Shown here: piece by piece, positions 1 through 64,000 of the stretch
Layout: each line of letters starts with the position of its first letter
Numbering within the stretch: position 1 is the first letter of the stretch
NCBI GenBank assembly: GCA_012270555.1
Contig: JAAXIC010000013.1
Span: 1-64,000, forward strand
Direction of reading: 5' to 3'
Length of the DNA: 64,000 bases
From: Chloroflexota bacterium
Lineage (GTDB): Bacteria > Chloroflexota > UBA11872 > VXOZ01
Notes under the pieces: model-generated
Told to the model about the DNA's origin: nothing
The model's input: the letters and a program-made list of their open reading frames with translations, nothing else
The model's database searches: none
Translations under genes and position numbers: made by a program

Positions 1-1917
1 ACTTTGACGACACCCCCTAGGAAGCTTCTCGGTATCTTGGGAAAGTTGCTGGACGATGGCCTGCCTCAAACTCAACTCAACTGCCTCAATGCGAGCGTCT
101 AACTCCTGGAGATGTGGAGACAAGTCTAGACGTTCTTTGACCAAGAGTGATTCAATTCCTTCCATGAAGGCACGACGCCGCTCATCGACGAATTCTTCGT
201 AGTCTGCATGTGTAAACGGGTTCCTCATAAGGACACTAAAGGCGCAGCGAGAGACAAAGTGAGATTCGAGTATGCCAAGCACTTCCGACTCACTACTGCC
301 GGCAATTAGCTCAGGAAGGTATTCGTTGGGAAGACGGTCATTAATGACCTCGCGATTCGTTTCCGCCGTCAGTGGCGCGCGATTTAGAATAGAGTCAATT
401 GACGTACTCAGTGCAAGCTCATGACCTCGGCTCTTGGGCACTATATGATGGTCGTCGAGTTCTCCGTGCTTTGGAACTGTACCGGAAACCCAGTCGCGAG
501 CTCCTCTGAGGACTAGCAAATTGAAAACACCGTTGTATACGGAAGTCCCTCTTCTAATCTCTCGCGCAAGGTCGAGTTCCCTAAAACTGCTCCTAAACTC
601 GCTGATTAGTCCGGGCTCGTCATCGTCATCAGCAAACCAAGCTATCATGTCCAAATAGTCCCGAGCACTCGTAGACTCAACCGAACCCGAGTAACGATTC
701 GTGAAGACGCTGGACCAATACCAGAATCGAATCTTACGTTGAGCACTGAGCTTCAGGTCAGGTGGCAGCTGATTGGCTTTGGCTTGTAGCGACGCGAAGG
801 CCGGCAGGATTGAAACATAAGGAAGGTATTGAGATGAAATGGCACCGAATTCTTGGGGATGGCGCAGTAAGTCAATTGCCCGCTCCACCGCATCGACTGA
901 TTGATTCCATCTTTCCTCAAAATCTGCAGTGTCAGCAACAAGAACCTCAGGCCGGACTACGCCATCCGGGCCACGCACTTGCCTCGGATTGCCCGGAATA
1001 AGGTAGTACAGGTATTTTGGCGAGCAATAGCCTTGGCGGAGGATGGACATAACTTGGAGTAAATATACATTCATTCGTCCTGTCTCAACGAACTCAAGAC
1101 GCGGTGCCGCGTCCCGCCAGAGTTTCTGTCTAAGTTTGAGACCCTTTGGCCTCAAGAGTGCATTTAAGAGATCGAAAACGTCTAGGCGAATTCCCCTACT
1201 ATTTATTTGAGTGAAGATGTCGCACACCTTGTCGATTTCAAGATCTTCATCCATCTCGATATACGATATCTGGTATTGGGAAGTTATATCGTTCAAGTGG
1301 TTACCGAACTGATTTGCGTTCTCGGCATGTTGCCCGGCCAATTGTGCCTTGGTGCCGTTCGTGTGGCTAACCACTTCTTGCCAGTAGTTCTCGTAGTCGT
1401 TAACCCATTGGAACAGTTCGTATCCACCTCTGCCAATTACTGATAGCGGGAACATGTGATTTTCAAATTGCCTTGTACGGTCTTCCAAGAGGTTCAAGCC
1501 TCGGCGAGTCCAGTCATACTCGAATGCATCGTCGTAAGCCTGTTCCATGAATCGATCTACCCTAATGAAGTATAGGAAACGATTCTGGCGTCGCGGCGCA
1601 GCAATGTCAGGTGCCATAAATGCGTAGTACATTGCAGTTAGGCGCTGTTGACCGTCGAGTACAATATGAGTTCGCTCGCTATCTCCTTCGAAACCGTAAA
1701 TCGATTCGCACGCTAGAGCTTCGAAAGTCTCTTCCTTGCCTTTCCACAGCAGCAAGCTCCCGATGTAGTATTCACGGAAGATGGAACGCATGAGCGCGCT
1801 GATATCCCATGGCTCCCATTCGAAGTCTCGTTGAAAGTCTGGAATCACATACCTGCCGTCGCGCAAGCGCGTGATGATGTTTGTGAGACTAACCTGACCG
1901 GGTTTTTGAGCATCCAT
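1..1917 (-). CDS. DUF262 / GmrSD-like protein with C-terminal His-finger motif (partial)
   Basis: The minus-strand frame is open from the ATG at 1917 to the window edge (at least 639 residues), so the 3' end is missing. The N-terminal part is a DUF262 (GmrS/DndB-like ParB-fold nuclease) domain: it contains IPDFQRDFEWEP (about residues 25-36), VLDGQQRLT (87-94) and later FTQINSRGIRLDVFDLLNALL. Towards the window edge it has DDHHIVPKSRG, a His-containing motif like that of the DUF1524/HNH region usually fused to DUF262. GmrSD-type proteins cut modified DNA as type IV restriction systems; that activity here is inference from family. An AGAGGTG ribosome site lies 8-9 nt upstream of the ATG. A GTG at 1920 is an alternative start. 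The gene lies just downstream of a degenerate tRNA-Val, a usual island position. Confidence 0.85.
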   Translation of the reverse strand, partial: MDAQKPGQVSLTNIITRLRDGRYVIPDFQRDFEWEPWDISALMRSIFREYYIGSLLLWKGKEETFEALACESIYGFEGDSERTHIVLDGQQRLTAMYYAFMAPDIAAPRRQNRFLYFIRVDRFMEQAYDDAFEYDWTRRGLNLLEDRTRQFENHMFPLSVIGRGGYELFQWVNDYENYWQEVVSHTNGTKAQLAGQHAENANQFGNHLNDITSQYQISYIEMDEDLEIDKVCDIFTQINSRGIRLDVFDLLNALLRPKGLKLRQKLWRDAAPRLEFVETGRMNVYLLQVMSILRQGYCSPKYLYYLIPGNPRQVRGPDGVVRPEVLVADTADFEERWNQSVDAVERAIDLLRHPQEFGAISSQYLPYVSILPAFASLQAKANQLPPDLKLSAQRKIRFWYWSSVFTNRYSGSVESTSARDYLDMIAWFADDDDEPGLISEFRSSFRELDLAREIRRGTSVYNGVFNLLVLRGARDWVSGTVPKHGELDDHHIVPKSRGHELALSTSIDSILNRAPLTAETNREVINDRLPNEYLPELIAGSSESEVLGILESHFVSRCAFSVLMRNPFTHADYEEFVDERRRAFMEGIESLLVKERLDLSPHLQELDARIEAVELSLRQAIVQQLSQDTEKLPRGCRQS

Positions 1918-2249
1918 CACATCAACACCTCTATGCAAATAGCTTCCAGGTTAGGCGCAAGTCCCATACTCTTGTCGGCCTTTAACAAACCCACTCCTTC
2001 CCGCTAGATAAACCAGATAGTGTCGGAGAAAGGTTGGTCAGATGTACTCTTAATCGAGTCTCGCCAATCTTCAGCAACTATGCGGTCTCACAGGACCACA
2101 AATCTCCCTTTGCTCTCGGTGAGCCCCAAGGAGCCCAGCGCAGACTGTCTTGGCCTTTTCTAAGGCAGCGAATTGCTTGCTAGAATCAAGACAGCCGTTG
2201 CTCAGTCTGCGAATAAACTGCAAGAGTCTCCTCTGACGCAAGTAAGGCT
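1918..2249. other. intergenic, no gene seen
   Basis: Upstream region of the DUF262 gene. I see no gene, RNA or clear repeat beyond the ribosome site of that gene. Confidence 0.5.
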
Positions 2250-2326
2250 TGGTGGGCAAGAGAGGACTCGAACCTCCGGCCTCCACGATGTCAACGTGGC
2301 GTTCTAACCGGATGAGCTACCAGTCC
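2250..2326 (-). pseudogene. degenerate tRNA-Val(GAC), copy 1
   Basis: The minus strand reads as a tRNA-Val with an intact anticodon arm CCACG-TTGACAT-CGTGG (anticodon GAC), T arm and encoded CCA. The acceptor stem is broken: GGACTGG against CTTGCCC gives mismatches at positions 3-70 and 5-68, and the D stem has a C-A mismatch (GAAC instead of GAGC). It is very similar to the better-folding copies at 4122-4198 and 6983-7056, so it is most likely a decayed duplicate. Confidence 0.75.
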
Positions 2327-2340
2327 TGCTGCTATGGCGG

Positions 2341-2369
2341 AGTATAGCAGGGGACTAACGCCTGGGCAA
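2341..2369 (-). promoter_or_regulatory. promoter of tRNA-Val copy 1
   Basis: On the minus strand, TTGCCC, 17 bp, TATACT. The -10 box is preceded by TGC as in the promoters of copies 2 and 3, and it sits about 15 bp from the tRNA 5' end. Confidence 0.6.
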
Positions 2370-2550
2370 TTGGGCTACCTGCGCAAGAACGCAGCATCCG
2401 GCAGCGCGGGGATGGGATGTTGTGCCGCTGGCTCGCGCAGGTCCAAAAAGCCGTAGCGGCCACATTGCCAAAGTGGTCAATGCCATAGCCCTCGGCAACC
2501 GAACATGGTGTGCGCCTGCCAAAAGCGTTTGGCCTTAGAAAACGAGAGAC

Positions 2551-2751
2551 ATGAAACAGCAAACGCAGAAGCATCCCGCCGAACCGCCCTATGTATATCA
2601 GATGGTACCGGCCATATTTGCCCCTTGGGTGCCGGCCCAACTGGTCTTCGCAGCGCCACAGATTGGCGAACGTTTCCTGGATGTCGCGTGTGGTACTGGC
2701 GTTATCGTGCGACGTTGCCGAGGCTTCGGACCTCATCGTGGAGCTTCGTGA
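2551..2751 (+). pseudogene. truncated class I SAM methyltransferase fragment
   Basis: The 66-residue reading frame starts like a small class I methyltransferase (YQMVPAIFAPWVPAQLV) and reaches motif I, LDVACGTGVIVR, at about residues 43-54. After about position 2710 family resemblance stops, and the rest of a roughly 200-residue methyltransferase fold is absent. An unrelated coiled-coil fragment continues in another frame. I read it as the 5' remnant of a methyltransferase broken by recombination between the tRNA-Val copies. Confidence 0.55.
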
Positions 2752-2995
2752 GCGTAAGGCGAGGCTGGAAATTGCCGCAGAAGAAGCGAGGAGCTTGCCC
2801 AGGAAGCGGCGGCAACTCCTGGATAGCAACGCTGTCATCACTTTCGCCGAGGAGATGGACGAGATTCTCAAGGACTACGACTACGGAAGTCTCTTACGCT
2901 GCAAGAGCAGGTGCCCTGGACAGATGGTTGAGGGGCAGATCACCTGGGCTAACCTTGTAGGTTACCGCTCGCGCGGGTTGGGTACCGAGCGTTAG
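2712..2995 (+). pseudogene. coiled-coil fragment, possibly tail of a large serine recombinase
   Basis: In a second frame (shifted relative to the methyltransferase fragment) the sequence codes for EASDLIVELRERKARLE followed by a charged helix, AVITFAEEMDEIL and DYDYGSLL. This Leu/Glu/Arg-rich helix resembles the coiled-coil end of large serine recombinases, but there is no catalytic domain here and I cannot verify homology. It has no start of its own and its 3' end overlaps the dioxygenase gene on the other strand, so it is probably a remnant. Confidence 0.3.
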
Positions 2996-3707
2996 GGCTT
3001 TCAAGAATGGCGCGCTGGGAATCGGTCAAGTCTGCATAGTCATTGGGGTCCAGGTAGCTGGCCGACCATGAGAGCGAGTGCGGGCTGTACTTGAAGAAGA
3101 TGGTGCGGCGCTCGTCAGCGCCATTCCAGGGAAGGGTACCGTGGGTAAGGGCCTCGGTGAATAGGATGGCGGTGCCGGCGGGTCCGGTTACCCGCTCCAC
3201 GAATGGGCCCGGTTCGTCCATCGCTTTCCACTCTTCGGGGAACTTGAAGTTGCTCTTGTGCGAGCCCGGCACGCAGCCAAAGCCGCCGTCCATGGGGCCG
3301 ACATCCTTCAAATTATAGGCAACCACGGAAAGGCCGTTGTACATCATCCCGTTGTGGAAGCGGTAGTAGAACGTGGGGCTGTAGGGAGCACCGCCGCCGT
3401 GGAGGTTAGTCCCGATCGGGCCCTTACCCGACCTAATGACGTCGATATAGACGTGGTCGAGCCTGAATTGATCGCCAAGCAGATTGGCCAGGTAGGGTGT
3501 GATGGCCGGATTGTCGATGAGGTCGCGGTACTCCTTGGACCAGTCGAGCAGGTTCTCAAACCTGTGGGTTTGCATGTCCGTTGGGCACTCAGCGGCGATG
3601 TGCTCGTCGAGCACGCTGTTGAGCCGGGCGATCATCTCAGGTGACAGTGCTCCCGGCACAGCAAGGTAACCTTGAAGGTCGAACATGTAGCGCTCGTAGT
3701 CGTTCAT
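2949..3707 (-). CDS. phytanoyl-CoA dioxygenase (PhyH) family protein
   Basis: A 252-residue protein of the Fe(II)/2-oxoglutarate-dependent PhyH superfamily, at a usual length for the bacterial group. It opens with YERYMFDLQGYLAVPGALS, typical of the family N-terminus, and has CVPGSHKSNF in the core. ALTHGTLPW supplies the distal His and ERRTIFFKYSP the 2-oxoglutarate-binding Arg. At the usual HxD metal site it has LHGGGAPYS, so the Asp/Glu ligand is not visible; several bacterial paralogues share this HGGG form. The substrate is unknown. The gene stands alone between two tRNA-Val copies. Confidence 0.85.
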   Translation of the reverse strand: MNDYERYMFDLQGYLAVPGALSPEMIARLNSVLDEHIAAECPTDMQTHRFENLLDWSKEYRDLIDNPAITPYLANLLGDQFRLDHVYIDVIRSGKGPIGTNLHGGGAPYSPTFYYRFHNGMMYNGLSVVAYNLKDVGPMDGGFGCVPGSHKSNFKFPEEWKAMDEPGPFVERVTGPAGTAILFTEALTHGTLPWNGADERRTIFFKYSPHSLSWSASYLDPNDYADLTDSQRAILESPNARYPTRASGNLQG

Positions 3708-4121
3708 GAGTTGTCTCCCAGTTACATGTTTTCTAGAATCAATGGCAACAGCCTTAATCCCATATTCCTTCCAGGCCCTGATTGTAGCCTACGTTGACCG
3801 CCTCGATGGTCCACCACGAGGCGGCAACTCAGAACTTAACTTGCCACTCTGGAGGATTTAACGCAAGAACCTGGTTTCGCTCTCTATAACCGGAGTCATT
3901 CCAAGGCAACAGACATGCACGTGAGTGGCGTTCATGATTTGCTTGCGAACGGGCGACCCTCTAAATCCCCTTACACGGTTCCGTTCTCACCCTCCGTAAT
4001 GTCAAATCCCTAAGAAACTAGCACAGAATGGTCTGCCGCCACAGCCGGCGGAACCACGGGGCGGGTCTGGCCAGGTGCTACCGAGGAATAGATTGAGCCC
4101 CCTCTGGTCATTCCTATGAAC
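3708..4121. other. intergenic, no gene seen
   Basis: 414 bp between the PhyH gene start and tRNA-Val copy 2. No open frame with family resemblance, repeat or RNA was recognised. Confidence 0.5.
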
Positions 4122-4198
4122 TGGTGGGCTAGAGAGGACTCGAACCTCCGACCTCCACGATGTCAACGTGGCGCTCTAACCGGCTGAGACACTTGCCC
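4122..4198 (-). tRNA. tRNA-Val(GAC), copy 2, partly degenerate
   Basis: Minus-strand tRNA-Val with anticodon GAC and encoded CCA. It departs from copy 3 at A5-A68 in the acceptor stem (3' strand CTAGCCC) and in the D arm (TGTCTCA in place of TAGCTCA, so U10-C25 do not pair). Its promoter is intact. It may still be transcribed, but two stem mismatches make function doubtful. Confidence 0.6.
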
Positions 4199-4212
4199 TG
4201 CATTTGCGGCGG

Positions 4213-4241
4213 AGTATAGCACGGCGCTCATGTCGGGACAA
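4213..4241 (-). promoter_or_regulatory. promoter of tRNA-Val copy 2
   Basis: Minus strand TTGTCC, 17 bp, TATACT. The spacer is nearly identical to that of copy 3, showing that the duplicated unit includes the promoter. Confidence 0.7.
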
Positions 4242-4495
4242 TGGGCAGGGAGTGATCCAACCGTAAGTTTGCTGTGCCATTAAGCGACTACTGGCGCCTC
4301 AGCTACTCCCAACTCGACAATTCCCGAAATAAGGAGGCCCCGCGGCCATGTCAGTTCTGAGTCACTCAGTAGTCCTGTTCCTGCCGAGGGCGCACAAGGC
4401 CGCGCTGCCTTAGCGTTGCAAGCTGTTCTCGCATGTCGCCTGGACCGGCACGGGCGAGCCAGCGATAAAAAACGGCGACTGCTGCAACCGGTGTG
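4242..4495. other. intergenic, no gene seen
   Basis: Region between the tRNA-Val copy 2 promoter and the stop of the CBS gene. Nothing recognised. Confidence 0.4.
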
Positions 4496-4897
4496 TCACT
4501 CCGGTGCGTGAGCCATGATGAGATCGCGCAGGGTCACGATGCCAATGGCGTTGCGGTGTTGGTCGACTACCACGGCGCGAGAAATCTCGAAGCGCATGAG
4601 CAGGCGGACGGCGTACCTGGCGAGCATATCCTCCGGGAGAGTCAGGAGCGGCTTCGACATGATCTCGTAGACGTTGACGCGCTCCGGGGCGCGGTTGTCG
4701 GCGATCACGCCGCGGGCGATGTCGGCGACCACGACGAGGCCCAGTTCGTCATCCTCGTTACGACGGTCGACGACGAGCGAGCTGACCTGTTGGCGCTTCA
4801 TCATGGCCATCGCGTCGGCCACGGTCGCGAGCCCGTCGATCGTGTGCAGTTCTGCGACCATGAGGTCTCTTACCCTGATGGGATCACTCTCTGTCAT
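4496..4897 (-). CDS. CBS-pair regulatory protein of the DUF1538 operon
   Basis: A 133-residue protein made of two CBS motifs and nothing else. The first runs through VRDLMVAELHTI to GLVVVADIARGVI, the second through VYEIMSKPLLTL to AIGIVTLRDLIM. CBS pairs bind adenine nucleotides and gate partner enzymes or transporters. It is the last gene of a four-gene minus-strand operon, and its ATG overlaps the stop of the PII-like gene by 4 bp (ATGA type). A role as nucleotide sensor for the two DUF1538 membrane proteins is inference from context. Confidence 0.88.
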   Translation of the reverse strand: MTESDPIRVRDLMVAELHTIDGLATVADAMAMMKRQQVSSLVVDRRNEDDELGLVVVADIARGVIADNRAPERVNVYEIMSKPLLTLPEDMLARYAVRLLMRFEISRAVVVDQHRNAIGIVTLRDLIMAHAPE

Positions 4898-5244
4898 ATC
4901 TCGGACTCCAATTCTTCCAGGATTGTGGGTATCTGCGTTTTGAGTCCCACTGCGTCTTCAATGGGTATTTGGAAGGCGATGCCGGCGCCCGGCTCGGAAT
5001 CGAGTTGTGCCGCGTCGCGGATGCGCTCGAGTATCTCGCGGGCGCGGGCCTCGGCCACCAGGAAGAGGGCGAGATCGCGCTTGGCCGCGAGGTCAAGGCC
5101 GAAGAAGGTTTTTTCCGGCCTCAGACCACCGCCGCGCACACTGGTGACGATCGTATCGCCAGTGGCGCCCGCCGCGCGCGCCGCTTCTACGACGACATCG
5201 GTCTTTTCGTCGCTCACCAAGGCAACGATCAGCTTTAGTTTCAC
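4894..5244 (-). CDS. PII-like regulatory protein of the DUF1538 operon
   Basis: 116 residues, PII-like (GlnB fold). The strand-helix start KLIVALVSDEKTDVVVEAARAAGATG is followed by a short T-loop-like section SVRGGGLRPEKTFFGLDL and then RDLALFLV and EPGAGIAFQIPIEDAVG. The uridylylated Tyr of classical PII is not visible, so it is probably a divergent PII relative rather than GlnB. The start is GTG at 5244; an AAGGAGG ribosome site is embedded in the last codons of the upstream DUF1538 gene, which suggests translational coupling. It overlaps the CBS gene. Nucleotide-dependent control of the membrane proteins is inference. Confidence 0.8.
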   Translation of the reverse strand: MKLKLIVALVSDEKTDVVVEAARAAGATGDTIVTSVRGGGLRPEKTFFGLDLAAKRDLALFLVAEARAREILERIRDAAQLDSEPGAGIAFQIPIEDAVGLKTQIPTILEELESEI

Positions 5245-5247
5245 AGC

Positions 5248-6036
5248 TCAAGCCTCCTTGGGAAGTTTGGATTTCCGCCTGCGGGCCAGCCAGGACGCAG
5301 CAATAGAGTATCCCAGCACGGACATAATTGGGAAGACGCTGGCGAAAGCGATGAGTCCGAACCCGTCAATCAATGGGCTCCTTCCGGGAACGCTCGCGGC
5401 GAGGCCCAGCCCGATAGCCGCGACCACGGGTACAGTTACAGTCGAAGTGGTAACGCCGCCGCTGTCGTAGGCGAGGGGCACTATTGACCGGCTGGACCTG
5501 AATGTGAGCAACATCACAACGATGTAGGCACCGATGATGTACCAGGGCAAGGGAGTGCCGGTGACGATGCGGAAGCAACCCAGCGCGACGCCCACGGCAA
5601 CGCCGACGGCCACGGCAATCCTGAGTCCCCAGGCATGAACGGCTCCGCCCGAGGCGTCGCGGGCCTTCATCGCCACGGCAACGAGGGAAGGCTCGGCCAC
5701 GGTCGTCGCGAAGCCGATGGCAGCGGCAAAGGCGTAGAGCAGCAGGTAGTCGTGCCAGTCGATGCCGTCAGCCAGCCTCTCCGCTCCCAAAGTCTCAGGG
5801 GCGGTGAGCTGGCTCGCCATCGTCCTGCCGATCGGGAAGAGCGCATTCTCCAAGCCTATGAGGAACAGTGCAAGTCCCACCAGAACGAGGACGGATCCCG
5901 CAGCTATCCGGCGCAGGTTGGGCGGCTTGCGACGCAGAAAGACGAGTTGAAACAGCAGGAGGATGGCGACGATGGGCGCGACGTCAAGGACGGTGGAGAG
6001 CAAGGCATCGGCAAAGGTGCGGGGAAAGTCGGTCAC
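5248..6036 (-). CDS. DUF1538 membrane protein, second half-gene
   Basis: A 262-residue polytopic membrane protein with about seven hydrophobic segments, DUF1538 family. Shared family landmarks are [29 protein letters not shown] and [20 protein letters not shown]. Many bacteria encode one longer protein with two such units; here each is a separate gene, and this one overlaps its paralogue by 4 bp. The repeated symmetric motifs look like the pore-lining halves of a transporter, but no substrate is known to me. The positively charged end [14 protein letters not shown] fits a cytoplasmic C-terminus. Confidence 0.85.
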
Positions 6037-6812
6037 GAGGCCACCATCCCATATGCGAGGACGCAGATCATTGGCGTGAGGCTAGCGAAGGCGATGAGAC
6101 CGAAGCCATCGATCATGGGGTTGCGCCCGCGGATGGCCGTGGCGAGTCCGACGCCGAGCGCCGTCACAAGCGGGACCGTTATGGTGCTGGTAGTCACGCC
6201 ACCGGAATCGTAGGCCACGCCGACGATTTCTGCCGGGGCGAAGACTGTCATGGTGGTCACCAGCACGTATCCCCCGATGATGAGCCAGTGGATCGGCCAG
6301 CCCTTGAGGATACGCAGTATGCCCAGCACGATGGCGGCGCCAACAGATACGGCCACGACCATGCGCAGTTCTAAGGCGTAGGTTGCGCGCGCGCTGTCAT
6401 CGTTTACAATGGCGCCGGCTTCAGCAGCGACGGCGGCGGCTTCGGCGGCAACGGCGATCAGGGCCGGTTCGGCTATCGTCGTCCCGAAACCGAGGCAGAA
6501 GCCGAAGGCTAACAGGATGGTAGCGCTGCCCTTCTGTGCGAACCCCTGCGCGAGCGCCTCTCCCAAGGGGAAGAGGCCGCTTTCCAGCCCCTGGATGAAG
6601 AGGGTCAGCCCAGCTATCACGCAGAGGAGCCCTATGAGCACGCTCAGTAAATCGGGGAAAGGCTGGCGGAGCACCACTACCTGGAAGAACGCTATGACGA
6701 GGATGATGGGCGCCAGGTCCCGCACCGAACTGAGAGTCAAACCCAGCATTGCAGACAGGAACTGTGTCACGTCTTCCGGCTGCTTCTCTGGGTTTGTGCC
6801 AGCCCGACACAT
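6033..6812 (-). CDS. DUF1538 membrane protein, first half-gene
   Basis: A 259-residue DUF1538 protein, paralogous to the next gene: [30 protein letters not shown] and [20 protein letters not shown] match it motif for motif. It carries an Ala-rich insert [14 protein letters not shown] after the AEP motif. Comparison with the paralogue ([13 protein letters not shown]) suggests that the true start may be the GTG at 6770 ([11 protein letters not shown]) rather than the ATG at 6812; neither has a strong ribosome site. It is the first gene of the operon DUF1538-DUF1538-PII-like-CBS, located just downstream of the intact tRNA-Val. Confidence 0.85.
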
Positions 6813-6982
6813 GGGGTGTCATGGGACAAAATGGAGTAGCTCAAGGAAGGGTACGTAAGGGTTCGGTTTGTATGCCATGCTTCCACAACCCAAAGGGGAA
6901 GTGGGGAATACTTGTCGAGCACGGCTAAGTCGGGCCCCAATCTGAACTTCAACAAGAAGGCTCTCGATTCTGTCCACGTGGG

Positions 6983-7056
6983 TGGGCAAGAGAGGACTTG
7001 AACCTCCGACCTCCACGATGTCAACGTGGCGCTCTAACCGGCTGAGCTACTTGCCC
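6983..7056 (-). tRNA. tRNA-Val(GAC), copy 3, intact
   Basis: The minus strand folds into a complete cloverleaf: acceptor GGGCAAG paired with CTTGCCC without mismatch, D stem GCTC/GAGC, anticodon stem CCACG/CGTGG with loop TTGACAT (anticodon GAC), and a paired T arm. The encoded 3' end is ACCC, so the final CCA A must be added after transcription. It is the only one of the three full copies without stem mismatches and is the likely functional gene. Confidence 0.95.
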
Positions 7057-7070
7057 TTCTACTGTCGCGG

Positions 7071-7099
7071 AGTATAGCACGGCGCCCATGTCGGGACAA
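7071..7099 (-). promoter_or_regulatory. promoter of tRNA-Val copy 3
   Basis: Minus strand TTGTCC, 17 bp, TATACT, with TGC directly before the -10 box and a leader of about 8 nt before the tRNA. Confidence 0.75.
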
Positions 7100-7147
7100 T
7101 AGGTAGAGAGTGCGGTGACCGGCACGCTACAGCACCCCACCGTTTGC

Positions 7148-7864
7148 CTAGCGCAAGGTCACCAGCACCTCATTGCGGCGAAACCACGGAATGGTGAACG
7201 GTGGATCGTAGGTCGCAATCCTCCAGTCGCCCTGGTGCTCAAGACCCCTTGCCTGTAACCAATCGGCCAATTGGGCCCTTTGGCGCTCTGCGCTCTCGTT
7301 GGAGAGCCTGCCGCTGAAGCGAATGCTGGCGACTTCGTGCTCCTCAATCTGGCGAATGGACACACTCTCGTTGGTGGGAAGCGGCGCCGTCTCGGCCGTA
7401 TAGCCTGCGGGCAGCACAAATGCCATCGTCCAAGCGTCGATCTTCTCCCCGGCCAACCTCCGGCCAGGTGCATCCTCGCTTGACGGCCGCGGCTCCACCA
7501 ATACCGGTACCGTCATAGCCAGCGTTTCCGAAGGGGCCGAACCGGTCGGCTCCACGAGCACCGGCGTCGTCATTTTGACGTTTTCCCGGCTGCGGTTTGC
7601 CCCCGAAATGTAGCGGAACAACGGTCCAAAGGACCCATTCGTCGCCCGGTCAAACGACCCGGCCACTGTGACCTCCGCGAGCACATAGGATTCATATCTG
7701 CGAATCTCGATGTTGCCGTCTTTCAAGACGACTTCATGCGCAGGCTCTTCGTAGGCGCTGCCAAACAGCGAACCGAAGATAAACGACCGCAAGAAATACA
7801 CCCCTGATCCAAGCAAGAGAACAACTATCAGCGCCACGGCCAGACTCCGCTTGACTACCATCAT
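7148..7864 (-). CDS. SOUL-family heme-binding protein, membrane-anchored
   Basis: 238 residues. An N-terminal hydrophobic segment (about 5-27) is a signal anchor or uncleaved signal. The rest is a SOUL domain: IEIRRYESYVLAEV, then NVKMTTPVLVEP with the internally repeated MTVPVLVEP, and at the end ERQRAQLADWLQARGL and ATYDPPFTIPWFRRNEVLV. This is the usual length for bacterial SOUL proteins. The family binds heme or related tetrapyrroles, but the heme ligand cannot be fixed from sequence. It is transcribed singly, facing away from the redoxin gene. Confidence 0.88.
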   Translation of the reverse strand: MMVVKRSLAVALIVVLLLGSGVYFLRSFIFGSLFGSAYEEPAHEVVLKDGNIEIRRYESYVLAEVTVAGSFDRATNGSFGPLFRYISGANRSRENVKMTTPVLVEPTGSAPSETLAMTVPVLVEPRPSSEDAPGRRLAGEKIDAWTMAFVLPAGYTAETAPLPTNESVSIRQIEEHEVASIRFSGRLSNESAERQRAQLADWLQARGLEHQGDWRIATYDPPFTIPWFRRNEVLVTLR

Positions 7865-8011
7865 CCCCTCCCGATTTCACGCACACTTTCGCCTCTATAC
7901 ACTGATCGTATCCGAGGTTCCTGAATTGAATCTGAGTTGTCCGCCGGCCAAACCCGCTTGCGCGTGTCTTGCGCTCATTCAAGTGATCAAGCCGACTGAA
8001 CGCGCGTACAA

Positions 8012-8068
8012 TTGCACTACTTGCCTTGCTCCAGTTTGCTGTATAGCATGGGGCTAACGCTGGATAGG
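8012..8068 (-). other. relic of the tRNA-Val promoter and 5' end (copy 4)
   Basis: On the minus strand, TATACA at 8040-8045 is preceded by a spacer resembling the copy 1 leader (GCGTTAGnCCC then ATGC). After 14 nt, the same distance as in copy 3, comes GGCAAGTAG, which matches the first bases of tRNA-Val (GGGCAAGTAG). Similarity then ends. The -35 box is CCTATC. I read this as a truncated fourth copy of the unit; it may serve as the SOUL gene promoter. Confidence 0.4.
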
Positions 8069-8193
8069 ATCGGTCCAATGAGCGCCGGTTTGCCAACTGC
8101 GCCAAGCAATCCCGGCCAAGGACGAGAAGGCGCACATTGGATTTGCACAGTCACGTTAAGGCGCAGTCACACTGAAACAGAGGGGTTACTATC

Positions 8194-9057
8194 GTGAGCG
8201 TAACACTGGAGCGGCCCGAGGTGGGCACAGTAGCGCCCGATTTCAGCCTGCCGGACGTGTACGGCAAGCGCTGGACGTGGAGCGAGTTTCGGGGCAAGCG
8301 CGTCCTGCTGTACATGTGGGCGTCGTGGTGAGGCTGCCGCGCTCAGTTGCCAGGTTGGCAACAATTCGCGGAGAAGCACGCCGCTGACAACTTCCAGATG
8401 CTCTCCGTAGCCATGGACGGCGGCGGCGTGGAGCAGCCGCGGGCGTTCGTGGAGCAATTCGGCGTGACGTTTCCAACTTTTCTCGACGCCAGCGGGCTCC
8501 TCTTCCGTCTGTACGGTTTTTCGGCCGTGCCGAACGGCGTCTACGTGGACGAAGCGGGCATCATCCGCTTTCAGCTCTTTACCGGCTTCAGCGTCGACCG
8601 CGAGGATGTGGTGCAACAGCTCGAGACGCTGCTGGCGACGCCGTCAGGGGACGTGCCTCCCGCACCGACTGTGGCACAGCAGTCGTTCGAGGTCGAAGTC
8701 TTGCTGGAGCAAGCGGCGGCAAACGGCGACGATGCGGACCTACAGCTTGCCTTGGCAGAGGCCTGCCTGCAAGAGAGCGAGAATGCGCGTGCGGCGGAGG
8801 CTTTCGCGCGCGCATTGGAGCTTAATAGCGAATCCGCCAATGCCGCCTTCGGTCTCGGCACCGCTCTGCATCAACTCGGACAAACGAGTGAAGCGCTGGA
8901 CGCCTGGGGGCGCGCCCTAGAGATCGAACCGGACAACTTTGTCATTCGCAAGCAGATTTGGCGTCTCAAGCACCCGGAGAAGTTCTACCCTGTCGTTGAC
9001 TACGACTGGCAGAAAGTGCAACTCGCGGCAGAGAAAGCTGCGGAAGGCCGGGCATGA
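8194..9057 (+). CDS. redoxin-TPR selenoprotein candidate (in-frame TGA = Sec46)
   Basis: The frame opens at GTG 8194, 8 nt after AGAGGGG, and would give 287 residues if the TGA at 8329-8331 is read through. Residues 1-45 form the start of an AhpC/TSA-thioredoxin fold (GTVAPDFSLPDVYGKRW, VLLYMWASW). The TGA falls exactly at the first redox Cys, giving W-U-G-C-R, and the fold continues without stop through AQLPGWQQFAEKHAAD, VTFPTFLDASGLLFRLYG and VPNGVYVDEAGIIRFQ. The C-terminal part (about 165-270) has TPR-like helices. A perfect hairpin with a GGU loop lies 21 nt after the TGA, within the bacterial SECIS range. No Sec machinery gene is in this window. A nonsense mutation or sequence error is the alternative. 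Confidence 0.75.
8332..8365 (+). promoter_or_regulatory. candidate bacterial SECIS element
   Basis: Directly after the in-frame TGA, GTTGCCA (8346-8352), loop GGT (8353-8355) and TGGCAAC (8356-8362) form a perfect 7-bp stem. The loop starts 21 nt after the TGA and begins with GG. Bacterial SECIS elements typically place an apical loop with an early G 16-37 nt downstream of the UGA. Confidence 0.65.
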
Positions 9058-9466
9058 ACCTGCGAAGCAGACGCTGGTTTTGCACCCCGTTACTTCCCCG
9101 AAAGTGAGAACCTAGGGGCAAGAGAAGATGGATTCCGGCTTTCGCCGGAATGACGAAGGTTGGCGTTCTGTTTTCATGGTAATCACCATGGCCGTCTGTC
9201 GGCCACACAAGGGAATGAAATGAACGCACATCCTCCGTTCGTGCTGAGCGTGTCGAAGCATGAACGGAGGGAGAAGTGTCGAAAGCTGTCAATCGCTTCC
9301 GCCGTTCACCCTTCGACGATGCTCAGGGCGAACGGCTTGGTCACACTATTTTCATGGTGATCGCGGATCGGGGAGTTTCTCCATTTGACAGGGGCTTTTA
9401 GGTACTTTTCGTTTGTTGTGAGGCTCACTTCCGCAGGCGATTTTGCGTGCAATGAGGAACTAGCGC
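9058..9466. repeat. intergenic region with palindromic dispersed repeats
   Basis: A perfect stem ATTCCGGC-TTTC-GCCGGAAT lies at 9132-9151; a close relative lies at 47554-47573. At 9236-9334 two facing repeats (TTCGTGCTGAGCGTGTCGAAG and CCTTCGACGATGCTCAGGG) form an inverted pair like that at 33705-33816. Both are REP-like and noncoding. Confidence 0.65.
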
Positions 9467-10720
9467 ATGGCGTGGGGGTTGCTGGATAGGTTCAGGCGGC
9501 CCAAGTGGCTGCTCGACCGCATCTTGCCGGTCGCTGAGCACGTCGCCGCAAGCGATAATGGGGCGCTGCCCGCGCTCCTGATAGACACGCTGCACGAGCA
9601 ATTCGGCGCGCAGCGCGTGTGCATCCACTTTGCCGATCCCGGCATGCTGTCCCCCAAGACACGCGATAGCTTTGTCGCCGCTTGCCCCGCTGCCTCTGCC
9701 AACGCCACGGAAGCAGCCAAGGGTGCGTTAGCCGAGGCAGGGTTTTGGCAGTACGCACTTACGTCGAGTAAGCCGGTCACCGCCGCAACCGCGCCCGCCG
9801 CCATACAGGCTGCACTCCGTCCAGTCCTCACAGCCGCCGGTGTGCGCGACGCAGTTGCGATTCCCCTCATCTACAGGGGTGACGTCTATGCCGTGGTGAA
9901 TCTCTACTTCAAACGCTCGGTGCCGTCTCAGCTTGCCACTGCGGAAGACACCTTGCAGAGCATTCGCCTGCTCGGAAACCTCGTGTATGGTGCTCTGCTG
10001 CAACAATATCACAGGGGCATGCTGCAACAAGAGGATTCAATAACCCTTGCCCTGGCCCAGGCGATAGCGACTAGGGACGGCTATGCCGACGGCCATGTCG
10101 TGCGCGTGTGTGCGCTGGCGGTGGCACTGGGTGAAGCGGCAGGGTTGAGCCGCAACGCACAAGAGGCGGTGCGCAAAGGAGCGATGTTGCGGGACATCGG
10201 CAAGGTGCATGTCCCGGACTACATCCTCCAGAAACCCGGCCCGCTCGATGCCGCAGAACGCACGCTCGTCCATGAACATCCGGTTACGGGCGCGCGCATG
10301 CTGCTGGAAGGCGATTTCGTCGCAGACGCCGATTTCATCGCAGACGCCGACTTCGTCGCAGACGCCGGCCATGGTGTTGAATCAGCCAGCCGGACGCTCC
10401 CCTTAGTTGCCTCCATTGTCCGCAGCCACCATGAGCGGCTCGACGGTTCCGGCTATCCCGATGGGCTAGCGGGATCAGCCGTGCCGGTGCTCGCCCGCAT
10501 CGTTGCGATTGCAGACGTCTATGCAGCGCTGGTAGCGGACCGTCCGTACCGCGCCGCGTTGCCGGCGCCTCGCGCCGCGGAGGTGCTTATGGATATGGCT
10601 GGCCCCAAACTCGACGCGGATTTGATCTCGCTCTTTCTTTCGCGCGATATTCCCGCGGTCGATTTGTCCGATAGTTCCGAACAGCCTGCTCAGACCACTG
10701 TTGCTACCACCGCAATCTAG
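9467..10720 (+). CDS. GAF/HD-GYP-domain protein with altered HD signature
   Basis: 417 residues. About 35-180 looks like a GAF-type sensor domain (AIPLIYRGDVYAVVNLYFK). About 190-400 is an HD-GYP domain, the family that hydrolyses cyclic di-GMP: DGHVVRV (His210), VPDYILQKPGPL, EHPVTGARML, HHERLDGSGYP (321-331) and DVYAALVADRPYR. The defining HD pair is changed: LRDIGKV at 241-247 has Arg242 where the metal-binding His is expected, so catalysis may be lost. After EGD there is an insert of three 18-bp direct repeats (10316-10369) coding for FVADAD-FIADAD-FVADAG. No membrane segment is seen. Confidence 0.85.
   Translation: MAWGLLDRFRRPKWLLDRILPVAEHVAASDNGALPALLIDTLHEQFGAQRVCIHFADPGMLSPKTRDSFVAACPAASANATEAAKGALAEAGFWQYALTSSKPVTAATAPAAIQAALRPVLTAAGVRDAVAIPLIYRGDVYAVVNLYFKRSVPSQLATAEDTLQSIRLLGNLVYGALLQQYHRGMLQQEDSITLALAQAIATRDGYADGHVVRVCALAVALGEAAGLSRNAQEAVRKGAMLRDIGKVHVPDYILQKPGPLDAAERTLVHEHPVTGARMLLEGDFVADADFIADADFVADAGHGVESASRTLPLVASIVRSHHERLDGSGYPDGLAGSAVPVLARIVAIADVYAALVADRPYRAALPAPRAAEVLMDMAGPKLDADLISLFLSRDIPAVDLSDSSEQPAQTTVATTAI
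10316..10369 (+). repeat. three tandem 18-bp in-frame repeats in the HD-GYP gene
   Basis: Units at 10316-10333, 10334-10351 and 10352-10369 differ at only a few bases (consensus TTCGTCGCAGACGCCGAC) and code for F(V/I)ADA(D/G). They lie in the loop after the HPVTGARML motif. Confidence 0.85.
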
Positions 10721-10777
10721 AATTTTGACTGCCCGCGATAGCTTGCCGGTTTTCTTCGGGCCCGGCTGCAAAATTTC

Positions 10778-11989
10778 TTATGCCGCATCCGTTCCCTGCC
10801 GCGCGCGTCTGAAGGCAAAATGCGTTAAGAACGGCATGACGAGCGCGATTGGTACAAGGCTCAACATGGCGATCCGAAACGAAAGGTTTTCCGCCAAGAC
10901 ACCAATGACATAGGGTGGAAGCAGGCCGCCAAGCGCCGCGCCAAGCAAGAGCACAATGGAAACCGTGCCGGGCCGGCGAGGAAACCGCTGGAGAGCCACC
11001 GCAAACATGGTCGGAAACACCGGGGCCAGGCACAAGCCGAGCAAAAAGACCGCCGCATAGATTACGAGCACGGAAGGCGCCAATCCGACCACGAGAATCA
11101 AGGGTGCGCTCGCAATCAAAGGAATCTGCATGATCTGTTCGGTCGTCAGACGGCGGCTCAGCCACACTATTGCCAGCCTGCCCAGGAAGATCGCTCCCCA
11201 AAACAGAGAGACAAGCACCGTGCTCTGCCCATAGGGCTCCTGAAAAACTTCGGTGACGTACGTCACACCCCAGCCGATAAGTGAGACTTCTACCCAGATG
11301 TAGAGTACAAGCACAGCCGTAATCATCGTGATCAAGCCGTTGCGCGCCAAGGGGATGACGTTATCGCGGCTCAATCGCTCGATGCTGGCAGCTTGCGGAA
11401 GCTGGACGCGAAAGGTGAGGGGCAAACAGGCGAAACCAAGCAGTCCAATGGCTATCATGGGCAGGCGCCAATTGACATCCAAAGACAAGCCAATGAGCAA
11501 AGGGCTGAGAACGGCGCTCAGTCCAAAGAACATGTGCAAGCGATTGAGATCAGCCACGCGATCACCACTGCTCGCATCTGAAGTAGTCACATTAGTAATT
11601 ATGTCAATACAGCCCAGTCCTGCTCCCGTAAAGAACATAATCCCAGCCATTACGGTCCAATGCGGCGCTAGACCCCAGCCCAAATAGCCGAGTCCAAGCA
11701 TGAGGCTAGTGCCTACCAAGACCGGTCGCCGACCATAGCTGTCGACAACGTACCCTGCAATCATGACCGCCAAGGCAAAACCCGCCGTCGCCAGCGGAAA
11801 GACTATGCCTACGCTCGCGACACTCAGCGAGAACTCGTTACGCATGGCCGGCAAGGCGGGACCGATAAGGTTCCAGCCAAGCCCCATGAGGATGACGAGC
11901 GCGTAGTTCAAGAGAGACAAGAGGCGGTAGCTGGGCGCCTTCTCTCGGGCAATCTCTGTGGGTAACGTTGGTGCGGCTGGCTTTAGCAT
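10778..11989 (-). CDS. MFS transporter
   Basis: 403 residues with about 12 hydrophobic segments, a typical major facilitator protein. Motif A appears as GYVVDSYGRRPVLVG between helices 2 and 3. N-terminal LLNYALVILMGLGWNLIGPALPAMRNEF is the usual first helix and loop. The second half repeats the fold (GWGVTYVTEVFQEPYG, FLGRLAIVWLSRRL). No substrate can be assigned; it resembles sugar or drug transporters of the FucP/YfkF type only in general shape. It is convergent with the HD-GYP gene and alone. Confidence 0.88.
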   Translation of the reverse strand: MLKPAAPTLPTEIAREKAPSYRLLSLLNYALVILMGLGWNLIGPALPAMRNEFSLSVASVGIVFPLATAGFALAVMIAGYVVDSYGRRPVLVGTSLMLGLGYLGWGLAPHWTVMAGIMFFTGAGLGCIDIITNVTTSDASSGDRVADLNRLHMFFGLSAVLSPLLIGLSLDVNWRLPMIAIGLLGFACLPLTFRVQLPQAASIERLSRDNVIPLARNGLITMITAVLVLYIWVEVSLIGWGVTYVTEVFQEPYGQSTVLVSLFWGAIFLGRLAIVWLSRRLTTEQIMQIPLIASAPLILVVGLAPSVLVIYAAVFLLGLCLAPVFPTMFAVALQRFPRRPGTVSIVLLLGAALGGLLPPYVIGVLAENLSFRIAMLSLVPIALVMPFLTHFAFRRARQGTDAA

Positions 11990-12025
11990 TGACTATCGCT
12001 GCGTGCTTTGACTAGGGCTTTATGA

Positions 12026-12064
12026 AGCCCAGGCTTCGCGAAGCCCACTCAGCACGAACGGACT
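12026..12064 (-). repeat. copy of the dispersed TTCGTGCTGAG repeat
   Basis: The minus strand reads CCGTTCGTGCTGAG followed by a GC-rich short hairpin (GGGCTTCGCGAAGCC), matching the left arm of the element at 33705. It lies in the 281-bp gap between the MFS and DegT genes, which otherwise shows nothing. Confidence 0.5.
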
Positions 12065-12270
12065 AAGTGACATGAACGAATTTAGGCGGCACGAACGGAT
12101 CACGTGAACTGGAAAACGGATTGGTATATCGGTTGCCTTATATCTTAATAACAGCCTGCTGCCTATGTCACGCGAGCAATTGGCCGTCATCATGCGCGAT
12201 TGCGGGCGTTCCCTGCCAATCCGCCACTTGATCCCATACGCAGGCACGTATGTTGATGCGGCGTTAGTTC

Positions 12271-13542
12271 TCACGCCCGGAAGGCCGCGGCTACCTTTCT
12301 GATGGCGTCCAGCACGTCGTCAAGGTCTTCCTGTTGCAACGTCGGGTAGACCTCAAGCCGAAATGAGCGTGCGCCGATGTCTTTTGCGTGCGGGCACTCC
12401 ACACGAGTGTAGTCCACAGCGTCGAACGGCGCGTGCGCGTTGCCGTAGCCGACCCTCTGCTGATAAACAGGCTCCAAGTAAAGTTCGGCGCTCGTGCCGC
12501 GCGCAGCCCGCACTCCCTCTGCTTGTACCGCGCGCACAAACTCATCGCGCGTGCAGGTAAGCTGCGCCAGATCGAGAGTGACGTAATAACAGTAGAAGGC
12601 GTGCTCTGATTCCGGCGTCTCCGGCGCGGGACTCAGCACACTGTCGAGTTCCCTGAGTCCCGCGGTGAGATAGTGCGCATTCTCGCGGCGGCGCTGCAGG
12701 TGCCAATCGAGGCGCGCCAGCGCCTTGAGTCCGATAGCGCTTTGCATCTCCGTCATCCGATAATTGTAGCCAACGCGATAGTGCGTGTACTGGTTCAGGG
12801 AGCCGCGCGCCAATGCGCTGCGGCGTTCGGCCTCGTGGAAGCCGTGGTCCCGGAAGCTGCGGGCGACCTCGGCAGCCTCAGGGTCATTGCTGCCCACCAT
12901 GCCCCCTTCACCACCGGTGGTAAAGATCTTGTCCTGGCAGAAGCTCCAGGCATTTACCGAACCGAGGCTGCCTACTCTCTTCCCGCGATAGGTCGCGCCA
13001 TGGGCTTGGGCGCAGTCCTCAACCACTGCTAAGCCATGCTTGCGCGCAAGCGCGAGCAGAGCGTCCATGTCGGCCGGCAAACCGGCTAAGTGGACTGGAA
13101 TGATCGCGCTCGTGCGGGGCGTTATACGCTCGGCAACGGAATCGACTGCGATCGTGTGCGTTGCCGGATCGATGTCGGCAAAGATAGGCACCGCGTACTG
13201 ATTGGTAACTGCCGAAGCGGACGCAATGAAACTGCGCGCTGGCACGATGACTTCATCACCCGGCCCTACGCCCGCAGCCGCCAGGGCGACGTGCAGCGCA
13301 CTCGTGCCGCTGTTCACCGCGATCGCCTCATTGACGCCCATGTAGGCGGCGAATTCCGCCTGAAACTGGCGGCCACGCTCACCGGTCCAATAGTTCACGT
13401 GCCCGGAATCCAGGACCTCCTGCACCGCCTGCTTTTCGTCATCCCAGAAGACCGGCCAGCGGGGAAAAGGGCGCTGCTCTACGTCCCGTACCGGCGTGCC
13501 GCCGTGGAGCGCGAGCTCACGCGCTAGTGTCTGTTGTGCCAC
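12271..13542 (-). CDS. DegT/DnrJ/EryC1/StrS-family aminotransferase
   Basis: 423 residues, PLP-dependent fold type I. NSGTSALHVAL (78-88) binds the PLP phosphate, VVEDCAQAHGA (173-183) carries the Asp that contacts the pyridine, and WSFCQDKIFTTGGEGG contains the PLP lysine Lys205. Members transaminate keto-sugars or act in cyclitol and amino-sugar routes; no sugar-nucleotide genes lie nearby, so the substrate is unknown. The ribosome site region before ATG 13542 is AAAGAAAAACGAGTG. The gene is upstream of, and separate from, the glucosidase gene on the same strand. Confidence 0.9.
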   Translation of the reverse strand: MAQQTLARELALHGGTPVRDVEQRPFPRWPVFWDDEKQAVQEVLDSGHVNYWTGERGRQFQAEFAAYMGVNEAIAVNSGTSALHVALAAAGVGPGDEVIVPARSFIASASAVTNQYAVPIFADIDPATHTIAVDSVAERITPRTSAIIPVHLAGLPADMDALLALARKHGLAVVEDCAQAHGATYRGKRVGSLGSVNAWSFCQDKIFTTGGEGGMVGSNDPEAAEVARSFRDHGFHEAERRSALARGSLNQYTHYRVGYNYRMTEMQSAIGLKALARLDWHLQRRRENAHYLTAGLRELDSVLSPAPETPESEHAFYCYYVTLDLAQLTCTRDEFVRAVQAEGVRAARGTSAELYLEPVYQQRVGYGNAHAPFDAVDYTRVECPHAKDIGARSFRLEVYPTLQQEDLDDVLDAIRKVAAAFRA

Positions 13543-13656
13543 ACTCGTTTTTCTTTCTCTGTTATGTGCCTATCTGATGTACCATTCCCGCAATCAGTAG
13601 ACGGCAATTGTCTTGCGAGAGTATACGTCATTGGTGGTCGCGTGCAAAGAAAACAG

Positions 13657-15687
13657 CTATACCTCAAGCGCGCGCCAGTGCCGCAAGACCTCGGCCACGC
13701 TCCACGCCTGCGCATAGCAACCGCGCGGCGCATGCGGCGGATCGCCATCGAACACTTCACTGATGGTGCCCAAGGCTCCGTCTGTCATTTGGGCTACAAG
13801 ACCCTCAAGCACGGCTCTTGCCACAGCCTTGTCATTGTCGTAACGCAGCAGCGCATCCAGGTACGGCCCAATCAGCCAACTCCACACCGTGCCGTTGTGG
13901 TAGCTTCCTTCCCTATCCCACAATGAGCCGCCGTAGTATCCTCGGTACTGCGCATCCCCCGGCGCAAGCGAGCGCAACCCGACCGGCGTGAAGAGAGTCT
14001 CTGTAACAACGCTCAGCACCTGCTGCGCCTTGTCATCAGGAACGAGGGTATACGGCAAGCTGAGCGCAAAAACCTGGTTGGGGCGCAACGCTGGGTCATT
14101 GCCGTCCGGACCGTCGATTACGTCGTAGAGATAACCGCCCTCTTCATGCCAAAAGCGCTCCATGAAGTGCTGCTCGATCATTGCACGCCACCCCGGGATT
14201 TCCTCTACGGGTTCTTCAGCCGCATTGCACCAGCACTCCAGCAAGCGCAGCGCATTATACCAGAGCGCCTGGATCTCCACCGGCTTGCCAATACGCGGTG
14301 TGGGCAGCCAATCACCGGCTTTGACATCCATCCACGTCAATTGCACCCCCGGTTCACCCGCCCACACCAGACCGTCCGCCGGATCGACATGGATGTTGTA
14401 GCGGGTGCCACTGTGGTAGTGGCGGACGATGTCTTTGAGCACCGGCAAGAGTTCGCGCAGCAGCTTGTAGTCGCGCGTTTCTTCTAAATACACGTGCAGC
14501 GCTTGAAAGTACCACAGCGTTGCATCTACCGTGTTGTATTCGGGAACCTCGCCAGCATCCGGGAAGCGGTTGGGAATCATGCCCTCACTGACGTAGGCGG
14601 CAAAGGTGCGCAGCAGCCCTCGCGCGGCGTCGGAGCGATTCGTCGCCAGTGTAAGACCCGGCAGGCTGATCATCGCGTCACGGCCCCAGTCGCCAAACCA
14701 GGGGTAACCGGCGATAACCGTGAGCGACTGCTCACCTTCCGCCAACGTTCGCTCCACCAAGAACTGGTCGGCGGCAACCACCAACTGCGCCCCCATCGGG
14801 TCGTCAAGAGGGTCTATCGCCGCCTGCCGCAGTAAAGCAGCGATGCGTTCCTGCTCCTCATGCAAGGCGCGCGGCGCATCACGCTCGATGCTTTCCAGAG
14901 GCTCGGCGCTCGCAACAAGACACGTGCTCTCCCCGGGCGCAAGTTCCACCGTGCAGTCGAGCGGATGATAGAGATCTTCCGTGAAGTCCAGAGCGCGTTC
15001 TCTCTCAACGCGATAGACGTAATTCCAATACCACTCCTCCCTCGCTTCAAACCCTCCGCCCTCGGCGAGAATGAGATGGAGTTGCGGTTCAATCTCATTG
15101 GAGACAACCGTCGCATACGTGGTGTCATGGATAGTAACAACAGGGCGCGTGTGATCCGAACCACGCGTAAGCCCATGGAAGTCGCGCAGAGCGGTGAAGA
15201 GCCGTATGGTTAGCCCAAGAGGCTCTGCGCCGGAGCGATGTGTGTACGCAACATAGGTGGTGTTCTGGCCATGCGCCATCCAGATTCGCTTCTCGAGCAC
15301 GTTTTGCCCCACGTGGTAACTGAATACCGGCACCTGCCCTTCAAGGTGAACGGCATTCAGTAAAGCGAAACCTTGCGGATGGATGACGTCCGGCTGAAAC
15401 TCATTGGCGCCAAGTTCAAAGGTCTGGTCCGCAACGGAGACGACCTCATCTGCTTTAGCGAGCATTACGGTACGCCCCAACGGCGGGTTCAAGGCGGCCA
15501 CCAGGAGGCCATGGTACCTGCGCGTATTGATGCCCGTTACGGTACCGCTGGCGTAGCCGCCGATACCATTGGTCACCAACCACTCGTGCTGAATCGCCGC
15601 TTCCAGATCGTGGAGGACAGCGGCATTGAGCGAAATCTCTGTAGAAGGCATGGACATAGAAACGGACGTTTGCGCGCAGTTAACCAT
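13657..15687 (-). CDS. amylo-alpha-1,6-glucosidase (glycogen debranching) family protein
   Basis: 676 residues with the two-domain layout of bacterial debranching-type proteins. The N-terminal domain begins EWLVTNGIGGYASGTVTGINTRRYHGLLVA, the family hallmark. The C-terminal (alpha/alpha)6 barrel holds GYPWFGDWGRDAMISLPGL, with the probable catalytic acid in WGRD, and later EYNTVDATLWYFQAL and GSYHNGTVWSWLIGPYLDA. It would hydrolyse alpha-1,6-glucosidic branches. The first residues (MVNCAQTSVSMSMPS) have no clear ribosome site, so an internal Met at residue 11 or 13 may be the real start. Two genes follow downstream on the strand with no overlap. Confidence 0.88.
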   Translation of the reverse strand: MVNCAQTSVSMSMPSTEISLNAAVLHDLEAAIQHEWLVTNGIGGYASGTVTGINTRRYHGLLVAALNPPLGRTVMLAKADEVVSVADQTFELGANEFQPDVIHPQGFALLNAVHLEGQVPVFSYHVGQNVLEKRIWMAHGQNTTYVAYTHRSGAEPLGLTIRLFTALRDFHGLTRGSDHTRPVVTIHDTTYATVVSNEIEPQLHLILAEGGGFEAREEWYWNYVYRVERERALDFTEDLYHPLDCTVELAPGESTCLVASAEPLESIERDAPRALHEEQERIAALLRQAAIDPLDDPMGAQLVVAADQFLVERTLAEGEQSLTVIAGYPWFGDWGRDAMISLPGLTLATNRSDAARGLLRTFAAYVSEGMIPNRFPDAGEVPEYNTVDATLWYFQALHVYLEETRDYKLLRELLPVLKDIVRHYHSGTRYNIHVDPADGLVWAGEPGVQLTWMDVKAGDWLPTPRIGKPVEIQALWYNALRLLECWCNAAEEPVEEIPGWRAMIEQHFMERFWHEEGGYLYDVIDGPDGNDPALRPNQVFALSLPYTLVPDDKAQQVLSVVTETLFTPVGLRSLAPGDAQYRGYYGGSLWDREGSYHNGTVWSWLIGPYLDALLRYDNDKAVARAVLEGLVAQMTDGALGTISEVFDGDPPHAPRGCYAQAWSVAEVLRHWRALEV

Positions 15688-15803
15688 TCACGTACACAAT
15701 CTCGGAGCCAGAAATGGCACCAATCCAGTCAGCGGGAGGGTTGCTCTTAGAGGAGTGCGCCAAGGTATGACATAGAACAAAGAACATGTCTGGGTCAAAT
15801 GGG

Positions 15804-15876
15804 TGCCGAGAGCCGGAATCGAACCGGCGACACCAGGATTTTCAGTCCTGTGCTCTACCGACTGAGCTATCTCGGC
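15804..15876 (-). tRNA. tRNA-Phe(GAA)
   Basis: The minus strand gives GCCGAGA/TCTCGGC acceptor pairing, D arm GCTC/GAGC, anticodon arm AGGACTGAAAATCCT (anticodon GAA) and T arm CCGGTTCGATTCCGG. No CCA is encoded. It follows tRNA-Val(UAC) by 7 bp in the same transcript. Confidence 0.95.
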
Positions 15877-15883
15877 GACTGTT

Positions 15884-15960
15884 TGGTGGGCGATGCAGGA
15901 CTCGAACCTGCGGCCTCTACTTTGTAAGAGTAGCGCTCTAACCAGCTGAGCTAATCACCC
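15884..15960 (-). tRNA. tRNA-Val(UAC)
   Basis: The minus strand gives GGGTGAT/ATCGCCC acceptor pairing, anticodon arm CTACT-CTTACAA-AGTAG (anticodon TAC, reading GUA) and T arm GCAGGTTCGAGTCCTGC, with encoded CCA at 15884-15886. It is first in a two-tRNA transcript. Confidence 0.93.
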
Positions 15961-15970
15961 ACGCAAACCG

Positions 15971-15999
15971 ATTGTATCATCGCCAAAGGCAAGATTCAA
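15971..15999 (-). promoter_or_regulatory. promoter of the tRNA-Val/tRNA-Phe pair
   Basis: Minus strand TTGAAT, 17 bp, TACAAT, with TGA before the -10 box (extended -10), ending about 10 bp before tRNA-Val. Confidence 0.6.
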
Positions 16000-16533
16000 T
16001 GACGTTACTTGTCAAGCAAAGCAACGGCTGGGACGACTCCGCAAGCCTACGGGTGCCCTGCAAAACATCGGTGATTCTCTCTTGCGCACGTGGGATTTGT
16101 GCCGTACGCTCCGGCCCGCATTACCTGCCCTGTTGTCAGATATAGTAGGCTCAAAAGAACGTCCGTGACGGCAAGCCGCAAGAGTCCAAAAGCGAGATCG
16201 CGCTGTCCCAATGACCCGACCTTGCGATTGAGAGTACGCCTACGCGAAGCGGTCCTTTGGTTGTGTCAAGATGTAGCAAAGGCATGCAAGGCACACCCGC
16301 ACATCCCACTGAGAAATCCCGGAGAATTGCCGCTTGACGGGCTTTAGGCCCTACGCTATCATAGACGAAACCTGCCATAGGAACGCAGTTGGGGCGGTGT
16401 TTAATGGCTGGTGTGAGGAACTCCGATTTGGAGTCCCTCTTTTGATATTTAAGGGATACTCATAAGACGCACAAGACTTTAGACATCGAAGCGCAACCTC
16501 GAATCATCCAAGCACGCCAATGGAAAATCGTGT
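16000..16533. other. intergenic region upstream of gltB
   Basis: 534 bp between the tRNA promoter and the glutamate synthase start. The only structure noticed is the hairpin at 16417-16437. No gene is supported. Confidence 0.5.
16417..16447 (+). terminator. hairpin with T-run upstream of gltB (terminator or attenuator)
   Basis: GGAACTCC-GATTT-GGAGTCCC forms an 8-bp stem with one mismatch and is followed by TCTTTTGATATTT. It lies about 90 bp before the gltB start, so it could end upstream transcription or act in a leader. Confidence 0.35.
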
Positions 16534-19500
16534 ATGAGCCTATCGAGTTCTCCAGACCCCGTTTTACCCATTCAGTCTCCGTCGCACGTCGGCCTCTACC
16601 GTCCCGAGTTCGAGTTTGACTCTTGCGGCGTCGGCTTTGTGGCCAGCATCTCAGGCGTGGCGGAACACAGGATCCTGCAGACGGCTATCGAGGCAGTCGT
16701 TAGGCTGAGCCATCGCGGTGCGGTCTCCGCCGATGGGCGGACCGGCGACGGCGCGGGCATCCTCACTCAAGTCCCACGTCGCCTCATGCAACAGGAACTT
16801 GAGTCAAGGGGCATTCGTCACGTTGCACCCACTGACGTCGGCCTCGGCATGGTCTATCTGCCGGAAGCCGGTACCACGACCAACGCTCAGGCCGTAGAGA
16901 TCGTAAATGATGTCCTGGAAGAACAAGGAATCCCGCTGCTGGCCTGGCGGCGCGTGCCGGTGAATGTGGCTGCCCTCGGCGCTATTGCAGCGCAGACGGC
17001 ACCCGACATTCAGCAAGTCCTCGTGCAGCGTCCGGCAGGCATGGACGACCTCGCATTCGAGCGAGCGCTCTATGTAGCGAGAAGGTCGATACAGGGCGCG
17101 GCCAGCCGCGCGGGCATCGACGAACTCTACCTGCCTTCGTTCTCCCACCGTACGGTAGTTTACAAAGCCCTCATCATTGCGAGACAACTTCCAGAGTTTT
17201 ACCAGGACCTCAGAGACCCCGACTTCGAGACCGCTTTGGCTGTCTTCCATCAACGGTACAGCAGCAATACTTTCCCAACGTGGCAGTTGGCCCAGCCGTT
17301 CCGCTACCTTGCCCACAACGGCGAAATCAACACGCTCTGGGGCAACCGCAATTGGACACAGGCGCGCGAGCACAGCATGATCGCGGCCGCCTGGGACGAG
17401 CGGATTGGCGCCGGGATTCCCTTCATCGAGCCGGAGGGCAGCGACTCCGCTTCCTTGGACAATCTCGCGGAACTCATCCATCTTTCCGGTCGCGACATCC
17501 TGCACACGCTTGCCATGATGTTGCCGGAAGCATGGGAAAACAACGAGGACATGGATCCGGACCTGCGTGCCTTCCATGCCTACCATGCCGGCATCACAGA
17601 ACCGTGGGAAGGCCCGGCGGCGCTGGCGTTCACCGATGGCCGCATTGCCGCCGCCTGCTTGGACCGCATTGGTTTGCGCCCGGCCCGTTACAAAGTAACG
17701 CGGTCTGGAATGGTAATCGTTGCTTCGGAAGCAAGCGCCAAAGTCGTTCCCGATGCCGATGTCATTGAAAAAGGTCGGATAGGTCCCGGCGAAATGGTGG
17801 CTGTCGATACGGAGAACAAGTGCCTTTTGACCAACAAAGACATCAAGGAGCGGCTGGCCAAGCAAGCTCCTTACCGCGCCTGGCTCAGGGAAAATCGTGT
17901 CCGCGCTCAGGTTAGCGTACCGAAACCGGAGGACAGTCTTGACTTTGACCAAGCTAGTCTGGGCACGTTGCACCGCGTTTTCGGCTACAGCAACGAAGAG
18001 TTGCGCGTCGTGCTCGATCCTATGGGCAAAGAAGGCAAGGATGCCGTATGGTCCATGGGCAACGACATTCCCTTGGCGGCGCTTTCATCCCAGCCGCGTT
18101 CGTTCTTCAACTACTTCAAACAGCGTTTTGCGCAGGTAACGAATCCGCCCATAGACTCGCTGCGCGAGTCACTCGTCATGTCGCTACGAAGCTACCTTGG
18201 CAGTCGGGGGAACCTGCTCACGGAAACGCCTGAACACGCCCACCTCTTGGAGTTCGATAGTCCGTTGCTGGACCACGCTCAGTTCAGAAACCTCGTCCAT
18301 CAGATAGACCATGCCTTCTCGTCGGTAACTCTTTCGACACTCTATCCGGTCGCTGCAGGGCGCGCGGGCATGGAAGAGGCCTTGCAGAGACTCTGCTCGC
18401 AAGCGGAGCAGAGCATCGATGAGGGGCGAACGGTCCTGATCTTGAGCGACTTGAACGTAGACCCCACCCATGCGCCCATGCCGATTCTGCTTGCCGCGTC
18501 TGCCGTGCACCAGCACCTTGCGCGCGCGCGCAAGCGCATGCAGGCGAGCATCGTCGTCGAGAGCGGCGAAGTGTGGGACATTCACCACTTTGCCTGTCTC
18601 CTCGGACATGGCGTGGGTTTCGTGTACCCCTATCTTGCGCTTGAGACAATTCGCCATCTCGCGGAGACCGACCGGAGGCAAACGGTAGATGTGCTTACGG
18701 CGTGGCAGAATTATCGCTTGGCGGTGGACGACGGCCTCCTGAAAATCATGTCGAAGATGGGCATCTGCACGCTGAGCGGCTACCGCGGCGCGCAGATTTT
18801 CGAAATCGTCGGCCTGAATAGCCGCGTATCGAGCTATTACTTCACCGGAACGCCCTCCCGCATCGAGGGTCTCGGCTTGAGGGAAATCGCGGCGGAAGTC
18901 GCTAACCGCCACGCCGAAGCCTTTGCGGAGCGAAAGAACGGCAGACTGCCGGACTACGGCCTCTACCGGTTCCGGCGCAATGGCGAATATCACGCATATA
19001 GTCCCGCCTCTGTGAAGACGCTGCAAAAGGCGGCGGTCACAGGGGACATGGAGGACTATCGGCGCTACACCGAGATGATATACGATCGACCGCCCACGTG
19101 TCTGCGCGACCTGCTCGACTTTGTGCCGCGCACCCCGGTTCCGCTTGAAGAAGTAGAGTCGGTCGAGTCTATTCGGCGTCGCTTCACGACCCAAGCCATG
19201 TCGCTGGGGGCGCTTTCACCAGAAGCTCACAAGGCTATCGCCATTGCCCTGAACCGTATTGGCGGCAGGAGCAACACCGGCGAAGGGGGAGAAGACCCCG
19301 AGTGGTACAAGCCGCTGCCCAATGGCGATTCCGCCAATTGCGCCGTAAAGCAAGTCGCCAGCGCCCGCTTTGGCGTGACCACGGAATACCTCGTGCGGGC
19401 GCGCGAACTCGAAATCAAGATGGCGCAAGGTTCCAAACCGGGAGAGGGTGGGCAACTGCCCGCTTTCAAAGTTTCTCCTTTCATTGCCAGAATTCGGCAC

Positions 19501-21081
19501 GCCATTCCCGGCATTCCGCTCATCTCGCCTCCACCTCATCACGATATTTACTCTATCGAAGACATTGCTCAGCTCATCTATGATTTGAAGCAGGTCAATC
19601 CGCAGGCGCACGTGGGGGTAAAGCTGGTCTCAGAGGCCGGCGTCGGCACCGTGGCGGTCGGCGTCGCCAAGGCCTATGCGGACTACGTGCTCATTTCCGG
19701 TCAGGATGGCGGCACGGGTGCCTCGCCGCTGAGTTCTATCAAGAACAGCGGATTGCCCTGGGAACTGGGTCTGGCTGAGACGCAGCAAACGCTTATGCGT
19801 AACAACCTGCGTTCGCGTATCAAAGTGCGTGTTGACGGCGGCTTCAAGACCGGCCGCGACGTGATCGTCGGGGCCATGCTCGGCGGTGAAGAGTTTGGCT
19901 TCGCTACCGGCAGCCTGGTGGCGATTGGCTGCGACATGGCGCGCCAGTGCCACCTGAACACGTGCCCCACCGGCGTCGCTACCCAACGGGAGGACTTGCG
20001 CAAGAAGTTTACCGGCACGCCGGAAATGCTTGTCAATTACCTCACACTGGTCGCCGCTGAGGTTCGCGAAATCCTGGCAAGTCTGGGCTTTTGTACGTTG
20101 GAAGAAATCATCGGGCGCACTGATCTTTTGCGCCAGCGCGTACTGGCCGAAAACGCTAAAGTCAATACTATCGATCTTCTTCCCCTCCTGGCTGAAGTCG
20201 ATCCCAGCGGGGCGCTGCCGCGCGTCTCCCAGCAGGAGTGGAACAATCCGCCAGGATCCACGCTCGATGATGTCATCCTCCTGGATGCTGCCGCTGGCAT
20301 TGCGGGAACAGAACAGGTAAGCCTGACGTACGACGTGCAAAACTACATGCGCAGCATCGGCGCCCGCGTGGCCGGAGCCATTGCCGACAAGCACACTGAT
20401 GCCGGCCTGAGCAAAGATTCCGTGGCGCTGACGTTCAATGGCAGCGCCGGCCAGTCCTTTGGCGCTTTCTCTGTGCCCGGCATGACATTGACCCTGCACG
20501 GCGAGGCCCAGGACTATGTGGCAAAGTGCATGACCGGCGGCGAGATTGCCATTATTCCTGCATCGGATGCTCTCCTACCTTTTGACAAAAACGTCCTCAT
20601 CGGCAATACCTGCCTCTACGGCGCGACCGGTGGGTCCCTTTTCGTAGCGGGACAGGCTGGAGAACGCTTTGCGGTACGCAACAGCGGCGCGGAAGCGGTG
20701 GTTGAAGGGGCAGGCGACCATTGTTGCGAATATATGACTCGCGGCATCGTAGTCGTTCTCGGCGAAGTAGGGTATAACTTCGGCGCGGGCATGGCGGCCG
20801 GCATTGCCTACGTGCTTGACGAGCATAACACCTTTTCCCGGCGCTACAATCCGGAGATGGTGGATATCGAGCCGTTGACCGACGGGGAAGATATCAACAC
20901 GCTGCGCCATCTGCTGGAGCGGCATGTTGCGGTTACGGGAAGCCCGCGCGGGAAAGCCATCCTGGACGACTTTGGCCGCTACCTTCCGAAGTTCTGGAAG
21001 GTCTTCCCCAAGCCCCTCCGCGCATTAATGGAACAAGAAGCCGACATAGAGTCCCAGATCGAGGCCGGCGCGGCGCGCTGA
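16534..21081 (+). CDS. gltB: glutamate synthase, large (alpha) subunit
   Basis: 1515 residues, full length. It makes two glutamates from glutamine and 2-oxoglutarate. The N-terminal class II amidotransferase domain starts at Cys31 (DSCGVGFVASI) after a 30-residue propeptide that must be removed. The central and FMN-binding domains include MSLGALSPEAHKAIA, GEGGEDPEW, KPGEGGQLPAFKVS and SGQDGGTGASP. The [3Fe-4S] motif is Cys1133, Cys1139 and Cys1144 (C-x5-C-x4-C). The C-terminal beta-helix domain has FNGSAGQSFGAF, and Gly-rich turns follow. No gltD small subunit lies beside it, so it either pairs with a distant GltD or uses ferredoxin. The start is the ATG at 16534; the preceding sequence has no strong ribosome site. 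Confidence 0.96.
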   Translation: MSLSSSPDPVLPIQSPSHVGLYRPEFEFDSCGVGFVASISGVAEHRILQTAIEAVVRLSHRGAVSADGRTGDGAGILTQVPRRLMQQELESRGIRHVAPTDVGLGMVYLPEAGTTTNAQAVEIVNDVLEEQGIPLLAWRRVPVNVAALGAIAAQTAPDIQQVLVQRPAGMDDLAFERALYVARRSIQGAASRAGIDELYLPSFSHRTVVYKALIIARQLPEFYQDLRDPDFETALAVFHQRYSSNTFPTWQLAQPFRYLAHNGEINTLWGNRNWTQAREHSMIAAAWDERIGAGIPFIEPEGSDSASLDNLAELIHLSGRDILHTLAMMLPEAWENNEDMDPDLRAFHAYHAGITEPWEGPAALAFTDGRIAAACLDRIGLRPARYKVTRSGMVIVASEASAKVVPDADVIEKGRIGPGEMVAVDTENKCLLTNKDIKERLAKQAPYRAWLRENRVRAQVSVPKPEDSLDFDQASLGTLHRVFGYSNEELRVVLDPMGKEGKDAVWSMGNDIPLAALSSQPRSFFNYFKQRFAQVTNPPIDSLRESLVMSLRSYLGSRGNLLTETPEHAHLLEFDSPLLDHAQFRNLVHQIDHAFSSVTLSTLYPVAAGRAGMEEALQRLCSQAEQSIDEGRTVLILSDLNVDPTHAPMPILLAASAVHQHLARARKRMQASIVVESGEVWDIHHFACLLGHGVGFVYPYLALETIRHLAETDRRQTVDVLTAWQNYRLAVDDGLLKIMSKMGICTLSGYRGAQIFEIVGLNSRVSSYYFTGTPSRIEGLGLREIAAEVANRHAEAFAERKNGRLPDYGLYRFRRNGEYHAYSPASVKTLQKAAVTGDMEDYRRYTEMIYDRPPTCLRDLLDFVPRTPVPLEEVESVESIRRRFTTQAMSLGALSPEAHKAIAIALNRIGGRSNTGEGGEDPEWYKPLPNGDSANCAVKQVASARFGVTTEYLVRARELEIKMAQGSKPGEGGQLPAFKVSPFIARIRHAIPGIPLISPPPHHDIYSIEDIAQLIYDLKQVNPQAHVGVKLVSEAGVGTVAVGVAKAYADYVLISGQDGGTGASPLSSIKNSGLPWELGLAETQQTLMRNNLRSRIKVRVDGGFKTGRDVIVGAMLGGEEFGFATGSLVAIGCDMARQCHLNTCPTGVATQREDLRKKFTGTPEMLVNYLTLVAAEVREILASLGFCTLEEIIGRTDLLRQRVLAENAKVNTIDLLPLLAEVDPSGALPRVSQQEWNNPPGSTLDDVILLDAAAGIAGTEQVSLTYDVQNYMRSIGARVAGAIADKHTDAGLSKDSVALTFNGSAGQSFGAFSVPGMTLTLHGEAQDYVAKCMTGGEIAIIPASDALLPFDKNVLIGNTCLYGATGGSLFVAGQAGERFAVRNSGAEAVVEGAGDHCCEYMTRGIVVVLGEVGYNFGAGMAAGIAYVLDEHNTFSRRYNPEMVDIEPLTDGEDINTLRHLLERHVAVTGSPRGKAILDDFGRYLPKFWKVFPKPLRALMEQEADIESQIEAGAAR

Positions 21082-21131
21082 CGGCAACGACCTGAGGGTG
21101 GTGTTTTCCACATGCGATGTGGACCGCGTTT

Positions 21132-21180
21132 GCGTATACCCATGACCTGCGCCGCAGGCCATGCGTACACCCTCTTCCTC
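21132..21180 (+). terminator. imperfect palindrome after gltB, probable terminator
   Basis: GTATACCCATGACCTGCG pairs with most of CGCAGGCCATGCGTACAC (15 of 18 positions), giving a long hairpin 50-90 bp after the gltB stop, followed by CCTCTTCCTCTTTATCC. The T-rich tail is weak. Confidence 0.4.
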
Positions 21181-21391
21181 TTTATCCTGTAACGCCAACA
21201 GGACCCACCGGCGGCCGCTGTGAGCACTTGCTGGCTTGCACACTACGTGTTACCGGCGCACATGCCCTTTCTTGAGCAAGTCAAACGGTTCTGTGCTACA
21301 ATACGAGCGGTTGTGCACGTTTGTGAGCAGACGCAAAGAGGCCACGCTACCCAGTCCGACACTAACGATGGAAACGTGAGGCTGTGCCCGT

Positions 21392-22588
21392 ATGGAAGGA
21401 ATCGAGTACCGTGAGATGCAGCCAGACGACGTTTTCAGTGCGTTAGCCCTTCGCAACGAGGTATTTTCGGACGCGCTCGTATCGCAAGAGGACTGGGAAA
21501 GAGACGAAATGCTGGCATCCATCGCCGTCCTCGAAGGCGAGGTGGTGGGTGCAATCCCCCTGGTACTGCGCGAAACGGTGATCGCTCCCGGCGTGACGAT
21601 TACGGCGGCGTTTGAAAACTCCGTAGGCACACGGGAAGAACTCCGCAGCCAGGGCATTGGCCGGGGCATGATCGCCCAGGCCCGCGAATTCCTGCCAGGC
21701 CGCGCCGACGCGCTCTTCGTCTACCGCGGCAACGAACGCAGTGACGGCTACCGCTTCTACGCAACCACCGATCACTACGACCTGCTCTATTCACGCCACT
21801 ATAGCTACGGCTCACCGGAGACCAGTTACCTGCCACCCGGGGTCACCTTGGCGGGTAAGGAGTCCATCTTCCTCAACACGGAACGCCTCGAAGCTATCTT
21901 CAATAGCACCTACGGGCGTTTTGGCGGTTATCCGCAACGCCGCGGGGACTATTGGCAACGCGCACTGGATTCCTCGATCTATGCGGAGTTTCCCACCGAC
22001 TTCTCTTTCGTTCACATCATCCAGAGCGATGAGCTTCTTGGCTATGCAATTTGCGGCATGCGCACCACGCGGCACAATGGCATGGCCGACGTGCTGGAAA
22101 TGGCAACGCTGGGCGCGGACCTGAGCATTGCACAGCGCATTCTCACCGGTGTGGCGTCTGTCGCCGGCGAACGTAAGCTCGGCGTAAACATTCAAATATC
22201 CGACGAAGACCCCTTCCGCCCCCTCTTCCAAGCGAACGGCTTCCTGTCGGAGCCGCGCGGTACGATCATCATGGGGCAAGTCATCGACGTGCCGAGCTTC
22301 TTCGAGAAACACTGGCACGAGCGCTTCGGCCTCTACAACACCGCCCTCGAAGTCACCACCCCCAAGGACGACTACGTGCTCATCGACCCCGAGACGCGTC
22401 AGAGTACCCTGACGCTGGAGATGAAGGAAGAGATGCTGCACCGCTGGCTGCTTGGCCGGCTTGACCTCCGGGCGCGCCTCACCGAAGGCAGCATAACGGC
22501 GTACGGCGCGAATTCAGCAGTTATCGAACAGGTCTGCGACGCGATTCCTTTCTCGCCTTGGGCATACCACTTTATTGACTGGATATAG
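21392..22588 (+). CDS. GNAT-family N-acetyltransferase
   Basis: 398 residues. The N-terminal half is a GNAT domain: EYREMQPDDVFSALALRNEVF opens the fold and REELRSQGIGRGMIAQA holds the acetyl-CoA phosphate-binding loop (Q-x-x-G-x-G). The second half looks like a further GNAT-like or SCP2-like region, as in two-domain Eis-type proteins. The acceptor is unknown. The gene is alone, 310 bp after gltB; the intervening DNA holds only the gltB palindrome. Confidence 0.82.
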   Translation: MEGIEYREMQPDDVFSALALRNEVFSDALVSQEDWERDEMLASIAVLEGEVVGAIPLVLRETVIAPGVTITAAFENSVGTREELRSQGIGRGMIAQAREFLPGRADALFVYRGNERSDGYRFYATTDHYDLLYSRHYSYGSPETSYLPPGVTLAGKESIFLNTERLEAIFNSTYGRFGGYPQRRGDYWQRALDSSIYAEFPTDFSFVHIIQSDELLGYAICGMRTTRHNGMADVLEMATLGADLSIAQRILTGVASVAGERKLGVNIQISDEDPFRPLFQANGFLSEPRGTIIMGQVIDVPSFFEKHWHERFGLYNTALEVTTPKDDYVLIDPETRQSTLTLEMKEEMLHRWLLGRLDLRARLTEGSITAYGANSAVIEQVCDAIPFSPWAYHFIDWI

Positions 22589-22880
22589 CCCGAGACGACG
22601 ACATACCTGCGGTTTATGCGGCGCGTATAATCCGTTGCATCAGTTAACCCGAGTTCCACATCTCAGCCCCACATACACGCTAATCGATGATTGTTACAAT
22701 TGTCCCGGGGCAAGTGCGGAAACCGTTTCTGTTGCAGAACGAGGCAGGAATTGTCTGTGGAGTGCGCCCTTGCCCACACATCCGGCATCGGACTACCATA
22801 TTCACCCACTCTGCGCCGTGCAAAATCACGCGATGTAATGTGACTAGCGATTCTTCTATAAGAACACCGAGGCGACAAAA

Positions 22881-24098
22881 ATGAGTTCTAAAGTGAACTG
22901 GAGAGAGCATCCCGCCGTCGTCGTTTGGAGCGATGACTGGGGCATGAACGCGTGGGCGCCGACCGAGGAAGCCTACAACGCCACAAAGCACGAGGAACTC
23001 ATGCAAACGCGCTGGTCCTCGGGCAGCCTGGAAACGCCCGAAGACCTAGAACGCACGTATCAATTGTTGGAAGCGCATCGGAGCGGCGACGGCCAGCCGA
23101 TTGTCTTTGAACCCTACTACATCGTGGGTGGTCCTGACTATGAAGCCATCCGCGCCAACGGCTTTCGCCATTACGTTGACTTTGGCCTCGACCAAGGAGT
23201 CTCCCAAGGTTGGGAGCGCGGCGACATCGTCACCAAGGCCCGCGAGGGCATCGAGCGCGGCGTCTGGGCGCCCCAATATCACGGCAGAACGCACCACTTC
23301 AGCCACCATCGCTGGCTCAAGCGGCTGCGCGAGGGTGAAGCGCGGGCGCAGCGGATGTTTGCCCACCACATGTACGTCTGCGAGACCGTGAAGGAACGTG
23401 TGCCGGAGCATGAAGACATGGCGGAACCGGAGCGCAAAGAATGGGTGCGGGGTGCGCTGAGCTACTTCATCCGCATTTTCGGGTTTCCGCCTACAAGCGT
23501 ACGCAATTCGGACGAGGCTGAGATTGCCTGGGCGACGCAAGGACTGCAGATTAGGGTAGGAGTCGCCGACCGTGAGGGAGAGGATCAGACCGGAAAGCAC
23601 TCACCGCTTTGCGACCTTTGGTACGCCGGCAGCGCCATTAACTTCGAGCCGTTCCAGACGGCGGACCAGGAAGACATCCTCACCCGCGTTCAGGCAGAGA
23701 CTGCTGCCGCCTGGGAGGCCAATCGACCGGCCTTCATCAGCAGCCACCGCCGCAACTTCACCGCCTTCACGGACGACGTGGATAACAACTTCGCGGTATG
23801 GGATTCTTATCTCTCGTGGCTTGAAGCGGCGCATCCAACCAACGTCTTCCTCACCATGCCTGAGGTGCGCCAGCTCTGGGAAAGTGGCGTCTCATCACGC
23901 CGCTACGGGAATACGCTCATCTTCCGCAACTGGACAGAGAAACAGCAGACAATCACATGTCCGGCGGGCCCATATGAAGCTGTTGAAGACATCACATACG
24001 CCGACAATGAATCCGCGCTCTCGGTCTCCAGCGCTGGTGAAAAGCACATCCTGGTAGCGCCTCACGGGAACTACTGTCTCACCGTAGGAACACGCTGA
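22881..24098 (+). CDS. polysaccharide deacetylase-like (NodB-fold) protein
   Basis: 405 residues. VVVWSDDWGMN (Asp18-Asp19) fits the catalytic and metal Asp of the glycoside hydrolase/deacetylase superfamily, and PQYHGRTHHFSHHRW supplies the H-x-x-x-H metal site. FGFPPTSVRNSDEAEIAWATQGL matches the later part of the NodB-like barrel, and FISSHRRNFTAF is a likely late His motif. It has no signal peptide, so a soluble substrate is more likely than cell wall. A GAGGCGAC ribosome site lies before ATG 22881. The C-terminal 60 residues form a small beta domain of unknown role. Confidence 0.72.
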   Translation: MSSKVNWREHPAVVVWSDDWGMNAWAPTEEAYNATKHEELMQTRWSSGSLETPEDLERTYQLLEAHRSGDGQPIVFEPYYIVGGPDYEAIRANGFRHYVDFGLDQGVSQGWERGDIVTKAREGIERGVWAPQYHGRTHHFSHHRWLKRLREGEARAQRMFAHHMYVCETVKERVPEHEDMAEPERKEWVRGALSYFIRIFGFPPTSVRNSDEAEIAWATQGLQIRVGVADREGEDQTGKHSPLCDLWYAGSAINFEPFQTADQEDILTRVQAETAAAWEANRPAFISSHRRNFTAFTDDVDNNFAVWDSYLSWLEAAHPTNVFLTMPEVRQLWESGVSSRRYGNTLIFRNWTEKQQTITCPAGPYEAVEDITYADNESALSVSSAGEKHILVAPHGNYCLTVGTR

Positions 24099-24158
24099 AC
24101 CCACCTCATTGGCCATGCTATACTGCAATCAGCGCACGAGAGCGAAAGAGGAAGTGAG

Positions 24159-24554
24159 ATGGCGTCACCAAACGGTAGACAGGAGCGGGTAGAGAGGCAC
24201 GCCGCCACCAGCCTGCGCTTCATCAACCAGTCCCAAGCAGAGCTTGCAAAGGGGGACACGCTTCAGGCTTCGGAGAAAGCGTGGGGCGCGGCCGCACATG
24301 CGGTGAAAGCCGCCGCAGAGGGCCGGGGATGGAACCACGGCACGCACAGGCTGCTCTTCGACACCGCTGCCCGCATCGCGGACGAGACAGGAGACCCCGA
24401 ATTCTTCGACCTCTTTAAAGTAGCGAGTGCCTTGCATCAGAACTTCTATGAGGGCTGGGAATCGGACTATACCGTGCAGAAGAGCATAGAACGCGTAAAA
24501 AGGCTCGTGGAGAAGATGGAAGCGCTGCGGCTACAGTCGACCCGGGGCGCGTAG
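24159..24554 (+). CDS. PaREP1-type (HEPN-like) small protein
   Basis: 131 residues, helical, with the PaREP1 signature: ELAKGDTLQASEKAWGAAAH (residues about 28-47) and FFDLFKVASALHQNFYEGW. PaREP1 proteins were first noted as archaeal repeats and belong to the HEPN-like helical group; their function is not established. AAGAGGAAGTGAG before the ATG is a good ribosome site. It follows the deacetylase gene by 60 bp on the same strand and may be co-transcribed. The R-x4-6-H motif of RNase HEPN toxins is not obvious. Confidence 0.7.
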   Translation: MASPNGRQERVERHAATSLRFINQSQAELAKGDTLQASEKAWGAAAHAVKAAAEGRGWNHGTHRLLFDTAARIADETGDPEFFDLFKVASALHQNFYEGWESDYTVQKSIERVKRLVEKMEALRLQSTRGA

Positions 24555-24952
24555 ATTACTACCAATTGCGGTGGGACGATCCTTTGTAAATTACCGCTTT
24601 ACCGGCGTTCCTATTCCGCGATCGTGTCTGACCATGGCCTCAACGCCAGCCGAGACTCATTCCCCTATTGCAGATTCAGTACCAAGCCACCCCGAACCTG
24701 TTTGCGCCAGTGGAGATAGCCTGCGTCCTCTATGGCGCAGGCTTGCCTTTGGACTTATTTCTCAGCAACTGTCTGCCGCCTTGATGCTGCTTCGTCCACA
24801 AAGCTAACGTTTGATTGTCGAAACGTGCGTGCGACGCGTGGTAGTATCCCTATATCCGCCTGCGCTGCGGCATAGCCAGCGGTTTCCGGTTTAAGTGACC
24901 GCTTCGGGTCGCCGCATGAAACGCTACGGCAATCTTAGAAGGGACGTGATCA
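24555..24952. other. intergenic, no gene seen
   Basis: 398 bp before the class III aminotransferase. Short open frames here show no family resemblance. Confidence 0.45.
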
Positions 24953-26254
24953 GTGCGAGACATCACCCGCTCCGAACAGCTCTGGACACGCGCCAGAAAA
25001 CATCTTGCCGCCGGAGTGAGTAGCAATATCCGCTTGCAGGAGCGCCCGGCGCCCCTCTACTTCAGTCACGGCAAAGGTTCCCGCCTGTTTGACGTAGACG
25101 GCAATGAGTACATCGACTACGTGGCTGCCTACGGACCGCTTATCTTGGGCCACAGCCACCCTGAACTTGTGGAAGCCGTGCAGAGACAAGTGGCCTTAGG
25201 GCAGACGTATGGCGGCCAGCACGAAATCGAGGTAGAGGTAGCCGAGAAGATATGTGCGCTGGTGCCGGCTATGGACGTCGTGCGTTTCTGCGGTAGCGGC
25301 TCTGAGGCCAACCACGCGCTCTTTCGACTGGCACGGGCCTACACCGGACGCACGAAGATCGTACGTTTTGAAGGCCACTACCATGGCTGGCTGGACGACC
25401 AGATCATCAGCGACCACCCGCACTCGGAGGAAGAAGCGGGAGCGCTGCCGTTTCCGCAGCCGGTGCTCGGCAGCAAAGGGCAACTTCCCCACGCGGCCGG
25501 CGAGACCCTGGTGCTCCCTTGGAACGATCTGGACGCCTTTTCACGTCTCATGGAGCGTGAGGGACAGAACGTGGCTGCCGTGATCACAGAGCCCATCATG
25601 TGCAACGGCGGCTTCATCCTGCCGAAACCGGGATTCTTGGAAGGCCTGCGTGACATTTGCACGCGTGAGAGTTCTCTGCTTATCTTCGACGAGGTCATCA
25701 CGGGCTTTCGCGCCGATCTGCACGGCGCGCAGGGTCTGCTTGGCGTAACCCCGGACTTGGTGACACTGGGTAAGGCGGTCGCGAATGGCTTTCCGCTGAG
25801 CGTCTTTGGCGGACGCCGCGACACCATGGACCTCGTGGGCAGCGGCGTCATGCACGGCGGCACGTACAACGGCAATCCCATCACGCTAGCGGCCGCCAAT
25901 GCCACCCTCGACGTGCTTTCTCGTGACAATGGCGCGGTGTATGAGCAGATACGAGCCGTTGGCCGCAGCCTCATGGCTGGCATCCGTCAAGCTGCGCAGG
26001 CTGCGGGGCAATCCGTCCTCGTGCAGGGCATCGGTCCGGTCTTATTCGCCTGGTTCACAGATTTGTCGGAAATTACCACCTTCCGCGACAACTGGGCCTG
26101 CGATGAGGACAAGTATGCGGTGTTCCAAGGCAAGCTGATTAACCGCGGGGTGCGCACCATTCCCTCGGGCCGCTGGTACGTATCGGCAGCGCACACCGAG
26201 GAAGATGTGCGCCAAACGGTAGACGCCGTGGGGCAAGCACTCAAGGAGATGTAG
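24953..26254 (+). CDS. class III aminotransferase, glutamate-1-semialdehyde aminomutase-like
   Basis: 433 residues, PLP-dependent. GVSSNIRLQERPAPLYFSHGKGSRLFDVDG and YIDYVAAYGPLILGHSHPEL are typical of the HemL-like branch; FCGSGSEANHALFRLARAYTG binds PLP and LIFDEVITGFR contains the conserved Asp. The PLP lysine is Lys274 (VTLGKAVANGFPLSVFGG). HemL itself makes 5-aminolevulinate, but many Chloroflexota and Actinobacteria paralogues of this kind act on other amino compounds; with SDR and creatininase neighbours, a catabolic role is more likely. The start GTG 24953 follows AGAAGGGACGTG. Confidence 0.85.
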   Translation: MRDITRSEQLWTRARKHLAAGVSSNIRLQERPAPLYFSHGKGSRLFDVDGNEYIDYVAAYGPLILGHSHPELVEAVQRQVALGQTYGGQHEIEVEVAEKICALVPAMDVVRFCGSGSEANHALFRLARAYTGRTKIVRFEGHYHGWLDDQIISDHPHSEEEAGALPFPQPVLGSKGQLPHAAGETLVLPWNDLDAFSRLMEREGQNVAAVITEPIMCNGGFILPKPGFLEGLRDICTRESSLLIFDEVITGFRADLHGAQGLLGVTPDLVTLGKAVANGFPLSVFGGRRDTMDLVGSGVMHGGTYNGNPITLAAANATLDVLSRDNGAVYEQIRAVGRSLMAGIRQAAQAAGQSVLVQGIGPVLFAWFTDLSEITTFRDNWACDEDKYAVFQGKLINRGVRTIPSGRWYVSAAHTEEDVRQTVDAVGQALKEM

Positions 26255-26437
26255 CCAAAGGAAGCCGGTAGCAATCCACGCGGTTGAGGGGTTCATACTA
26301 CCGAGATATTTCTTCGAAAGAGAGCCGCTGGGGCTTGCCCGCTGAATCTCATCAGCTTGAGTTAATTCAACAGCCCATAGTGATGCAGAGAACTACAGTA
26401 GCGTTATATAAAGAACTGCAAGCAAGGAGATCGTCCA

Positions 26438-27199
26438 ATGCCCAATCTGCTTGTTGGAAAGAGTGCAATCGTAACCGGCGCCGCCAGTGGCATAGGGCGC
26501 GCCATTGCCCTGGCCTTCCTACGAGAAGGCGCGAGTGTTCTCGGCGTCGATCTCAACCTGGACGGCCTGCGGGAGACGGCAGACCGCGCCATGGTGCATG
26601 GCTCCCCATTCCTAACGCAGCGCTGCGACGTTACCCAGCGCGCCGACGTTGAAGCTACCGTGGAGCGGGCCGTAGCGGAATTTGGCAAGCTCGACATTAT
26701 GGCCGCCATCGCCGGCATTGCCCTGGAGCACGACTTTGTGGATATCAAGGACGACGATTGGCACCGGGTTGCTGCCGTAAACATGCACGGCGTCTATATC
26801 TGCGATCAGGTGGCCGCCCGCCAAATGGTCGAACAAGGCCATGGCGGCCGCATCATCAACATGTCTTCCGTGAACGGCCTGATGGGTGAGGAAGAGTTGG
26901 CTGCCTACAATACGTCAAAAGGCGCCGTTACGCTACTCACGAAGAGTGCTGCCATTGACCTGGCAAAGCATGAGATTACCGTCAATTGCCTTGCCCCGGG
27001 CTACATTCGCACCCCGCTCACGGACGAAAGCATCGCCGATGAGGCGTGGATCAACGAATACCTAAAGCGCGTACCTTTCCGCCGCGTGGGTGAACCGGAA
27101 GAGGTTGCCGACTGTGCGGTCTTTCTGGCGAGCGACCTCAGCCGCTACGTAACCGGCCACGCGCTTGTGGTTGACGGCGGGCAAATAGCCGTAATCTAG
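26438..27199 (+). CDS. SDR-family oxidoreductase
   Basis: 253 residues, classical short-chain dehydrogenase. TGAASGIGRAIA (13-24) binds the dinucleotide and Asp38 in GVDLNL at the end of the second strand suggests NAD(H). AGIALEHD stands for the NAG motif, Asn115 is conserved, and the catalytic Ser143/144, Tyr157 and Lys161 are present (YNTSK). It ends in GHALVVDGGQIAVI as SDRs do. AAGGAGATCGTCC precedes the ATG. The substrate is unknown; it may work with the aminotransferase 180 bp upstream. Confidence 0.9.
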   Translation: MPNLLVGKSAIVTGAASGIGRAIALAFLREGASVLGVDLNLDGLRETADRAMVHGSPFLTQRCDVTQRADVEATVERAVAEFGKLDIMAAIAGIALEHDFVDIKDDDWHRVAAVNMHGVYICDQVAARQMVEQGHGGRIINMSSVNGLMGEEELAAYNTSKGAVTLLTKSAAIDLAKHEITVNCLAPGYIRTPLTDESIADEAWINEYLKRVPFRRVGEPEEVADCAVFLASDLSRYVTGHALVVDGGQIAVI

Positions 27200-27216
27200 G
27201 AATCCCAAAGCATCGG

Positions 27217-27256
27217 ACGCGGGTCTTTTGTCAAAAGGGCAAGGGCCCGCGTTTTG
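27217..27256 (+). terminator. terminator after the SDR gene
   Basis: Outer stem ACGCGGG/CCCGCGT (27217-27223 with 27246-27252) enclosing a smaller CTTTT-GTC-AAAAG hairpin, then TTTG. It lies between the convergent SDR and creatininase genes. Confidence 0.55.
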
Positions 27257-27290
27257 CATTCCCACACGTCGCAGGCGCTGCAGGGCTTCC

Positions 27291-28100
27291 TTATCCCTGC
27301 GGCTTGGGATGGAAGTCGCGCTGCGGCCGGATTTCGCGAGCACGGAACTCCTGGAGGAATTCTGCCGTACGCTTGACGGCAGCCTTATAGAGAATTTCGC
27401 CCTTTTCGGCAGTGGCGACAGTGGGGTCGCCCTGGATGCCGGTTGACGTATTGCGGCTAAAGAACTCCTGAAAGTGGATCCTGGTGTTGGCCGGCCATGC
27501 TCCCCAGATGTGCTCGCTCCGCTGCACCTCATCCACCGTGCGTACCGCCTTGCTCATGTCCACCAAGTGCGGACAGAGATAGAGCATGAGAGAGGTCTCG
27601 TCCTCTTCGGCGTGGTGGGCCACGCCGTGTGATTCGCGGGTCCATGGCAGGTCTTCATCCCGCACCAGGGCCCAGTAATTCGCCAGTACGCTGATCGCCG
27701 CGCTCTCGTTGTTGATGCGGCGCATGGCGAGGTCCAGCACCGGCACGTTACTGCCGTGGCCGTTCAGGAGCACGATGTGCCGAAAACCGTGGTGGGCAAG
27801 GCTAAAGCCTATTTGCGCCACATAGTCGATGATCGTGTACATGTTAATGGCGATTGTGCCGGGAAAGTCCAAGTGGTGTTCATTGAACGAATACACCACC
27901 GGCGGCATCACGATCACGTCAGGCGTGAGTAGCTCGGCCACGTCATTGGCTATTCGGTGCGGAATGATGTAGTCAACCATTAGGGGCAGGTGCGGCCCGT
28001 GCTGCTCCATGGTGCCCACCGGCAAAACGACCACGGGATCCCGCAGCGCCGCCTCGCCCACCTCAGGCCACTTGAGCTCTTCATACCGGAAGTTTTCCAT
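27291..28100 (-). CDS. creatininase-family amidohydrolase
   Basis: 269 residues. PVGTMEQHGPHLPLMVDYIIPHRIA holds the metal ligands Glu32, His34 and Asp43; HHLDFPGTIAI and VLLNGHGSNVPVL are the other family signatures, and GVAHHAEEDETSLMLYL carries the late Glu. The group hydrolyses cyclic amides such as creatinine or removes formyl groups from small molecules (as in mycofactocin MftE or ArfB). No mycofactocin genes are seen. It is transcribed away from the SDR gene and just downstream of the Gfo/Idh/MocA gene, with which it could share a transcript. Confidence 0.88.
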   Translation of the reverse strand: MENFRYEELKWPEVGEAALRDPVVVLPVGTMEQHGPHLPLMVDYIIPHRIANDVAELLTPDVIVMPPVVYSFNEHHLDFPGTIAINMYTIIDYVAQIGFSLAHHGFRHIVLLNGHGSNVPVLDLAMRRINNESAAISVLANYWALVRDEDLPWTRESHGVAHHAEEDETSLMLYLCPHLVDMSKAVRTVDEVQRSEHIWGAWPANTRIHFQEFFSRNTSTGIQGDPTVATAEKGEILYKAAVKRTAEFLQEFRAREIRPQRDFHPKPQG

Positions 28101-28193
28101 TGTGTCAGTTAACCTTTCGTCAAGAACCAGCTATGACCCACTCTGAGCCACGGTGTGTATGGCAAAGTATCCACTTAGGCAGTAGAGAGACGG

Positions 28194-29264
28194 TCAGTCC
28201 ACGCGCTGCACTGTCACCCACGAGCGGCTTTCGGATGACTCTACCACCGCGTGCAGCACCTCTTGCGTCTTGAGGCCCTCGGTGAACGTCGGCGTGATCT
28301 CGCGGTCCTCGCGCACCGACTGCACAAAGGTCTCCATCTGCCGGGTTGCGCCCGCTAGCAGTTGGCCGCCGTGCCCCTTGTCCACCGTCGGCGGCTCACC
28401 TGGAATCGGCTCGCCTTCCTGTCCAGGCATGAAGAGCCAGCCCTGCGCGTTCTCGTAGAGGATGCCGCCCTTCCGCCCGTTGATCATCGTATGGCGCCTA
28501 CCCACCGGGAAGTTGGAATGCACGGAACCGAGCCTACTCACGCCGATCGTCCCATGTGCGCCGTTCGCGATTTGCATGAGGATAATTGTATCGTCGTCGA
28601 GGTCATGCGCATGCGGCGTGCCGTCGTCATCGAAGACCTGCGGCGTGAATGTCTTCATGTTGGCGCTGACCTCGGTTATATCCCCCACGAGAAAGTGGAC
28701 GAGATCGATGTGGTGGGAGCCGAGGTCGCCCAGGATGCCCGTGCCCGTGCGCTTGGCGTCGGTGCGCCAGGTGAAGCGTGGTTTGTCGGAGCGTACGAGC
28801 GCAGGGTTTAAGCTCTGCGTATGCAGATGCACGACTTCACCAATGACGTCATCTTCGATGAGCTTGCGAATGTTGTTGGCTGCCACATTCCAGCGATTGG
28901 AGAACCCCACCACCGTGCGAAGATTCGCCTGACGCGCTGCCGCATACATCTCACGGGCCTCTTCCACTGTAACCGCCATGGGTTTCTCGCAAAAGATGTG
29001 CTTGCCCGCTTGCGCCGAACGCATTACTAGATCATGGTGAAAGGCGTCCGGCGCATCCACCAACACACCGTCAATCTCTTCAAGAGCGAGCAGTTGATCG
29101 GGATCGGTGAAGGCATTTTCGATACCAAACTTTGCGGCGAACTCTTGCACGCCGTTTTCCCGAGGCCCACAAACGGCAACGAGCTCAACGCCCTCGATGT
29201 GCGCCAGTCCCTCTGCGTGCACGTCTGCGATCATGCCGTAGCCAAAAACACCGAACCTAAGCAT
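28194..29264 (-). CDS. Gfo/Idh/MocA-family oxidoreductase
   Basis: 356 residues from the ATG at 29264, chosen because AAAGG lies about 8 nt before it and because the Rossmann start MLRFGVFGYGMIADVHAEGL then sits at the N-terminus; an upstream start at 29291 would add nine residues. The cofactor loop GVFGYGMIADVH is near-canonical, and IFCEKPMAVT is the EKP motif with the proton-relay Lys. GDLGSHHIDLVHFLVG is the second-domain signature. These enzymes oxidise or reduce sugars and inositols with NAD(P). The gene precedes the creatininase gene on the same strand. Confidence 0.9.
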   Translation of the reverse strand: MLRFGVFGYGMIADVHAEGLAHIEGVELVAVCGPRENGVQEFAAKFGIENAFTDPDQLLALEEIDGVLVDAPDAFHHDLVMRSAQAGKHIFCEKPMAVTVEEAREMYAAARQANLRTVVGFSNRWNVAANNIRKLIEDDVIGEVVHLHTQSLNPALVRSDKPRFTWRTDAKRTGTGILGDLGSHHIDLVHFLVGDITEVSANMKTFTPQVFDDDGTPHAHDLDDDTIILMQIANGAHGTIGVSRLGSVHSNFPVGRRHTMINGRKGGILYENAQGWLFMPGQEGEPIPGEPPTVDKGHGGQLLAGATRQMETFVQSVREDREITPTFTEGLKTQEVLHAVVESSESRSWVTVQRVD

Positions 29265-29699
29265 AGCGTTAAACCTTTCACATAACTGCAAATCCGTATT
29301 CCACGGTCACTCCCACGGGTGCGCTGGCACATCACTGAAAGCAAACTTGCGATGGCTCTTCCTATTGAGCACAACTGTGGTGAAAATCCTGACTTTCGAT
29401 AGTAGCTGAGCGGGTCTAGCAAACTCTGCTGCCCAGACCGTCACATGACCGGAAACGGAAGCACGCAGAGCGCTTCAAACTGCTGGCTTCCTCGTCCTAG
29501 TGAAACAGACAGAGTGGAAAGACGCAACCGGCGCCCTGGTCGCAATAACCTAACATTAGTGGCCGCTATCCGCGAAGCCTCTGCCCGCGTGGACGCCAAC
29601 CTTCTGGGAAGTGCCTGTGCAAGTGATCCAATCACCGCGTTCTGCCCCCGAGCGGCGAATCAACAGCAGGGCGCATCCCATTCCCCCTGCCCTGACTCG
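29265..29699. other. intergenic, no gene seen
   Basis: 435 bp between the Gfo/Idh/MocA gene start and the epimerase stop. Nothing recognised. Confidence 0.45.
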
Positions 29700-30419
29700 C
29701 TACTCCACCGGGGCGAGCGAAAAGCCCTCCTGCTGCAGTGCAGCCGTCAGGCGGTCCATATTGTCCGCTACCGTCTGGCCGGGAGCGAAAATGGATGACC
29801 CCGCCACAAGCACGTCCGCGCCGGCCAAGACTGAAGCTACGGCCGTTTCGGCATTGATGCCGCCATCCACTTGCAGCCGGACGTCGAGGCCTTCTCGATC
29901 AATCGCCTCGCGCAGCACGCGGACTTTCTCAAGCATCGCCGGCATGAACGCCTGTCCTCCCCAGCCCGGCTCTACGGTCATCACCAAAGCCAGATCGAGG
30001 TCGGGGAGATAGGGGAGCAGAGCTTCAACCGGCGTACCGGGTTTGATTGCCAGTCCGACTCGCTTCTTGGCAGCGCGAAATGCCTGAAGAGTGCTTGGCA
30101 CATCCGCGCATGCTTCAACATGCAGCGTGAATAGGTCGCCCTCACTGCCGAGAAACAACTCGAGGTGACGCATAGGCTCCGTGACCATGAGGTGAACGTC
30201 GAAGACACGTGCAGACGCCTGCCGCACGCTTTGAATCACGTCTGGCCCAAAGCTCAGGTTTGGCACGAAGTGCGCGTCCATGACATCGAAATGGAGGTAG
30301 TGTGCGCCGGCAGCATGGGCTGCCTTCACACTATCCGCCAAGTGGCCGAAGTCCGCGGCCAGCACGGAAGGCGCTATTCTGACGTGGCGGGAAAAGGCAT
30401 CGAGCCGTGAAGAAGCCAT
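29700..30419 (-). CDS. rpe: ribulose-phosphate 3-epimerase
   Basis: 239 residues, TIM barrel, interconverting ribulose 5-phosphate and xylulose 5-phosphate. PSVLAADFGHL opens the barrel, HFDVMDAHFVPNLSFGPDVI holds the first Asp and metal ligands (HFD, MDxHF), DVHLMV the second His, TVEPGWGGQAF the flexible loop and LQVDGGIN the second catalytic Asp. ADVLVAGSSIF binds phosphate. All expected catalytic residues are present. It is downstream of the LysM-M23 gene on the same strand, separated by 92 bp. Confidence 0.95.
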   Translation of the reverse strand: MASSRLDAFSRHVRIAPSVLAADFGHLADSVKAAHAAGAHYLHFDVMDAHFVPNLSFGPDVIQSVRQASARVFDVHLMVTEPMRHLELFLGSEGDLFTLHVEACADVPSTLQAFRAAKKRVGLAIKPGTPVEALLPYLPDLDLALVMTVEPGWGGQAFMPAMLEKVRVLREAIDREGLDVRLQVDGGINAETAVASVLAGADVLVAGSSIFAPGQTVADNMDRLTAALQQEGFSLAPVE

Positions 30420-30511
30420 ATGGGAGGCGGCGAGCGGAGTGCTACAGGGATTTTCTCTTAAAGAGACGCAAATGACGTATGCCGTGTTGAGTGAAATATC
30501 GCAGCCGTCAC

Positions 30512-31684
30512 CTAATTGAGGAGCGGCAGGGGATTCTGGAAACGGTTATGGTACAGCACCTCGAAGTGCAGATGCGGCCCGGTAGAGTAACCAGTGCTGC
30601 CCATCGCTCCAATGTATTCACCGGCCCTGACAAAGTCGCCAACGGATACAGCGAAGGTGCTGAGGTGGCTGTACGTGCTAACCCAACCGTTACCATGGTC
30701 GATGACAATACGATACCCGTAGCCGAGTGCGCTCCAACCGGCCGCGCTAATCCGGCCGGCGTCAGCGGCCACAATTGCGGTCCCGGTGCGATTGCCGATG
30801 TCCAAAGCAAGATGGCGAGAATGGTAATACTGCGTAATGACGCCCTGCGCGGGCCACCGGAATTCCCCGAACGCCGCCACCGGTTGCTCACGCTGGGCCA
30901 GTTGTGTATCTCCACGCGCCTTGCGCAGCGCCTCCGGCAAGATGCCGTTCGGAATGATCAACTCCATTCCCGCTACAAGCGTCGTGGAGAGGCCGATGCG
31001 GTTATATTCCGCAATCGCAACCGGATTGCTTTGGTACTTCTCGGCTATTTCGTGCAGCAGGTCCCCACTGGCTACAACATGGATCACGCCGTCTATTGGT
31101 GGAATGCGCAGCTTATACCCAAGGACCAGGAGATGGTCTGGAGCAATGTCGTTAGCCCAGAGCAATGTGTCGAGCTCAATGCGAAATCGGTCAGCGATGT
31201 CAACGAGTGTATCATTGCCCCCCACCTCGTACGCGAAAATCTCATCTCGCGGGCGTAGAATTACCCTGGTTTCCAGCAGGATAGGGCGTTCAATCACATC
31301 CGGGAACACTGCTTCCGCCGTGCTGACACGGAAAGCCGGTATTGTACCATATCTCTCGGGCTCATCGAGGAGCGCCCGCCCGGAAATCTGCCCGGCCACA
31401 AGAGGCGTAGCCCAGAGCGCAGCTATCCCAAGGGCCAGCAAGACGACGTGGCCGGCGGCACGATAGGCAACGGTGCTAATCCATTGCGACAGAGCCTTGC
31501 TGCGAAGCGTCAGCGTTGCCAAGCGTGGAAGCCGAAAGACGCCATAGGCGCAGAAGATAACCAGGCCGACAAGCTGCAAGCCAAGAGACCGGCGTGGAAC
31601 CGTGGAGGCAGCCGCTGGCAGTTGAGCTTCAGCTTGATCTTCGCGGGAAGCGGCACCCTCTTCGCGCAGTGCCTCAAGCGCCAT
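30512..31684 (-). CDS. LysM and M23 metallopeptidase, membrane-anchored
   Basis: 390 residues. A cytoplasmic N-terminus is followed by hydrophobic segments (about 30-60 and 78-100), then an extracellular part. Two LysM-like repeats follow (DTLVDIADRFRIELDTLLWAN and DLLHEIAEKYQSNPVAIAEYN), each about 45 residues, binding peptidoglycan. The M23 domain at the end carries the zinc motif HLALDIGN and the second motif GPHLHFEVLY, with GYGYRIVIDHGNG between. It would cut peptide cross-links of the cell wall or, if inactive, activate an amidase; the HxxxD and HxH motifs look intact, so activity is expected. Confidence 0.9.
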   Translation of the reverse strand: MALEALREEGAASREDQAEAQLPAAASTVPRRSLGLQLVGLVIFCAYGVFRLPRLATLTLRSKALSQWISTVAYRAAGHVVLLALGIAALWATPLVAGQISGRALLDEPERYGTIPAFRVSTAEAVFPDVIERPILLETRVILRPRDEIFAYEVGGNDTLVDIADRFRIELDTLLWANDIAPDHLLVLGYKLRIPPIDGVIHVVASGDLLHEIAEKYQSNPVAIAEYNRIGLSTTLVAGMELIIPNGILPEALRKARGDTQLAQREQPVAAFGEFRWPAQGVITQYYHSRHLALDIGNRTGTAIVAADAGRISAAGWSALGYGYRIVIDHGNGWVSTYSHLSTFAVSVGDFVRAGEYIGAMGSTGYSTGPHLHFEVLYHNRFQNPLPLLN

Positions 31685-32085
31685 TTTTGACTTTCTCTAG
31701 AATGATCCTAGCGGGGCAAAACAGGCGGATAGGGGTTGCTATCACTCTCTGGTAACCTCGAAAATATCTACAATATCCGCTATCAAGGCAGCCGATTCGC
31801 ACGGTATCAGCTACCCATTGGGTTGTCAACAACCGGATTCGGGCGCCGCTCAATCCATTCATGGCGTTGTTTGTATGTCCCAATCTCCCGGGACAAGCCT
31901 GAGTTGAAGTAACCTGGGCGTGTCTTTGCATCCGGTAAAAGCTAAAAGGTGAGGCGCTGCCTGTTGACTTGGACGGGGAGAAACTACACGTCCACGATCT
32001 TGCCCAAGCGTCATGGCGGCGGGCATAATGCGTAAGCAGTGTGTAGAAAACGCAGGTTAAGCAATCCAGATGAGGAGCGTAACCC
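31685..32085. other. intergenic, no gene seen
   Basis: 401 bp between divergent genes (M23 peptidase and Dabb protein). It must hold both promoters, but no consensus box stands out. Confidence 0.45.
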
Positions 32086-32379
32086 ATGGTCGAGCACCTG
32101 GTGCTGTTCAGAGTAAAGCAGGGCGTAAGCGAAGACGCAGTTCAGGCGATGCAGGATGCATTGCGAGGGCTTCAAGAGGCGATACCGGGGATACTGGAAA
32201 TCACCGTGGGAGCCAACTTTAGCGAGCGCAGCCAGGGATTCACTCACGGCTTGCTGGTGCGCTTTCAAGACCGCGCCGCGCTGGACGTCTACATTCCCCA
32301 TCCCGCGCATGAAGCAGCGCGGAACAACTACATCCTGCCTATCGTCGAGGACGTGCTCGTCGTAGACTACGAGCGGTAA
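32086..32379 (+). CDS. Dabb-family (stress-responsive A/B barrel) protein
   Basis: 97 residues, one dimeric alpha-beta barrel. MVEHLVLFRVKQGVSED starts with the conserved His-containing strand, AIPGILEITVGANFSERSQGFTHGLLVRFQDRAAL is the core, and YIPHPAHEAARN ends it with the family HPxH motif. This is full length for the family. Dabb proteins are small ligand-binding or enzyme-like barrels of varied role. A GATGAGGAGCGTAACCC ribosome site precedes the ATG. Confidence 0.9.
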   Translation: MVEHLVLFRVKQGVSEDAVQAMQDALRGLQEAIPGILEITVGANFSERSQGFTHGLLVRFQDRAALDVYIPHPAHEAARNNYILPIVEDVLVVDYER

Positions 32380-32461
32380 AGCGCCCCAAGCCCAATCATG
32401 CGCGGCCGGCGCGCCTTGAAAATTCTACCCACCCACGGGCATCGGTCGCCAAATGCGGGTG

Positions 32462-33559
32462 TCAACCGCCGGATGGGTCCGCCGTCGGCCACGCCCCCAG
32501 CACTCTGACGAGCACACATTGCTTCTCGAGTTCCGCGAGCGCCGTATGTACGGGGTCCCTGGCGGGATGCCCGATGAGGATTGCGAAAAAGTAGTAGTCC
32601 CACGTGCGCCGACGCGAGGGCCGGGAGAGAATGAACGTCAGATTGACATTGTACTTAGCAAATATGCCCAAAGCGTTGTACAGGGAACCGGGTTGGTCCA
32701 TGACGCTGAAGAGCAGGGCGGTGCGATCGTCTTCCGTAGAATCGGGGAGTTGTTTGCCCAGTATCGCGAAGCGCGTCACATTGTCCACTCGGTCCTGAAT
32801 GCTGTTCGCGATTATGGGCACTCCCTCCGCCTCCGCGGCAAGTTCGCTCGCGATAGCCGCAGCGCCGGGCTCATTCTTGACCCTCGCGACTGCCGCGGCC
32901 GTGCTCACAACCTCTATCGTGTCGGCACGCGGGAGCTCTTCCGCCAGCCAACCCCGGCACTGCGCCAGCGCCTGCGGATGGGAGTATACGACCTGCACGG
33001 CATCTCGCGGCGAACTGGATATGAGATGATGCGCAATCGGGATCACGATCTCCCCGCAAATCTGCAGCGCCGTATCCAGGTACTGCACAAAGGAGTCGAG
33101 GGTAGGCGTTACTCCGCCCTCGGTAGAGTTCTCAAGCGGCACCACGCCATAATCCGCCAAGTCTTTTTCTACAAGCTTAAAGACATGGTCCACCGAGGCC
33201 GCCGCCTGGAGTTTTACGGCGCTGCCGAACGATTGGATCGCCGCCTGATGGGTAAAGGTATTCTCAGGCCCCAGGTACGCTACACTGATCTCTTTTTCCA
33301 GCGCGCGGCACGCGGAGAGCACTTCACGATAGATGGTCGTGATCACATTCGCGCTGAGTGGGCCATCCTTGGCGGCCGACGCTACATGCCCAAGCACCTG
33401 GCGCTCGCGCTCAGGCACATATATCGGCAGGTTCACGCCTTTTTCTTTTCCAACACGTATCGCCAGCGCCGCGCGCCGCTGAAGACGGTCGACTATCTCG
33501 CGGTCAATTTGGTCTATTTCCCGGCGCAAGTCCGCCAGGATAGCATTCGGCTTACGCAT
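32462..33559 (-). CDS. pheA: bifunctional chorismate mutase / prephenate dehydratase
   Basis: 365 residues, P-protein of phenylalanine synthesis. Residues 1-90 form an AroQ-type chorismate mutase (LADLRREIDQIDREIVDRLQRR, the active-site Arg pattern). About 92-270 is prephenate dehydratase: VAYLGPENTFTHQAA, PLENSTEGGVTPTLDSF and the substrate motif NVTRFAILGKQ. The rest is an ACT domain with ILSRPSRRRTWDYYFF, which stands for the ESRP phenylalanine-binding motif. Feedback inhibition by Phe is expected from the ACT domain. It is a single gene. Confidence 0.94.
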   Translation of the reverse strand: MRKPNAILADLRREIDQIDREIVDRLQRRAALAIRVGKEKGVNLPIYVPERERQVLGHVASAAKDGPLSANVITTIYREVLSACRALEKEISVAYLGPENTFTHQAAIQSFGSAVKLQAAASVDHVFKLVEKDLADYGVVPLENSTEGGVTPTLDSFVQYLDTALQICGEIVIPIAHHLISSSPRDAVQVVYSHPQALAQCRGWLAEELPRADTIEVVSTAAAVARVKNEPGAAAIASELAAEAEGVPIIANSIQDRVDNVTRFAILGKQLPDSTEDDRTALLFSVMDQPGSLYNALGIFAKYNVNLTFILSRPSRRRTWDYYFFAILIGHPARDPVHTALAELEKQCVLVRVLGAWPTADPSGG

Positions 33560-34140
33560 CAGAGCCGTTTATCCACTGCACAATAGACCACCTTCCCAAT
33601 GCATGAATAAAGTTACGTGCCGTATGGGAGGAGTGTCGCGGATTCAATAGTCTAAGAGCCTGTTTACGTTCTTTCGAGATGAAGTTTGCACAGCCGATTG
33701 AAAGCTGTTCGTGCTGAGGGCTGCGCGAAGTCCCTGTCGAAGTACGAACGGCGATTCGCCAACTTTTCACGTCCCATTCACCCTTCGACAAGCTCAGGGC
33801 GAACGTTACGCGCCCAGACTAAGAAGATCGTAAGCAGGCACTAAAACCCAGTCTATTCGGGCAGTATTGTAGCAGGTTCATTTTCAGCCTGCACCGCAGT
33901 CGAGGCTTCCGCATGGGGGCTGTCGGGCGCCGCAACCGGCAAGGCTGCCATTGCTGCGCTCCTTGACGATCCGGTGAGATCTTCCTAGAATTAAGGCGAG
34001 AGGATGAGCCATAGTCACGACGCAGCAACGTTAGCAGAGGCTTGTGCTGGCATGGCTGGCTTGAGGCGGTGAGCACGCACACTTCTCGTTGCGCGTTCGG
34101 GACGGGTTTGCGGCATTCATGAAGGAGTGAACATACCGCA
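33560..34140. other. intergenic region with repeat pair
   Basis: 581 bp between pheA and the ferredoxin gene. Apart from the repeat pair at 33705-33816 and a GAAGGAG ribosome site for the ferredoxin gene, I see no feature. Confidence 0.5.
33705..33816. repeat. REP-like inverted pair
   Basis: A left arm TTCGTGCTGAGGGCTGCGCG, with CTGTCGAAGTACGAACGG, faces CACCCTTCGACAAGCTCAGG and GCGAAC. The same arrangement occurs at 9236-9334 and half of it at 12026-12064. Confidence 0.6.
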
Positions 34141-34386
34141 ATGACGTACGTGATTGCAGAACCTTGTATTGACGTCAAAGACAACTCATGTGTGGATGTC
34201 TGTCCGGTAGACTGTATACACTCCGACGACGATTCGGCGCAGTTCTTCATTGACCCGGATGAATGCATCGAGTGCGGCGCGTGCGAGCCGGTCTGCCCGG
34301 TAACGGCTATCTTCTTTGAGGATGACTTACCGGACGAGTGGCGCAACTACATCCAGCTTAATGCCGACTTCTTTGCCGATCAATAG
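34141..34386 (+). CDS. 7Fe ferredoxin (FdxA type)
   Basis: 81 residues, near the usual length of seven-iron ferredoxins. By alignment with the known family pattern, Cys9, Cys17 and Cys52 would hold the [3Fe-4S] cluster and Cys21, Cys42, Cys45 and Cys48 the [4Fe-4S] cluster, with Cys25 the free cysteine. CIECGACEPVCP and C-x7-C-x3-CP are both intact. The very acidic surface (DDDSAQFFIDPDE, FEDDLPDE) is usual for electron carriers. It could be the electron donor for glutamate synthase or other reductases; context does not say. GAAGGAGTGAACATACCGC precedes the ATG. Confidence 0.93.
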   Translation: MTYVIAEPCIDVKDNSCVDVCPVDCIHSDDDSAQFFIDPDECIECGACEPVCPVTAIFFEDDLPDEWRNYIQLNADFFADQ

Positions 34387-34431
34387 GGGCTGCGGGCCAG
34401 TAGTGCCTTCACGCCGGGTCTTGGCGCCAGG

Positions 34432-35676
34432 TTAGCTTTCCCTAGCGCTTGAGAACGCGGCCGCAGACTCCTCTGAGCCGTCGTCGTTCTCGATTTCCAT
34501 CTGTGACCCCCGCACGAACCGCGGATCATTGCCCAAGTCAAAACCCCGCTGCAGGTCGTGCTCGTAACCGGCATACGTGCTGGTTGCTTGATCTCCGTAT
34601 TCCTCCGGCCAACGAATGCGAAAGATCTGGCGTGGCCGATCGGCTTTCCCATCCACCCGGTAGCGGTCGACTGCTTTTTCATCGAGAGTGACGCCGAGGC
34701 CGTGACCCTCGGGTACACCCATGTAGCCGCGCTCGACCACAGGCGATTCCGTCAGCAAATCGTGCTCCCAGATGTGGAGGCACGTAATTGCCGGCCACAA
34801 CGCGTGGGAGAGCACAGCGCCTAGGTGTGCTGCCCACGCCGTCGTCATTCCCAACCCCACGAGTTGCAGCCAGAACGGCTTATTGGCCACCGCCGCTACC
34901 GTGCCTGCTTCCATTACCTTTGCCAGACCTCCACCTACCACAAAGCCGTCGCAGACATCGTCTTGCAGTGCAGTCATGATAGGCGGCGTGCCGTAGTGCA
35001 TGGCCAGCGGGCGCGGCACGTGCCGGCGGATTTGCTGGTTGCCGGCCACGTCCCCTTGTGGTATCGGCGTTTCGTATATGGAGACATTGACGAAGGAAAG
35101 CAACTCCTGCAAGAGCGGAATGGCCGTACCGGCATCCACGAGCATGCTGTTGAAGTCAATGTCCAGGTGCATGGACTTTGGAATGACGGATTCGAGCGCA
35201 GCAAGTTGCGCGTGGATGTCGCGCCATGGTCGGCCCTTGAGCTTCATCGAGGTATAGCCTCTATCAAGGGCTTTCTGCGCCTCTGCCGCCCACTCCTCCG
35301 GCGCCATATCCAAGCACCACCAGGAAATGGGCACATGCTTCCGCACCTGCTCGCCGATGAGCCGGTGGATCGGCACACCAGCTATCTTGCCGGCCAAGTC
35401 CCACAGCGCCATCCCCGGACCGGCGCCAAGCGAAGCGTCCCACAGGTGTGCGTGCGGCTCCGTGCCAACCAGTCGCTCTTTGAGGTCCTCCGGCGACCTG
35501 CCCCAGGTGTACTCAATCACCGTCTCGCCGATGCCGGTCAAACCCGAGTCCGTGTGGATGCGGCAGACCTCGACGAGGCGCCAATCCCCACTCAAGCGAG
35601 TCATATGAAGATCGTGATGTTCAGTAAACGGCACCAAGAGTCTAATCTGCTCTGCGTCAGTTATCGTCACAGCCAC
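34432..35676 (-). CDS. mandelate racemase/muconate lactonizing (enolase superfamily) protein
   Basis: 414 residues from GTG 35676, preferred because GAGGAGG lies 6 nt before it and covers the codons of an upstream in-frame GTG at 35691. The N-terminal capping domain precedes a TIM barrel: GYTSMKLKG holds the KxK base, HLDIDFNSM the first metal Asp and SIYETPIPQ the second metal Glu. At the third ligand position, where the family has Asp/Glu, the strand reads LAMHYGTPP, so a His or another residue would have to serve. GVPEGHGLGVTLDE is the family C-terminal signature. The substrate is unknown. Such paralogues are numerous in SAR202-type genomes. Confidence 0.86.
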   Translation of the reverse strand: MAVTITDAEQIRLLVPFTEHHDLHMTRLSGDWRLVEVCRIHTDSGLTGIGETVIEYTWGRSPEDLKERLVGTEPHAHLWDASLGAGPGMALWDLAGKIAGVPIHRLIGEQVRKHVPISWWCLDMAPEEWAAEAQKALDRGYTSMKLKGRPWRDIHAQLAALESVIPKSMHLDIDFNSMLVDAGTAIPLLQELLSFVNVSIYETPIPQGDVAGNQQIRRHVPRPLAMHYGTPPIMTALQDDVCDGFVVGGGLAKVMEAGTVAAVANKPFWLQLVGLGMTTAWAAHLGAVLSHALWPAITCLHIWEHDLLTESPVVERGYMGVPEGHGLGVTLDEKAVDRYRVDGKADRPRQIFRIRWPEEYGDQATSTYAGYEHDLQRGFDLGNDPRFVRGSQMEIENDDGSEESAAAFSSARES

Positions 35677-35810
35677 GGTTTTCCTCCTCACTCAAGACAG
35701 TCAATTGCCTTTGTACGGTCCTCACAAAACGGACACGAGAGATTCGCAGGGGGACGGCTCCACTCGCGGTGTTGCCATCTCACGGCAGCCTTAGTCCGTG
35801 ACGTTCTGCG

Positions 35811-36329
35811 CTAGGTAGTGATGGATGCTGTGCCTTCAGCATCACGCTTGGGGAAATCGAAGTCGATGAGGGTGCCGCACTTTCTTTCTACGTCCCGCCA
35901 GGACGTCACGTCAAGTTGCAGACGCACGATAGCGCACGTGGGGAGTTCGCCGACAAAATCCCTGGACAACATGTTGCTGAGATCCGTAAAGCCAGGGTTG
36001 TGACCGACCAGGGCCACATTGCCGTAGGTATCATCGACGCTTCTGACTATGCGCAGCAGTTGGTCCGTCCCAGCGTGGTAGATGCCCTCATTAAACGCAA
36101 TGCGCGACTTTTCGTAGCCAATCTCCTTTGCCAAACGCCTCGCGGTGCTGCGCGCGCGCTTGGCAGGGCTGGAAATCAAGGAATCCGGCATGAACCCAAT
36201 GAGCGCCAGCCGTTGACCCATGGTGACAGCGTCCCGCTTGCCCCTCCGGTTCAATGGCCGCGCGGAGTCCTCCATGCCAAGTTCTTTCCAACTGGACTTC
36301 GCGTGCCGTATCAACGTGAGCAGTTTCAT
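35811..36329 (-). CDS. SixA-type histidine phosphatase
   Basis: 172 residues, phosphohistidine/histidine phosphatase family. LIRHAKSSWKELGMEDSARPLNRRGKRDA has the catalytic RHA (His9) as in SixA, SPAKRARSTARRLA is the second basic motif and ALVGHNPGF holds the second His. SixA removes phosphate from His-phosphorylated proteins; that role here is inferred. It is the last gene of a group with DUF1854 and an ABC exporter; the gap to DUF1854 is 8 bp. Confidence 0.88.
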   Translation of the reverse strand: MKLLTLIRHAKSSWKELGMEDSARPLNRRGKRDAVTMGQRLALIGFMPDSLISSPAKRARSTARRLAKEIGYEKSRIAFNEGIYHAGTDQLLRIVRSVDDTYGNVALVGHNPGFTDLSNMLSRDFVGELPTCAIVRLQLDVTSWRDVERKCGTLIDFDFPKRDAEGTASITT

Positions 36330-36337
36330 CTCACACC

Positions 36338-36871
36338 TTAGAGCAACAAATCAAAATACCGCTTGCTCTTTTCATCCAATTCCCGGAGATCAGGAATGTG
36401 AAACCGATTGCCGTCAATATCTATGATGAGTATTTCATGCTCTGAAGGCAAGAGCACCGAGTCGAGTTCCCAGCGCATGACAAATTCACGCATGCCGTGG
36501 TCGGTCTCCACGGTCCAGAATGACGTGCGCCACTCGTTGCGGTAGGCGCGCACGGAGCGAATGCGGTACACCCGGTAGTAGCTCTCCAGTGAGGCAAAGA
36601 GGATACTCTGGGACTCCGCGTCTAACTCGTCGGGGTTCTCAATCAGGCAGAACTCTTTGTCTTTTGTGTCGAGAATCGAGACGTACTGCTTCTGCGAAAG
36701 CGGAAACGCCCAGACAGCCTTGCCCCGCAACAGGCAGCGGTCATCGACGATCTCCGCCCGCAATTCGCCACCAGGGCCCCTCATAAACCGGATCTGACTG
36801 GGGTCAGTGGTCCCGGCGCCAATATCAGAGATGCGCACGGCCTCTGTTTCTTTTAGCATTGTTTCGTTCAA
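36338..36871 (-). CDS. DUF1854-family protein linked to an ABC exporter
   Basis: 177 residues. The core RAEIVDDRCLLRGKAVWAFPLS, FCLIENPDELDAESQSILFASLE and the second half RNEWRTSFWTVETDHGMREFVMRW through DIDGNRFHIPDLRELD match the DUF1854 family. In other bacteria DUF1854 proteins sit beside the same kind of ABC transporter, sometimes near cyanophycin genes; no such genes are here. The function is unknown. It lies between the ABC gene (163 bp upstream) and sixA-like gene (8 bp), all on the minus strand. Confidence 0.82.
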   Translation of the reverse strand: MNETMLKETEAVRISDIGAGTTDPSQIRFMRGPGGELRAEIVDDRCLLRGKAVWAFPLSQKQYVSILDTKDKEFCLIENPDELDAESQSILFASLESYYRVYRIRSVRAYRNEWRTSFWTVETDHGMREFVMRWELDSVLLPSEHEILIIDIDGNRFHIPDLRELDEKSKRYFDLLL

Positions 36872-37034
36872 TAGGAGCCTCTTCCGCTAAGCCTTTGCTG
36901 AAGAATCGAATTTCCGCGCATGAGGCGGACCTTAGAGCCCATAGCGGCGCACAAACATACGCAAGCGAATGTAGACTTCATTGTCGAATGCACGTAGGTT
37001 CACGCCAACCGGCGCCCCCATAGTGTCACGAGCA

Positions 37035-39326
37035 TTAGCGCTCAACCGCCCGCAAACGGGAGACCGTACGCTGCATCTCCACCAACTTGTGGTATATCCC
37101 GCGCTTGGACAACAGTTCCTCATGAGTCCCAATCTCCGCAACAGCGCCTTCTTCCATGACAACTAACCGATCTGCATTGCGCAGCGTGGACAGCCGGTGC
37201 GCGATGGCGAAGGTCGTTCTTCCTTTGATCAAGCGACTGATGGCCTGCTGGATCGCGAATTCCGTCTCCGTGTCAACCGACGCCGTGGCTTCATCGAGGA
37301 TGAGAATGCGCGGGTCCTTGAGCACTGCCCGCGCGATTGACACACGTTGCTTCTCTCCCGTCGACAAACGATTGCCGCGCTCGCCGACGAGGGTATCGTA
37401 GCCCTCCGGCTTGGCCACAATGAAGTCATGGGCGTTCGCCGCCCGGGCAGCAGCTATCACCTCCGGCAAGTCCGCCGTGGGTTTCGAGTAGCGGATGTTT
37501 TCCAGTATGGTGCCGCTGAAGAGGAATGGCTCCTGCAAGACCACGCCGATCTGGTCGCGCAGGCAGGTCAGCTCGATGTCGCGAATGTCGTGGCCGTCGA
37601 TGAGCACCTCTCCGTGGTCGGCCTCGTAAAAGCGACACACCAGGTGCGCCGTAGTGCTTTTGCCCGCCCCCGACTTGCCCACCAACCCGATCATCTCGCC
37701 GGGTTGCACGTGCAGGTCGATTTTCTTGAGCACGGGTTTCGTCTTATCATAGCCGAACGTGACCTCACGAAACTCAACTTCGCCCCTGAGCGGGCGGGGC
37801 GTGAGCTTTCCCGGCTGACCGAAAGGTTCGGTCGGCGTGTCCATGACGTCGAAGATGCGGTCGGCCCCCACCAACGCCCGCGACATCCAGTTATAGATGC
37901 GGTTGAACCACTGTAAGGGACCGTAAAGCATCCAAAGGAACTGGATAAAAGCTACTAGGCTACCCAGCGACAGAGAACCGCCAATTATTGCGGTGCCACC
38001 GGCATACCAGGCGATAAAAACCCCCGCGCCGGTAACGAAGTTCAGAATCGCAAAGGACCCATCCCAAAACCGGGCTTCGTGTACCGTCGCCCTGGCAACC
38101 GCTTCGTTGCGGCGGTCGAAGCGGCCAATCTCCGCCTCTTCCTGCGCGAAGGCCTTCGCGACGCGAATACCCAAGAGCGATTCGTTCAGTTGGCCGTGCA
38201 AGAGCGCCCAGTTTTGCGAGACCCGCGACCAGAGCAAACGCATGCGCTTTACCAGCGCCGTACCTCCCATCACGACGAAAGGCACGGGCAGGAGGACAAA
38301 TAGCGTAACCTGCCAACTCATGAGAAGCAGGATGGTGAGCACGCCCAGAAGCGTGACACTATGGACAACCAAATACGGCGCGCCGTCAATGAGAAAGTAG
38401 TTGAGACTCTCCGTGTCCCTTGTAACCAGCGATAGTAAGTTGCCCTGCCCTTTGCGGTTGTGAAACGTCAGAGACATACGTTCTAAGACCTGATAGAGTT
38501 GCGCGCGCATATTGGCAATCACGCGCGTGCTCAACCATGCCCCAATCCAACTACCGGCGACTTCGAGGCCGCCGTTCCCCAGGTTTACGGCCACCAGCGC
38601 TGCCACAAGCCAGGCAAGCATTACCAGACTCTCCGAGGGCGTCCGTATACCGGCCTCTATCACATTGGGCGCCAGCACATCGTCAATCAAGGTTCTCGAA
38701 ATGAGGGGCGGAATGAGGTTTAGCAGAGCGCGGCCCAGGGTGGTTATGACAAGCAAAGCCGCCAGGAACTTATAGGGTGCAAGGTAACTGGCAATGCGCA
38801 GCATGACTGCCATCTTGCGGACACAGCGGGGACAGTTGCGTTCCCTATCCGGCAGGAGCGCCTGGCACTTCTGGCAGCGGGCGCGAGGGATGTCCGTGGT
38901 TACGGCGAAGGGCTCGTCTTTCGCTAACTGCTGAATGCCGCGGGCGATCTCCGTGAACTTGGCGCCGAGGGAGCTAGAGTACTCGATGACGGGCGTGAAG
39001 TAACCGTTGCGCTTTACTTCAAGACGACCGCCGCCGACAAGCGGCTCGGCGCGCGCGTCTGAAATCTCGGTGAGGTCCATGCTTACCGCGCCGTCGACAC
39101 CCGGCGCTTGGTCGGAGAGCACAACGACACGCTTATTGGTGAGCATGATCCAGCGCACGCCAAAGCGGCCGTCATGCCGAATATCCGACATGGCGACCAG
39201 CAGCGTCTCCTCACCGGGCAAAACCGACTCGCGCCATTGGGCCTCGATCTCGGGCGGCAACGTGTCAAAGACAACCATACGCAAACTCAGTTGAAGTACA
39301 AGAAGAGCATCTAACTGCGACCGCAA
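37035..39326 (-). CDS. ABC transporter (exporter type) with N-terminal PH-like and zinc-ribbon domain
   Basis: 763 residues, longer than a standard 580-600-residue half exporter. Residues about 25-145 look like a PH-like domain (RWIMLTNKRVVVLSD), then CQKCQALLPDRERNCPRC (151-168) is a zinc ribbon with four Cys. Six membrane segments follow, and the ATPase domain has GLVGKSGAGKSTT (Walker A, near 545-560), RLSTGEKQRVSIARAVL as signature and ILILDEATASVD (Walker B). The signature reads LSTGE, not LSGGE, a small variation. Substrate unknown. The start could be the internal Met at 39278; no ribosome site decides. DUF1854 follows. Confidence 0.88.
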   Translation of the reverse strand: MRSQLDALLVLQLSLRMVVFDTLPPEIEAQWRESVLPGEETLLVAMSDIRHDGRFGVRWIMLTNKRVVVLSDQAPGVDGAVSMDLTEISDARAEPLVGGGRLEVKRNGYFTPVIEYSSSLGAKFTEIARGIQQLAKDEPFAVTTDIPRARCQKCQALLPDRERNCPRCVRKMAVMLRIASYLAPYKFLAALLVITTLGRALLNLIPPLISRTLIDDVLAPNVIEAGIRTPSESLVMLAWLVAALVAVNLGNGGLEVAGSWIGAWLSTRVIANMRAQLYQVLERMSLTFHNRKGQGNLLSLVTRDTESLNYFLIDGAPYLVVHSVTLLGVLTILLLMSWQVTLFVLLPVPFVVMGGTALVKRMRLLWSRVSQNWALLHGQLNESLLGIRVAKAFAQEEAEIGRFDRRNEAVARATVHEARFWDGSFAILNFVTGAGVFIAWYAGGTAIIGGSLSLGSLVAFIQFLWMLYGPLQWFNRIYNWMSRALVGADRIFDVMDTPTEPFGQPGKLTPRPLRGEVEFREVTFGYDKTKPVLKKIDLHVQPGEMIGLVGKSGAGKSTTAHLVCRFYEADHGEVLIDGHDIRDIELTCLRDQIGVVLQEPFLFSGTILENIRYSKPTADLPEVIAAARAANAHDFIVAKPEGYDTLVGERGNRLSTGEKQRVSIARAVLKDPRILILDEATASVDTETEFAIQQAISRLIKGRTTFAIAHRLSTLRNADRLVVMEEGAVAEIGTHEELLSKRGIYHKLVEMQRTVSRLRAVER

Positions 39327-39478
39327 CCAAGAACTGCTTCCTGCTCAGGAATGTGTCTCAGTATGGGGTCAAATTGATACAGGGTTATTGATAGAGAATC
39401 TAGTGTACCGCACCTACGCGCTTTTGCAATGCTCGCGCGAAGAAATCGGGCCCTCATTCAGTATGTTCAGTCCGTGCC

Positions 39479-40528
39479 TTAGGAGGACTGGTACTTACGT
39501 ACATTGGCGTTGTGCTCCTCCAGCGTGCGGCTAAAGACGTGGGAGCCGTCGCCTACCGCCACGAAGTAGTAGTAGTCCGTCGTCGCAGGAGCCGCCACCG
39601 CCTGCAGCGCGGCCAGGCCGGGATTGCAAATCGGGCCGGGCGGCAAGCCGGCGTTGGCGTAGGTGTTGTAAGGCGACTCGACCCGTAGATCGTCATAGGT
39701 CACGGTTTTCTTCCACCAGCGGCCCTCAGAGTCCTGATAGCCAAGGGCATACTGAACGGTAGGGTCTGCCTGCAATGGCATCCCAATGCGCAGCCGATTG
39801 TAGAAGACGCTGGCAATGGTGGGTCTTTCCGCCGCGACTTGCGCTTCACGCTCGATGATGGCAGCCAGGGTCACCGCCTGGTGCAAGTTGAGGCCGTTGG
39901 CTTGAAAGCCCTCGGTCACGGCGCCGCCTATCTTGCTGGCAAACTGGTCCAAGAGGCGGTCGACAAACTGTCCTGTGCTCGTCTCCTGCTCGATACGATA
40001 CGTGTCCGGAAAGAGGTAGCCTTCCAGCGAGGTTGAGTCCGGCAGATCCGCCAGAAAGCCGCGCTCCGGCTTCGGGCTCGCCGTCAGGATAAGAAACTCG
40101 CTTGCATTCAGCACATTCTGTGCCTGCAGGTATGCCGCCATTTGCTCCCGGCGCCAGCCCTCGATGAGCGTGAGAATCCTCTCATGCGTCTCGGCCTTCT
40201 GGAGCGCTTGGATTGCCTCATCTACCGTCATATTGCGCCGCAACACATGCTGTCCGGCCTGAAATGAACCATCCACACCGGTTTGTCGAGCGCGCAGGCG
40301 GAAAGCCAATGTGCTGCGGATAACGCCGGCCTCTCGCAACAGATCCGCGATCTGTTCCGTCGTGCTGCCGGGGGGAATCGTGAGTACAACCTCGCCGCCG
40401 ACTTCTCGTTGCGGTGCGGATTCTGAATCTGAAGACCCGTCTAGGAACCCGCAGCCGGCGGCAATGTGAACCGTAGCAGGGAACAGGAGCGCGCGTAGCA
40501 ATGCCCGTCGTGACAGATAGTTGGTCAT
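39479..40528 (-). CDS. mltG: endolytic transglycosylase MltG (lipoprotein-like)
   Basis: 349 residues. The N-terminus has a signal (RALLRALLFPATVHIAAGCGF) with a lipobox-like AAGC, so it may be lipid-anchored instead of having the usual transmembrane helix. A LysM-like piece (VVLTIPPGSTTEQIADLLREAGVI) follows, and the YceG domain carries the catalytic Glu in LAAIIEREAQV; LEGYLFPDTYRI and YNTYANAGLPPGPICNPGLAALQA are hallmark motifs. It would cut nascent glycan strands and end their growth. It overlaps functionally with the RuvX gene, which lies 16 bp upstream. Confidence 0.93.
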   Translation of the reverse strand: MTNYLSRRALLRALLFPATVHIAAGCGFLDGSSDSESAPQREVGGEVVLTIPPGSTTEQIADLLREAGVIRSTLAFRLRARQTGVDGSFQAGQHVLRRNMTVDEAIQALQKAETHERILTLIEGWRREQMAAYLQAQNVLNASEFLILTASPKPERGFLADLPDSTSLEGYLFPDTYRIEQETSTGQFVDRLLDQFASKIGGAVTEGFQANGLNLHQAVTLAAIIEREAQVAAERPTIASVFYNRLRIGMPLQADPTVQYALGYQDSEGRWWKKTVTYDDLRVESPYNTYANAGLPPGPICNPGLAALQAVAAPATTDYYYFVAVGDGSHVFSRTLEEHNANVRKYQSS

Positions 40529-40544
40529 AGACCCATTGTACGAC

Positions 40545-40988
40545 TCATTCGCGTTCTGCGCGACGCGAAGAGCAACCTACCTCCCGCTGTGCGGCAAAGT
40601 AGGTTTCAAGAATAACTGCGGCCGCGGCGGCATCGAGCGGGGCCTTGCGGCGCGCGCGCGTGGGACTGGCCTGCAAGCGTTCTTCCGCGATCACTGTCGA
40701 AAAGCGCTCATCCCAAAAGACTACGGGCATGCCGAGCGACTTCCCAAGCCGCTCGCCCTCCTTCTTGATGCGTTCCCCCTGGTAGTGCAAGGCCCCGTCG
40801 AGACTGACCGGCAGGCCGACAACGAGCGTGTCCGCTTGCTGCTCTGTGAGCAGTCGTCGCACGGCAGCGCTGTCTTGGCGCCACGAGCGTCGCTGAATCG
40901 TTGTCAACGGCGTGGCGATGCCGACGCGCGCGTCGCCGCAAGCCACGCCAATTCGTCGTTCACCCAGATCGAGACAGAGTACTCGCAT
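40545..40988 (-). CDS. ruvX: Holliday junction resolvase-like protein RuvX (YqgF)
   Basis: 147 residues, RNase H fold. VLCLDLGERRIGVACGD gives the first catalytic Asp and VVGLPVSLDGALHYQGERIKK, WDERFSTVIAEERL and DAAAAAVILETYF complete the family pattern. The family processes pre-16S rRNA 5' ends in Escherichia coli; Holliday junction cleavage is also reported for some members. It lies between mltG and the baseplate-J-like gene, both on the minus strand, a common grouping. Confidence 0.94.
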   Translation of the reverse strand: MRVLCLDLGERRIGVACGDARVGIATPLTTIQRRSWRQDSAAVRRLLTEQQADTLVVGLPVSLDGALHYQGERIKKEGERLGKSLGMPVVFWDERFSTVIAEERLQASPTRARRKAPLDAAAAAVILETYFAAQREVGCSSRRAERE

Positions 40989-41006
40989 AATTCCTCGACG
41001 GAGACG

Positions 41007-42632
41007 TCATACAGCAATCTGAAGCGGTTCCACTACCTCGATGCTGATACGAAACCACAACCGCGGCATGCGATCGTACCAGTCCGGCCCCATCTCAAGC
41101 GTAAAGTCACCGACTCCCGCAAGATTGTCCAGATAAGCCTCCGCCTCTTCACGCGTTTTGTTCGCCAGGTCTCGCCGAACCTTGCCCAGGTTCCAGGTAG
41201 ACACGAGGTCGCTCTGCGCCTCCAGCGTAAACCGAACCACACCCTCGGCTATCCCAGCATCGCCCGGTTCGCCTAATTGGACAGTATCAGGAACCAGCGC
41301 GTACGCCTCGAATTGATTCTCCACAATGCGCGCCAGAATGATCGGCGCTACGTCTGCCAGGTACACGTAGGAGATTGCGGTACCGCGCAGCTTCACTTTC
41401 ATGCGCAACGTCACCTGGCCGCCCTCTTCACCAGCCGTTCTATCGTACTCTGCCGTGTCAACGATTATGTCGTCATCCCAAGGTACGAAGAAGCTCTCCG
41501 TCGGGTTGACCTCCCCGCCCAACCGGTTCCATACACGCTGCTTGAGAACTTCGCGCAGTTGCTGATAGAGTTGCAACCGGTCCTGTTGTGTCACGAAAGT
41601 GACGACGCGCTCCCCACCCCCCTGAATCGGCCAATTGTTGTTGACGATCAGGCGCTGGTTGAGTGACTGGTCCTCAATATGTGTAATCGCATTGGACTCC
41701 ACGTTACCGATAGGACCAGGTACTTCTGCCACAACCTCAACACGTTTCGCGCCGAACTCGCCGCTCGTGCCGGACGTAGGCGGAATACTCACCTCCGCCG
41801 CGGTCACGTACCTTCGATTGTCATTAGTTAAGACGATAGTCCCCTTGGGTACGACAACAGGTTGCGAGATCCTGTTGCTGAAAACTACCGATCCTTCTGC
41901 CCGTCCGGACGGTTCGTTTCGCTTCCCCGTGGCCGATATAGTCAACTCATCCGTTTCTTCAAGTACCACCAACTGGGCCGGTATCTGACCGGTTGCGGCG
42001 TTAAGGCGGCTCACCTGCGGATCAGCCAGCAACTGCAATACCGTGCTGTAGCGTCGCTGCACCGGCGTGAGCTCGATCTTGGCGCTCGGCAGCACCACGT
42101 AGAGCGCGCCCCACACAACGAACAGCAGCACCACGATCAGCGTGGCCAAAGCAAGAATGGTAGAAAGCGATCGTTCTATCGGGAGCGACCTCCTGCCCCT
42201 GCGCTCACTTGACCGTCCGGTCGCGACGCTGGCAGAGGGAGTAGCGCGTATGGTTCTCTCTGCGACGTTAGACTCCGCAACGCCAGTCTTGACCACCTTC
42301 GTCGCGGCAACGCCAGCGGCAGAAGCTTTGGGCCCGCGTTCCCTCTGCTCAGGCGCGTGCAGAGCGCCCAGAGAACTAACCGCTTTGATGCCCACGTCGC
42401 TTGCGATACTCCGTACGGCGCGATCGCCGCAGACCAAGGTAAGATCAAGGTCGAGGTCCTCCGCCTGGCGCTGCAAGAACTCGAGATTCTCCCTGCTATG
42501 CAATGCCGGGCAGTTGTTCGCGACGAGCACTACCGGAGATCCCCGCCTGCGTTGGAGCTTGACAACGATCGCGGGAATCTCATCGTCAGGGGCAGCATAG
42601 ACGGTCCGGCTGTTTGACTTGGAGCTTGCCAT
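41007..42632 (-). CDS. membrane-anchored baseplate-J/gp47-like protein
   Basis: 541 residues. Residues 1-160 are soluble and low in conservation (starting MASSKSNSRTVYAAPDDEIP), followed by one transmembrane helix (ALATLIVVLLFVVWGALYVVLP, about 172-193). The extracytoplasmic part resembles the Baseplate_J domain: GSVVFSNRISQPVVVPKGTIVLTND, VEVVAEVPGPIGNVESNAI and a C-terminal IVENQFEAYALVPDTVQLG. Bacterial chromosomal proteins of this type are widespread in Chloroflexota, and their role is not known. The short distance to ruvX (18 bp) suggests a transcript baseplate-J-like/ruvX/mltG. Confidence 0.75.
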   Translation of the reverse strand: MASSKSNSRTVYAAPDDEIPAIVVKLQRRRGSPVVLVANNCPALHSRENLEFLQRQAEDLDLDLTLVCGDRAVRSIASDVGIKAVSSLGALHAPEQRERGPKASAAGVAATKVVKTGVAESNVAERTIRATPSASVATGRSSERRGRRSLPIERSLSTILALATLIVVLLFVVWGALYVVLPSAKIELTPVQRRYSTVLQLLADPQVSRLNAATGQIPAQLVVLEETDELTISATGKRNEPSGRAEGSVVFSNRISQPVVVPKGTIVLTNDNRRYVTAAEVSIPPTSGTSGEFGAKRVEVVAEVPGPIGNVESNAITHIEDQSLNQRLIVNNNWPIQGGGERVVTFVTQQDRLQLYQQLREVLKQRVWNRLGGEVNPTESFFVPWDDDIIVDTAEYDRTAGEEGGQVTLRMKVKLRGTAISYVYLADVAPIILARIVENQFEAYALVPDTVQLGEPGDAGIAEGVVRFTLEAQSDLVSTWNLGKVRRDLANKTREEAEAYLDNLAGVGDFTLEMGPDWYDRMPRLWFRISIEVVEPLQIAV

Positions 42633-42802
42633 AGCCTGTAGCGGGCGCTAAGTGGAAGAGGGAAGCCAATCTCAGGGGAAAGCCGTTCAGGCACACACGT
42701 ATACTATACCCGAACCGGACACAAGAGTGGAATACAAAGGGGCAATCACTGGCAATACAGTGTCCACACCCGCGCACAGAACGCCAAGATCAGCACTCTT
42801 TC

Positions 42803-42831
42803 TTGACAGTGTTGCGTGTTGTCACTATAAT
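42803..42831 (+). promoter_or_regulatory. consensus sigma-70 promoter of solute-binding protein 1
   Basis: TTGACA (42803-42808), 17 bp, TATAAT (42826-42831): both hexamers match the consensus at all positions. It lies 54 bp before the start codon at 42885, so strong constitutive expression is expected. Confidence 0.85.
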
Positions 42832-42884
42832 CCACACTGCAAAATGTGGGTGAATGGGAATTACCCCGAACCAAGGAGGTTCTT

Positions 42885-44294
42885 ATGGAATCGCTGCATA
42901 CACCCCGTGGCATTAGCCGGCGACGGTTGCTCGCCGGCTTGGGACTTGGCACCGCCGGCGCTTTCCTCGCCGCGGCCTGTGGCGGCACGGCTGCCCCGGC
43001 CATGGAAGAGCAGGCCGAGGAAGCGGAAGCTCCCAAGGCCGAGGAAGAGATGAAGCAGGCCGAGGAAGCCGTGCCCGTGCAGTTCCTGCACTGGTGGATT
43101 CATCGCATCGATCCGGGCGGACTGGTACCGTGGGCCTTGGAAGAGTTCACGAACCGCACCGGCATCCCGGTGGAGGACGTGGGCCGGGATCCCATCGAGC
43201 CCGTACGCCAGCACTTCCGCACGACCATCGCGGCCGGTACGCCGGTGGACGTGGCCTTCAACTCCATCATTTGGGCCCGCGACCATTGGGACCTGGGCAT
43301 CTTGATGGACTACGGCCCGTACCTGCCCCAGTACCCGCACATCGGCGACGACCAGTACTTCGAGGCGTCGGGCCAGTTCCGCAAAGCGGAAGGCGCCACG
43401 TTCGGCATTCCCGTGATGGGGCCGGAGTCGACGTCGATCGTCATCAACGGCCAGTTGCTCATTGACGCCGGTTTTGACGAGAATGGCGGGGACATCAATA
43501 ACTGGAGCGACTTGGTCGCTGCCGCCCGTGCCATGACCAAGAAGGAAGGCAACCAGATCTCCGTCTCCGGATTCTTGTTGCATGCCGGTGTCGCCGGCTT
43601 GTCGCGCTGGGCGGGCTGGGTGCTCACGACAGGCACCGGCGCCTACGACGCGGAGCAATTCCAGGCGCAGTATAACACCGAGGAGGCGCGAGACACGTTG
43701 CAGTTCCTCTTTGACCTCTGGAATAAAGAAGAAATCAGCGCCAAGAACGAAGAGGGCGGCTCCGTTCCCGACCACTACAAGCTGCTGCAAGCCAATCAAG
43801 CCGGCATGCACCACGACATTAGCTCCACTCCGACGCTGCGGTACTTTGAAGTGCCCCGTGACTTCAAGTATTGGCAAATCGGTTTCCCGGCTCATGACGG
43901 TGCGAACGGCCAGTTTGCCACCTCGACGTGGATGAACCCGGTCGTCACGCCGTTGGGCGCGGGCAATCCGGATGGCGCGGTTGAGTTCATCAACTGGTTC
44001 TGCGGGCTTGAGGTAGCCTTGCATAAGATCGAGGTCAATAAGGCCGTCTCCCCGCGCCTCGATCTCTTTGCCCATGAAGCGTGGACCGCTGGCGTTGCCG
44101 ACCTTCCCGTGCTCCAGACGCGCGAAGATCTTGCCAGGCTGCCAGGTGTCTACCCTTACCGCCGCTTCTTGAAGCAGAACGCCGAAATTCGACCAATGCT
44201 TGATGATGCGGTCTTGGGCAAGGCAGATATCGCCACCACGCTGGCGCAAGCACACGAGCGCGCCAACCAGATCCTCCAAGAGGACCCAGAGTAG
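42885..44294 (+). CDS. Tat-exported lipoprotein, ABC sugar-type solute-binding protein 1
   Basis: 469 residues from ATG 42885, chosen because AAGGAGG ends 5 nt before it. The N-terminus SRRRLLAGLGLGTAGAFL is a twin-arginine signal and AAACGG a lipobox, so it is a Tat lipoprotein. A low-complexity Glu/Ala/Lys linker (EEQAEEAEAPKAEEEMKQAE) follows and then a family 1 type binding domain (VQFLHWWIHRIDPGG, PALEEFTNRTGIPV, WNKEEISAKNEEGG, TPLGAGNPDGAVEFINWF). It would deliver a solute, perhaps a sugar, to an ABC permease, but none is nearby. It is over 85% alike to the copy at 46013 by eye. Confidence 0.88.
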   Translation: MESLHTPRGISRRRLLAGLGLGTAGAFLAAACGGTAAPAMEEQAEEAEAPKAEEEMKQAEEAVPVQFLHWWIHRIDPGGLVPWALEEFTNRTGIPVEDVGRDPIEPVRQHFRTTIAAGTPVDVAFNSIIWARDHWDLGILMDYGPYLPQYPHIGDDQYFEASGQFRKAEGATFGIPVMGPESTSIVINGQLLIDAGFDENGGDINNWSDLVAAARAMTKKEGNQISVSGFLLHAGVAGLSRWAGWVLTTGTGAYDAEQFQAQYNTEEARDTLQFLFDLWNKEEISAKNEEGGSVPDHYKLLQANQAGMHHDISSTPTLRYFEVPRDFKYWQIGFPAHDGANGQFATSTWMNPVVTPLGAGNPDGAVEFINWFCGLEVALHKIEVNKAVSPRLDLFAHEAWTAGVADLPVLQTREDLARLPGVYPYRRFLKQNAEIRPMLDDAVLGKADIATTLAQAHERANQILQEDPE

Positions 44295-44328
44295 GCATTT
44301 GCCTATACTGCTAACGCACAGAGCGAAT

Positions 44329-44372
44329 AAAGCAGAGAGGCACACTGGAGTGTGCCTCTCTGCTTTATTTTG
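44329..44372 (+). terminator. strong terminator after solute-binding protein 1
   Basis: AAAGCAGAGAGGCACACT pairs fully with AGTGTGCCTCTCTGCTTT (44329-44346 with 44349-44366), followed by ATTTTGTG. A very stable hairpin 35 bp after the stop. Confidence 0.9.
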
Positions 44373-44703
44373 TGAATCCCTTTGTAATACGCGTATTCCG
44401 GCATCTCGGAAAAAGCTAGATTGCAGGCAACCCTGCGTGTGTACTTTCTGTCACACTCCAACGCCAAAGGAATTCTGCAAGAGTTTTTCTCGGAAGGTCT
44501 GTCTCTTGTCTCCCTGAATTTGCTTTCTGTCATAAAGTGCACATTGCCACAGACCCCTTAATCTGAATAATTCGGCATGTTCGTAAAAAATCTCTCAAGC
44601 TTATTGACTCGTCTATCGAAAAGTGCAACGCTAGAAGTATGTACGATCGTGCTGATTTATTTAGTTTAGTTGGCCAACATAGTGCTTCTAAGAGGAGGAC
44701 GCT
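44373..44703. other. intergenic, AT-rich
   Basis: 331 bp between the terminator and the Cys-rich gene, lower in GC than its neighbours. A ribosome site AAGAGGAGG lies directly before ATG 44704. No promoter of good match was found. Confidence 0.45.
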
Positions 44704-45408
44704 ATGTATTTGGCAAGAGTTCAGCACGCTACACTCCGTGGGATTCTGACGCTGCTGATCGCGAGTACTCTCGCAGCAACAGTAACAGTCTTCGCCAAAA
44801 CACCCTCTGTCGCAGCAGAGGACATCTGCGCAGCAAATAACATCTGCCGCGAAGTGCGTATTTCTGCTGATTGGAGTGGGAGTTGTGGTTCCGGTGGTTG
44901 TGGCGAAGTCGTTAGAGGCCGTACCGTTTGGGAAAAGGCACCATGGACTGAAGTATACAGGAGATACTCCTGCTATAACGACGTAGACTGTGGTACTGTT
45001 ACCCGAGTAAGCTGCAAAGATAAGTGTAGCTCAAATGTGTGTGATAGCAAGAACCGATGTGGGGAAAGATTCAAGGGATACTCGTACCATAAGGATTGTC
45101 CAGGGCCAGGCTGTAGCTCAATTGTAGACCCAGTCAACGGCATAATCTTTCTGAGGAGGCCCTATTACAGGGTATATGAGCGACTGTCTTGCTATGGAGG
45201 CTTTACCTGCGGCGAGTTTTCTCGATATGCCGGCTGTGACATTTGTCGATCAATTCAACTAGACCATGGGCCTGACGATGGGCCTGTCGACGAGCCTATG
45301 GGCGAGGCAATGTACTTTGCTAGTACGTTCCTTTACTCAGGTGAAGTCACAGTTTTAGCAGCCTGCACATTGCCCACAAGAGTTGTTGTTCTGGCTGGCG
45401 CTCTTTAG
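44704..45408 (+). CDS. cysteine-rich secreted protein with internal repeat, unknown function
   Basis: 234 residues. Residues 1-38 form a signal peptide (LRGILTLLIASTLAATVTVF, then AVAAE cleavage region). The mature part has at least 16 cysteines and two related blocks: GSCGSGGCGEVVRGRTVWEK with VYRRYSCYNDVDCG, and KDCPGPGCSS with YYRVYERLSCYGGFTCG. Such paired-Cys patterns suggest a disulfide-rich extracellular domain. The last 45 residues lack Cys pairs. I know no family. Base composition is AT-richer than the flanking solute-binding genes, and a broken further copy of the repeat follows. AAGAGGAGG precedes the ATG. Confidence 0.75.
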   Translation: MYLARVQHATLRGILTLLIASTLAATVTVFAKTPSVAAEDICAANNICREVRISADWSGSCGSGGCGEVVRGRTVWEKAPWTEVYRRYSCYNDVDCGTVTRVSCKDKCSSNVCDSKNRCGERFKGYSYHKDCPGPGCSSIVDPVNGIIFLRRPYYRVYERLSCYGGFTCGEFSRYAGCDICRSIQLDHGPDDGPVDEPMGEAMYFASTFLYSGEVTVLAACTLPTRVVVLAGAL

Positions 45409-45439
45409 GTTCTTTTGCAGGTAAACGCTGGCAGAAATG

Positions 45440-45470
45440 GAGGCCTCAGCAGTCAGCTGGGGCCTCTATT
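45440..45470 (+). terminator. terminator after the Cys-rich gene
   Basis: GAGGCCTCAGC, loop AGTCA, GCTGGGGCCTC forms an 11-bp stem with one wobble pair, followed by TATTCTTC. It lies about 30 bp after the stop. Confidence 0.75.
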
Positions 45471-45508
45471 CTTCATAGTAGATGTTGTTCTCATCTACTA
45501 TGAAGAAT
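45468..45508. repeat. perfect 17-bp inverted repeat
   Basis: ATTCTTCATAGTAGATG (45468-45484), a 7-nt loop, and CATCTACTATGAAGAAT (45492-45508). It adjoins the terminator of the Cys-rich gene and runs into the broken copy of its repeat. Confidence 0.85.
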
Positions 45509-45690
45509 ATGATGGGCCGAAATGGGGCGAGGGTTGTGGAGGTGGTGGCTGTACTGGCTATCAACTTAGCGTCACTACCGTTTGGAGGTATGGCGCCTCA
45601 TTACAAGATTTATAGGAGATACTCCTACTATAACCACCTATACAGTGGCATCCGTCTGATGACGACCGCACGCTGCGTGACGGCGTGACT
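45499..45690 (+). pseudogene. frameshifted copy of the Cys-rich repeat
   Basis: One frame reads GEGCGGGGCTGYQLSVTTVWRYGA, like the GSCGSGGCGEVV...TVWEKA block of the intact gene; after a frame change it reads HYKIYRRYSYYNHLYSGIRLMTTARC, matching TEVYRRYSCYNDVDCGTVTRVSC. The Cys of the second block are replaced by Tyr or Ser. No start codon or ribosome site is seen. Confidence 0.65.
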
Positions 45691-45720
45691 CGGCAGGAGT
45701 GCGTCCAAGTGGCTATGAAG

Positions 45721-45760
45721 CGCTTTAGATTCCTCGTCGCTCCGCTCCTCGGAGTGACAT
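45721..45760 (+). repeat. direct repeat, left copy (flanks solute-binding protein 2)
   Basis: A 39-40-bp sequence around GATTCCTCGTCGCTCCGCTC recurs at 47809-47848 in the same orientation with one or two differences. Confidence 0.85.
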
Positions 45761-45925
45761 TAAATGCCCACAGAACCTAGTATTAGTCTCCCATAGAACT
45801 TGCCGCCACTCGGCCTAGTGCCCATTGCTTTGCTTTCCCGTGCACCCCGTAAGTCCCCAGGTGGGGCGATCAGGGAAACCCCGATTTGCATATCTCGGGA
45901 TGATTCGCTGGCGTCCTGAGTCCTC

Positions 45926-45954
45926 TTGACGAGCGTGAAGTATGCCGATAAAAT
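45926..45954 (+). promoter_or_regulatory. promoter of solute-binding protein 2
   Basis: TTGACG, 17 bp, TAAAAT, ending about 59 bp before the start at 46013. It is slightly weaker than the promoter of the first copy and otherwise arranged alike. Confidence 0.75.
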
Positions 45955-46012
45955 CAAGTCCGTATCAACGAGAGGCTGAATGGGCCACAGTAATTCACTG
46001 GGAGGAATACCC

Positions 46013-47422
46013 ATGGAGTCTTTGGAAGAACGCAAAGGCCTCAGCAGGCGCAGCTTGCTCGCAGGCATAGGTCTTGGCACGGCTGGCGCTTTGCTCGCCG
46101 CGGCGTGCGGTGGCGCGGCAGCGCCGGCGATGGAAGAGCAGGCCGAGGAAGCGGAAGCTCCCAAGGCCGAGGAAGAGATGAAGCAGGCCGAGGAAGCCAA
46201 GCCGGTGCAGTTCCTGCATTGGTGGATTCCGCGCATCGACCAGAATGGCTTTACGCCCTGGGCCTTGGAAGAGTTTACGAATCGCACCGGCATTCCGGTG
46301 GAGGACGTGGGCCGGGACCCCATTGAGCCCGTACGCCAGCACTTCCGCACCACCATCGCGGCCGGTACGCCGGTGGACGTGTCCTTCAATTCCATCATCT
46401 GGGCCCGCGACCATTGGGACTTAGGCATCTTGATGGATTACTCGCCGTACCTGACGCAGTACCCGGAACTGCAGGACGATAAGTTCTTCGAGGCTTCGCA
46501 CCAGTTCCGCCAGGCGGAAGGCGCGACGTTCGGTATTCCCGTGATGGGGCCGGAGTCGACGTCGATCGTCGTCAACGGCCAGTTGCTCCTCGACGCCGGC
46601 CTCGACGAGAATGGCGGAGACATCAATAACTGGACCGAGTTGGTCGAGGCCGCCCGTGCCATGACCAAGAAGGAAGGCAACGACGTCTCCGTCTCCGGTT
46701 TCTTGCTGCCAAACGGTGTTGGCGGCCTCTCGCGCTGGGCAGGGTGGGTGCTCACGACGGGCACCGGTGCCTACGATGCTGAGCAATTCAAGGCGCAGTA
46801 CAATACCGAGCAGGCGCGGGATACGCTGCAGTTCCTCTTCGACCTCTGGAACAAAGAGGAAATCAGCGCCAAGAATGAGGAAGGCGGCCCCGTGCCCGAT
46901 CACTACAAATTGCTGCAGGCCAACCAGGCCGGCATGCACCACGATATTAGCTCAACACCGACCTTGCGCTACTTCTCCGTGCCGCGCGACTTCAAGTATT
47001 GGCAGATCGGTTTCCCGGCCCATGATGGCGCGGACGGCCAGTTCGCCACCTCGTCGTGGATGAACCCGGTGGTAACGCCGCTCGGCGCGGGCAACCCGGA
47101 CGGGGCGGTTGAGTTCATCAACTGGTTCTGCGGGCTTGAGGTAGCAATTGTCAGGCTTGAGCTGATCAAGACGGTCGCGCCACGGCACGACTTCTTTGCC
47201 GATCCAGCGTGGACCCAAGGTTACACCGACCAGCCGGTGCTCAAGACAATTGAAGACCTTGCCAATCTACCAGGCGTCTACCCCTACCGCCGCTTCTTGA
47301 AGCAGAATTCCGAGATTCGACCGATGCTTGACGATGCGGTCATGGGCAAGATCGAAATCGCCACCGCCTTGGCGCAGGCCGACGAGCGCGCCAACCAGAT
47401 CCTCAACGAGGCGGCAGAGTAG
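46013..47422 (+). CDS. Tat-exported lipoprotein, ABC sugar-type solute-binding protein 2
   Basis: 469 residues from ATG 46013, with GGGAGGAATACCC before it. The twin-arginine signal SRRSLLAGIGLGTAGALL and lipobox AAACGG match copy 1, as do the acidic linker and the binding domain. Differences cluster in the first helix (PRIDQNGFTP), around position 150 and in the last third (IVRLELIKTVAPRHDFF against HKIEVNKAVSPRLDLF), where the solute pocket may differ. It is a paralogue from tandem duplication, with its own promoter and terminator. No permease or ATPase lies nearby, so the transporter must be encoded elsewhere or shared. Confidence 0.88.
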   Translation: MESLEERKGLSRRSLLAGIGLGTAGALLAAACGGAAAPAMEEQAEEAEAPKAEEEMKQAEEAKPVQFLHWWIPRIDQNGFTPWALEEFTNRTGIPVEDVGRDPIEPVRQHFRTTIAAGTPVDVSFNSIIWARDHWDLGILMDYSPYLTQYPELQDDKFFEASHQFRQAEGATFGIPVMGPESTSIVVNGQLLLDAGLDENGGDINNWTELVEAARAMTKKEGNDVSVSGFLLPNGVGGLSRWAGWVLTTGTGAYDAEQFKAQYNTEQARDTLQFLFDLWNKEEISAKNEEGGPVPDHYKLLQANQAGMHHDISSTPTLRYFSVPRDFKYWQIGFPAHDGADGQFATSSWMNPVVTPLGAGNPDGAVEFINWFCGLEVAIVRLELIKTVAPRHDFFADPAWTQGYTDQPVLKTIEDLANLPGVYPYRRFLKQNSEIRPMLDDAVMGKIEIATALAQADERANQILNEAAE

Positions 47423-47463
47423 GCATTTGCCGATACACTGCTAGGCAATTTGGCGATAAAGAG

Positions 47464-47495
47464 AGGAGGCGCACAATTGTGCGCCTCCTTTTCTT
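47464..47495 (+). terminator. terminator after solute-binding protein 2
   Basis: AGGAGGCGCACAA pairs fully with TTGTGCGCCTCCT (47464-47476 with 47477-47489) and is followed by TTTCTTG. Confidence 0.85.
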
Positions 47496-47553
47496 GTATT
47501 GTGCTGCATTCGGCAGCAATCCCATGGTGCGGAAACCCTCCAGCAGGATCGTC

Positions 47554-47573
47554 ATTCCGGCTAAAGCCGGAAT
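47554..47573. repeat. ATTCCGGC palindromic repeat
   Basis: ATTCCGGCT-AA-AGCCGGAAT, the same kind of element as at 9132-9151. It lies in the 489-bp gap between solute-binding protein 2 and the amidohydrolase; the rest of that gap holds the terminator and the direct repeat at 47809. Confidence 0.7.
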
Positions 47574-47808
47574 CCAGAAGTGCGTGGGAAGTGCGGGGCT
47601 GCACGTCGTCACTTCGCTTTCTCCCTTGTCTTGACTCTCAAACTTCCAAAGGGTTAAGGAGTCTGAGTATCGTCCAATGAGGGAAGGCGATGTATTCGTC
47701 TTGCTAAGTGGATTCACGTCAACCAAGTGTAGGCGCAGGCCCGATTGTCACCCCGAGAGGCAGCGAGGGGTCTAGAGTCCCGCCAACGGTGTCACTGAAA
47801 CTACAGAA

Positions 47809-47848
47809 CGCTTTAGATTCCTCGTCGCTCCGCTCCTCGGAATGACAA
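47809..47848 (+). repeat. direct repeat, right copy (flanks solute-binding protein 2)
   Basis: Second copy of the sequence at 45721-45760, same orientation. Together they bracket about 2.05 kb carrying one promoter-gene-terminator unit. Confidence 0.85.
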
Positions 47849-47911
47849 TTGGTTGATTTCGTGATACTTGGAGCGAACAGGTTACTTTAAATGACAGTCT
47901 TACCAAGACCC

Positions 47912-49150
47912 CTAGAGCTGCACCCAATCCCCCTCCTGCACCACCACGCGGCCGCTGCGCATCACCGCCCGCACGTCGGTCAAGGATTCGATACGGTCGG
48001 CAACGTCCCCATTCAGCAGCACCAGGTCCGCAAACTTGCCGGTCTCAATCGTCCCGATCTCATCCTGGAGCCACATCCCCTCAGCCGCGCGGCCGGTGAC
48101 ACGGAAGATGACCTCTACCGGGTCCAGCTTGAGCGTATGCCGCGCCTGCACGAGCCGCTGCGGCCAATTCGCGATGTTGCGACCGCAGTGGTCGCTGGAG
48201 AAGTACGACTTGCACCCGCGCCGCTCCATATCGCGAATCAAGTCGAACCGGTAGTTCACCTCGCCCGGCCCTTCCCAGCCCAACACCTTACCGTCTCGTT
48301 CGGCGATGGGCACCAAAGTGGCAAAGACATTCAAATCAACGAAGATTCCCTTCTCCCCCGCCTCCTGCGCCACCTCCGGCACGTATTCAATCGTTCCTTC
48401 TTCCGATCCCAGCCAGTTGCAGTGCGCGAGGGCATCCACACCCGCGCGCACGGAGTTGATGATGCCCTCAGTGGGATTCACGTGGGCAACGACGCGCTTG
48501 CGCAGCCGGTGGGCGTCTTCCACCGCCACACGCATTTCTTCCTCCGAGTACTGCGCGCGGTAGCGGTTGGTAGGCGGATCGGAGGCCCCGCCCGTGGCCA
48601 TGATCTTGATAAAGTCCACGCCTCGGTAAACAAGCTTGCGAATGGCTACCTTGATTTCGTCGGCGTTGTCCGCAAGCTCCTCAATGCCCAGATAGTGGCC
48701 GTGCCCTGCCGTCGTCGTGATGCTGGGTCCTGCAGCCAGAATGCGCGGACCAACCGCAGCGCCCTCATTGATCGCATCGCGCACGTAGAGCAACGAATCG
48801 CCAACACTGCCGCAATCGCCCAAGGTTGTGATGCCTGCCGCCATGGCCTCCCGGGCGGCTTGCAACGTATAGAGCACAATTGCTTCTTGCGGCGGGCTAG
48901 TGCGCGGATATGACGTATATTCGAGATTGTCGAGGGTGAGGTGGGCATGCCCGTCGATCATGCCCGGAATGAGAGAAGCGCCCGCGCCGTCGATTTCGTC
49001 CCAATCCGAGCGGTCAGGGAACGCCGCATCAAGCTCTTGCCGTGAACCGGCAAAGACAATCCGCTCATCTTCTATCACCACGCAGGCATTGCGTCGGGCC
49101 TCGCTGCCGGTACCATCGACCAATACGTCCGGGCAGATTAACGTCGGCAT
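47912..49150 (-). CDS. metal-dependent amidohydrolase
   Basis: 412 residues, amidohydrolase superfamily with the usual beta-sandwich ends and TIM barrel. MIDGHAHLTLD gives the H-x-H ligands, VDFIKIMATGG the carbamylated or metal-bridging Lys, RVVAHVNPTEG and ALAHCNWLG the other His, and YFSSDHCGRN the catalytic Asp. TGKFADLVLLNGDV closes the sandwich. It resembles imidazolonepropionase- and prolidase-like peptidases that hydrolyse cyclic or dipeptide amides. The substrate is unknown. The gene is single and divergent from the serine hydrolase. Confidence 0.9.
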   Translation of the reverse strand: MPTLICPDVLVDGTGSEARRNACVVIEDERIVFAGSRQELDAAFPDRSDWDEIDGAGASLIPGMIDGHAHLTLDNLEYTSYPRTSPPQEAIVLYTLQAAREAMAAGITTLGDCGSVGDSLLYVRDAINEGAAVGPRILAAGPSITTTAGHGHYLGIEELADNADEIKVAIRKLVYRGVDFIKIMATGGASDPPTNRYRAQYSEEEMRVAVEDAHRLRKRVVAHVNPTEGIINSVRAGVDALAHCNWLGSEEGTIEYVPEVAQEAGEKGIFVDLNVFATLVPIAERDGKVLGWEGPGEVNYRFDLIRDMERRGCKSYFSSDHCGRNIANWPQRLVQARHTLKLDPVEVIFRVTGRAAEGMWLQDEIGTIETGKFADLVLLNGDVADRIESLTDVRAVMRSGRVVVQEGDWVQL

Positions 49151-49385
49151 GGTGCTCTCTCCTCGTCCAGGGTGGCGTCGGTGTTCTTATGAAACGTTGG
49201 ATGCCACTCTAGTGTATGGTATCTCCAGGATTTGCACACCGGGCCCTACGGGACTTCTAGTCCTCACGGCGCTCGCAAATCTATGTCCCAAAGCAGCGCA
49301 ACCCTAGCGCGATCAAGCGACTCTCCAGGAGTTTCAGAGTGGCGCAAGGCAGAACTACAGCATCAACAGAGAGGATTCCTCCGTA

Positions 49386-50528
49386 ATGTCCGCAGCAAGT
49401 TTGACCGATCCTCATTCTGTCGGCATGGATCCGGCGCAGCTTGAGCGCGCCTTCACGCTCATGGAAGGTTGGACGGAGAGCGGCTTCATGCCCGCCGCTG
49501 TCTTGCACGTGGCCCGGCATGGGAAGACCGTCGCGCATCGCGCCTTTGGGCGAATCTCTGTTACACCAGGCGGACCACCAGCCGAAACAGGCAGCATCTT
49601 CATCATCGCTTCCATCACGAAGCCGACAACATACACGGCGCTGCTCCGGCTGGTCGATGAAGGCATTGTCAGTCTCAGCGACCCGGTCGCGCGCTTCATT
49701 CCTGAGTTTGCCGGAGAGACCTCAACAAATGCGCCGGATCGGAATGCGGTTCAGATTCGTCACATAATGACGCACACGTCCGGCCTGCCGGACATGGTGC
49801 CGAATAACGTCTTGCTGCGCCGCCAGCATGCGCCATTTGCAACGTTCATCGAGCACATTTGCCGGGTGCCCCTGCTCTTTGCGCCGGGCACAAACATCTC
49901 CTACCAGAGCGCGGGCACGGCGCTGGCGGCTGAAATCGTGCAACGTGTGCGCGGGAAGCCACTGAGAGAGGTCTTGGCTGCCGAGGTATTCGCGCCACTG
50001 GGCATGAATGATACAACCCTGGGCTGGAATCCTGAGAGAGAAGCGCGCATTGTGGAAGCAACCCAGCCGTCGCACCTTGGGGGTTCCGACTACGATCACA
50101 ATAGCCTGTACTGGCGCGAATTCGGCGCGCCGTGGGGCGGTCTCTTTTCCACAGTGGGTGACATCAACCGCTTCATTGAGATGTACCGCAACGGCGGCTC
50201 GCTGGATGGCGCACGCATACTCAGCCCGGCAACCGCCGCCGCCATGCTGAGCGACCAGACTGACGCCATGCCCGGCATACCCGCAGCCAAGAATCTCGAG
50301 GAAGGCTGGGGACTGGGCTTTCGCCTCTATCGTCGCGCCAATCCCCAGTATTTTGGCGACCTGCTCTCCCCCGGATCGTTCGGCCATACCGGCTCCACCG
50401 GCACGTTTGCCTGGTGCGATCCGAGCAAAGCGCTCACCGCCGTCTTCTTCTGCAACCAACTCCACGAGCGAGTCCAGCACGAATTCCAAGTGCTGAGCAA
50501 CGCAATCGCCGCTGCCGTGCGCGACTAA
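49386..50528 (+). CDS. serine hydrolase, beta-lactamase class C family
   Basis: 380 residues, no signal peptide. The S-x-x-K motif is Ser76-Ile-Thr-Lys79 (IIASITKPTTY), the second motif is YQS (ISYQSAGTALAAEIV) in place of Y-x-N, and FGHTGSTGTFAW is the H-T-G counterpart of K-T-G. LSDPVARFIPEFAGE and MTHTSGLPDMV are hallmark lines of the EstB/class C esterase-like group. It is probably an esterase or D-peptidase of the cytoplasm. It stands alone, 235 bp from the divergent amidohydrolase. Confidence 0.9.
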   Translation: MSAASLTDPHSVGMDPAQLERAFTLMEGWTESGFMPAAVLHVARHGKTVAHRAFGRISVTPGGPPAETGSIFIIASITKPTTYTALLRLVDEGIVSLSDPVARFIPEFAGETSTNAPDRNAVQIRHIMTHTSGLPDMVPNNVLLRRQHAPFATFIEHICRVPLLFAPGTNISYQSAGTALAAEIVQRVRGKPLREVLAAEVFAPLGMNDTTLGWNPEREARIVEATQPSHLGGSDYDHNSLYWREFGAPWGGLFSTVGDINRFIEMYRNGGSLDGARILSPATAAAMLSDQTDAMPGIPAAKNLEEGWGLGFRLYRRANPQYFGDLLSPGSFGHTGSTGTFAWCDPSKALTAVFFCNQLHERVQHEFQVLSNAIAAAVRD

Positions 50529-50556
50529 CTCCCAAAGATAGGACAGACGACCGAAA

Positions 50557-50602
50557 TTGCGTATCAAATAACCTATGGAGTAATATTTAAGCATATACGC
50601 AA
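50557..50602. promoter_or_regulatory. candidate operator of the ArsR-type repressor
   Basis: TTGCGTAT (50557-50564) and ATACGCAA (50595-50602) form 8-bp inverted arms separated by 30 bp of AT-rich sequence, 23 bp before the repressor start. It could bind the repressor. The usual SmtB/CadC operator has a shorter gap, so this is tentative. Confidence 0.4.
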
Positions 50603-50624
50603 ATGATGAAGTATGGAGCAGGCT

Positions 50625-51026
50625 ATGTCTCAAGATCGCACCCTTGATGCTTGTCTCGACGATACCCTTCATCCTGAAAAAGCCGCGAAAGTGCTCACCA
50701 CGCTCTTGCGTGACGACCAGTTCGAGGACCTTGCCGCCTACTTCCGGGTGTTAGGAGAGCCGAGCCGCGTCAGGCTGCTCCACTGCCTGCTCGATGCCGA
50801 GCTCTGCGTCTGCGATCTTGCCGCGCTTTCCAACCTCTCCGTTGCCGCAACGTCGCAACACCTGCGCACGCTGCGCAATTTGCATCTGGTAAAGCGCCGG
50901 CGGGAAGGAAAAGTCATGTGGTACAGCCTTGCCGACGAACACATCCGCAGCCTGCTCTTCATCACGCAAGAACATCTCGCCCATGCGCAGCCAAGAGCGG
51001 CGGCAAGACCTGTAGAGGTGAGTTGA
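50625..51026 (+). CDS. ArsR/SmtB-family metal-responsive repressor
   Basis: 133 residues from ATG 50625, preferred because GGAG lies 7 nt before it; an ATG at 50613 would add four residues. A winged helix (LSNLSVAATSQHLRTLRNLHLVKRRREGKVMWYSL) follows the helical start. ELCVC (Cys61, Cys63) with Cys10 fits the CadC-type alpha-3N site, and D-x-H-x10-H-x2-H (Asp104, His106, His117, His120) fits the SmtB-type alpha-5 site, so it may sense Zn, Cd or Pb. It overlaps nothing but lies 8 bp before the P-type ATPase gene, which it very likely controls. Confidence 0.92.
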   Translation: MSQDRTLDACLDDTLHPEKAAKVLTTLLRDDQFEDLAAYFRVLGEPSRVRLLHCLLDAELCVCDLAALSNLSVAATSQHLRTLRNLHLVKRRREGKVMWYSLADEHIRSLLFITQEHLAHAQPRAAARPVEVS

Positions 51027-51033
51027 TAGTGCC

Positions 51034-52971
51034 GTGACTCACGATCATGTCCATGACCACGGGAACTCATCACACCGCCTGTTTGCGGAGACCGGCACGC
51101 GCCTTACGCTTGCCTCCGGGGTGCTTCTGCTCGCAGGAATTGCATCCACCCTCGCCTCCGCTCCAGACATAGTTCAGACGTCGCTCTACCTTGCCGCCAT
51201 TCTGGTGGGCGGCGGGCCTATTGTGCGCGAGGCTTGGGAAGCGCTCATCGAGCATCGGCGACTCTCTATCGATGCGCTGGTAGTGGTTGCCGTCATCGGA
51301 GCGGCCATCTTGGGGCAATGGTGGGAAGCGGCGGCGGTGGTCTTTCTCTTCTCATTCAGCGAAATGCTGGAAGAGTTTACGCTCGATCGAGCGCACAATG
51401 CCATCAACGCCTTGATGGAGCTCTCCCCGGAAGAGGCCCGCATCAAAGTGGATGGGCGGGAGTCAACAGTCTCCGTTGAAAGTGTCGCGGTTGGCGCGAC
51501 CGTGGTGGTTCGTCCCGGTGAACGTGTGCCCGTGGATGGTGAAGTGGTCGTCGGCCAATCGACCATTGACCAATCCGCGATCACAGGTGAGAGCGCTCCG
51601 GTTGCCAAGACAAGCGGCGACAGTGTCTTTGCCGGCACCATCAACCAGCAAGGGTACCTGGAGATTGCCGCCACGCGGCCGTCAACAGACAATGCCATTG
51701 CCCGCATCGTGCGCCTTGTGGAGGAAGCACAGCAAGAGAAGGCGCCAACCGCCCAATTCATCGACCGCTTTGCGGCCTATTACACGCCCGGGATCGTCGT
51801 GCTTGCTTTCCTGGTTGCCACTATCCCGTGGCTGGCATTCGAGCAGCCGCTGGCAGAGTGGGTATACCGCGGGCTTGTGCTGCTGCTTGTCGGCTGCCCC
51901 TGCGCGCTCGTCATATCCACGCCAATATCCATTGTGGCTGCCATTGCCCGCTCCGCGCGGTCCGGCGTGCTCATGAAGAGTGGCGCAGTCTTGGAGCTGA
52001 TCGGACAAGCCAAGGTCATGGCCTTTGACAAGACAGGCACCCTCACACGCGGACAGCCTGAAGTCACCGACGTCATCGCGGCGGAAGGCTTCAGCGAAAC
52101 GGACATAATCCAGATGGCCGACAGGCTGGAGCACCGCTCCGAGCATCAACTCGCCGCCGCGATTCTGCGGCGCGCGGGGCACACTGATACGGAAGAAGAC
52201 AGCGGCCACACCCACACGGAGGAAATCCAGGACTTTGAAGCCATTGCCGGACGCGGCGTGCGCGCGCGCGTTGACGGCACCGTGTACGTCTGCGGCAGTC
52301 CGGACTTCCTCAGTTCAATCGGCTACGACCTCGTCTCTTATCAAGAGACGATCGCGGCATTGCAGGGAGCCGGCAAGACCGCCCTCTTGGTTGCCCAGGA
52401 TAAGCAGGTCGCGGGCGTGATCGCCACCATGGATATCCTGCGGCCTGAGGCGGAACCCACACTGCGCGCAATCAACGACATGGGCATTTCGCACATGGTC
52501 ATGCTCACGGGCGACAGTCAACCGACGGCTACGGCAATCGCGCGGCAGCTTCCCGTGCGCGACGTTTCCGCGGAGCTGCTGCCCTGGCAGAAGCTGGTCG
52601 CGATCCAAGACCTCGTGAAAGCCCACGGCAATGTGCTCATGGTGGGCGACGGCGTAAATGACGCTCCGGCCCTCGCCAGCGCTACCGCCGGCATCGCTCT
52701 GGGAGGCGCAGGGGCCGACGTGGCCTTGGAGACCGCGGACGTGGTGCTGATGGGTGACGATCTCAGCAAGATTCCTACCGCTCTCCAACTGAGCCGGCGA
52801 ACTATGACGGTGATAAAGCAGAACATCACCTTCTCATTGGGTATCAAACTGCTGGTGCTGGTGCTTACACTGTTTGGGTTGACCTACCTTTGGATGGCAA
52901 TTCTGGCGGACGTTGGCGCGACTATTCTGGTGGCAGGCAATGGCTTGCGCTTGCTCAGATCTTCGGATTAG
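51034..52971 (+). CDS. heavy-metal P1B-type ATPase (Zn/Cd exporter)
   Basis: 645 residues from GTG 51034. A His-rich N-terminus (HDHVHDHG) replaces the usual CxxC metal-binding domain. Membrane segments, then actuator motif ITGESAP, the intramembrane CPC (Cys288-Pro-Cys290, VGCPCALVISTPIS), phosphorylated Asp332 (DKTGTLTRG), a second His-rich stretch (GHTDTEEDSGHTHTEE) in the nucleotide-binding domain and GDGVNDAPALASA follow. This is the P1B-2 pattern, which pumps Zn, Cd or Pb outwards. With the upstream repressor it forms a metal-resistance operon. The HTDTEED insertion is unusual. Confidence 0.93.
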   Translation: MTHDHVHDHGNSSHRLFAETGTRLTLASGVLLLAGIASTLASAPDIVQTSLYLAAILVGGGPIVREAWEALIEHRRLSIDALVVVAVIGAAILGQWWEAAAVVFLFSFSEMLEEFTLDRAHNAINALMELSPEEARIKVDGRESTVSVESVAVGATVVVRPGERVPVDGEVVVGQSTIDQSAITGESAPVAKTSGDSVFAGTINQQGYLEIAATRPSTDNAIARIVRLVEEAQQEKAPTAQFIDRFAAYYTPGIVVLAFLVATIPWLAFEQPLAEWVYRGLVLLLVGCPCALVISTPISIVAAIARSARSGVLMKSGAVLELIGQAKVMAFDKTGTLTRGQPEVTDVIAAEGFSETDIIQMADRLEHRSEHQLAAAILRRAGHTDTEEDSGHTHTEEIQDFEAIAGRGVRARVDGTVYVCGSPDFLSSIGYDLVSYQETIAALQGAGKTALLVAQDKQVAGVIATMDILRPEAEPTLRAINDMGISHMVMLTGDSQPTATAIARQLPVRDVSAELLPWQKLVAIQDLVKAHGNVLMVGDGVNDAPALASATAGIALGGAGADVALETADVVLMGDDLSKIPTALQLSRRTMTVIKQNITFSLGIKLLVLVLTLFGLTYLWMAILADVGATILVAGNGLRLLRSSD

Positions 52972-53158
52972 TGCAATGCGCCGGGCTTGCTCCGCATGGG
53001 ACACAGCCAATAACCATACGGCAAGGGTTTGCTCCAATCCGGCCGAGGCGACACAGAATTGGTATTATGGGTGCAGTCAGCCGGCGTTGCCGCAATCGCG
53101 CTTGCCTGCCACAGCCAGGAAGCATTGAGAGAGATTTGAACGCGACATCGGGATCACC

Positions 53159-53566
53159 ATGAGTTCACAAGCAGAAGGACATCTTGGTCATTCAGACGAA
53201 GAATTGAAACGCGCCAGCCAGGGACGCATTGAGGCAGTACTCAGCCTGTTGGATACCGGCGAGCAGCGACTCTACGTGCTGCACGTGCGTCTGCTGCCGC
53301 AGGCCCGCACCCTGCGGCGGCGCTTTCGCGAGGTGGACGCCTTGCGCCTGATGGGCTTCACGCCGCGGCCGGAATGCCCGTACTTCCCCTATCAGTGCTT
53401 CTACGCAGGGTGCTACTACCGTGAGCTTGGTGAGGCGCCGGACGACGCCACGCGCGAGCGCTATGCGGAGATCTTCGACAAGTCGCTGGACTCGCTTGCG
53501 GAAGCCATCGAGCACATTTTGGCCGGCGCCTGGCTCGCGGAAGAAATCGGACTGCCCTTGAAGTAA
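53159..53566 (+). CDS. small conserved-looking protein, unknown function
   Basis: 135 residues, not recognised. A first helical part (SDEELKRASQGRIEAVLSLLD) leads to LYVLHVRLLPQARTLRRRFREVDALRLM, then a Cys- and Tyr-rich patch ECPYFPYQCFYAGCYYREL, and a last helix pair (RYAEIFDKSLDSLAEAIEHILA). No signal or membrane helix is seen. Two or three cysteines close together could bind a metal. It follows the P-type ATPase on the same strand after 188 bp and has a weak ribosome site (CATCGGGATCACC). Confidence 0.6.
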   Translation: MSSQAEGHLGHSDEELKRASQGRIEAVLSLLDTGEQRLYVLHVRLLPQARTLRRRFREVDALRLMGFTPRPECPYFPYQCFYAGCYYRELGEAPDDATRERYAEIFDKSLDSLAEAIEHILAGAWLAEEIGLPLK

Positions 53567-53683
53567 GCTCAATCAAGCTGTGAACGGCACCTTCATGCAC
53601 TGAGACTCATCGCAGGATACAGCTACCGGGCTGCGGTGGTAAGATGGGCAAGGCGAAACTGTATTGGCAAGGATGGTCATGCT

Positions 53684-53893
53684 TTGACGACTCAACTGAT
53701 ATTGTGGCTACTCACTTTTGTGGCGGCCGTTATCGGCATTGTTGTAGGAATCATGATGGTAATGCCGAAGCGTTCTACTGCCATTCGCTGGATAGGTCTC
53801 GCAATCGCCGTAGTGGCGCTAGCTGTCTTCGTCTATCAATTTCGCTCTTTCCCCATTGAAATCAACAGTGTGGACATTAGTCTCGATCAGTAG
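53684..53893 (+). CDS. small two-helix membrane protein
   Basis: From TTG 53684, preceded by AAGGATGG, 69 residues: MTTQLILWLLTFVAAVIGIVVGIMM is helix 1 and TAIRWIGLAIAVVALAVFVYQF helix 2, followed by a short soluble tail. An upstream in-frame GTG would add 16 basic residues that do not look like coding sequence. No family recognised. It is a free-standing gene; reality is moderately likely because of the two clean hydrophobic helices. Confidence 0.45.
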   Translation: MTTQLILWLLTFVAAVIGIVVGIMMVMPKRSTAIRWIGLAIAVVALAVFVYQFRSFPIEINSVDISLDQ

Positions 53894-54107
53894 GCAACCC
53901 ACCAATTCGGGTGCACGTCGGCTCGAACGGCAAGCGATAAAGATCACCGCTTGCATCGTTGGCTACGGGCATGTGCCAGTTTGAGTGGGGCAAGCGGTCC
54001 CACCGGCCACGAAACGAGGCAGCTTTCATAGCTCGACCTATGCTGTTCCGCCCCGTTGCGACAGTCCTTCCGCTAGTACAGTATCCAAATCGAACACGAG
54101 CGCGGTT

Positions 54108-54695
54108 CTAGTACTGAAACTGCGGTTCCCATTCGCCTGGACCGTCTCGCAGAAGGTCAAAGAGATGCCAAACCCCGCAGTAGAGGTCGCCGGGGCCGAA
54201 GAAGTCTCGGGCAACGCGCACGATTGAACCATCCGGCTTCTTGTGCAAGGCGGAAACGCCGGGCATGGCGTGGGAGTCGTAGTGCTCCTCCTCTGATCCG
54301 AACCCCATATCCTCGATGAACGTGGTGTCTTTGGCTGAGTACATCCGAAACCGCCAGCCCCGCTTGCCGGCCAGTCTTTGTTGCACTTCCGGGGCATCGG
54401 GTGACACTACTACAAAGGCTGCGCGGCTCTCCAGGTGGTGGAGCACACCATTGAACTCGTCAGCCCACATGGTGCAATAGGGGCAACCGGCGCCCATGTT
54501 GTGGATCAGAATCAAATCAGGCTTGTCGCCAAACAGTGCTGAGAGTTTCTTGCAGCCAGCGGGACCTGTGAGTTCATAGTCTGCCACAGACTCCGTAGGT
54601 AACTGACGACGAAGCTCCACCACCCGTTGCTTGGCCTTCTCTAAGTCAGCCATCGCTGTGGCAAGCTGAGTCTCAACTATCTCCTCGGTTTTCAT
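54108..54695 (-). CDS. DUF899 thioredoxin-like protein
   Basis: 195 residues. An N-terminal helix (EEIVETQLATAMADLEKAKQRVVELRRQLP) is followed by a thioredoxin-like fold: LILIHNMGAGCPYCTMWADEFNGVL (Cys71 and Cys74, C-x-x-C), FVVVSPDAPEVQQRL, and SALHKKPDGSIVRVARDFFGPGDLY. This is the DUF899 pattern, a family of predicted disulfide-type oxidoreductases with no settled role. The C-x-x-C is complete. It is separate from neighbouring genes. Confidence 0.85.
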   Translation of the reverse strand: MKTEEIVETQLATAMADLEKAKQRVVELRRQLPTESVADYELTGPAGCKKLSALFGDKPDLILIHNMGAGCPYCTMWADEFNGVLHHLESRAAFVVVSPDAPEVQQRLAGKRGWRFRMYSAKDTTFIEDMGFGSEEEHYDSHAMPGVSALHKKPDGSIVRVARDFFGPGDLYCGVWHLFDLLRDGPGEWEPQFQY

Positions 54696-54821
54696 TAGGC
54701 CCTTTCCTTGTTAGCAATTGTCCAGGCTATGATAAGACGCAGAACAGTGCCCAGCACACGCGCTGTGGCACCATGCGCATACTTCGGACAAAAGCACATC
54801 CGTCACTGAACGGCGCTCTGC

Positions 54822-56603
54822 TTACTTCTTTCCCTTCTCGGCTTGCACCGTGTAGAGCCGAATGACCTCCTGCACCGAGGTCGCATCCTCTGGGCTCCGG
54901 TCTTCCCGCACGAAGCCCACGACTCTGGGAAAGCGCAGCGCGTAGCCCATGTCATCTCCGTTTTGCTGGCCGCATGTGTGCGTGGGGCTGCGCGTAATCT
55001 CGTCAGCCTGGATCTCAACCACGTGGGTGGGATTGCTCCAGACATCCGGCACGATCTCGGCTTCTACCCGTGCTGGCTTTTCCTCAGCTCTTTCCTTGTC
55101 CAGCAACTCACGAATTTGAACCCATTCCTCCTCCGAGTAGCCGGTGCCAAGGCGGGAAATGGTCACAAACAGGTCACGCTCCTTGTCATAGACGCCGAGC
55201 AAGAGGGCGCCAATGCCAAACTGCGAGCGCGCACCTTTGCCATACCAGTACCCCAAGACGACGCAGTCTACCGTATCGGAGAGTTCGCCCTGATACGAGC
55301 GCTTCATCTTGATCCAATCGAAGCTGCGGCGACCGGCCTGGTAGACCGAGTCGAGCTTCTTGGCCATCACCCCTTCCAGACCGTGTTCAATCTTGTCAGC
55401 AAAGAAGGCTTCGATCGCCGCTACGCTGTCGGTTTCTATGTTCTCCGTCACCTGCAAGACCGGGCCTTCCCGCAAGAAGCCAAGCATTTTCTCCCGCCGC
55501 TCGGTATAGGGTTGCCGCGTCAAGTCAGCCCCATCGAGATAGAGAAGATCGAAGAGTATTAAGCGGAGCGGAAGTTTCTCTGCCATCTCATCGACGTTGT
55601 GTTTGCGCCGTCTTTGCGTTGTCATCTGAAAGGGGAGAAAGGCACCGGTTTCCACGTCATACGCCAGCGCCTCGGAGTCGGCAATGAAGGTGTGCCCCGC
55701 CGCCTGTTCGCGCACCGCTGCCACCACGTCCGGAAACATGCCGCTGAAATTTTCCAAGTGCCGTGAATACATGGTCACGTTCTCGCCATCGAAGTGCACC
55801 TGACACCGTATGCCGTCGAACTTGGGTTCCACGGCACACCGGCCGAGGCGCAAGACGAGGTTTTCCATCGTTTTTACACGCTCCGACGCCGCCGGAATTA
55901 CGGGCGTGCCGACCACGATGTGAATATCCTGCAATCCATCCACGCCAGCCCGCCAGTAGTCCTTAGCAACGGTGGCCAAGTCACTACAAATGCTGTAGGC
56001 GCGTTCGATTGCCGGTCGATGCTCTTTGGAACCGGTGCGGGCGAACGAGAGCGCGTCCATGACCGTAGGATCCCCTACGCCCAGCCGCAAGCGTCCGAGG
56101 GGAATACGCAGGAGATAGCGTACCTCTTGTTTGCCGACATTGCGCACGAGGTCGGCCAGCAGCGAGACTTTCTTTGCGACGGATCCTTCACCTTCCGTCA
56201 GAGCAACTTCCGTAAGGCGCTCGAAGACATGGGCGACCGTGACGGAGCCTTGCTCGCGCTCGATCAACTCCTCCGCCACCGCGCCATAATCCCCGATCTC
56301 GCTGAAGCGGTTATGCACGTCGTCAAGGGCCGCTCCCGTACCCTCCGCCACTACCTCGGCAGTCAGTTGCTCGCCGACGCCAAACTCGATGGGCGCATAG
56401 AGGGGAGCGACTCGCCCCTGCAGGAGATAGATCACCTCGTCCATCTCCTCATGACGCGTCTTCGTAAAAAGGTTCGCCAGCAACTCCATCATGCGGATGC
56501 GGCTGCGCGTCGCGTCAAGTTCCGCGAAGTACGCGGTCAGTTGATGGAAGTAGAGAGCAGATAGTTCCTCAGTCGGATCGATGGCATTTGCGGTCGAGGA
56601 CAT
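54822..56603 (-). CDS. ATP-dependent DNA ligase (archaeal-type, three-domain)
   Basis: 593 residues, about the length of archaeal and archaeal-like bacterial ligases. The N-terminal DNA-binding helices (MSSTANAIDPTEELSAL to LIEREQGS) lead to the adenylation domain with motif I EPKFDGIRCQVH (Lys261, the AMP-binding lysine), SEALAYDVETGAFLPFQ (motif III), LEGVMAKKLDSVYQAGRRSFDWIKMKR (motifs IV and V) and the OB domain after. It joins nicks with ATP. The cell surely also has a NAD ligase; this one may serve repair. It has a full C-terminal tail and is not part of an obvious NHEJ cluster. Confidence 0.93.
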   Translation of the reverse strand: MSSTANAIDPTEELSALYFHQLTAYFAELDATRSRIRMMELLANLFTKTRHEEMDEVIYLLQGRVAPLYAPIEFGVGEQLTAEVVAEGTGAALDDVHNRFSEIGDYGAVAEELIEREQGSVTVAHVFERLTEVALTEGEGSVAKKVSLLADLVRNVGKQEVRYLLRIPLGRLRLGVGDPTVMDALSFARTGSKEHRPAIERAYSICSDLATVAKDYWRAGVDGLQDIHIVVGTPVIPAASERVKTMENLVLRLGRCAVEPKFDGIRCQVHFDGENVTMYSRHLENFSGMFPDVVAAVREQAAGHTFIADSEALAYDVETGAFLPFQMTTQRRRKHNVDEMAEKLPLRLILFDLLYLDGADLTRQPYTERREKMLGFLREGPVLQVTENIETDSVAAIEAFFADKIEHGLEGVMAKKLDSVYQAGRRSFDWIKMKRSYQGELSDTVDCVVLGYWYGKGARSQFGIGALLLGVYDKERDLFVTISRLGTGYSEEEWVQIRELLDKERAEEKPARVEAEIVPDVWSNPTHVVEIQADEITRSPTHTCGQQNGDDMGYALRFPRVVGFVREDRSPEDATSVQEVIRLYTVQAEKGKK

Positions 56604-57209
56604 AGCTACACACGCCTCTCCTATGAGTTATCTCCGAGAGATACAAAAGATCAGTCAGACTGGGAAGTGTGAGCAAAACACACTCATGGGGCTACAAAAA
56701 GGATAGCAAAGATGCGTGGTTGGAGCATCTCTGTCGTGACCGGCGACAACTTTCTTGCTCCCTTGCATCCAGCTTGCTCCCTTGTATCCAGCGCAATTCC
56801 CTCCTGCGGTGACCTTTGCATAACTAGGCCCAAGGGCAAGGAGTCACACCCTCTCCTTGGGGAGAGGGCCGGGGTGAGGGGATTTCTTGCCTTTTTAGTC
56901 GCATAACATGTACAGTCAATACATATAAGAACCAAAACGGTCAAGAACAAGCTGGTGCTCGAGGTGCCTTCACCCTCACCCTAACCCTCTCCCGTCGAGG
57001 GAGAGGGGACTGCCTCGCTGCGGCAAGGGTTTTTGCAAAGGTCTCTCCCGCGGAAGTGCTTGCCGCCAAGAGCCGCCAAAATGCGCTCGGCCCTCAGAGT
57101 CCTTTACCCTCTGCCTTGACGCGGTCATAGGATCTTCTTGGCGGCGCATGCCAACTGCGGTATCGTAAGAGACACCGGCAGCAGGCACAAGCATCGCATA
57201 GGAGGCGGC
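56604..57209. repeat. intergenic with facing CTCTCCC repeats
   Basis: 606 bp. A CACCCTCTCC-TTGGGGAGAGGGCCGGGG stem lies at about 56847-56884 and a facing CCCTCACCCTAACCCTCTCC with CGAGGGAGAGGGG at 56969-57013; they form a loose inverted pair around 85 bp. No gene is supported here. Confidence 0.55.
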
Positions 57210-58337
57210 ATGGCCGGATCGGTTCGGCTGGGGCATCTCTTTGGCATACCGCTGGCGATTCACTACACCTGGCTCATTGCCGCCGGCTTGGCCACTGTCA
57301 TCCTCTCCCCTGCAATACTTCCTTTCGACCGTCCGGGCTTGTCAACTCCCGTGTACTGGCTGGTCGGCGCAACCGCAAGCGCCCTGTTCTTTAGCTCGGT
57401 CGTGGCCCACGAGCTGTGCCACGCGCTGGTAGCGCGGCACTTTGGCATTCCGGTGCGGGGCATTACGCTCTTTGTCTTTGGCGGGATCTCCACCCTTGCG
57501 CGCGAAGCGCGGAAACCGACGCACGAACTGCTCATTGCGACCGCCGGGCCCGCGTGCAGCCTCACCCTATGCGTCGCACTCTTCACACTGCAACGCCTCA
57601 TGCAACCCCATTGGGCGCTCGGCAGTAGAGTGATACTCTACCTGAGCCTGGCGAATCTCTTCTTCACCCTCTTCAATCTCATTCCCGCGCTGCCACTGGA
57701 TGGCGGGAGAGCGTTGCGCGCGGCCATTTGGTACTTCAGCGGAAGCTTTGGGCTGGCTACGAGAATCGCAACCATCTTGGGGCACTTGCTGGGATTCGGC
57801 TTGATAGGGCTGGCGCTGTTCACAATCGCGTCGTACGGCGAATGGATTCTCGGGGGACTGCTGATTGTGCTCGGCTGGTTCGTTCACAGTGCGGCGGAAA
57901 TGGCGCAGCAGAATGCGCAAAACCGTGACCTAACCTTGGGCGTCACCTTGAATGACGTGCCCCGGAGCGACGTTGCCTTCGTCGCACCCGACACATTGCT
58001 CCAAACGCTCGTGTACGACTACCTACTCGCAGAAAACTCTGCCCCAAGCCTGCTTGCGGTGATGCGCCATGGCACGCTCCTTGGCATCGTTACGGCAAGA
58101 GAGATTCGGCGGGTGCCCAGCGTCCATTGGTCGCACACACAGGCGCAAGACGTCATGATTGAGAGCTCACCGCAGGAATTCCTGGCGCCAGCGACACCGC
58201 TCGAAGACGCCCTGGAACACATGGAAGTAGGGCGCTTAAGCTACGTAGTCGTAGCGAACGGCGAGGAAGAGCGCCTCGAGGTGATCAGCTACAACGATAT
58301 GCTTCACTTCTTGCACCGCAGGCAGGAAGCGCCCTGA
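57210..58337 (+). CDS. M50 site-2-type metalloprotease with C-terminal CBS pair
   Basis: 375 residues from ATG 57210, chosen because AGGAGG ends 4 nt before it and the mature family start (GSVRLGHLFGIPLAIHYTWLIA) follows. Membrane helices carry the zinc motif HELCH (His67-Glu68-x-x-His71) and the second motif LIPALPLDGGRAL. The C-terminal 120 residues are two CBS motifs (PSLLAVMRHGTLLGIVTAREIRR and VMIESSPQEFL to VISYNDMLHFL). Site-2 proteases cut regulated membrane proteins such as anti-sigma factors; the CBS part may sense nucleotides. It is a single gene. Confidence 0.92.
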   Translation: MAGSVRLGHLFGIPLAIHYTWLIAAGLATVILSPAILPFDRPGLSTPVYWLVGATASALFFSSVVAHELCHALVARHFGIPVRGITLFVFGGISTLAREARKPTHELLIATAGPACSLTLCVALFTLQRLMQPHWALGSRVILYLSLANLFFTLFNLIPALPLDGGRALRAAIWYFSGSFGLATRIATILGHLLGFGLIGLALFTIASYGEWILGGLLIVLGWFVHSAAEMAQQNAQNRDLTLGVTLNDVPRSDVAFVAPDTLLQTLVYDYLLAENSAPSLLAVMRHGTLLGIVTAREIRRVPSVHWSHTQAQDVMIESSPQEFLAPATPLEDALEHMEVGRLSYVVVANGEEERLEVISYNDMLHFLHRRQEAP

Positions 58338-58609
58338 AAGCGTATGGCGGCTGAGCGTTCGTGAGACCTGCACCTTCCGGCAACGACTACAAGACCGCAT
58401 TCACCCGCTGGATGGATGAGAATCCCGGTGGTTGCCTTTCCTCTCTCTATGCGGCAACGCTGGGATCTCTATCATGCAACTGGGCCACCCAGTTTCATCC
58501 GGTCGGAGCCTCTCAATAACACTAAGGAACCTCTCAACGAATTCTAAGGTTGTTTTGGCGTAAAGTTAAGGTAGCCCGGGAAGAGTGAGCGCGTTGCATC
58601 CGGCGCCGG

Positions 58610-59977
58610 TCACTCACTCTGCCGCGCGAGGGCCGCGCGCAGACGTTCTCGCTCCGACGCTAGCGACGCGCTCACCTCGACCGAGTACGGCGGGTCGGCA
58701 GTCTCTAGAGCGTGCAAGCGCGACGGCAACGCTTGGCGCTGCCACTTTGCTCTCTCTCGCGCCGCCCCTAGGTCACTGTGGCCCGCAGGCAAGCGCTTTC
58801 CCTCACACATGACGGGAATGAGTAGAGGCGTACCGTCTGGCACGTCCTCATCCGCCAGCGCGATTACGTCGCGCGTGTACGTTCCACTCTCCTGGAAGCG
58901 ATAGACCTGCTTCCGGCCCGGCAGCGAAGACTTACCGGCGGAGAGTTTCATGCGTCCGCGCCCGCCGTACGCTACGAGCTTGTACGCGCAGTCTATGGTG
59001 GGCGCATCGCTGGATACGCTCATGCGCGTGCCCACGCCAAAGCCGTCGATCGGCGCCCCTCGGCTTATGAGGCGGGATATGGCGTACTCATCGAGGCTGT
59101 TGCTGGCAAAGATCTCCACGTGCTGGAGACCCGCGTCGTCGAGGATACGCCGGGAGGCACGCGCTAGTTCCTCTAAATCACCGGAATCCAGGCGGATCGC
59201 CCGCACTCGGAACGCATCGCCCAGTTCTCGCGCGAGTGTAATAATCTTCTTCACACCCGCCAAAGTATCGTACGTATCGACTAACAACACCGTATCCGGA
59301 TAGAGCGCGGCAAATTGCCGGAACGCATCCAGCTCGTCAGCATGCGCCTGAATGTAACTGTGCGCCATGGTTCCCCGGACCGGAATGCCGTAGCGTTTCC
59401 CGGCAAGGACGTTGGAGGTTGCCGCCACACCAGCCACGTGAAAGGCACGCGCGCCCCTGACCGCGGAGTCAATGCCGTGGGCGCGCCGCGAACCAAAGTC
59501 CACCACGGCGGACCCTTGTGCCGCCTGGACCACGCGTGCAGCTTTCGATGCCATGAGGGTCTGGAAGTGTACTTGATTGATAAGCAGAGTCTCTACTAAC
59601 TGTGCTTGAGGCAGTTGCGCCTCAACGACGACCAATGGTTCCAAGGGGAATGCCACGGTACCTTCCGGCAACGCATGTACGGTACCTGCGAATCGAAAGT
59701 CCGCCAGGTATTCCAGGAATTCCGGGGAAAAGCTTCCCAACTCTGCCAGGAAGCCAAGCGCCTCAGCAGAAAAGGTCAGATTTTCCAAGTAGCGCAGCAC
59801 GTCGGCGACACCGCATACGACGAGGTAGTTCCATCCCTTTGGCAGACGCCGCACGAAGAAGTCGAATACTGCTACATCGTCCATGTCCTCGCGAAAATAT
59901 GCTTGCAGCATCGTGAGAGCGTAGAGATCAGTGAAGAGGGCGGCGTCGGGACTTTCTTCCCAGTCGCGCGGCAACAT
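58610..59977 (-). CDS. pncB: nicotinate phosphoribosyltransferase
   Basis: 455 residues. TDLYALTMLQAYF opens the family. AVVDFGSRRAHGIDSAVRGARAF and VPVRGTMAHSYIQAH contain the conserved Arg and the His that is phosphorylated to drive the reaction; LVDTYDTLAGVKKIITLA and IRLDSGDLEELARASRRILDDAG form the phosphate loop. It makes nicotinate mononucleotide from nicotinate and PRPP for NAD salvage. Full length. It has no partner gene adjacent. Confidence 0.93.
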   Translation of the reverse strand: MLPRDWEESPDAALFTDLYALTMLQAYFREDMDDVAVFDFFVRRLPKGWNYLVVCGVADVLRYLENLTFSAEALGFLAELGSFSPEFLEYLADFRFAGTVHALPEGTVAFPLEPLVVVEAQLPQAQLVETLLINQVHFQTLMASKAARVVQAAQGSAVVDFGSRRAHGIDSAVRGARAFHVAGVAATSNVLAGKRYGIPVRGTMAHSYIQAHADELDAFRQFAALYPDTVLLVDTYDTLAGVKKIITLARELGDAFRVRAIRLDSGDLEELARASRRILDDAGLQHVEIFASNSLDEYAISRLISRGAPIDGFGVGTRMSVSSDAPTIDCAYKLVAYGGRGRMKLSAGKSSLPGRKQVYRFQESGTYTRDVIALADEDVPDGTPLLIPVMCEGKRLPAGHSDLGAARERAKWQRQALPSRLHALETADPPYSVEVSASLASERERLRAALARQSE

Positions 59978-60016
59978 AGCGGCACTCCCTAGTAACCATT
60001 GGTGCTCGTTGAAAAG

Positions 60017-60276
60017 TCAGAGGATGAACTGAGCGATGGAGTGTCTGACGACACCGTGTCGATCGGGCTTGAGGCCATTCCACTGCACCAGAAGGTCGAA
60101 CGCTGCCAGCAGATTCCCCAGATGAGACGTGAAGCACCCCCACCCTCAATGGCGTAGCGCAGACCAACGGTCACCAGTTCGCTTGGGAAGAGCGCTGCTT
60201 GACCGGGGTGTGGCACGTCTTGCATGGCTTCACCTGCCCGACAAAACAGTTCAGTGCCATCATCTACGCTAACCAT
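60017..60276 (-). pseudogene. transposase remnant (IS4/IS982-like)
   Basis: The first frame starts MVSVDDGTELF, then DVPHPGQAALFPSELVTVGL, a pattern like the N-terminus of an IS4/IS982-type transposase. A second frame then reads GNLLAAFDLLVQWNGL and HGVVRHSIAQFIL before a stop at 60017-60019, which looks like a transposase C-terminus. The middle is missing, so this is an internally deleted relic. No terminal inverted repeats were found. Confidence 0.55.
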
Positions 60277-60514
60277 GAGGCGCTCCTCCTGTGGGCACGG
60301 TACTCAATCCACAGCATGGAGCATCCCCATGATAGCTTCAACTCTGCCTCAAACTAGCACTAGTGGTTAGGAGATGCAGTTTTCGACTTTGCGGGAAGCG
60401 AAGTTTTCTGCGCCAAACTGGTACGGTGCGCATGAGAGTGTCTGCGGAGTGGCGTCAATTTCCGTGAGAAAAGTGCCTGGTACAAACACAATAGCAGTAC
60501 CGCAAGCAACTGCC

Positions 60515-60528
60515 GTGCCGTATAATGG
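60515..60528 (+). promoter_or_regulatory. possible guaB promoter (-10 box)
   Basis: TATAAT at 60521-60526 lies 57 bp before the start; no good -35 box is seen at 17 bp, so this is weak support. Confidence 0.3.
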
Positions 60529-60582
60529 GAGCAAGAGAGCAAGCGAGCGTGTGCGTTACTTGCAGCAGAGGAGGGACTGCCG

Positions 60583-62124
60583 GTGATACGGAATGATCCT
60601 GCCGGGAGCGAGAGCCTACCCACTACACTTGAGCCCCTCGCTCCGACCAGCGACCCCATGTCCGCCGACAAGTTGCTGAAGCAAGGTCTGACCTTCGACG
60701 ACGTTGTACTCATTCCCGATTATTCCGCTGTTTTGCCCAAAGACGCCGATACCCGCACGTGGCTGACCCCGACGATTGCCCTGAATATTCCCCTGATTTC
60801 CGCCGCCATGGATACCGTGACCGAAGCGCGGCTGGCTATCGCGCTGGCGCGTGAAGGCGGCCTCGGCGTCATCCACCGCAACCTGGAAATCGACGTGCAG
60901 GCTGCCGAGGTGGATAAGGTCAAACGCTCGGAAGCCGGCATGATCGTGGATCCTATCACCTTGGGGCCCAATGCCACCGTGCGCCAGGCCGTGGACCTGA
61001 TGGAACGCTACCATATCTCCGGCGTACCCATCACCGAGAACGGCAAGCTGGTGGGTATTCTCACCAACCGCGACATTCGCTTCGAGGAGAATCTCGACCA
61101 GCCCGTCCAGAACGTAATGACCAAGGAGAACCTGGTCACGGTTCCCGTGGGCACTACGTTGGAGGAAGCAAAGGAGATCTTGCGCCGCCACCGCATCGAA
61201 AAAGTCCCGGTGGTAGACGGCAGCTTCATGCTCAAAGGCCTTATAACAGTTAAAGATATTGCCAAGAAAATTCAATTTCCGCTGGCGACCAAGGACGAAA
61301 AAGGACGCCTGCGCGTGGGCGCGGCCGTCGGCACAAGTGTCGAGGGCATCAAGCGCGCACAAGAGGTCGTAGCGGCCGGCGTTGACGTGCTGGTGCTCGA
61401 TAGCGCCCACGGACACTCGGCGGGCGTTATCGAAACGCTGCGCAAGTTCAAGACGCTCTTCGACGTGCCGGTGATCGCCGGCAATATCGCCACGGCAGCC
61501 GCGGCAGAGGACCTCATCGCGGCCGGCGCGGACGCGCTGAAAGTGGGCGTGGGTCCCGCCTCCATCTGCACCACGCGGGTCGTGACCGGCACCGGCGTGC
61601 CGCAGATCACGGCAATATCCGACGTCGCCGCCGTTGCCACGCAGTACGGCGTCCCGGTGATTGCTGACGGCGGCATCCAGTATGCGGGCGACGTGGCTAA
61701 GGCCATCGCTGCCGGCGCCGATACGGTGATGATCGGCTCGCTCTTCGCCGGCGTGGAAGAGAGTCCGGGCGAGGTAGTGCTCTACCAGGGCGAGCAGTTC
61801 AAAGAGTACCGCGGCATGGGCTCGCTTGGCGCCATGAAGGCGCGCACCGCCAGCCGCGACCGCTACTTCCAGGACTACATCGGCGAGGAGTCGAAGCTGG
61901 TGCCGGAAGGCATCGAGGGCCGCGTGCAGTACAAGGGACCCCTTTCGGCTCTGGTGATCCAACTCGTCGGCGGCCTGCGCCAAGCCATGGGTTACTGCGG
62001 CAACGCCAGCATCCAGGACATGAAGGAGCACGCGCGCTTCGTCCGCATGACCGCCTCCGGCCTCCGCGAAGCCCACCCCCACGATGTCATCCTGACCAAA
62101 GAAGCGCCGAACTACTCGCGGTAA
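60583..62124 (+). CDS. guaB: IMP dehydrogenase
   Basis: 513 residues from GTG 60583, which has AGGAGGG 8 nt upstream; the family start [29 protein letters not shown] lies 25 residues further in, without its own ribosome site, so a short N-terminal extension is likely. The barrel carries [13 protein letters not shown] with catalytic Cys329, [28 protein letters not shown] and the flap [12 protein letters not shown]. Two CBS motifs (about 115-230) are inserted as in normal bacterial enzymes. It makes XMP from IMP for GTP synthesis, the rate-limiting step. Confidence 0.96.
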
Positions 62125-62162
62125 ATGGCAAGATCGCTTCTCTTGGGCAAGCTGCTCTCTCA

Positions 62163-63497
62163 ATGGGACTTGGCCGTATGAGTGTCCAGGGTGCATTGCA
62201 ATTTGATGAAATATCCTTTCGCGATCCTGCGTTCACTTCAAATCGCGATGCGCCCGTCCATCGGTGGGTGCCCTGGATTGCGGGATATTCAAAGCATTTC
62301 GTTGCAGACGCAATCGCTCGCTATGCCAAAGGGCATAGTGTTGTCCTTGATCCGTTTGCAGGTGTTGGAACCACGCTAATTGAAGTGGATCTCGCAGGGC
62401 ATGAAGCCATTGGATTTGAGATAAATCCCTACGCCGCTTTCGCTTCCCAGACGAAGTTGAACGCGCATCGCGTTAATCCAGACCGCCTGCGTAGAACCGT
62501 GCAAAGTTTCGGTGTATTCATGCGCGGCGCCCTCCGGGAGAACAGCACACCCCGCTCGCAACCCCCTCAAGGCTTTCGCACGCGCTCCCCGTTCTACAGT
62601 CCTAAAGTTCAGCACAAGGTGCTGTTGGCGCTAGATTTCATAAACGAACAAGATGTTCCGGTTGCGGACGTCTTCCGGCTCGCGTTCGCTGCTTCAATGG
62701 TTGAGTATTCCAACTATTCATACGAACCCAGTTTGGGCCGCAAGGTGACCGTTGGGCGTCCTGAGGTAGACGACTTCCCGGTTATGGAATTGCTCGCCAA
62801 GAGAGTGTCAGAGATGGCAGATGATGTAGCTTGGTATCGTCACACAAGGGTATTGGGAAAGCGACGAGGCAGTCGCGTTTTTGAAGAGTCTTTCTTCGAT
62901 GGGTACCAGGAGATTGAAGAGCAAAGCGTGGACTTGCTCATCACCTCGCCTCCCTATCTCAACAACTATCATTACAATCGAAACACCCGCCCCCATCTCT
63001 ATTGGTTGGGGTATTGCAGATCTCCGCAGGACTTCAGGCGCTTGGAGAAACTGAACTTCGGCACCTACTGGCAGAATGCCCGAGACCAAGCACGTATCGA
63101 ACTCGATCCGTCAATTGAGGATTCTGAAATTCGCCAGACTATCGAGTCGGTGCGGCAGATGAACCCAGAGAAAGGCATCTATGGCGGAAGTGGTTGGGCC
63201 AATTATGCAGCACAGTATTTCAACGATTGCCTGCGTTTCGTAAAAGGTGCAGAGTGGTGCCTCCGACCCGGCGCAACTGCTTTGATTGTGATTGGCAATA
63301 GTATTCTGCAGGGCGTTCCAATCCCAACTGACCAATTCCTTGCAAGAATTGCTGAATTGAGCGGTTTCCAAGTTGTTGACATCCACATTCCTAGAGAAGC
63401 GAGAGTGGGAAACAGCATTGTCAACTCCAGCGTACGTGCGGGGTCAAGTAATGGCCACGGACTGTATGAAGCAGTTGTTGAATTGCGCCGTGTATGA
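62163..63497 (+). CDS. DNA methyltransferase of a restriction-modification system
   Basis: 444 residues. VVLDPFAGVGTTLIEVDLAGH (motif I at 63-71) and DLLITSPPYLNNYHYNR (motif IV TSPPY at 261-265) show an amino-methylating enzyme (N4-cytosine or N6-adenine). The gap of 190 residues between I and IV holds the target recognition part, an alpha-like order. YSNYSYEPS and GNSIVNSSVRAGSSN are other distinct lines. Its stop overlaps the start of the nuclease gene (ATGA), so the two are coupled. An internal ATG at 62178 is a second start option. Recognition site unknown. Confidence 0.87.
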   Translation: MGLGRMSVQGALQFDEISFRDPAFTSNRDAPVHRWVPWIAGYSKHFVADAIARYAKGHSVVLDPFAGVGTTLIEVDLAGHEAIGFEINPYAAFASQTKLNAHRVNPDRLRRTVQSFGVFMRGALRENSTPRSQPPQGFRTRSPFYSPKVQHKVLLALDFINEQDVPVADVFRLAFAASMVEYSNYSYEPSLGRKVTVGRPEVDDFPVMELLAKRVSEMADDVAWYRHTRVLGKRRGSRVFEESFFDGYQEIEEQSVDLLITSPPYLNNYHYNRNTRPHLYWLGYCRSPQDFRRLEKLNFGTYWQNARDQARIELDPSIEDSEIRQTIESVRQMNPEKGIYGGSGWANYAAQYFNDCLRFVKGAEWCLRPGATALIVIGNSILQGVPIPTDQFLARIAELSGFQVVDIHIPREARVGNSIVNSSVRAGSSNGHGLYEAVVELRRV

Positions 63498-64000
63498 CGG
63501 TAGAACTCTACGACCCCCTAACCTTCGATAACCTAATGATTGGAATGGTTTCTCACTTTGAGAAGCAGACCATGGTTGGCATGAATGCCATTGACGATGC
63601 CAAAGGACCAGGCATTTATTCGCTGTTCTACTCCGGTCCGTTGTCGATTTATGGGTCAATATCGGGATCGTCGAAACCCATTTACGTTGGCAAAGCTGTT
63701 CCTCCTGGGTCACGGAAAGGGACTCGTGTAAACGTAAACAGTCCTGCGCTGCGTAGCAGGATCAGACAGCATGCAAAGTCCATCGAGGAGGCGGAAAACC
63801 TTGACACATCTGAATTCAAGTGCCGCTATTTGGCAGTTGTTCCGCGGTTTGGATAACTTTAGCGGAACGGTTCTTGATTCAATACTACAAGCCAGTCTGG
63901 AACTTGTGCATAGAAGGCTTTGGCGTTCACGATCCGGGCAAGGGTAGACGAGGCAGCCAACGGAGTTGGTGGGACACACTTCATCCTGGCCGCGAATTGG
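63494..64000 (+). pseudogene. Eco29kI-like GIY-YIG restriction endonuclease, frameshifted and cut by window end
   Basis: The first frame (63494-63856, 120 residues) has the GIY part GPGIYSLFYSG (residues 38-48), PIYVGKAVPPGSR (YVG) and LRSRIRQHAKSIEEAENLD, then ends early at VVPRFG-stop. In another frame from 63850 the family continues: WITLAERFLIQYYKPVWNL and GFGVHDPGKGR up to the edge. The two parts match the Eco29kI order, so the true gene spans a one- or two-base shift at 63848-63850. The catalytic Glu and Asn of the family lie beyond the shift, so the short product would be inactive. Decay or a base-call error can explain it. Confidence 0.7.

What the first reader, a model, noticed from the sequence alone, without database searches (positions are those of the whole stretch)
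8194..9057. In-frame TGA and a hairpin suggest a new selenoprotein: redoxin-TPR with W-U-G-C-R site
A TGA lies exactly at the first redox Cys of a redoxin (MWASW-U-GCRAQLPGW). Reading frame and family resemblance continue for 241 more codons. A perfect stem GTTGCCA/TGGCAAC with loop GGT starts 15 nt after the TGA, and its loop begins 22 nt after it, in the normal range for bacterial SECIS. The start GTG has a good ribosome site, so the gene is read from upstream. A random nonsense mutation would rarely hit the catalytic Cys and be followed by such a hairpin. The Sec machinery is not in this window. Redox proteins are the usual selenoprotein class.
Basis: partly seen in the sequence, partly recalled or inferred. 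Interest (0 to 1): 0.85.

Follow-up and report, generated by a model that had tools for sequence, protein, structure and literature searches.

The report
Selenocysteine redoxin-TPR protein, UGC-motif family
This bacterial (Chloroflexota) gene almost certainly reads an internal stop codon as the rare amino acid selenocysteine at the active site of a thioredoxin-like enzyme; it is a real selenoprotein, but of a kind that has already been catalogued, and no protein-level evidence was available here.

Summary
The ORF at 8194-9057 (GTG start) is interrupted once, by TGA at 8329-8331, in the active-site motif MWASW-U-GCRAQLPGWQ. The genome has the full Sec kit: tRNA-Sec(UCA), selA, selB and selD, and selD itself carries an in-frame TGA. 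All 24 relatives aligned with the window (Chloroflexota) have TGA at this codon. A pattern allowing any TGN codon there found 24 motif sites in 400 genomes, all TGA and none Cys or Trp. Purifying selection is strong on both sides of the TGA. The downstream hairpin meets the published bacterial SECIS rules, and its five core pairs hold in 28/28 sequences, although the LPxWQ amino acids largely impose it. So the selenoprotein reading is supported. "New" is only partly right: UGC-containing Prx/TlpA-like selenoproteins were listed in 2008 and in a 2026 review, and NCBIfam has NF041054 (ResA-like WAxxUGC). This protein scores 153 bits there against a cut-off of 300: a relative outside the curated long form. 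The U-x-C motif is one residue shorter than the CxxC of Cys relatives, so "exactly at the first redox Cys" is approximate. Function inferred: cytosolic Sec-dependent thiol:disulfide oxidoreductase with a TPR tail. No protein data.

The parts
8194..9057 (+). whole selenoprotein gene (287 residues with Sec46), GTG start to TGA stop
   Evidence: start codon (GTG/ATG) conserved 45 codons before the TGA in all genus members
8179..8186 (+). likely ribosome-binding region CAGAGGGG, 7 nt before GTG
   Evidence: sequence inspection
8221..8571 (+). AhpC-TSA/redoxin (TlpA/ResA-like thioredoxin fold) domain, residues 10-126
   Evidence: Pfam PF00578 1.8e-19; AF2 model pLDDT 91 and Foldseek to 3kcm, 3gl3, ResA
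8329..8331 (+). in-frame TGA = Sec46 codon
   Evidence: invariant in 25 aligned sequences and in 24/24 TGN pattern sites
8335..8337 (+). Cys48 codon, partner of Sec46 in U-x-C
   Evidence: invariant column in A1
8346..8362 (+). apical stem-loop of putative bacterial SECIS: GTTGCCA-GGT-TGGCAAC
   Evidence: meets the bSECIS model given in PMC13188914
8337..8371 (+). extended SECIS-like fold including lower stem CCGCG/CGCGG
   Evidence: MFE fold; lower stem varies among relatives
8836..8937 (+). TPR repeat (residues 215-248) in a helical C-terminal domain (residues about 165-286)
   Evidence: Pfam PF00515 1.2e-9; AF2 helices 165-286

Best explanation
The gene encodes a selenoprotein of the UGC-containing (WAxxUGC) TlpA/ResA-like family. 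SelB brings Sec-tRNA-Sec(UCA) to the UGA at codon 46, helped by the hairpin whose GGU loop lies 21 nt downstream, so the ribosome inserts selenocysteine and goes on to the TGA at 9055. The product has a thioredoxin-fold domain with Sec46-Gly-Cys48 at the start of its active-site helix and a C-terminal TPR helical domain. Inferred: Sec46 attacks a disulfide or oxidised substrate, Cys48 resolves the selenenyl-sulfide, and the TPR tail binds a partner protein in the cytosol (no signal peptide is evident by eye). Shown computationally: reading frame, conserved TGA, Sec machinery, fold, selection. Not shown: Sec incorporation, substrate, reductant.
For: tRNA-Sec over the cut-off at C15:21403 with anticodon TCA; selB 377.6 bits; selA 571.8 bits; selD 381.6 bits with its own in-frame TGA. 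TGA in all 25 aligned sequences, with the two Trp, Sec, Cys, Arg, Leu, Pro and Trp of WxxW-U-x-CRxxLPxW invariant. A TGN pattern over 400 genomes gave 24 sites, all TGA; the reversed control pattern gave none. Between genus members at clear distance dN is about 0.05-0.18 and dS about 0.3-2.5 on both sides of the TGA. Core hairpin pairs 28/28, and the closing pair 18-34 occurs as G-C, C-G and U-A. AF2 pLDDT 91, U46 directly before helix 47-61; nearest folds are thioredoxin-family protein 3kcm, DsbE-like 3gl3 and ResA.
Against: The hairpin is only slightly more stable than synonymous-codon shuffles (mean z about -0.9; not significant in the window sequence alone), and no Rfam SECIS family matches. 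tRNA-Sec is so common in the phylum (304/400) that co-occurrence (20 of 23 carrier genomes) is not statistically telling, and three carrier drafts lack a convincing tRNA-Sec; all three are fragmented, and one of them has a SelB over the cut-off. No protein-level data.
Confidence: 0.95

Rival explanations
1. The TGA is a sequencing or assembly error or a recent nonsense mutation in an ordinary redoxin pseudogene.
For: The genome is a draft of 56 contigs; single-base errors occur in such assemblies.
Against: TGA is invariant in separately assembled relatives down to about 30% protein identity, with low dN/dS on both sides and no other frame damage.
Confidence: 0.01
2. TGA is reassigned genome-wide (for example to Trp), so the codon is simply W.
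For: TGA is preceded by a conserved Trp codon; TGA-to-Trp recoding exists in some bacteria (general knowledge).
Against: The window gene and several other aligned members end in TGA where other relatives end in TAA/TAG. The genome has a tRNA-Sec(UCA) and selA/B/D. The in-frame TGAs seen are in redox proteins and SelD. No TGG occurs at the codon in any of 24 sites.
Confidence: 0.01
3. Translation stops at the TGA and restarts just downstream (for example TTG at 8347), making a 45-residue peptide and a shortened redoxin-TPR protein.
For: A mechanical ORF of 236 aa starts at TTG 8347, and annotation pipelines would probably call that.
Against: The upstream 45 codons are under purifying selection as the first strands of the same redoxin fold, which would be split. 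TTG is not kept as a start (many relatives have CTG). A plain stop would be free to vary to TAA/TAG and none of the 25 aligned members does.
Confidence: 0.02
4. The conserved hairpin is only a by-product of the LPxWQ peptide, and Sec insertion relies on another or looser signal.
For: Synonymous-shuffle control: mean z about -0.9, individual fractions mostly 0.1-0.5.
Against: The closing pair outside LPxWQ covaries (G-C, C-G, U-A), loop features match the bSECIS rules in most members, and the W of LPxW is invariant only in the Sec family, not in CxxC relatives, so the peptide may itself be shaped by the RNA.
Confidence: 0.2

Closest known systems
NCBIfam NF041054 WAxxUGC_long (ResA-like WAxxUGC motif-containing protein)
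   Same: Same U-G-C motif and redoxin domain; the profile aligns over residues 12-263 including the C-terminal helical part (E 1.3e-44).
   Different: Scores 153 bits against a 300 cut-off; lacks the roughly 70-residue N-terminal extension and the central insert of the long form (for example L051 572 bits, L053 560 bits).
UGC-containing Prx-like protein (GOS 2008, 46 sequences; PMC2398784) / UGC-containing TlpA disulfide reductase family protein (cd02966, MDE0950781.1; PMC13188914)
   Same: pfam00578-type domain with a UGC Sec motif.
   Different: No sequence comparison with the published representatives was possible here; a TPR domain is not mentioned in the passages read; the 2008 table counts 855 Cys homologues whereas no Cys form of this motif appeared in 400 Chloroflexota genomes.
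ResA / TlpA / DsbE (CcmG) thiol-disulfide oxidoreductases
   Same: Fold and domain family.
   Different: CxxC instead of U-x-C; usually exported or membrane-anchored, no TPR tail, no Sec (general knowledge).

Membership tests
Bacterial selenoprotein | In-frame UGA with coding frame and homology continuing on both sides | tested here: met
Bacterial selenoprotein | Sec machinery (tRNA-Sec, SelA, SelB, SelD) in the same genome | tested here: met
Bacterial selenoprotein | bSECIS: upper stem 4-16 bp, loop 3-9 nt, G in first two loop positions, 16-37 nt from UGA | tested here: met
   7 bp, GGU, 21 nt (rules from PMC13188914); function of the hairpin untested
Bacterial selenoprotein | Sec actually present in the protein | not testable with these tools
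   needs mass spectrometry or 75Se
UGC-containing Prx-like/TlpA selenoprotein family (literature) | pfam00578/cd02966-type domain with U-G-C motif | tested here: met
   definitions
NF041054 WAxxUGC_long equivalog | score at or above the curated 300 bits, full-length 354 positions | tested here: not met
   153 bits, positions 82-324
TlpA/ResA thiol:disulfide oxidoreductase | CxxC (or UxxC) active site | tested here: not met
   U-x-C, one residue shorter
TlpA/ResA thiol:disulfide oxidoreductase | thioredoxin fold of the AhpC-TSA/redoxin type | tested here: met

The most novel reading that the evidence does not exclude
A Sec-obligate lineage of TPR-fused redoxins in Chloroflexota, in which the Sec site has drifted to a U-x-C motif that no Cys version occupies, and in which the invariant LPxW(Q) peptide after the active site is kept because its codons form the SECIS hairpin (RNA signal shaping protein sequence).
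Probability: 0.4. Interest if true: 0.5.

Novelty: new member of a known kind. Interest (0 to 1): 0.35.

Why it matters
It adds a well-supported, probably mis-annotated selenoprotein from uncultured Chloroflexota and shows a short subfamily that falls below the curated NCBIfam cut-off. The family appears to have no Cys form in the phylum sampled, which is uncommon for selenoproteins and makes the question of why Sec is needed in a U-x-C site testable.

Tried and rejected
First TGN pattern had two spacing errors of mine and found nothing even in the window's own genome; discarded, corrected as after a test on fetched loci. Single-sequence hairpin z-scores (about -1.7 to -2 in most of those folded, but +0.2 for L044) overstated the case: with the protein held fixed the excess is small. 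Presence of tRNA-Sec versus presence of the gene: not significant because Sec use is widespread in the phylum (Fisher P 0.31). Rfam at low threshold over 8300-8420: nothing. Plasmid search: only low-identity partial matches, the listed ones annotated as TlpA-like proteins or peroxiredoxin. Gene neighbourhood: conserved only within the genus, so no functional partner suggested. A paper search for the term WAxxUGC found none.

Full report
What is there. The frame at 8194-9057 starts with GTG after CAGAGGGG, runs 45 codons, meets TGA at 8329-8331, and runs 241 more codons to a TGA at 9055-9057. Read through, it gives a 287-residue protein: an AhpC-TSA/redoxin domain (residues 10-126, E 1.8e-19) that spans the TGA, then a helical domain with a TPR repeat (residues 215-248, E 1.2e-9).

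Sec machinery. In the same genome (G000, 97% complete, 56 contigs) there is one tRNA-Sec over the Rfam cut-off with anticodon UCA, selB at 377.6 bits, selA at 571.8 bits and selD at 381.6 bits. The selD gene has an in-frame TGA near its start, and a second TlpA-like redoxin reads WTYT-U-PVC. The organism therefore very likely makes Sec proteins.

Conservation. One scan of species genomes gave relatives with TGA at the same codon; a search of 400 genomes of the phylum gave more. In an alignment of 25 sequences (window plus 24), including relatives of only about 30% identity, U46, C48, R49, W42, W45, L52, P53 and W55 are invariant. A DNA pattern for W[A/G]xW-TGN-xCRxxLPxW, free to find TGA, TGC, TGT or TGG, found 24 sites in 23 of the 400 genomes; all 24 are TGA and the control pattern found none. 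Between members of the genus at clear distance dN is about 0.05-0.18 and dS about 0.3-2.5, both before and after the TGA. An error, a pseudogene and reassignment to Trp do not fit this; TGA is also the normal terminator of this gene and of several other aligned members.

Relation to Cys relatives. The nearest Cys proteins in the phylum are ordinary TlpA/ResA-like proteins with CxxC. The Sec family lacks one residue (U-x-C), so the alignment of U to the first Cys needs a gap. On a tree of the redoxin domain the 24 Sec sequences fall on one side of a supported branch (98/96). No Cys form of the Sec family itself was seen.

Hairpin. Stem GTTGCCA/TGGCAAC with loop GGU lies 21 nt after the TGA and fits the published bacterial SECIS model (stem 4-16 bp, loop 3-9 nt, G in the first two loop positions, 16-37 nt spacing; PMC13188914). 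Ten of 862 TGAs on the window's + strand have a stem this good. Across 28 distinct sequences five core pairs hold in all, and the outer pair appears as G-C, C-G and U-A, with five sequences unpaired there. Yet when the protein is held fixed and codons are redrawn, the real hairpins are only a little more stable (mean z about -0.9, nearly all negative). The reason is that Leu-Pro-x-Trp-Gln codons are nearly self-complementary. Since the Trp is invariant here but absent from CxxC relatives, the peptide may be kept partly for the RNA; that is inference.

Structure. AlphaFold2 on the family alignment (mean pLDDT 91, pTM 0.68) gives a thioredoxin fold with residue 46 directly before the active-site helix 47-61, then a helical tail. 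Foldseek places it with a thioredoxin-family protein (3kcm), a DsbE-like protein (3gl3) and ResA; the profile search agrees. No signal peptide is evident from the sequence (by eye, no predictor was run), so a cytosolic place is inferred.

Known or new. NCBIfam NF041054 is named ResA-like WAxxUGC motif-containing protein; the window protein matches at 1.3e-44 but at 153 bits against a cut-off of 300, while two long-form members from other Chloroflexota families score 560 and 572. The literature lists "Prx-like (UGC-containing)" with 46 sequences in the 2008 ocean survey (PMC2398784), and "UGC-containing TlpA disulfide reductase family protein" in a 2026 review (PMC13188914). So the kind is known. 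This is a member of a shorter subfamily outside the curated model, and papers on this subfamily in Chloroflexota were not found in the searches made.

Verdict. A real selenoprotein gene, confidence 0.95; its enzymatic role is inferred from family only.

Noticed in passing
L030:1531-1533 (own genome C48, selD): selD carries an in-frame TGA in its N-terminal motif, so SelD is probably itself a Sec protein here.
   Followed up: partly
L037 (own genome C17:140539-140895, - strand): Second TlpA-like redoxin with in-frame TGA in a WTYT-U-PVC (UxxC) motif.
   Followed up: partly
L048, L049, L050 C-termini: Relatives in three other families carry a C-terminal CGPDGC or CGPSGC tail that the window protein lacks; possible extra redox pair.
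   Followed up: no
window 7148-11989: Gene order (238-aa protein that looks like a SOUL heme-binding protein, Sec redoxin, HD-GYP-like protein, MFS-like transporter; names by eye) is wholly or partly seen around the gene in the genus relatives but not in distant ones.
   Followed up: partly
400 phylum genomes: tRNA-Sec over the Rfam cut-off is found in 304 of 400 Chloroflexota genomes sampled, so Sec use looks very common in this phylum.
   Followed up: no
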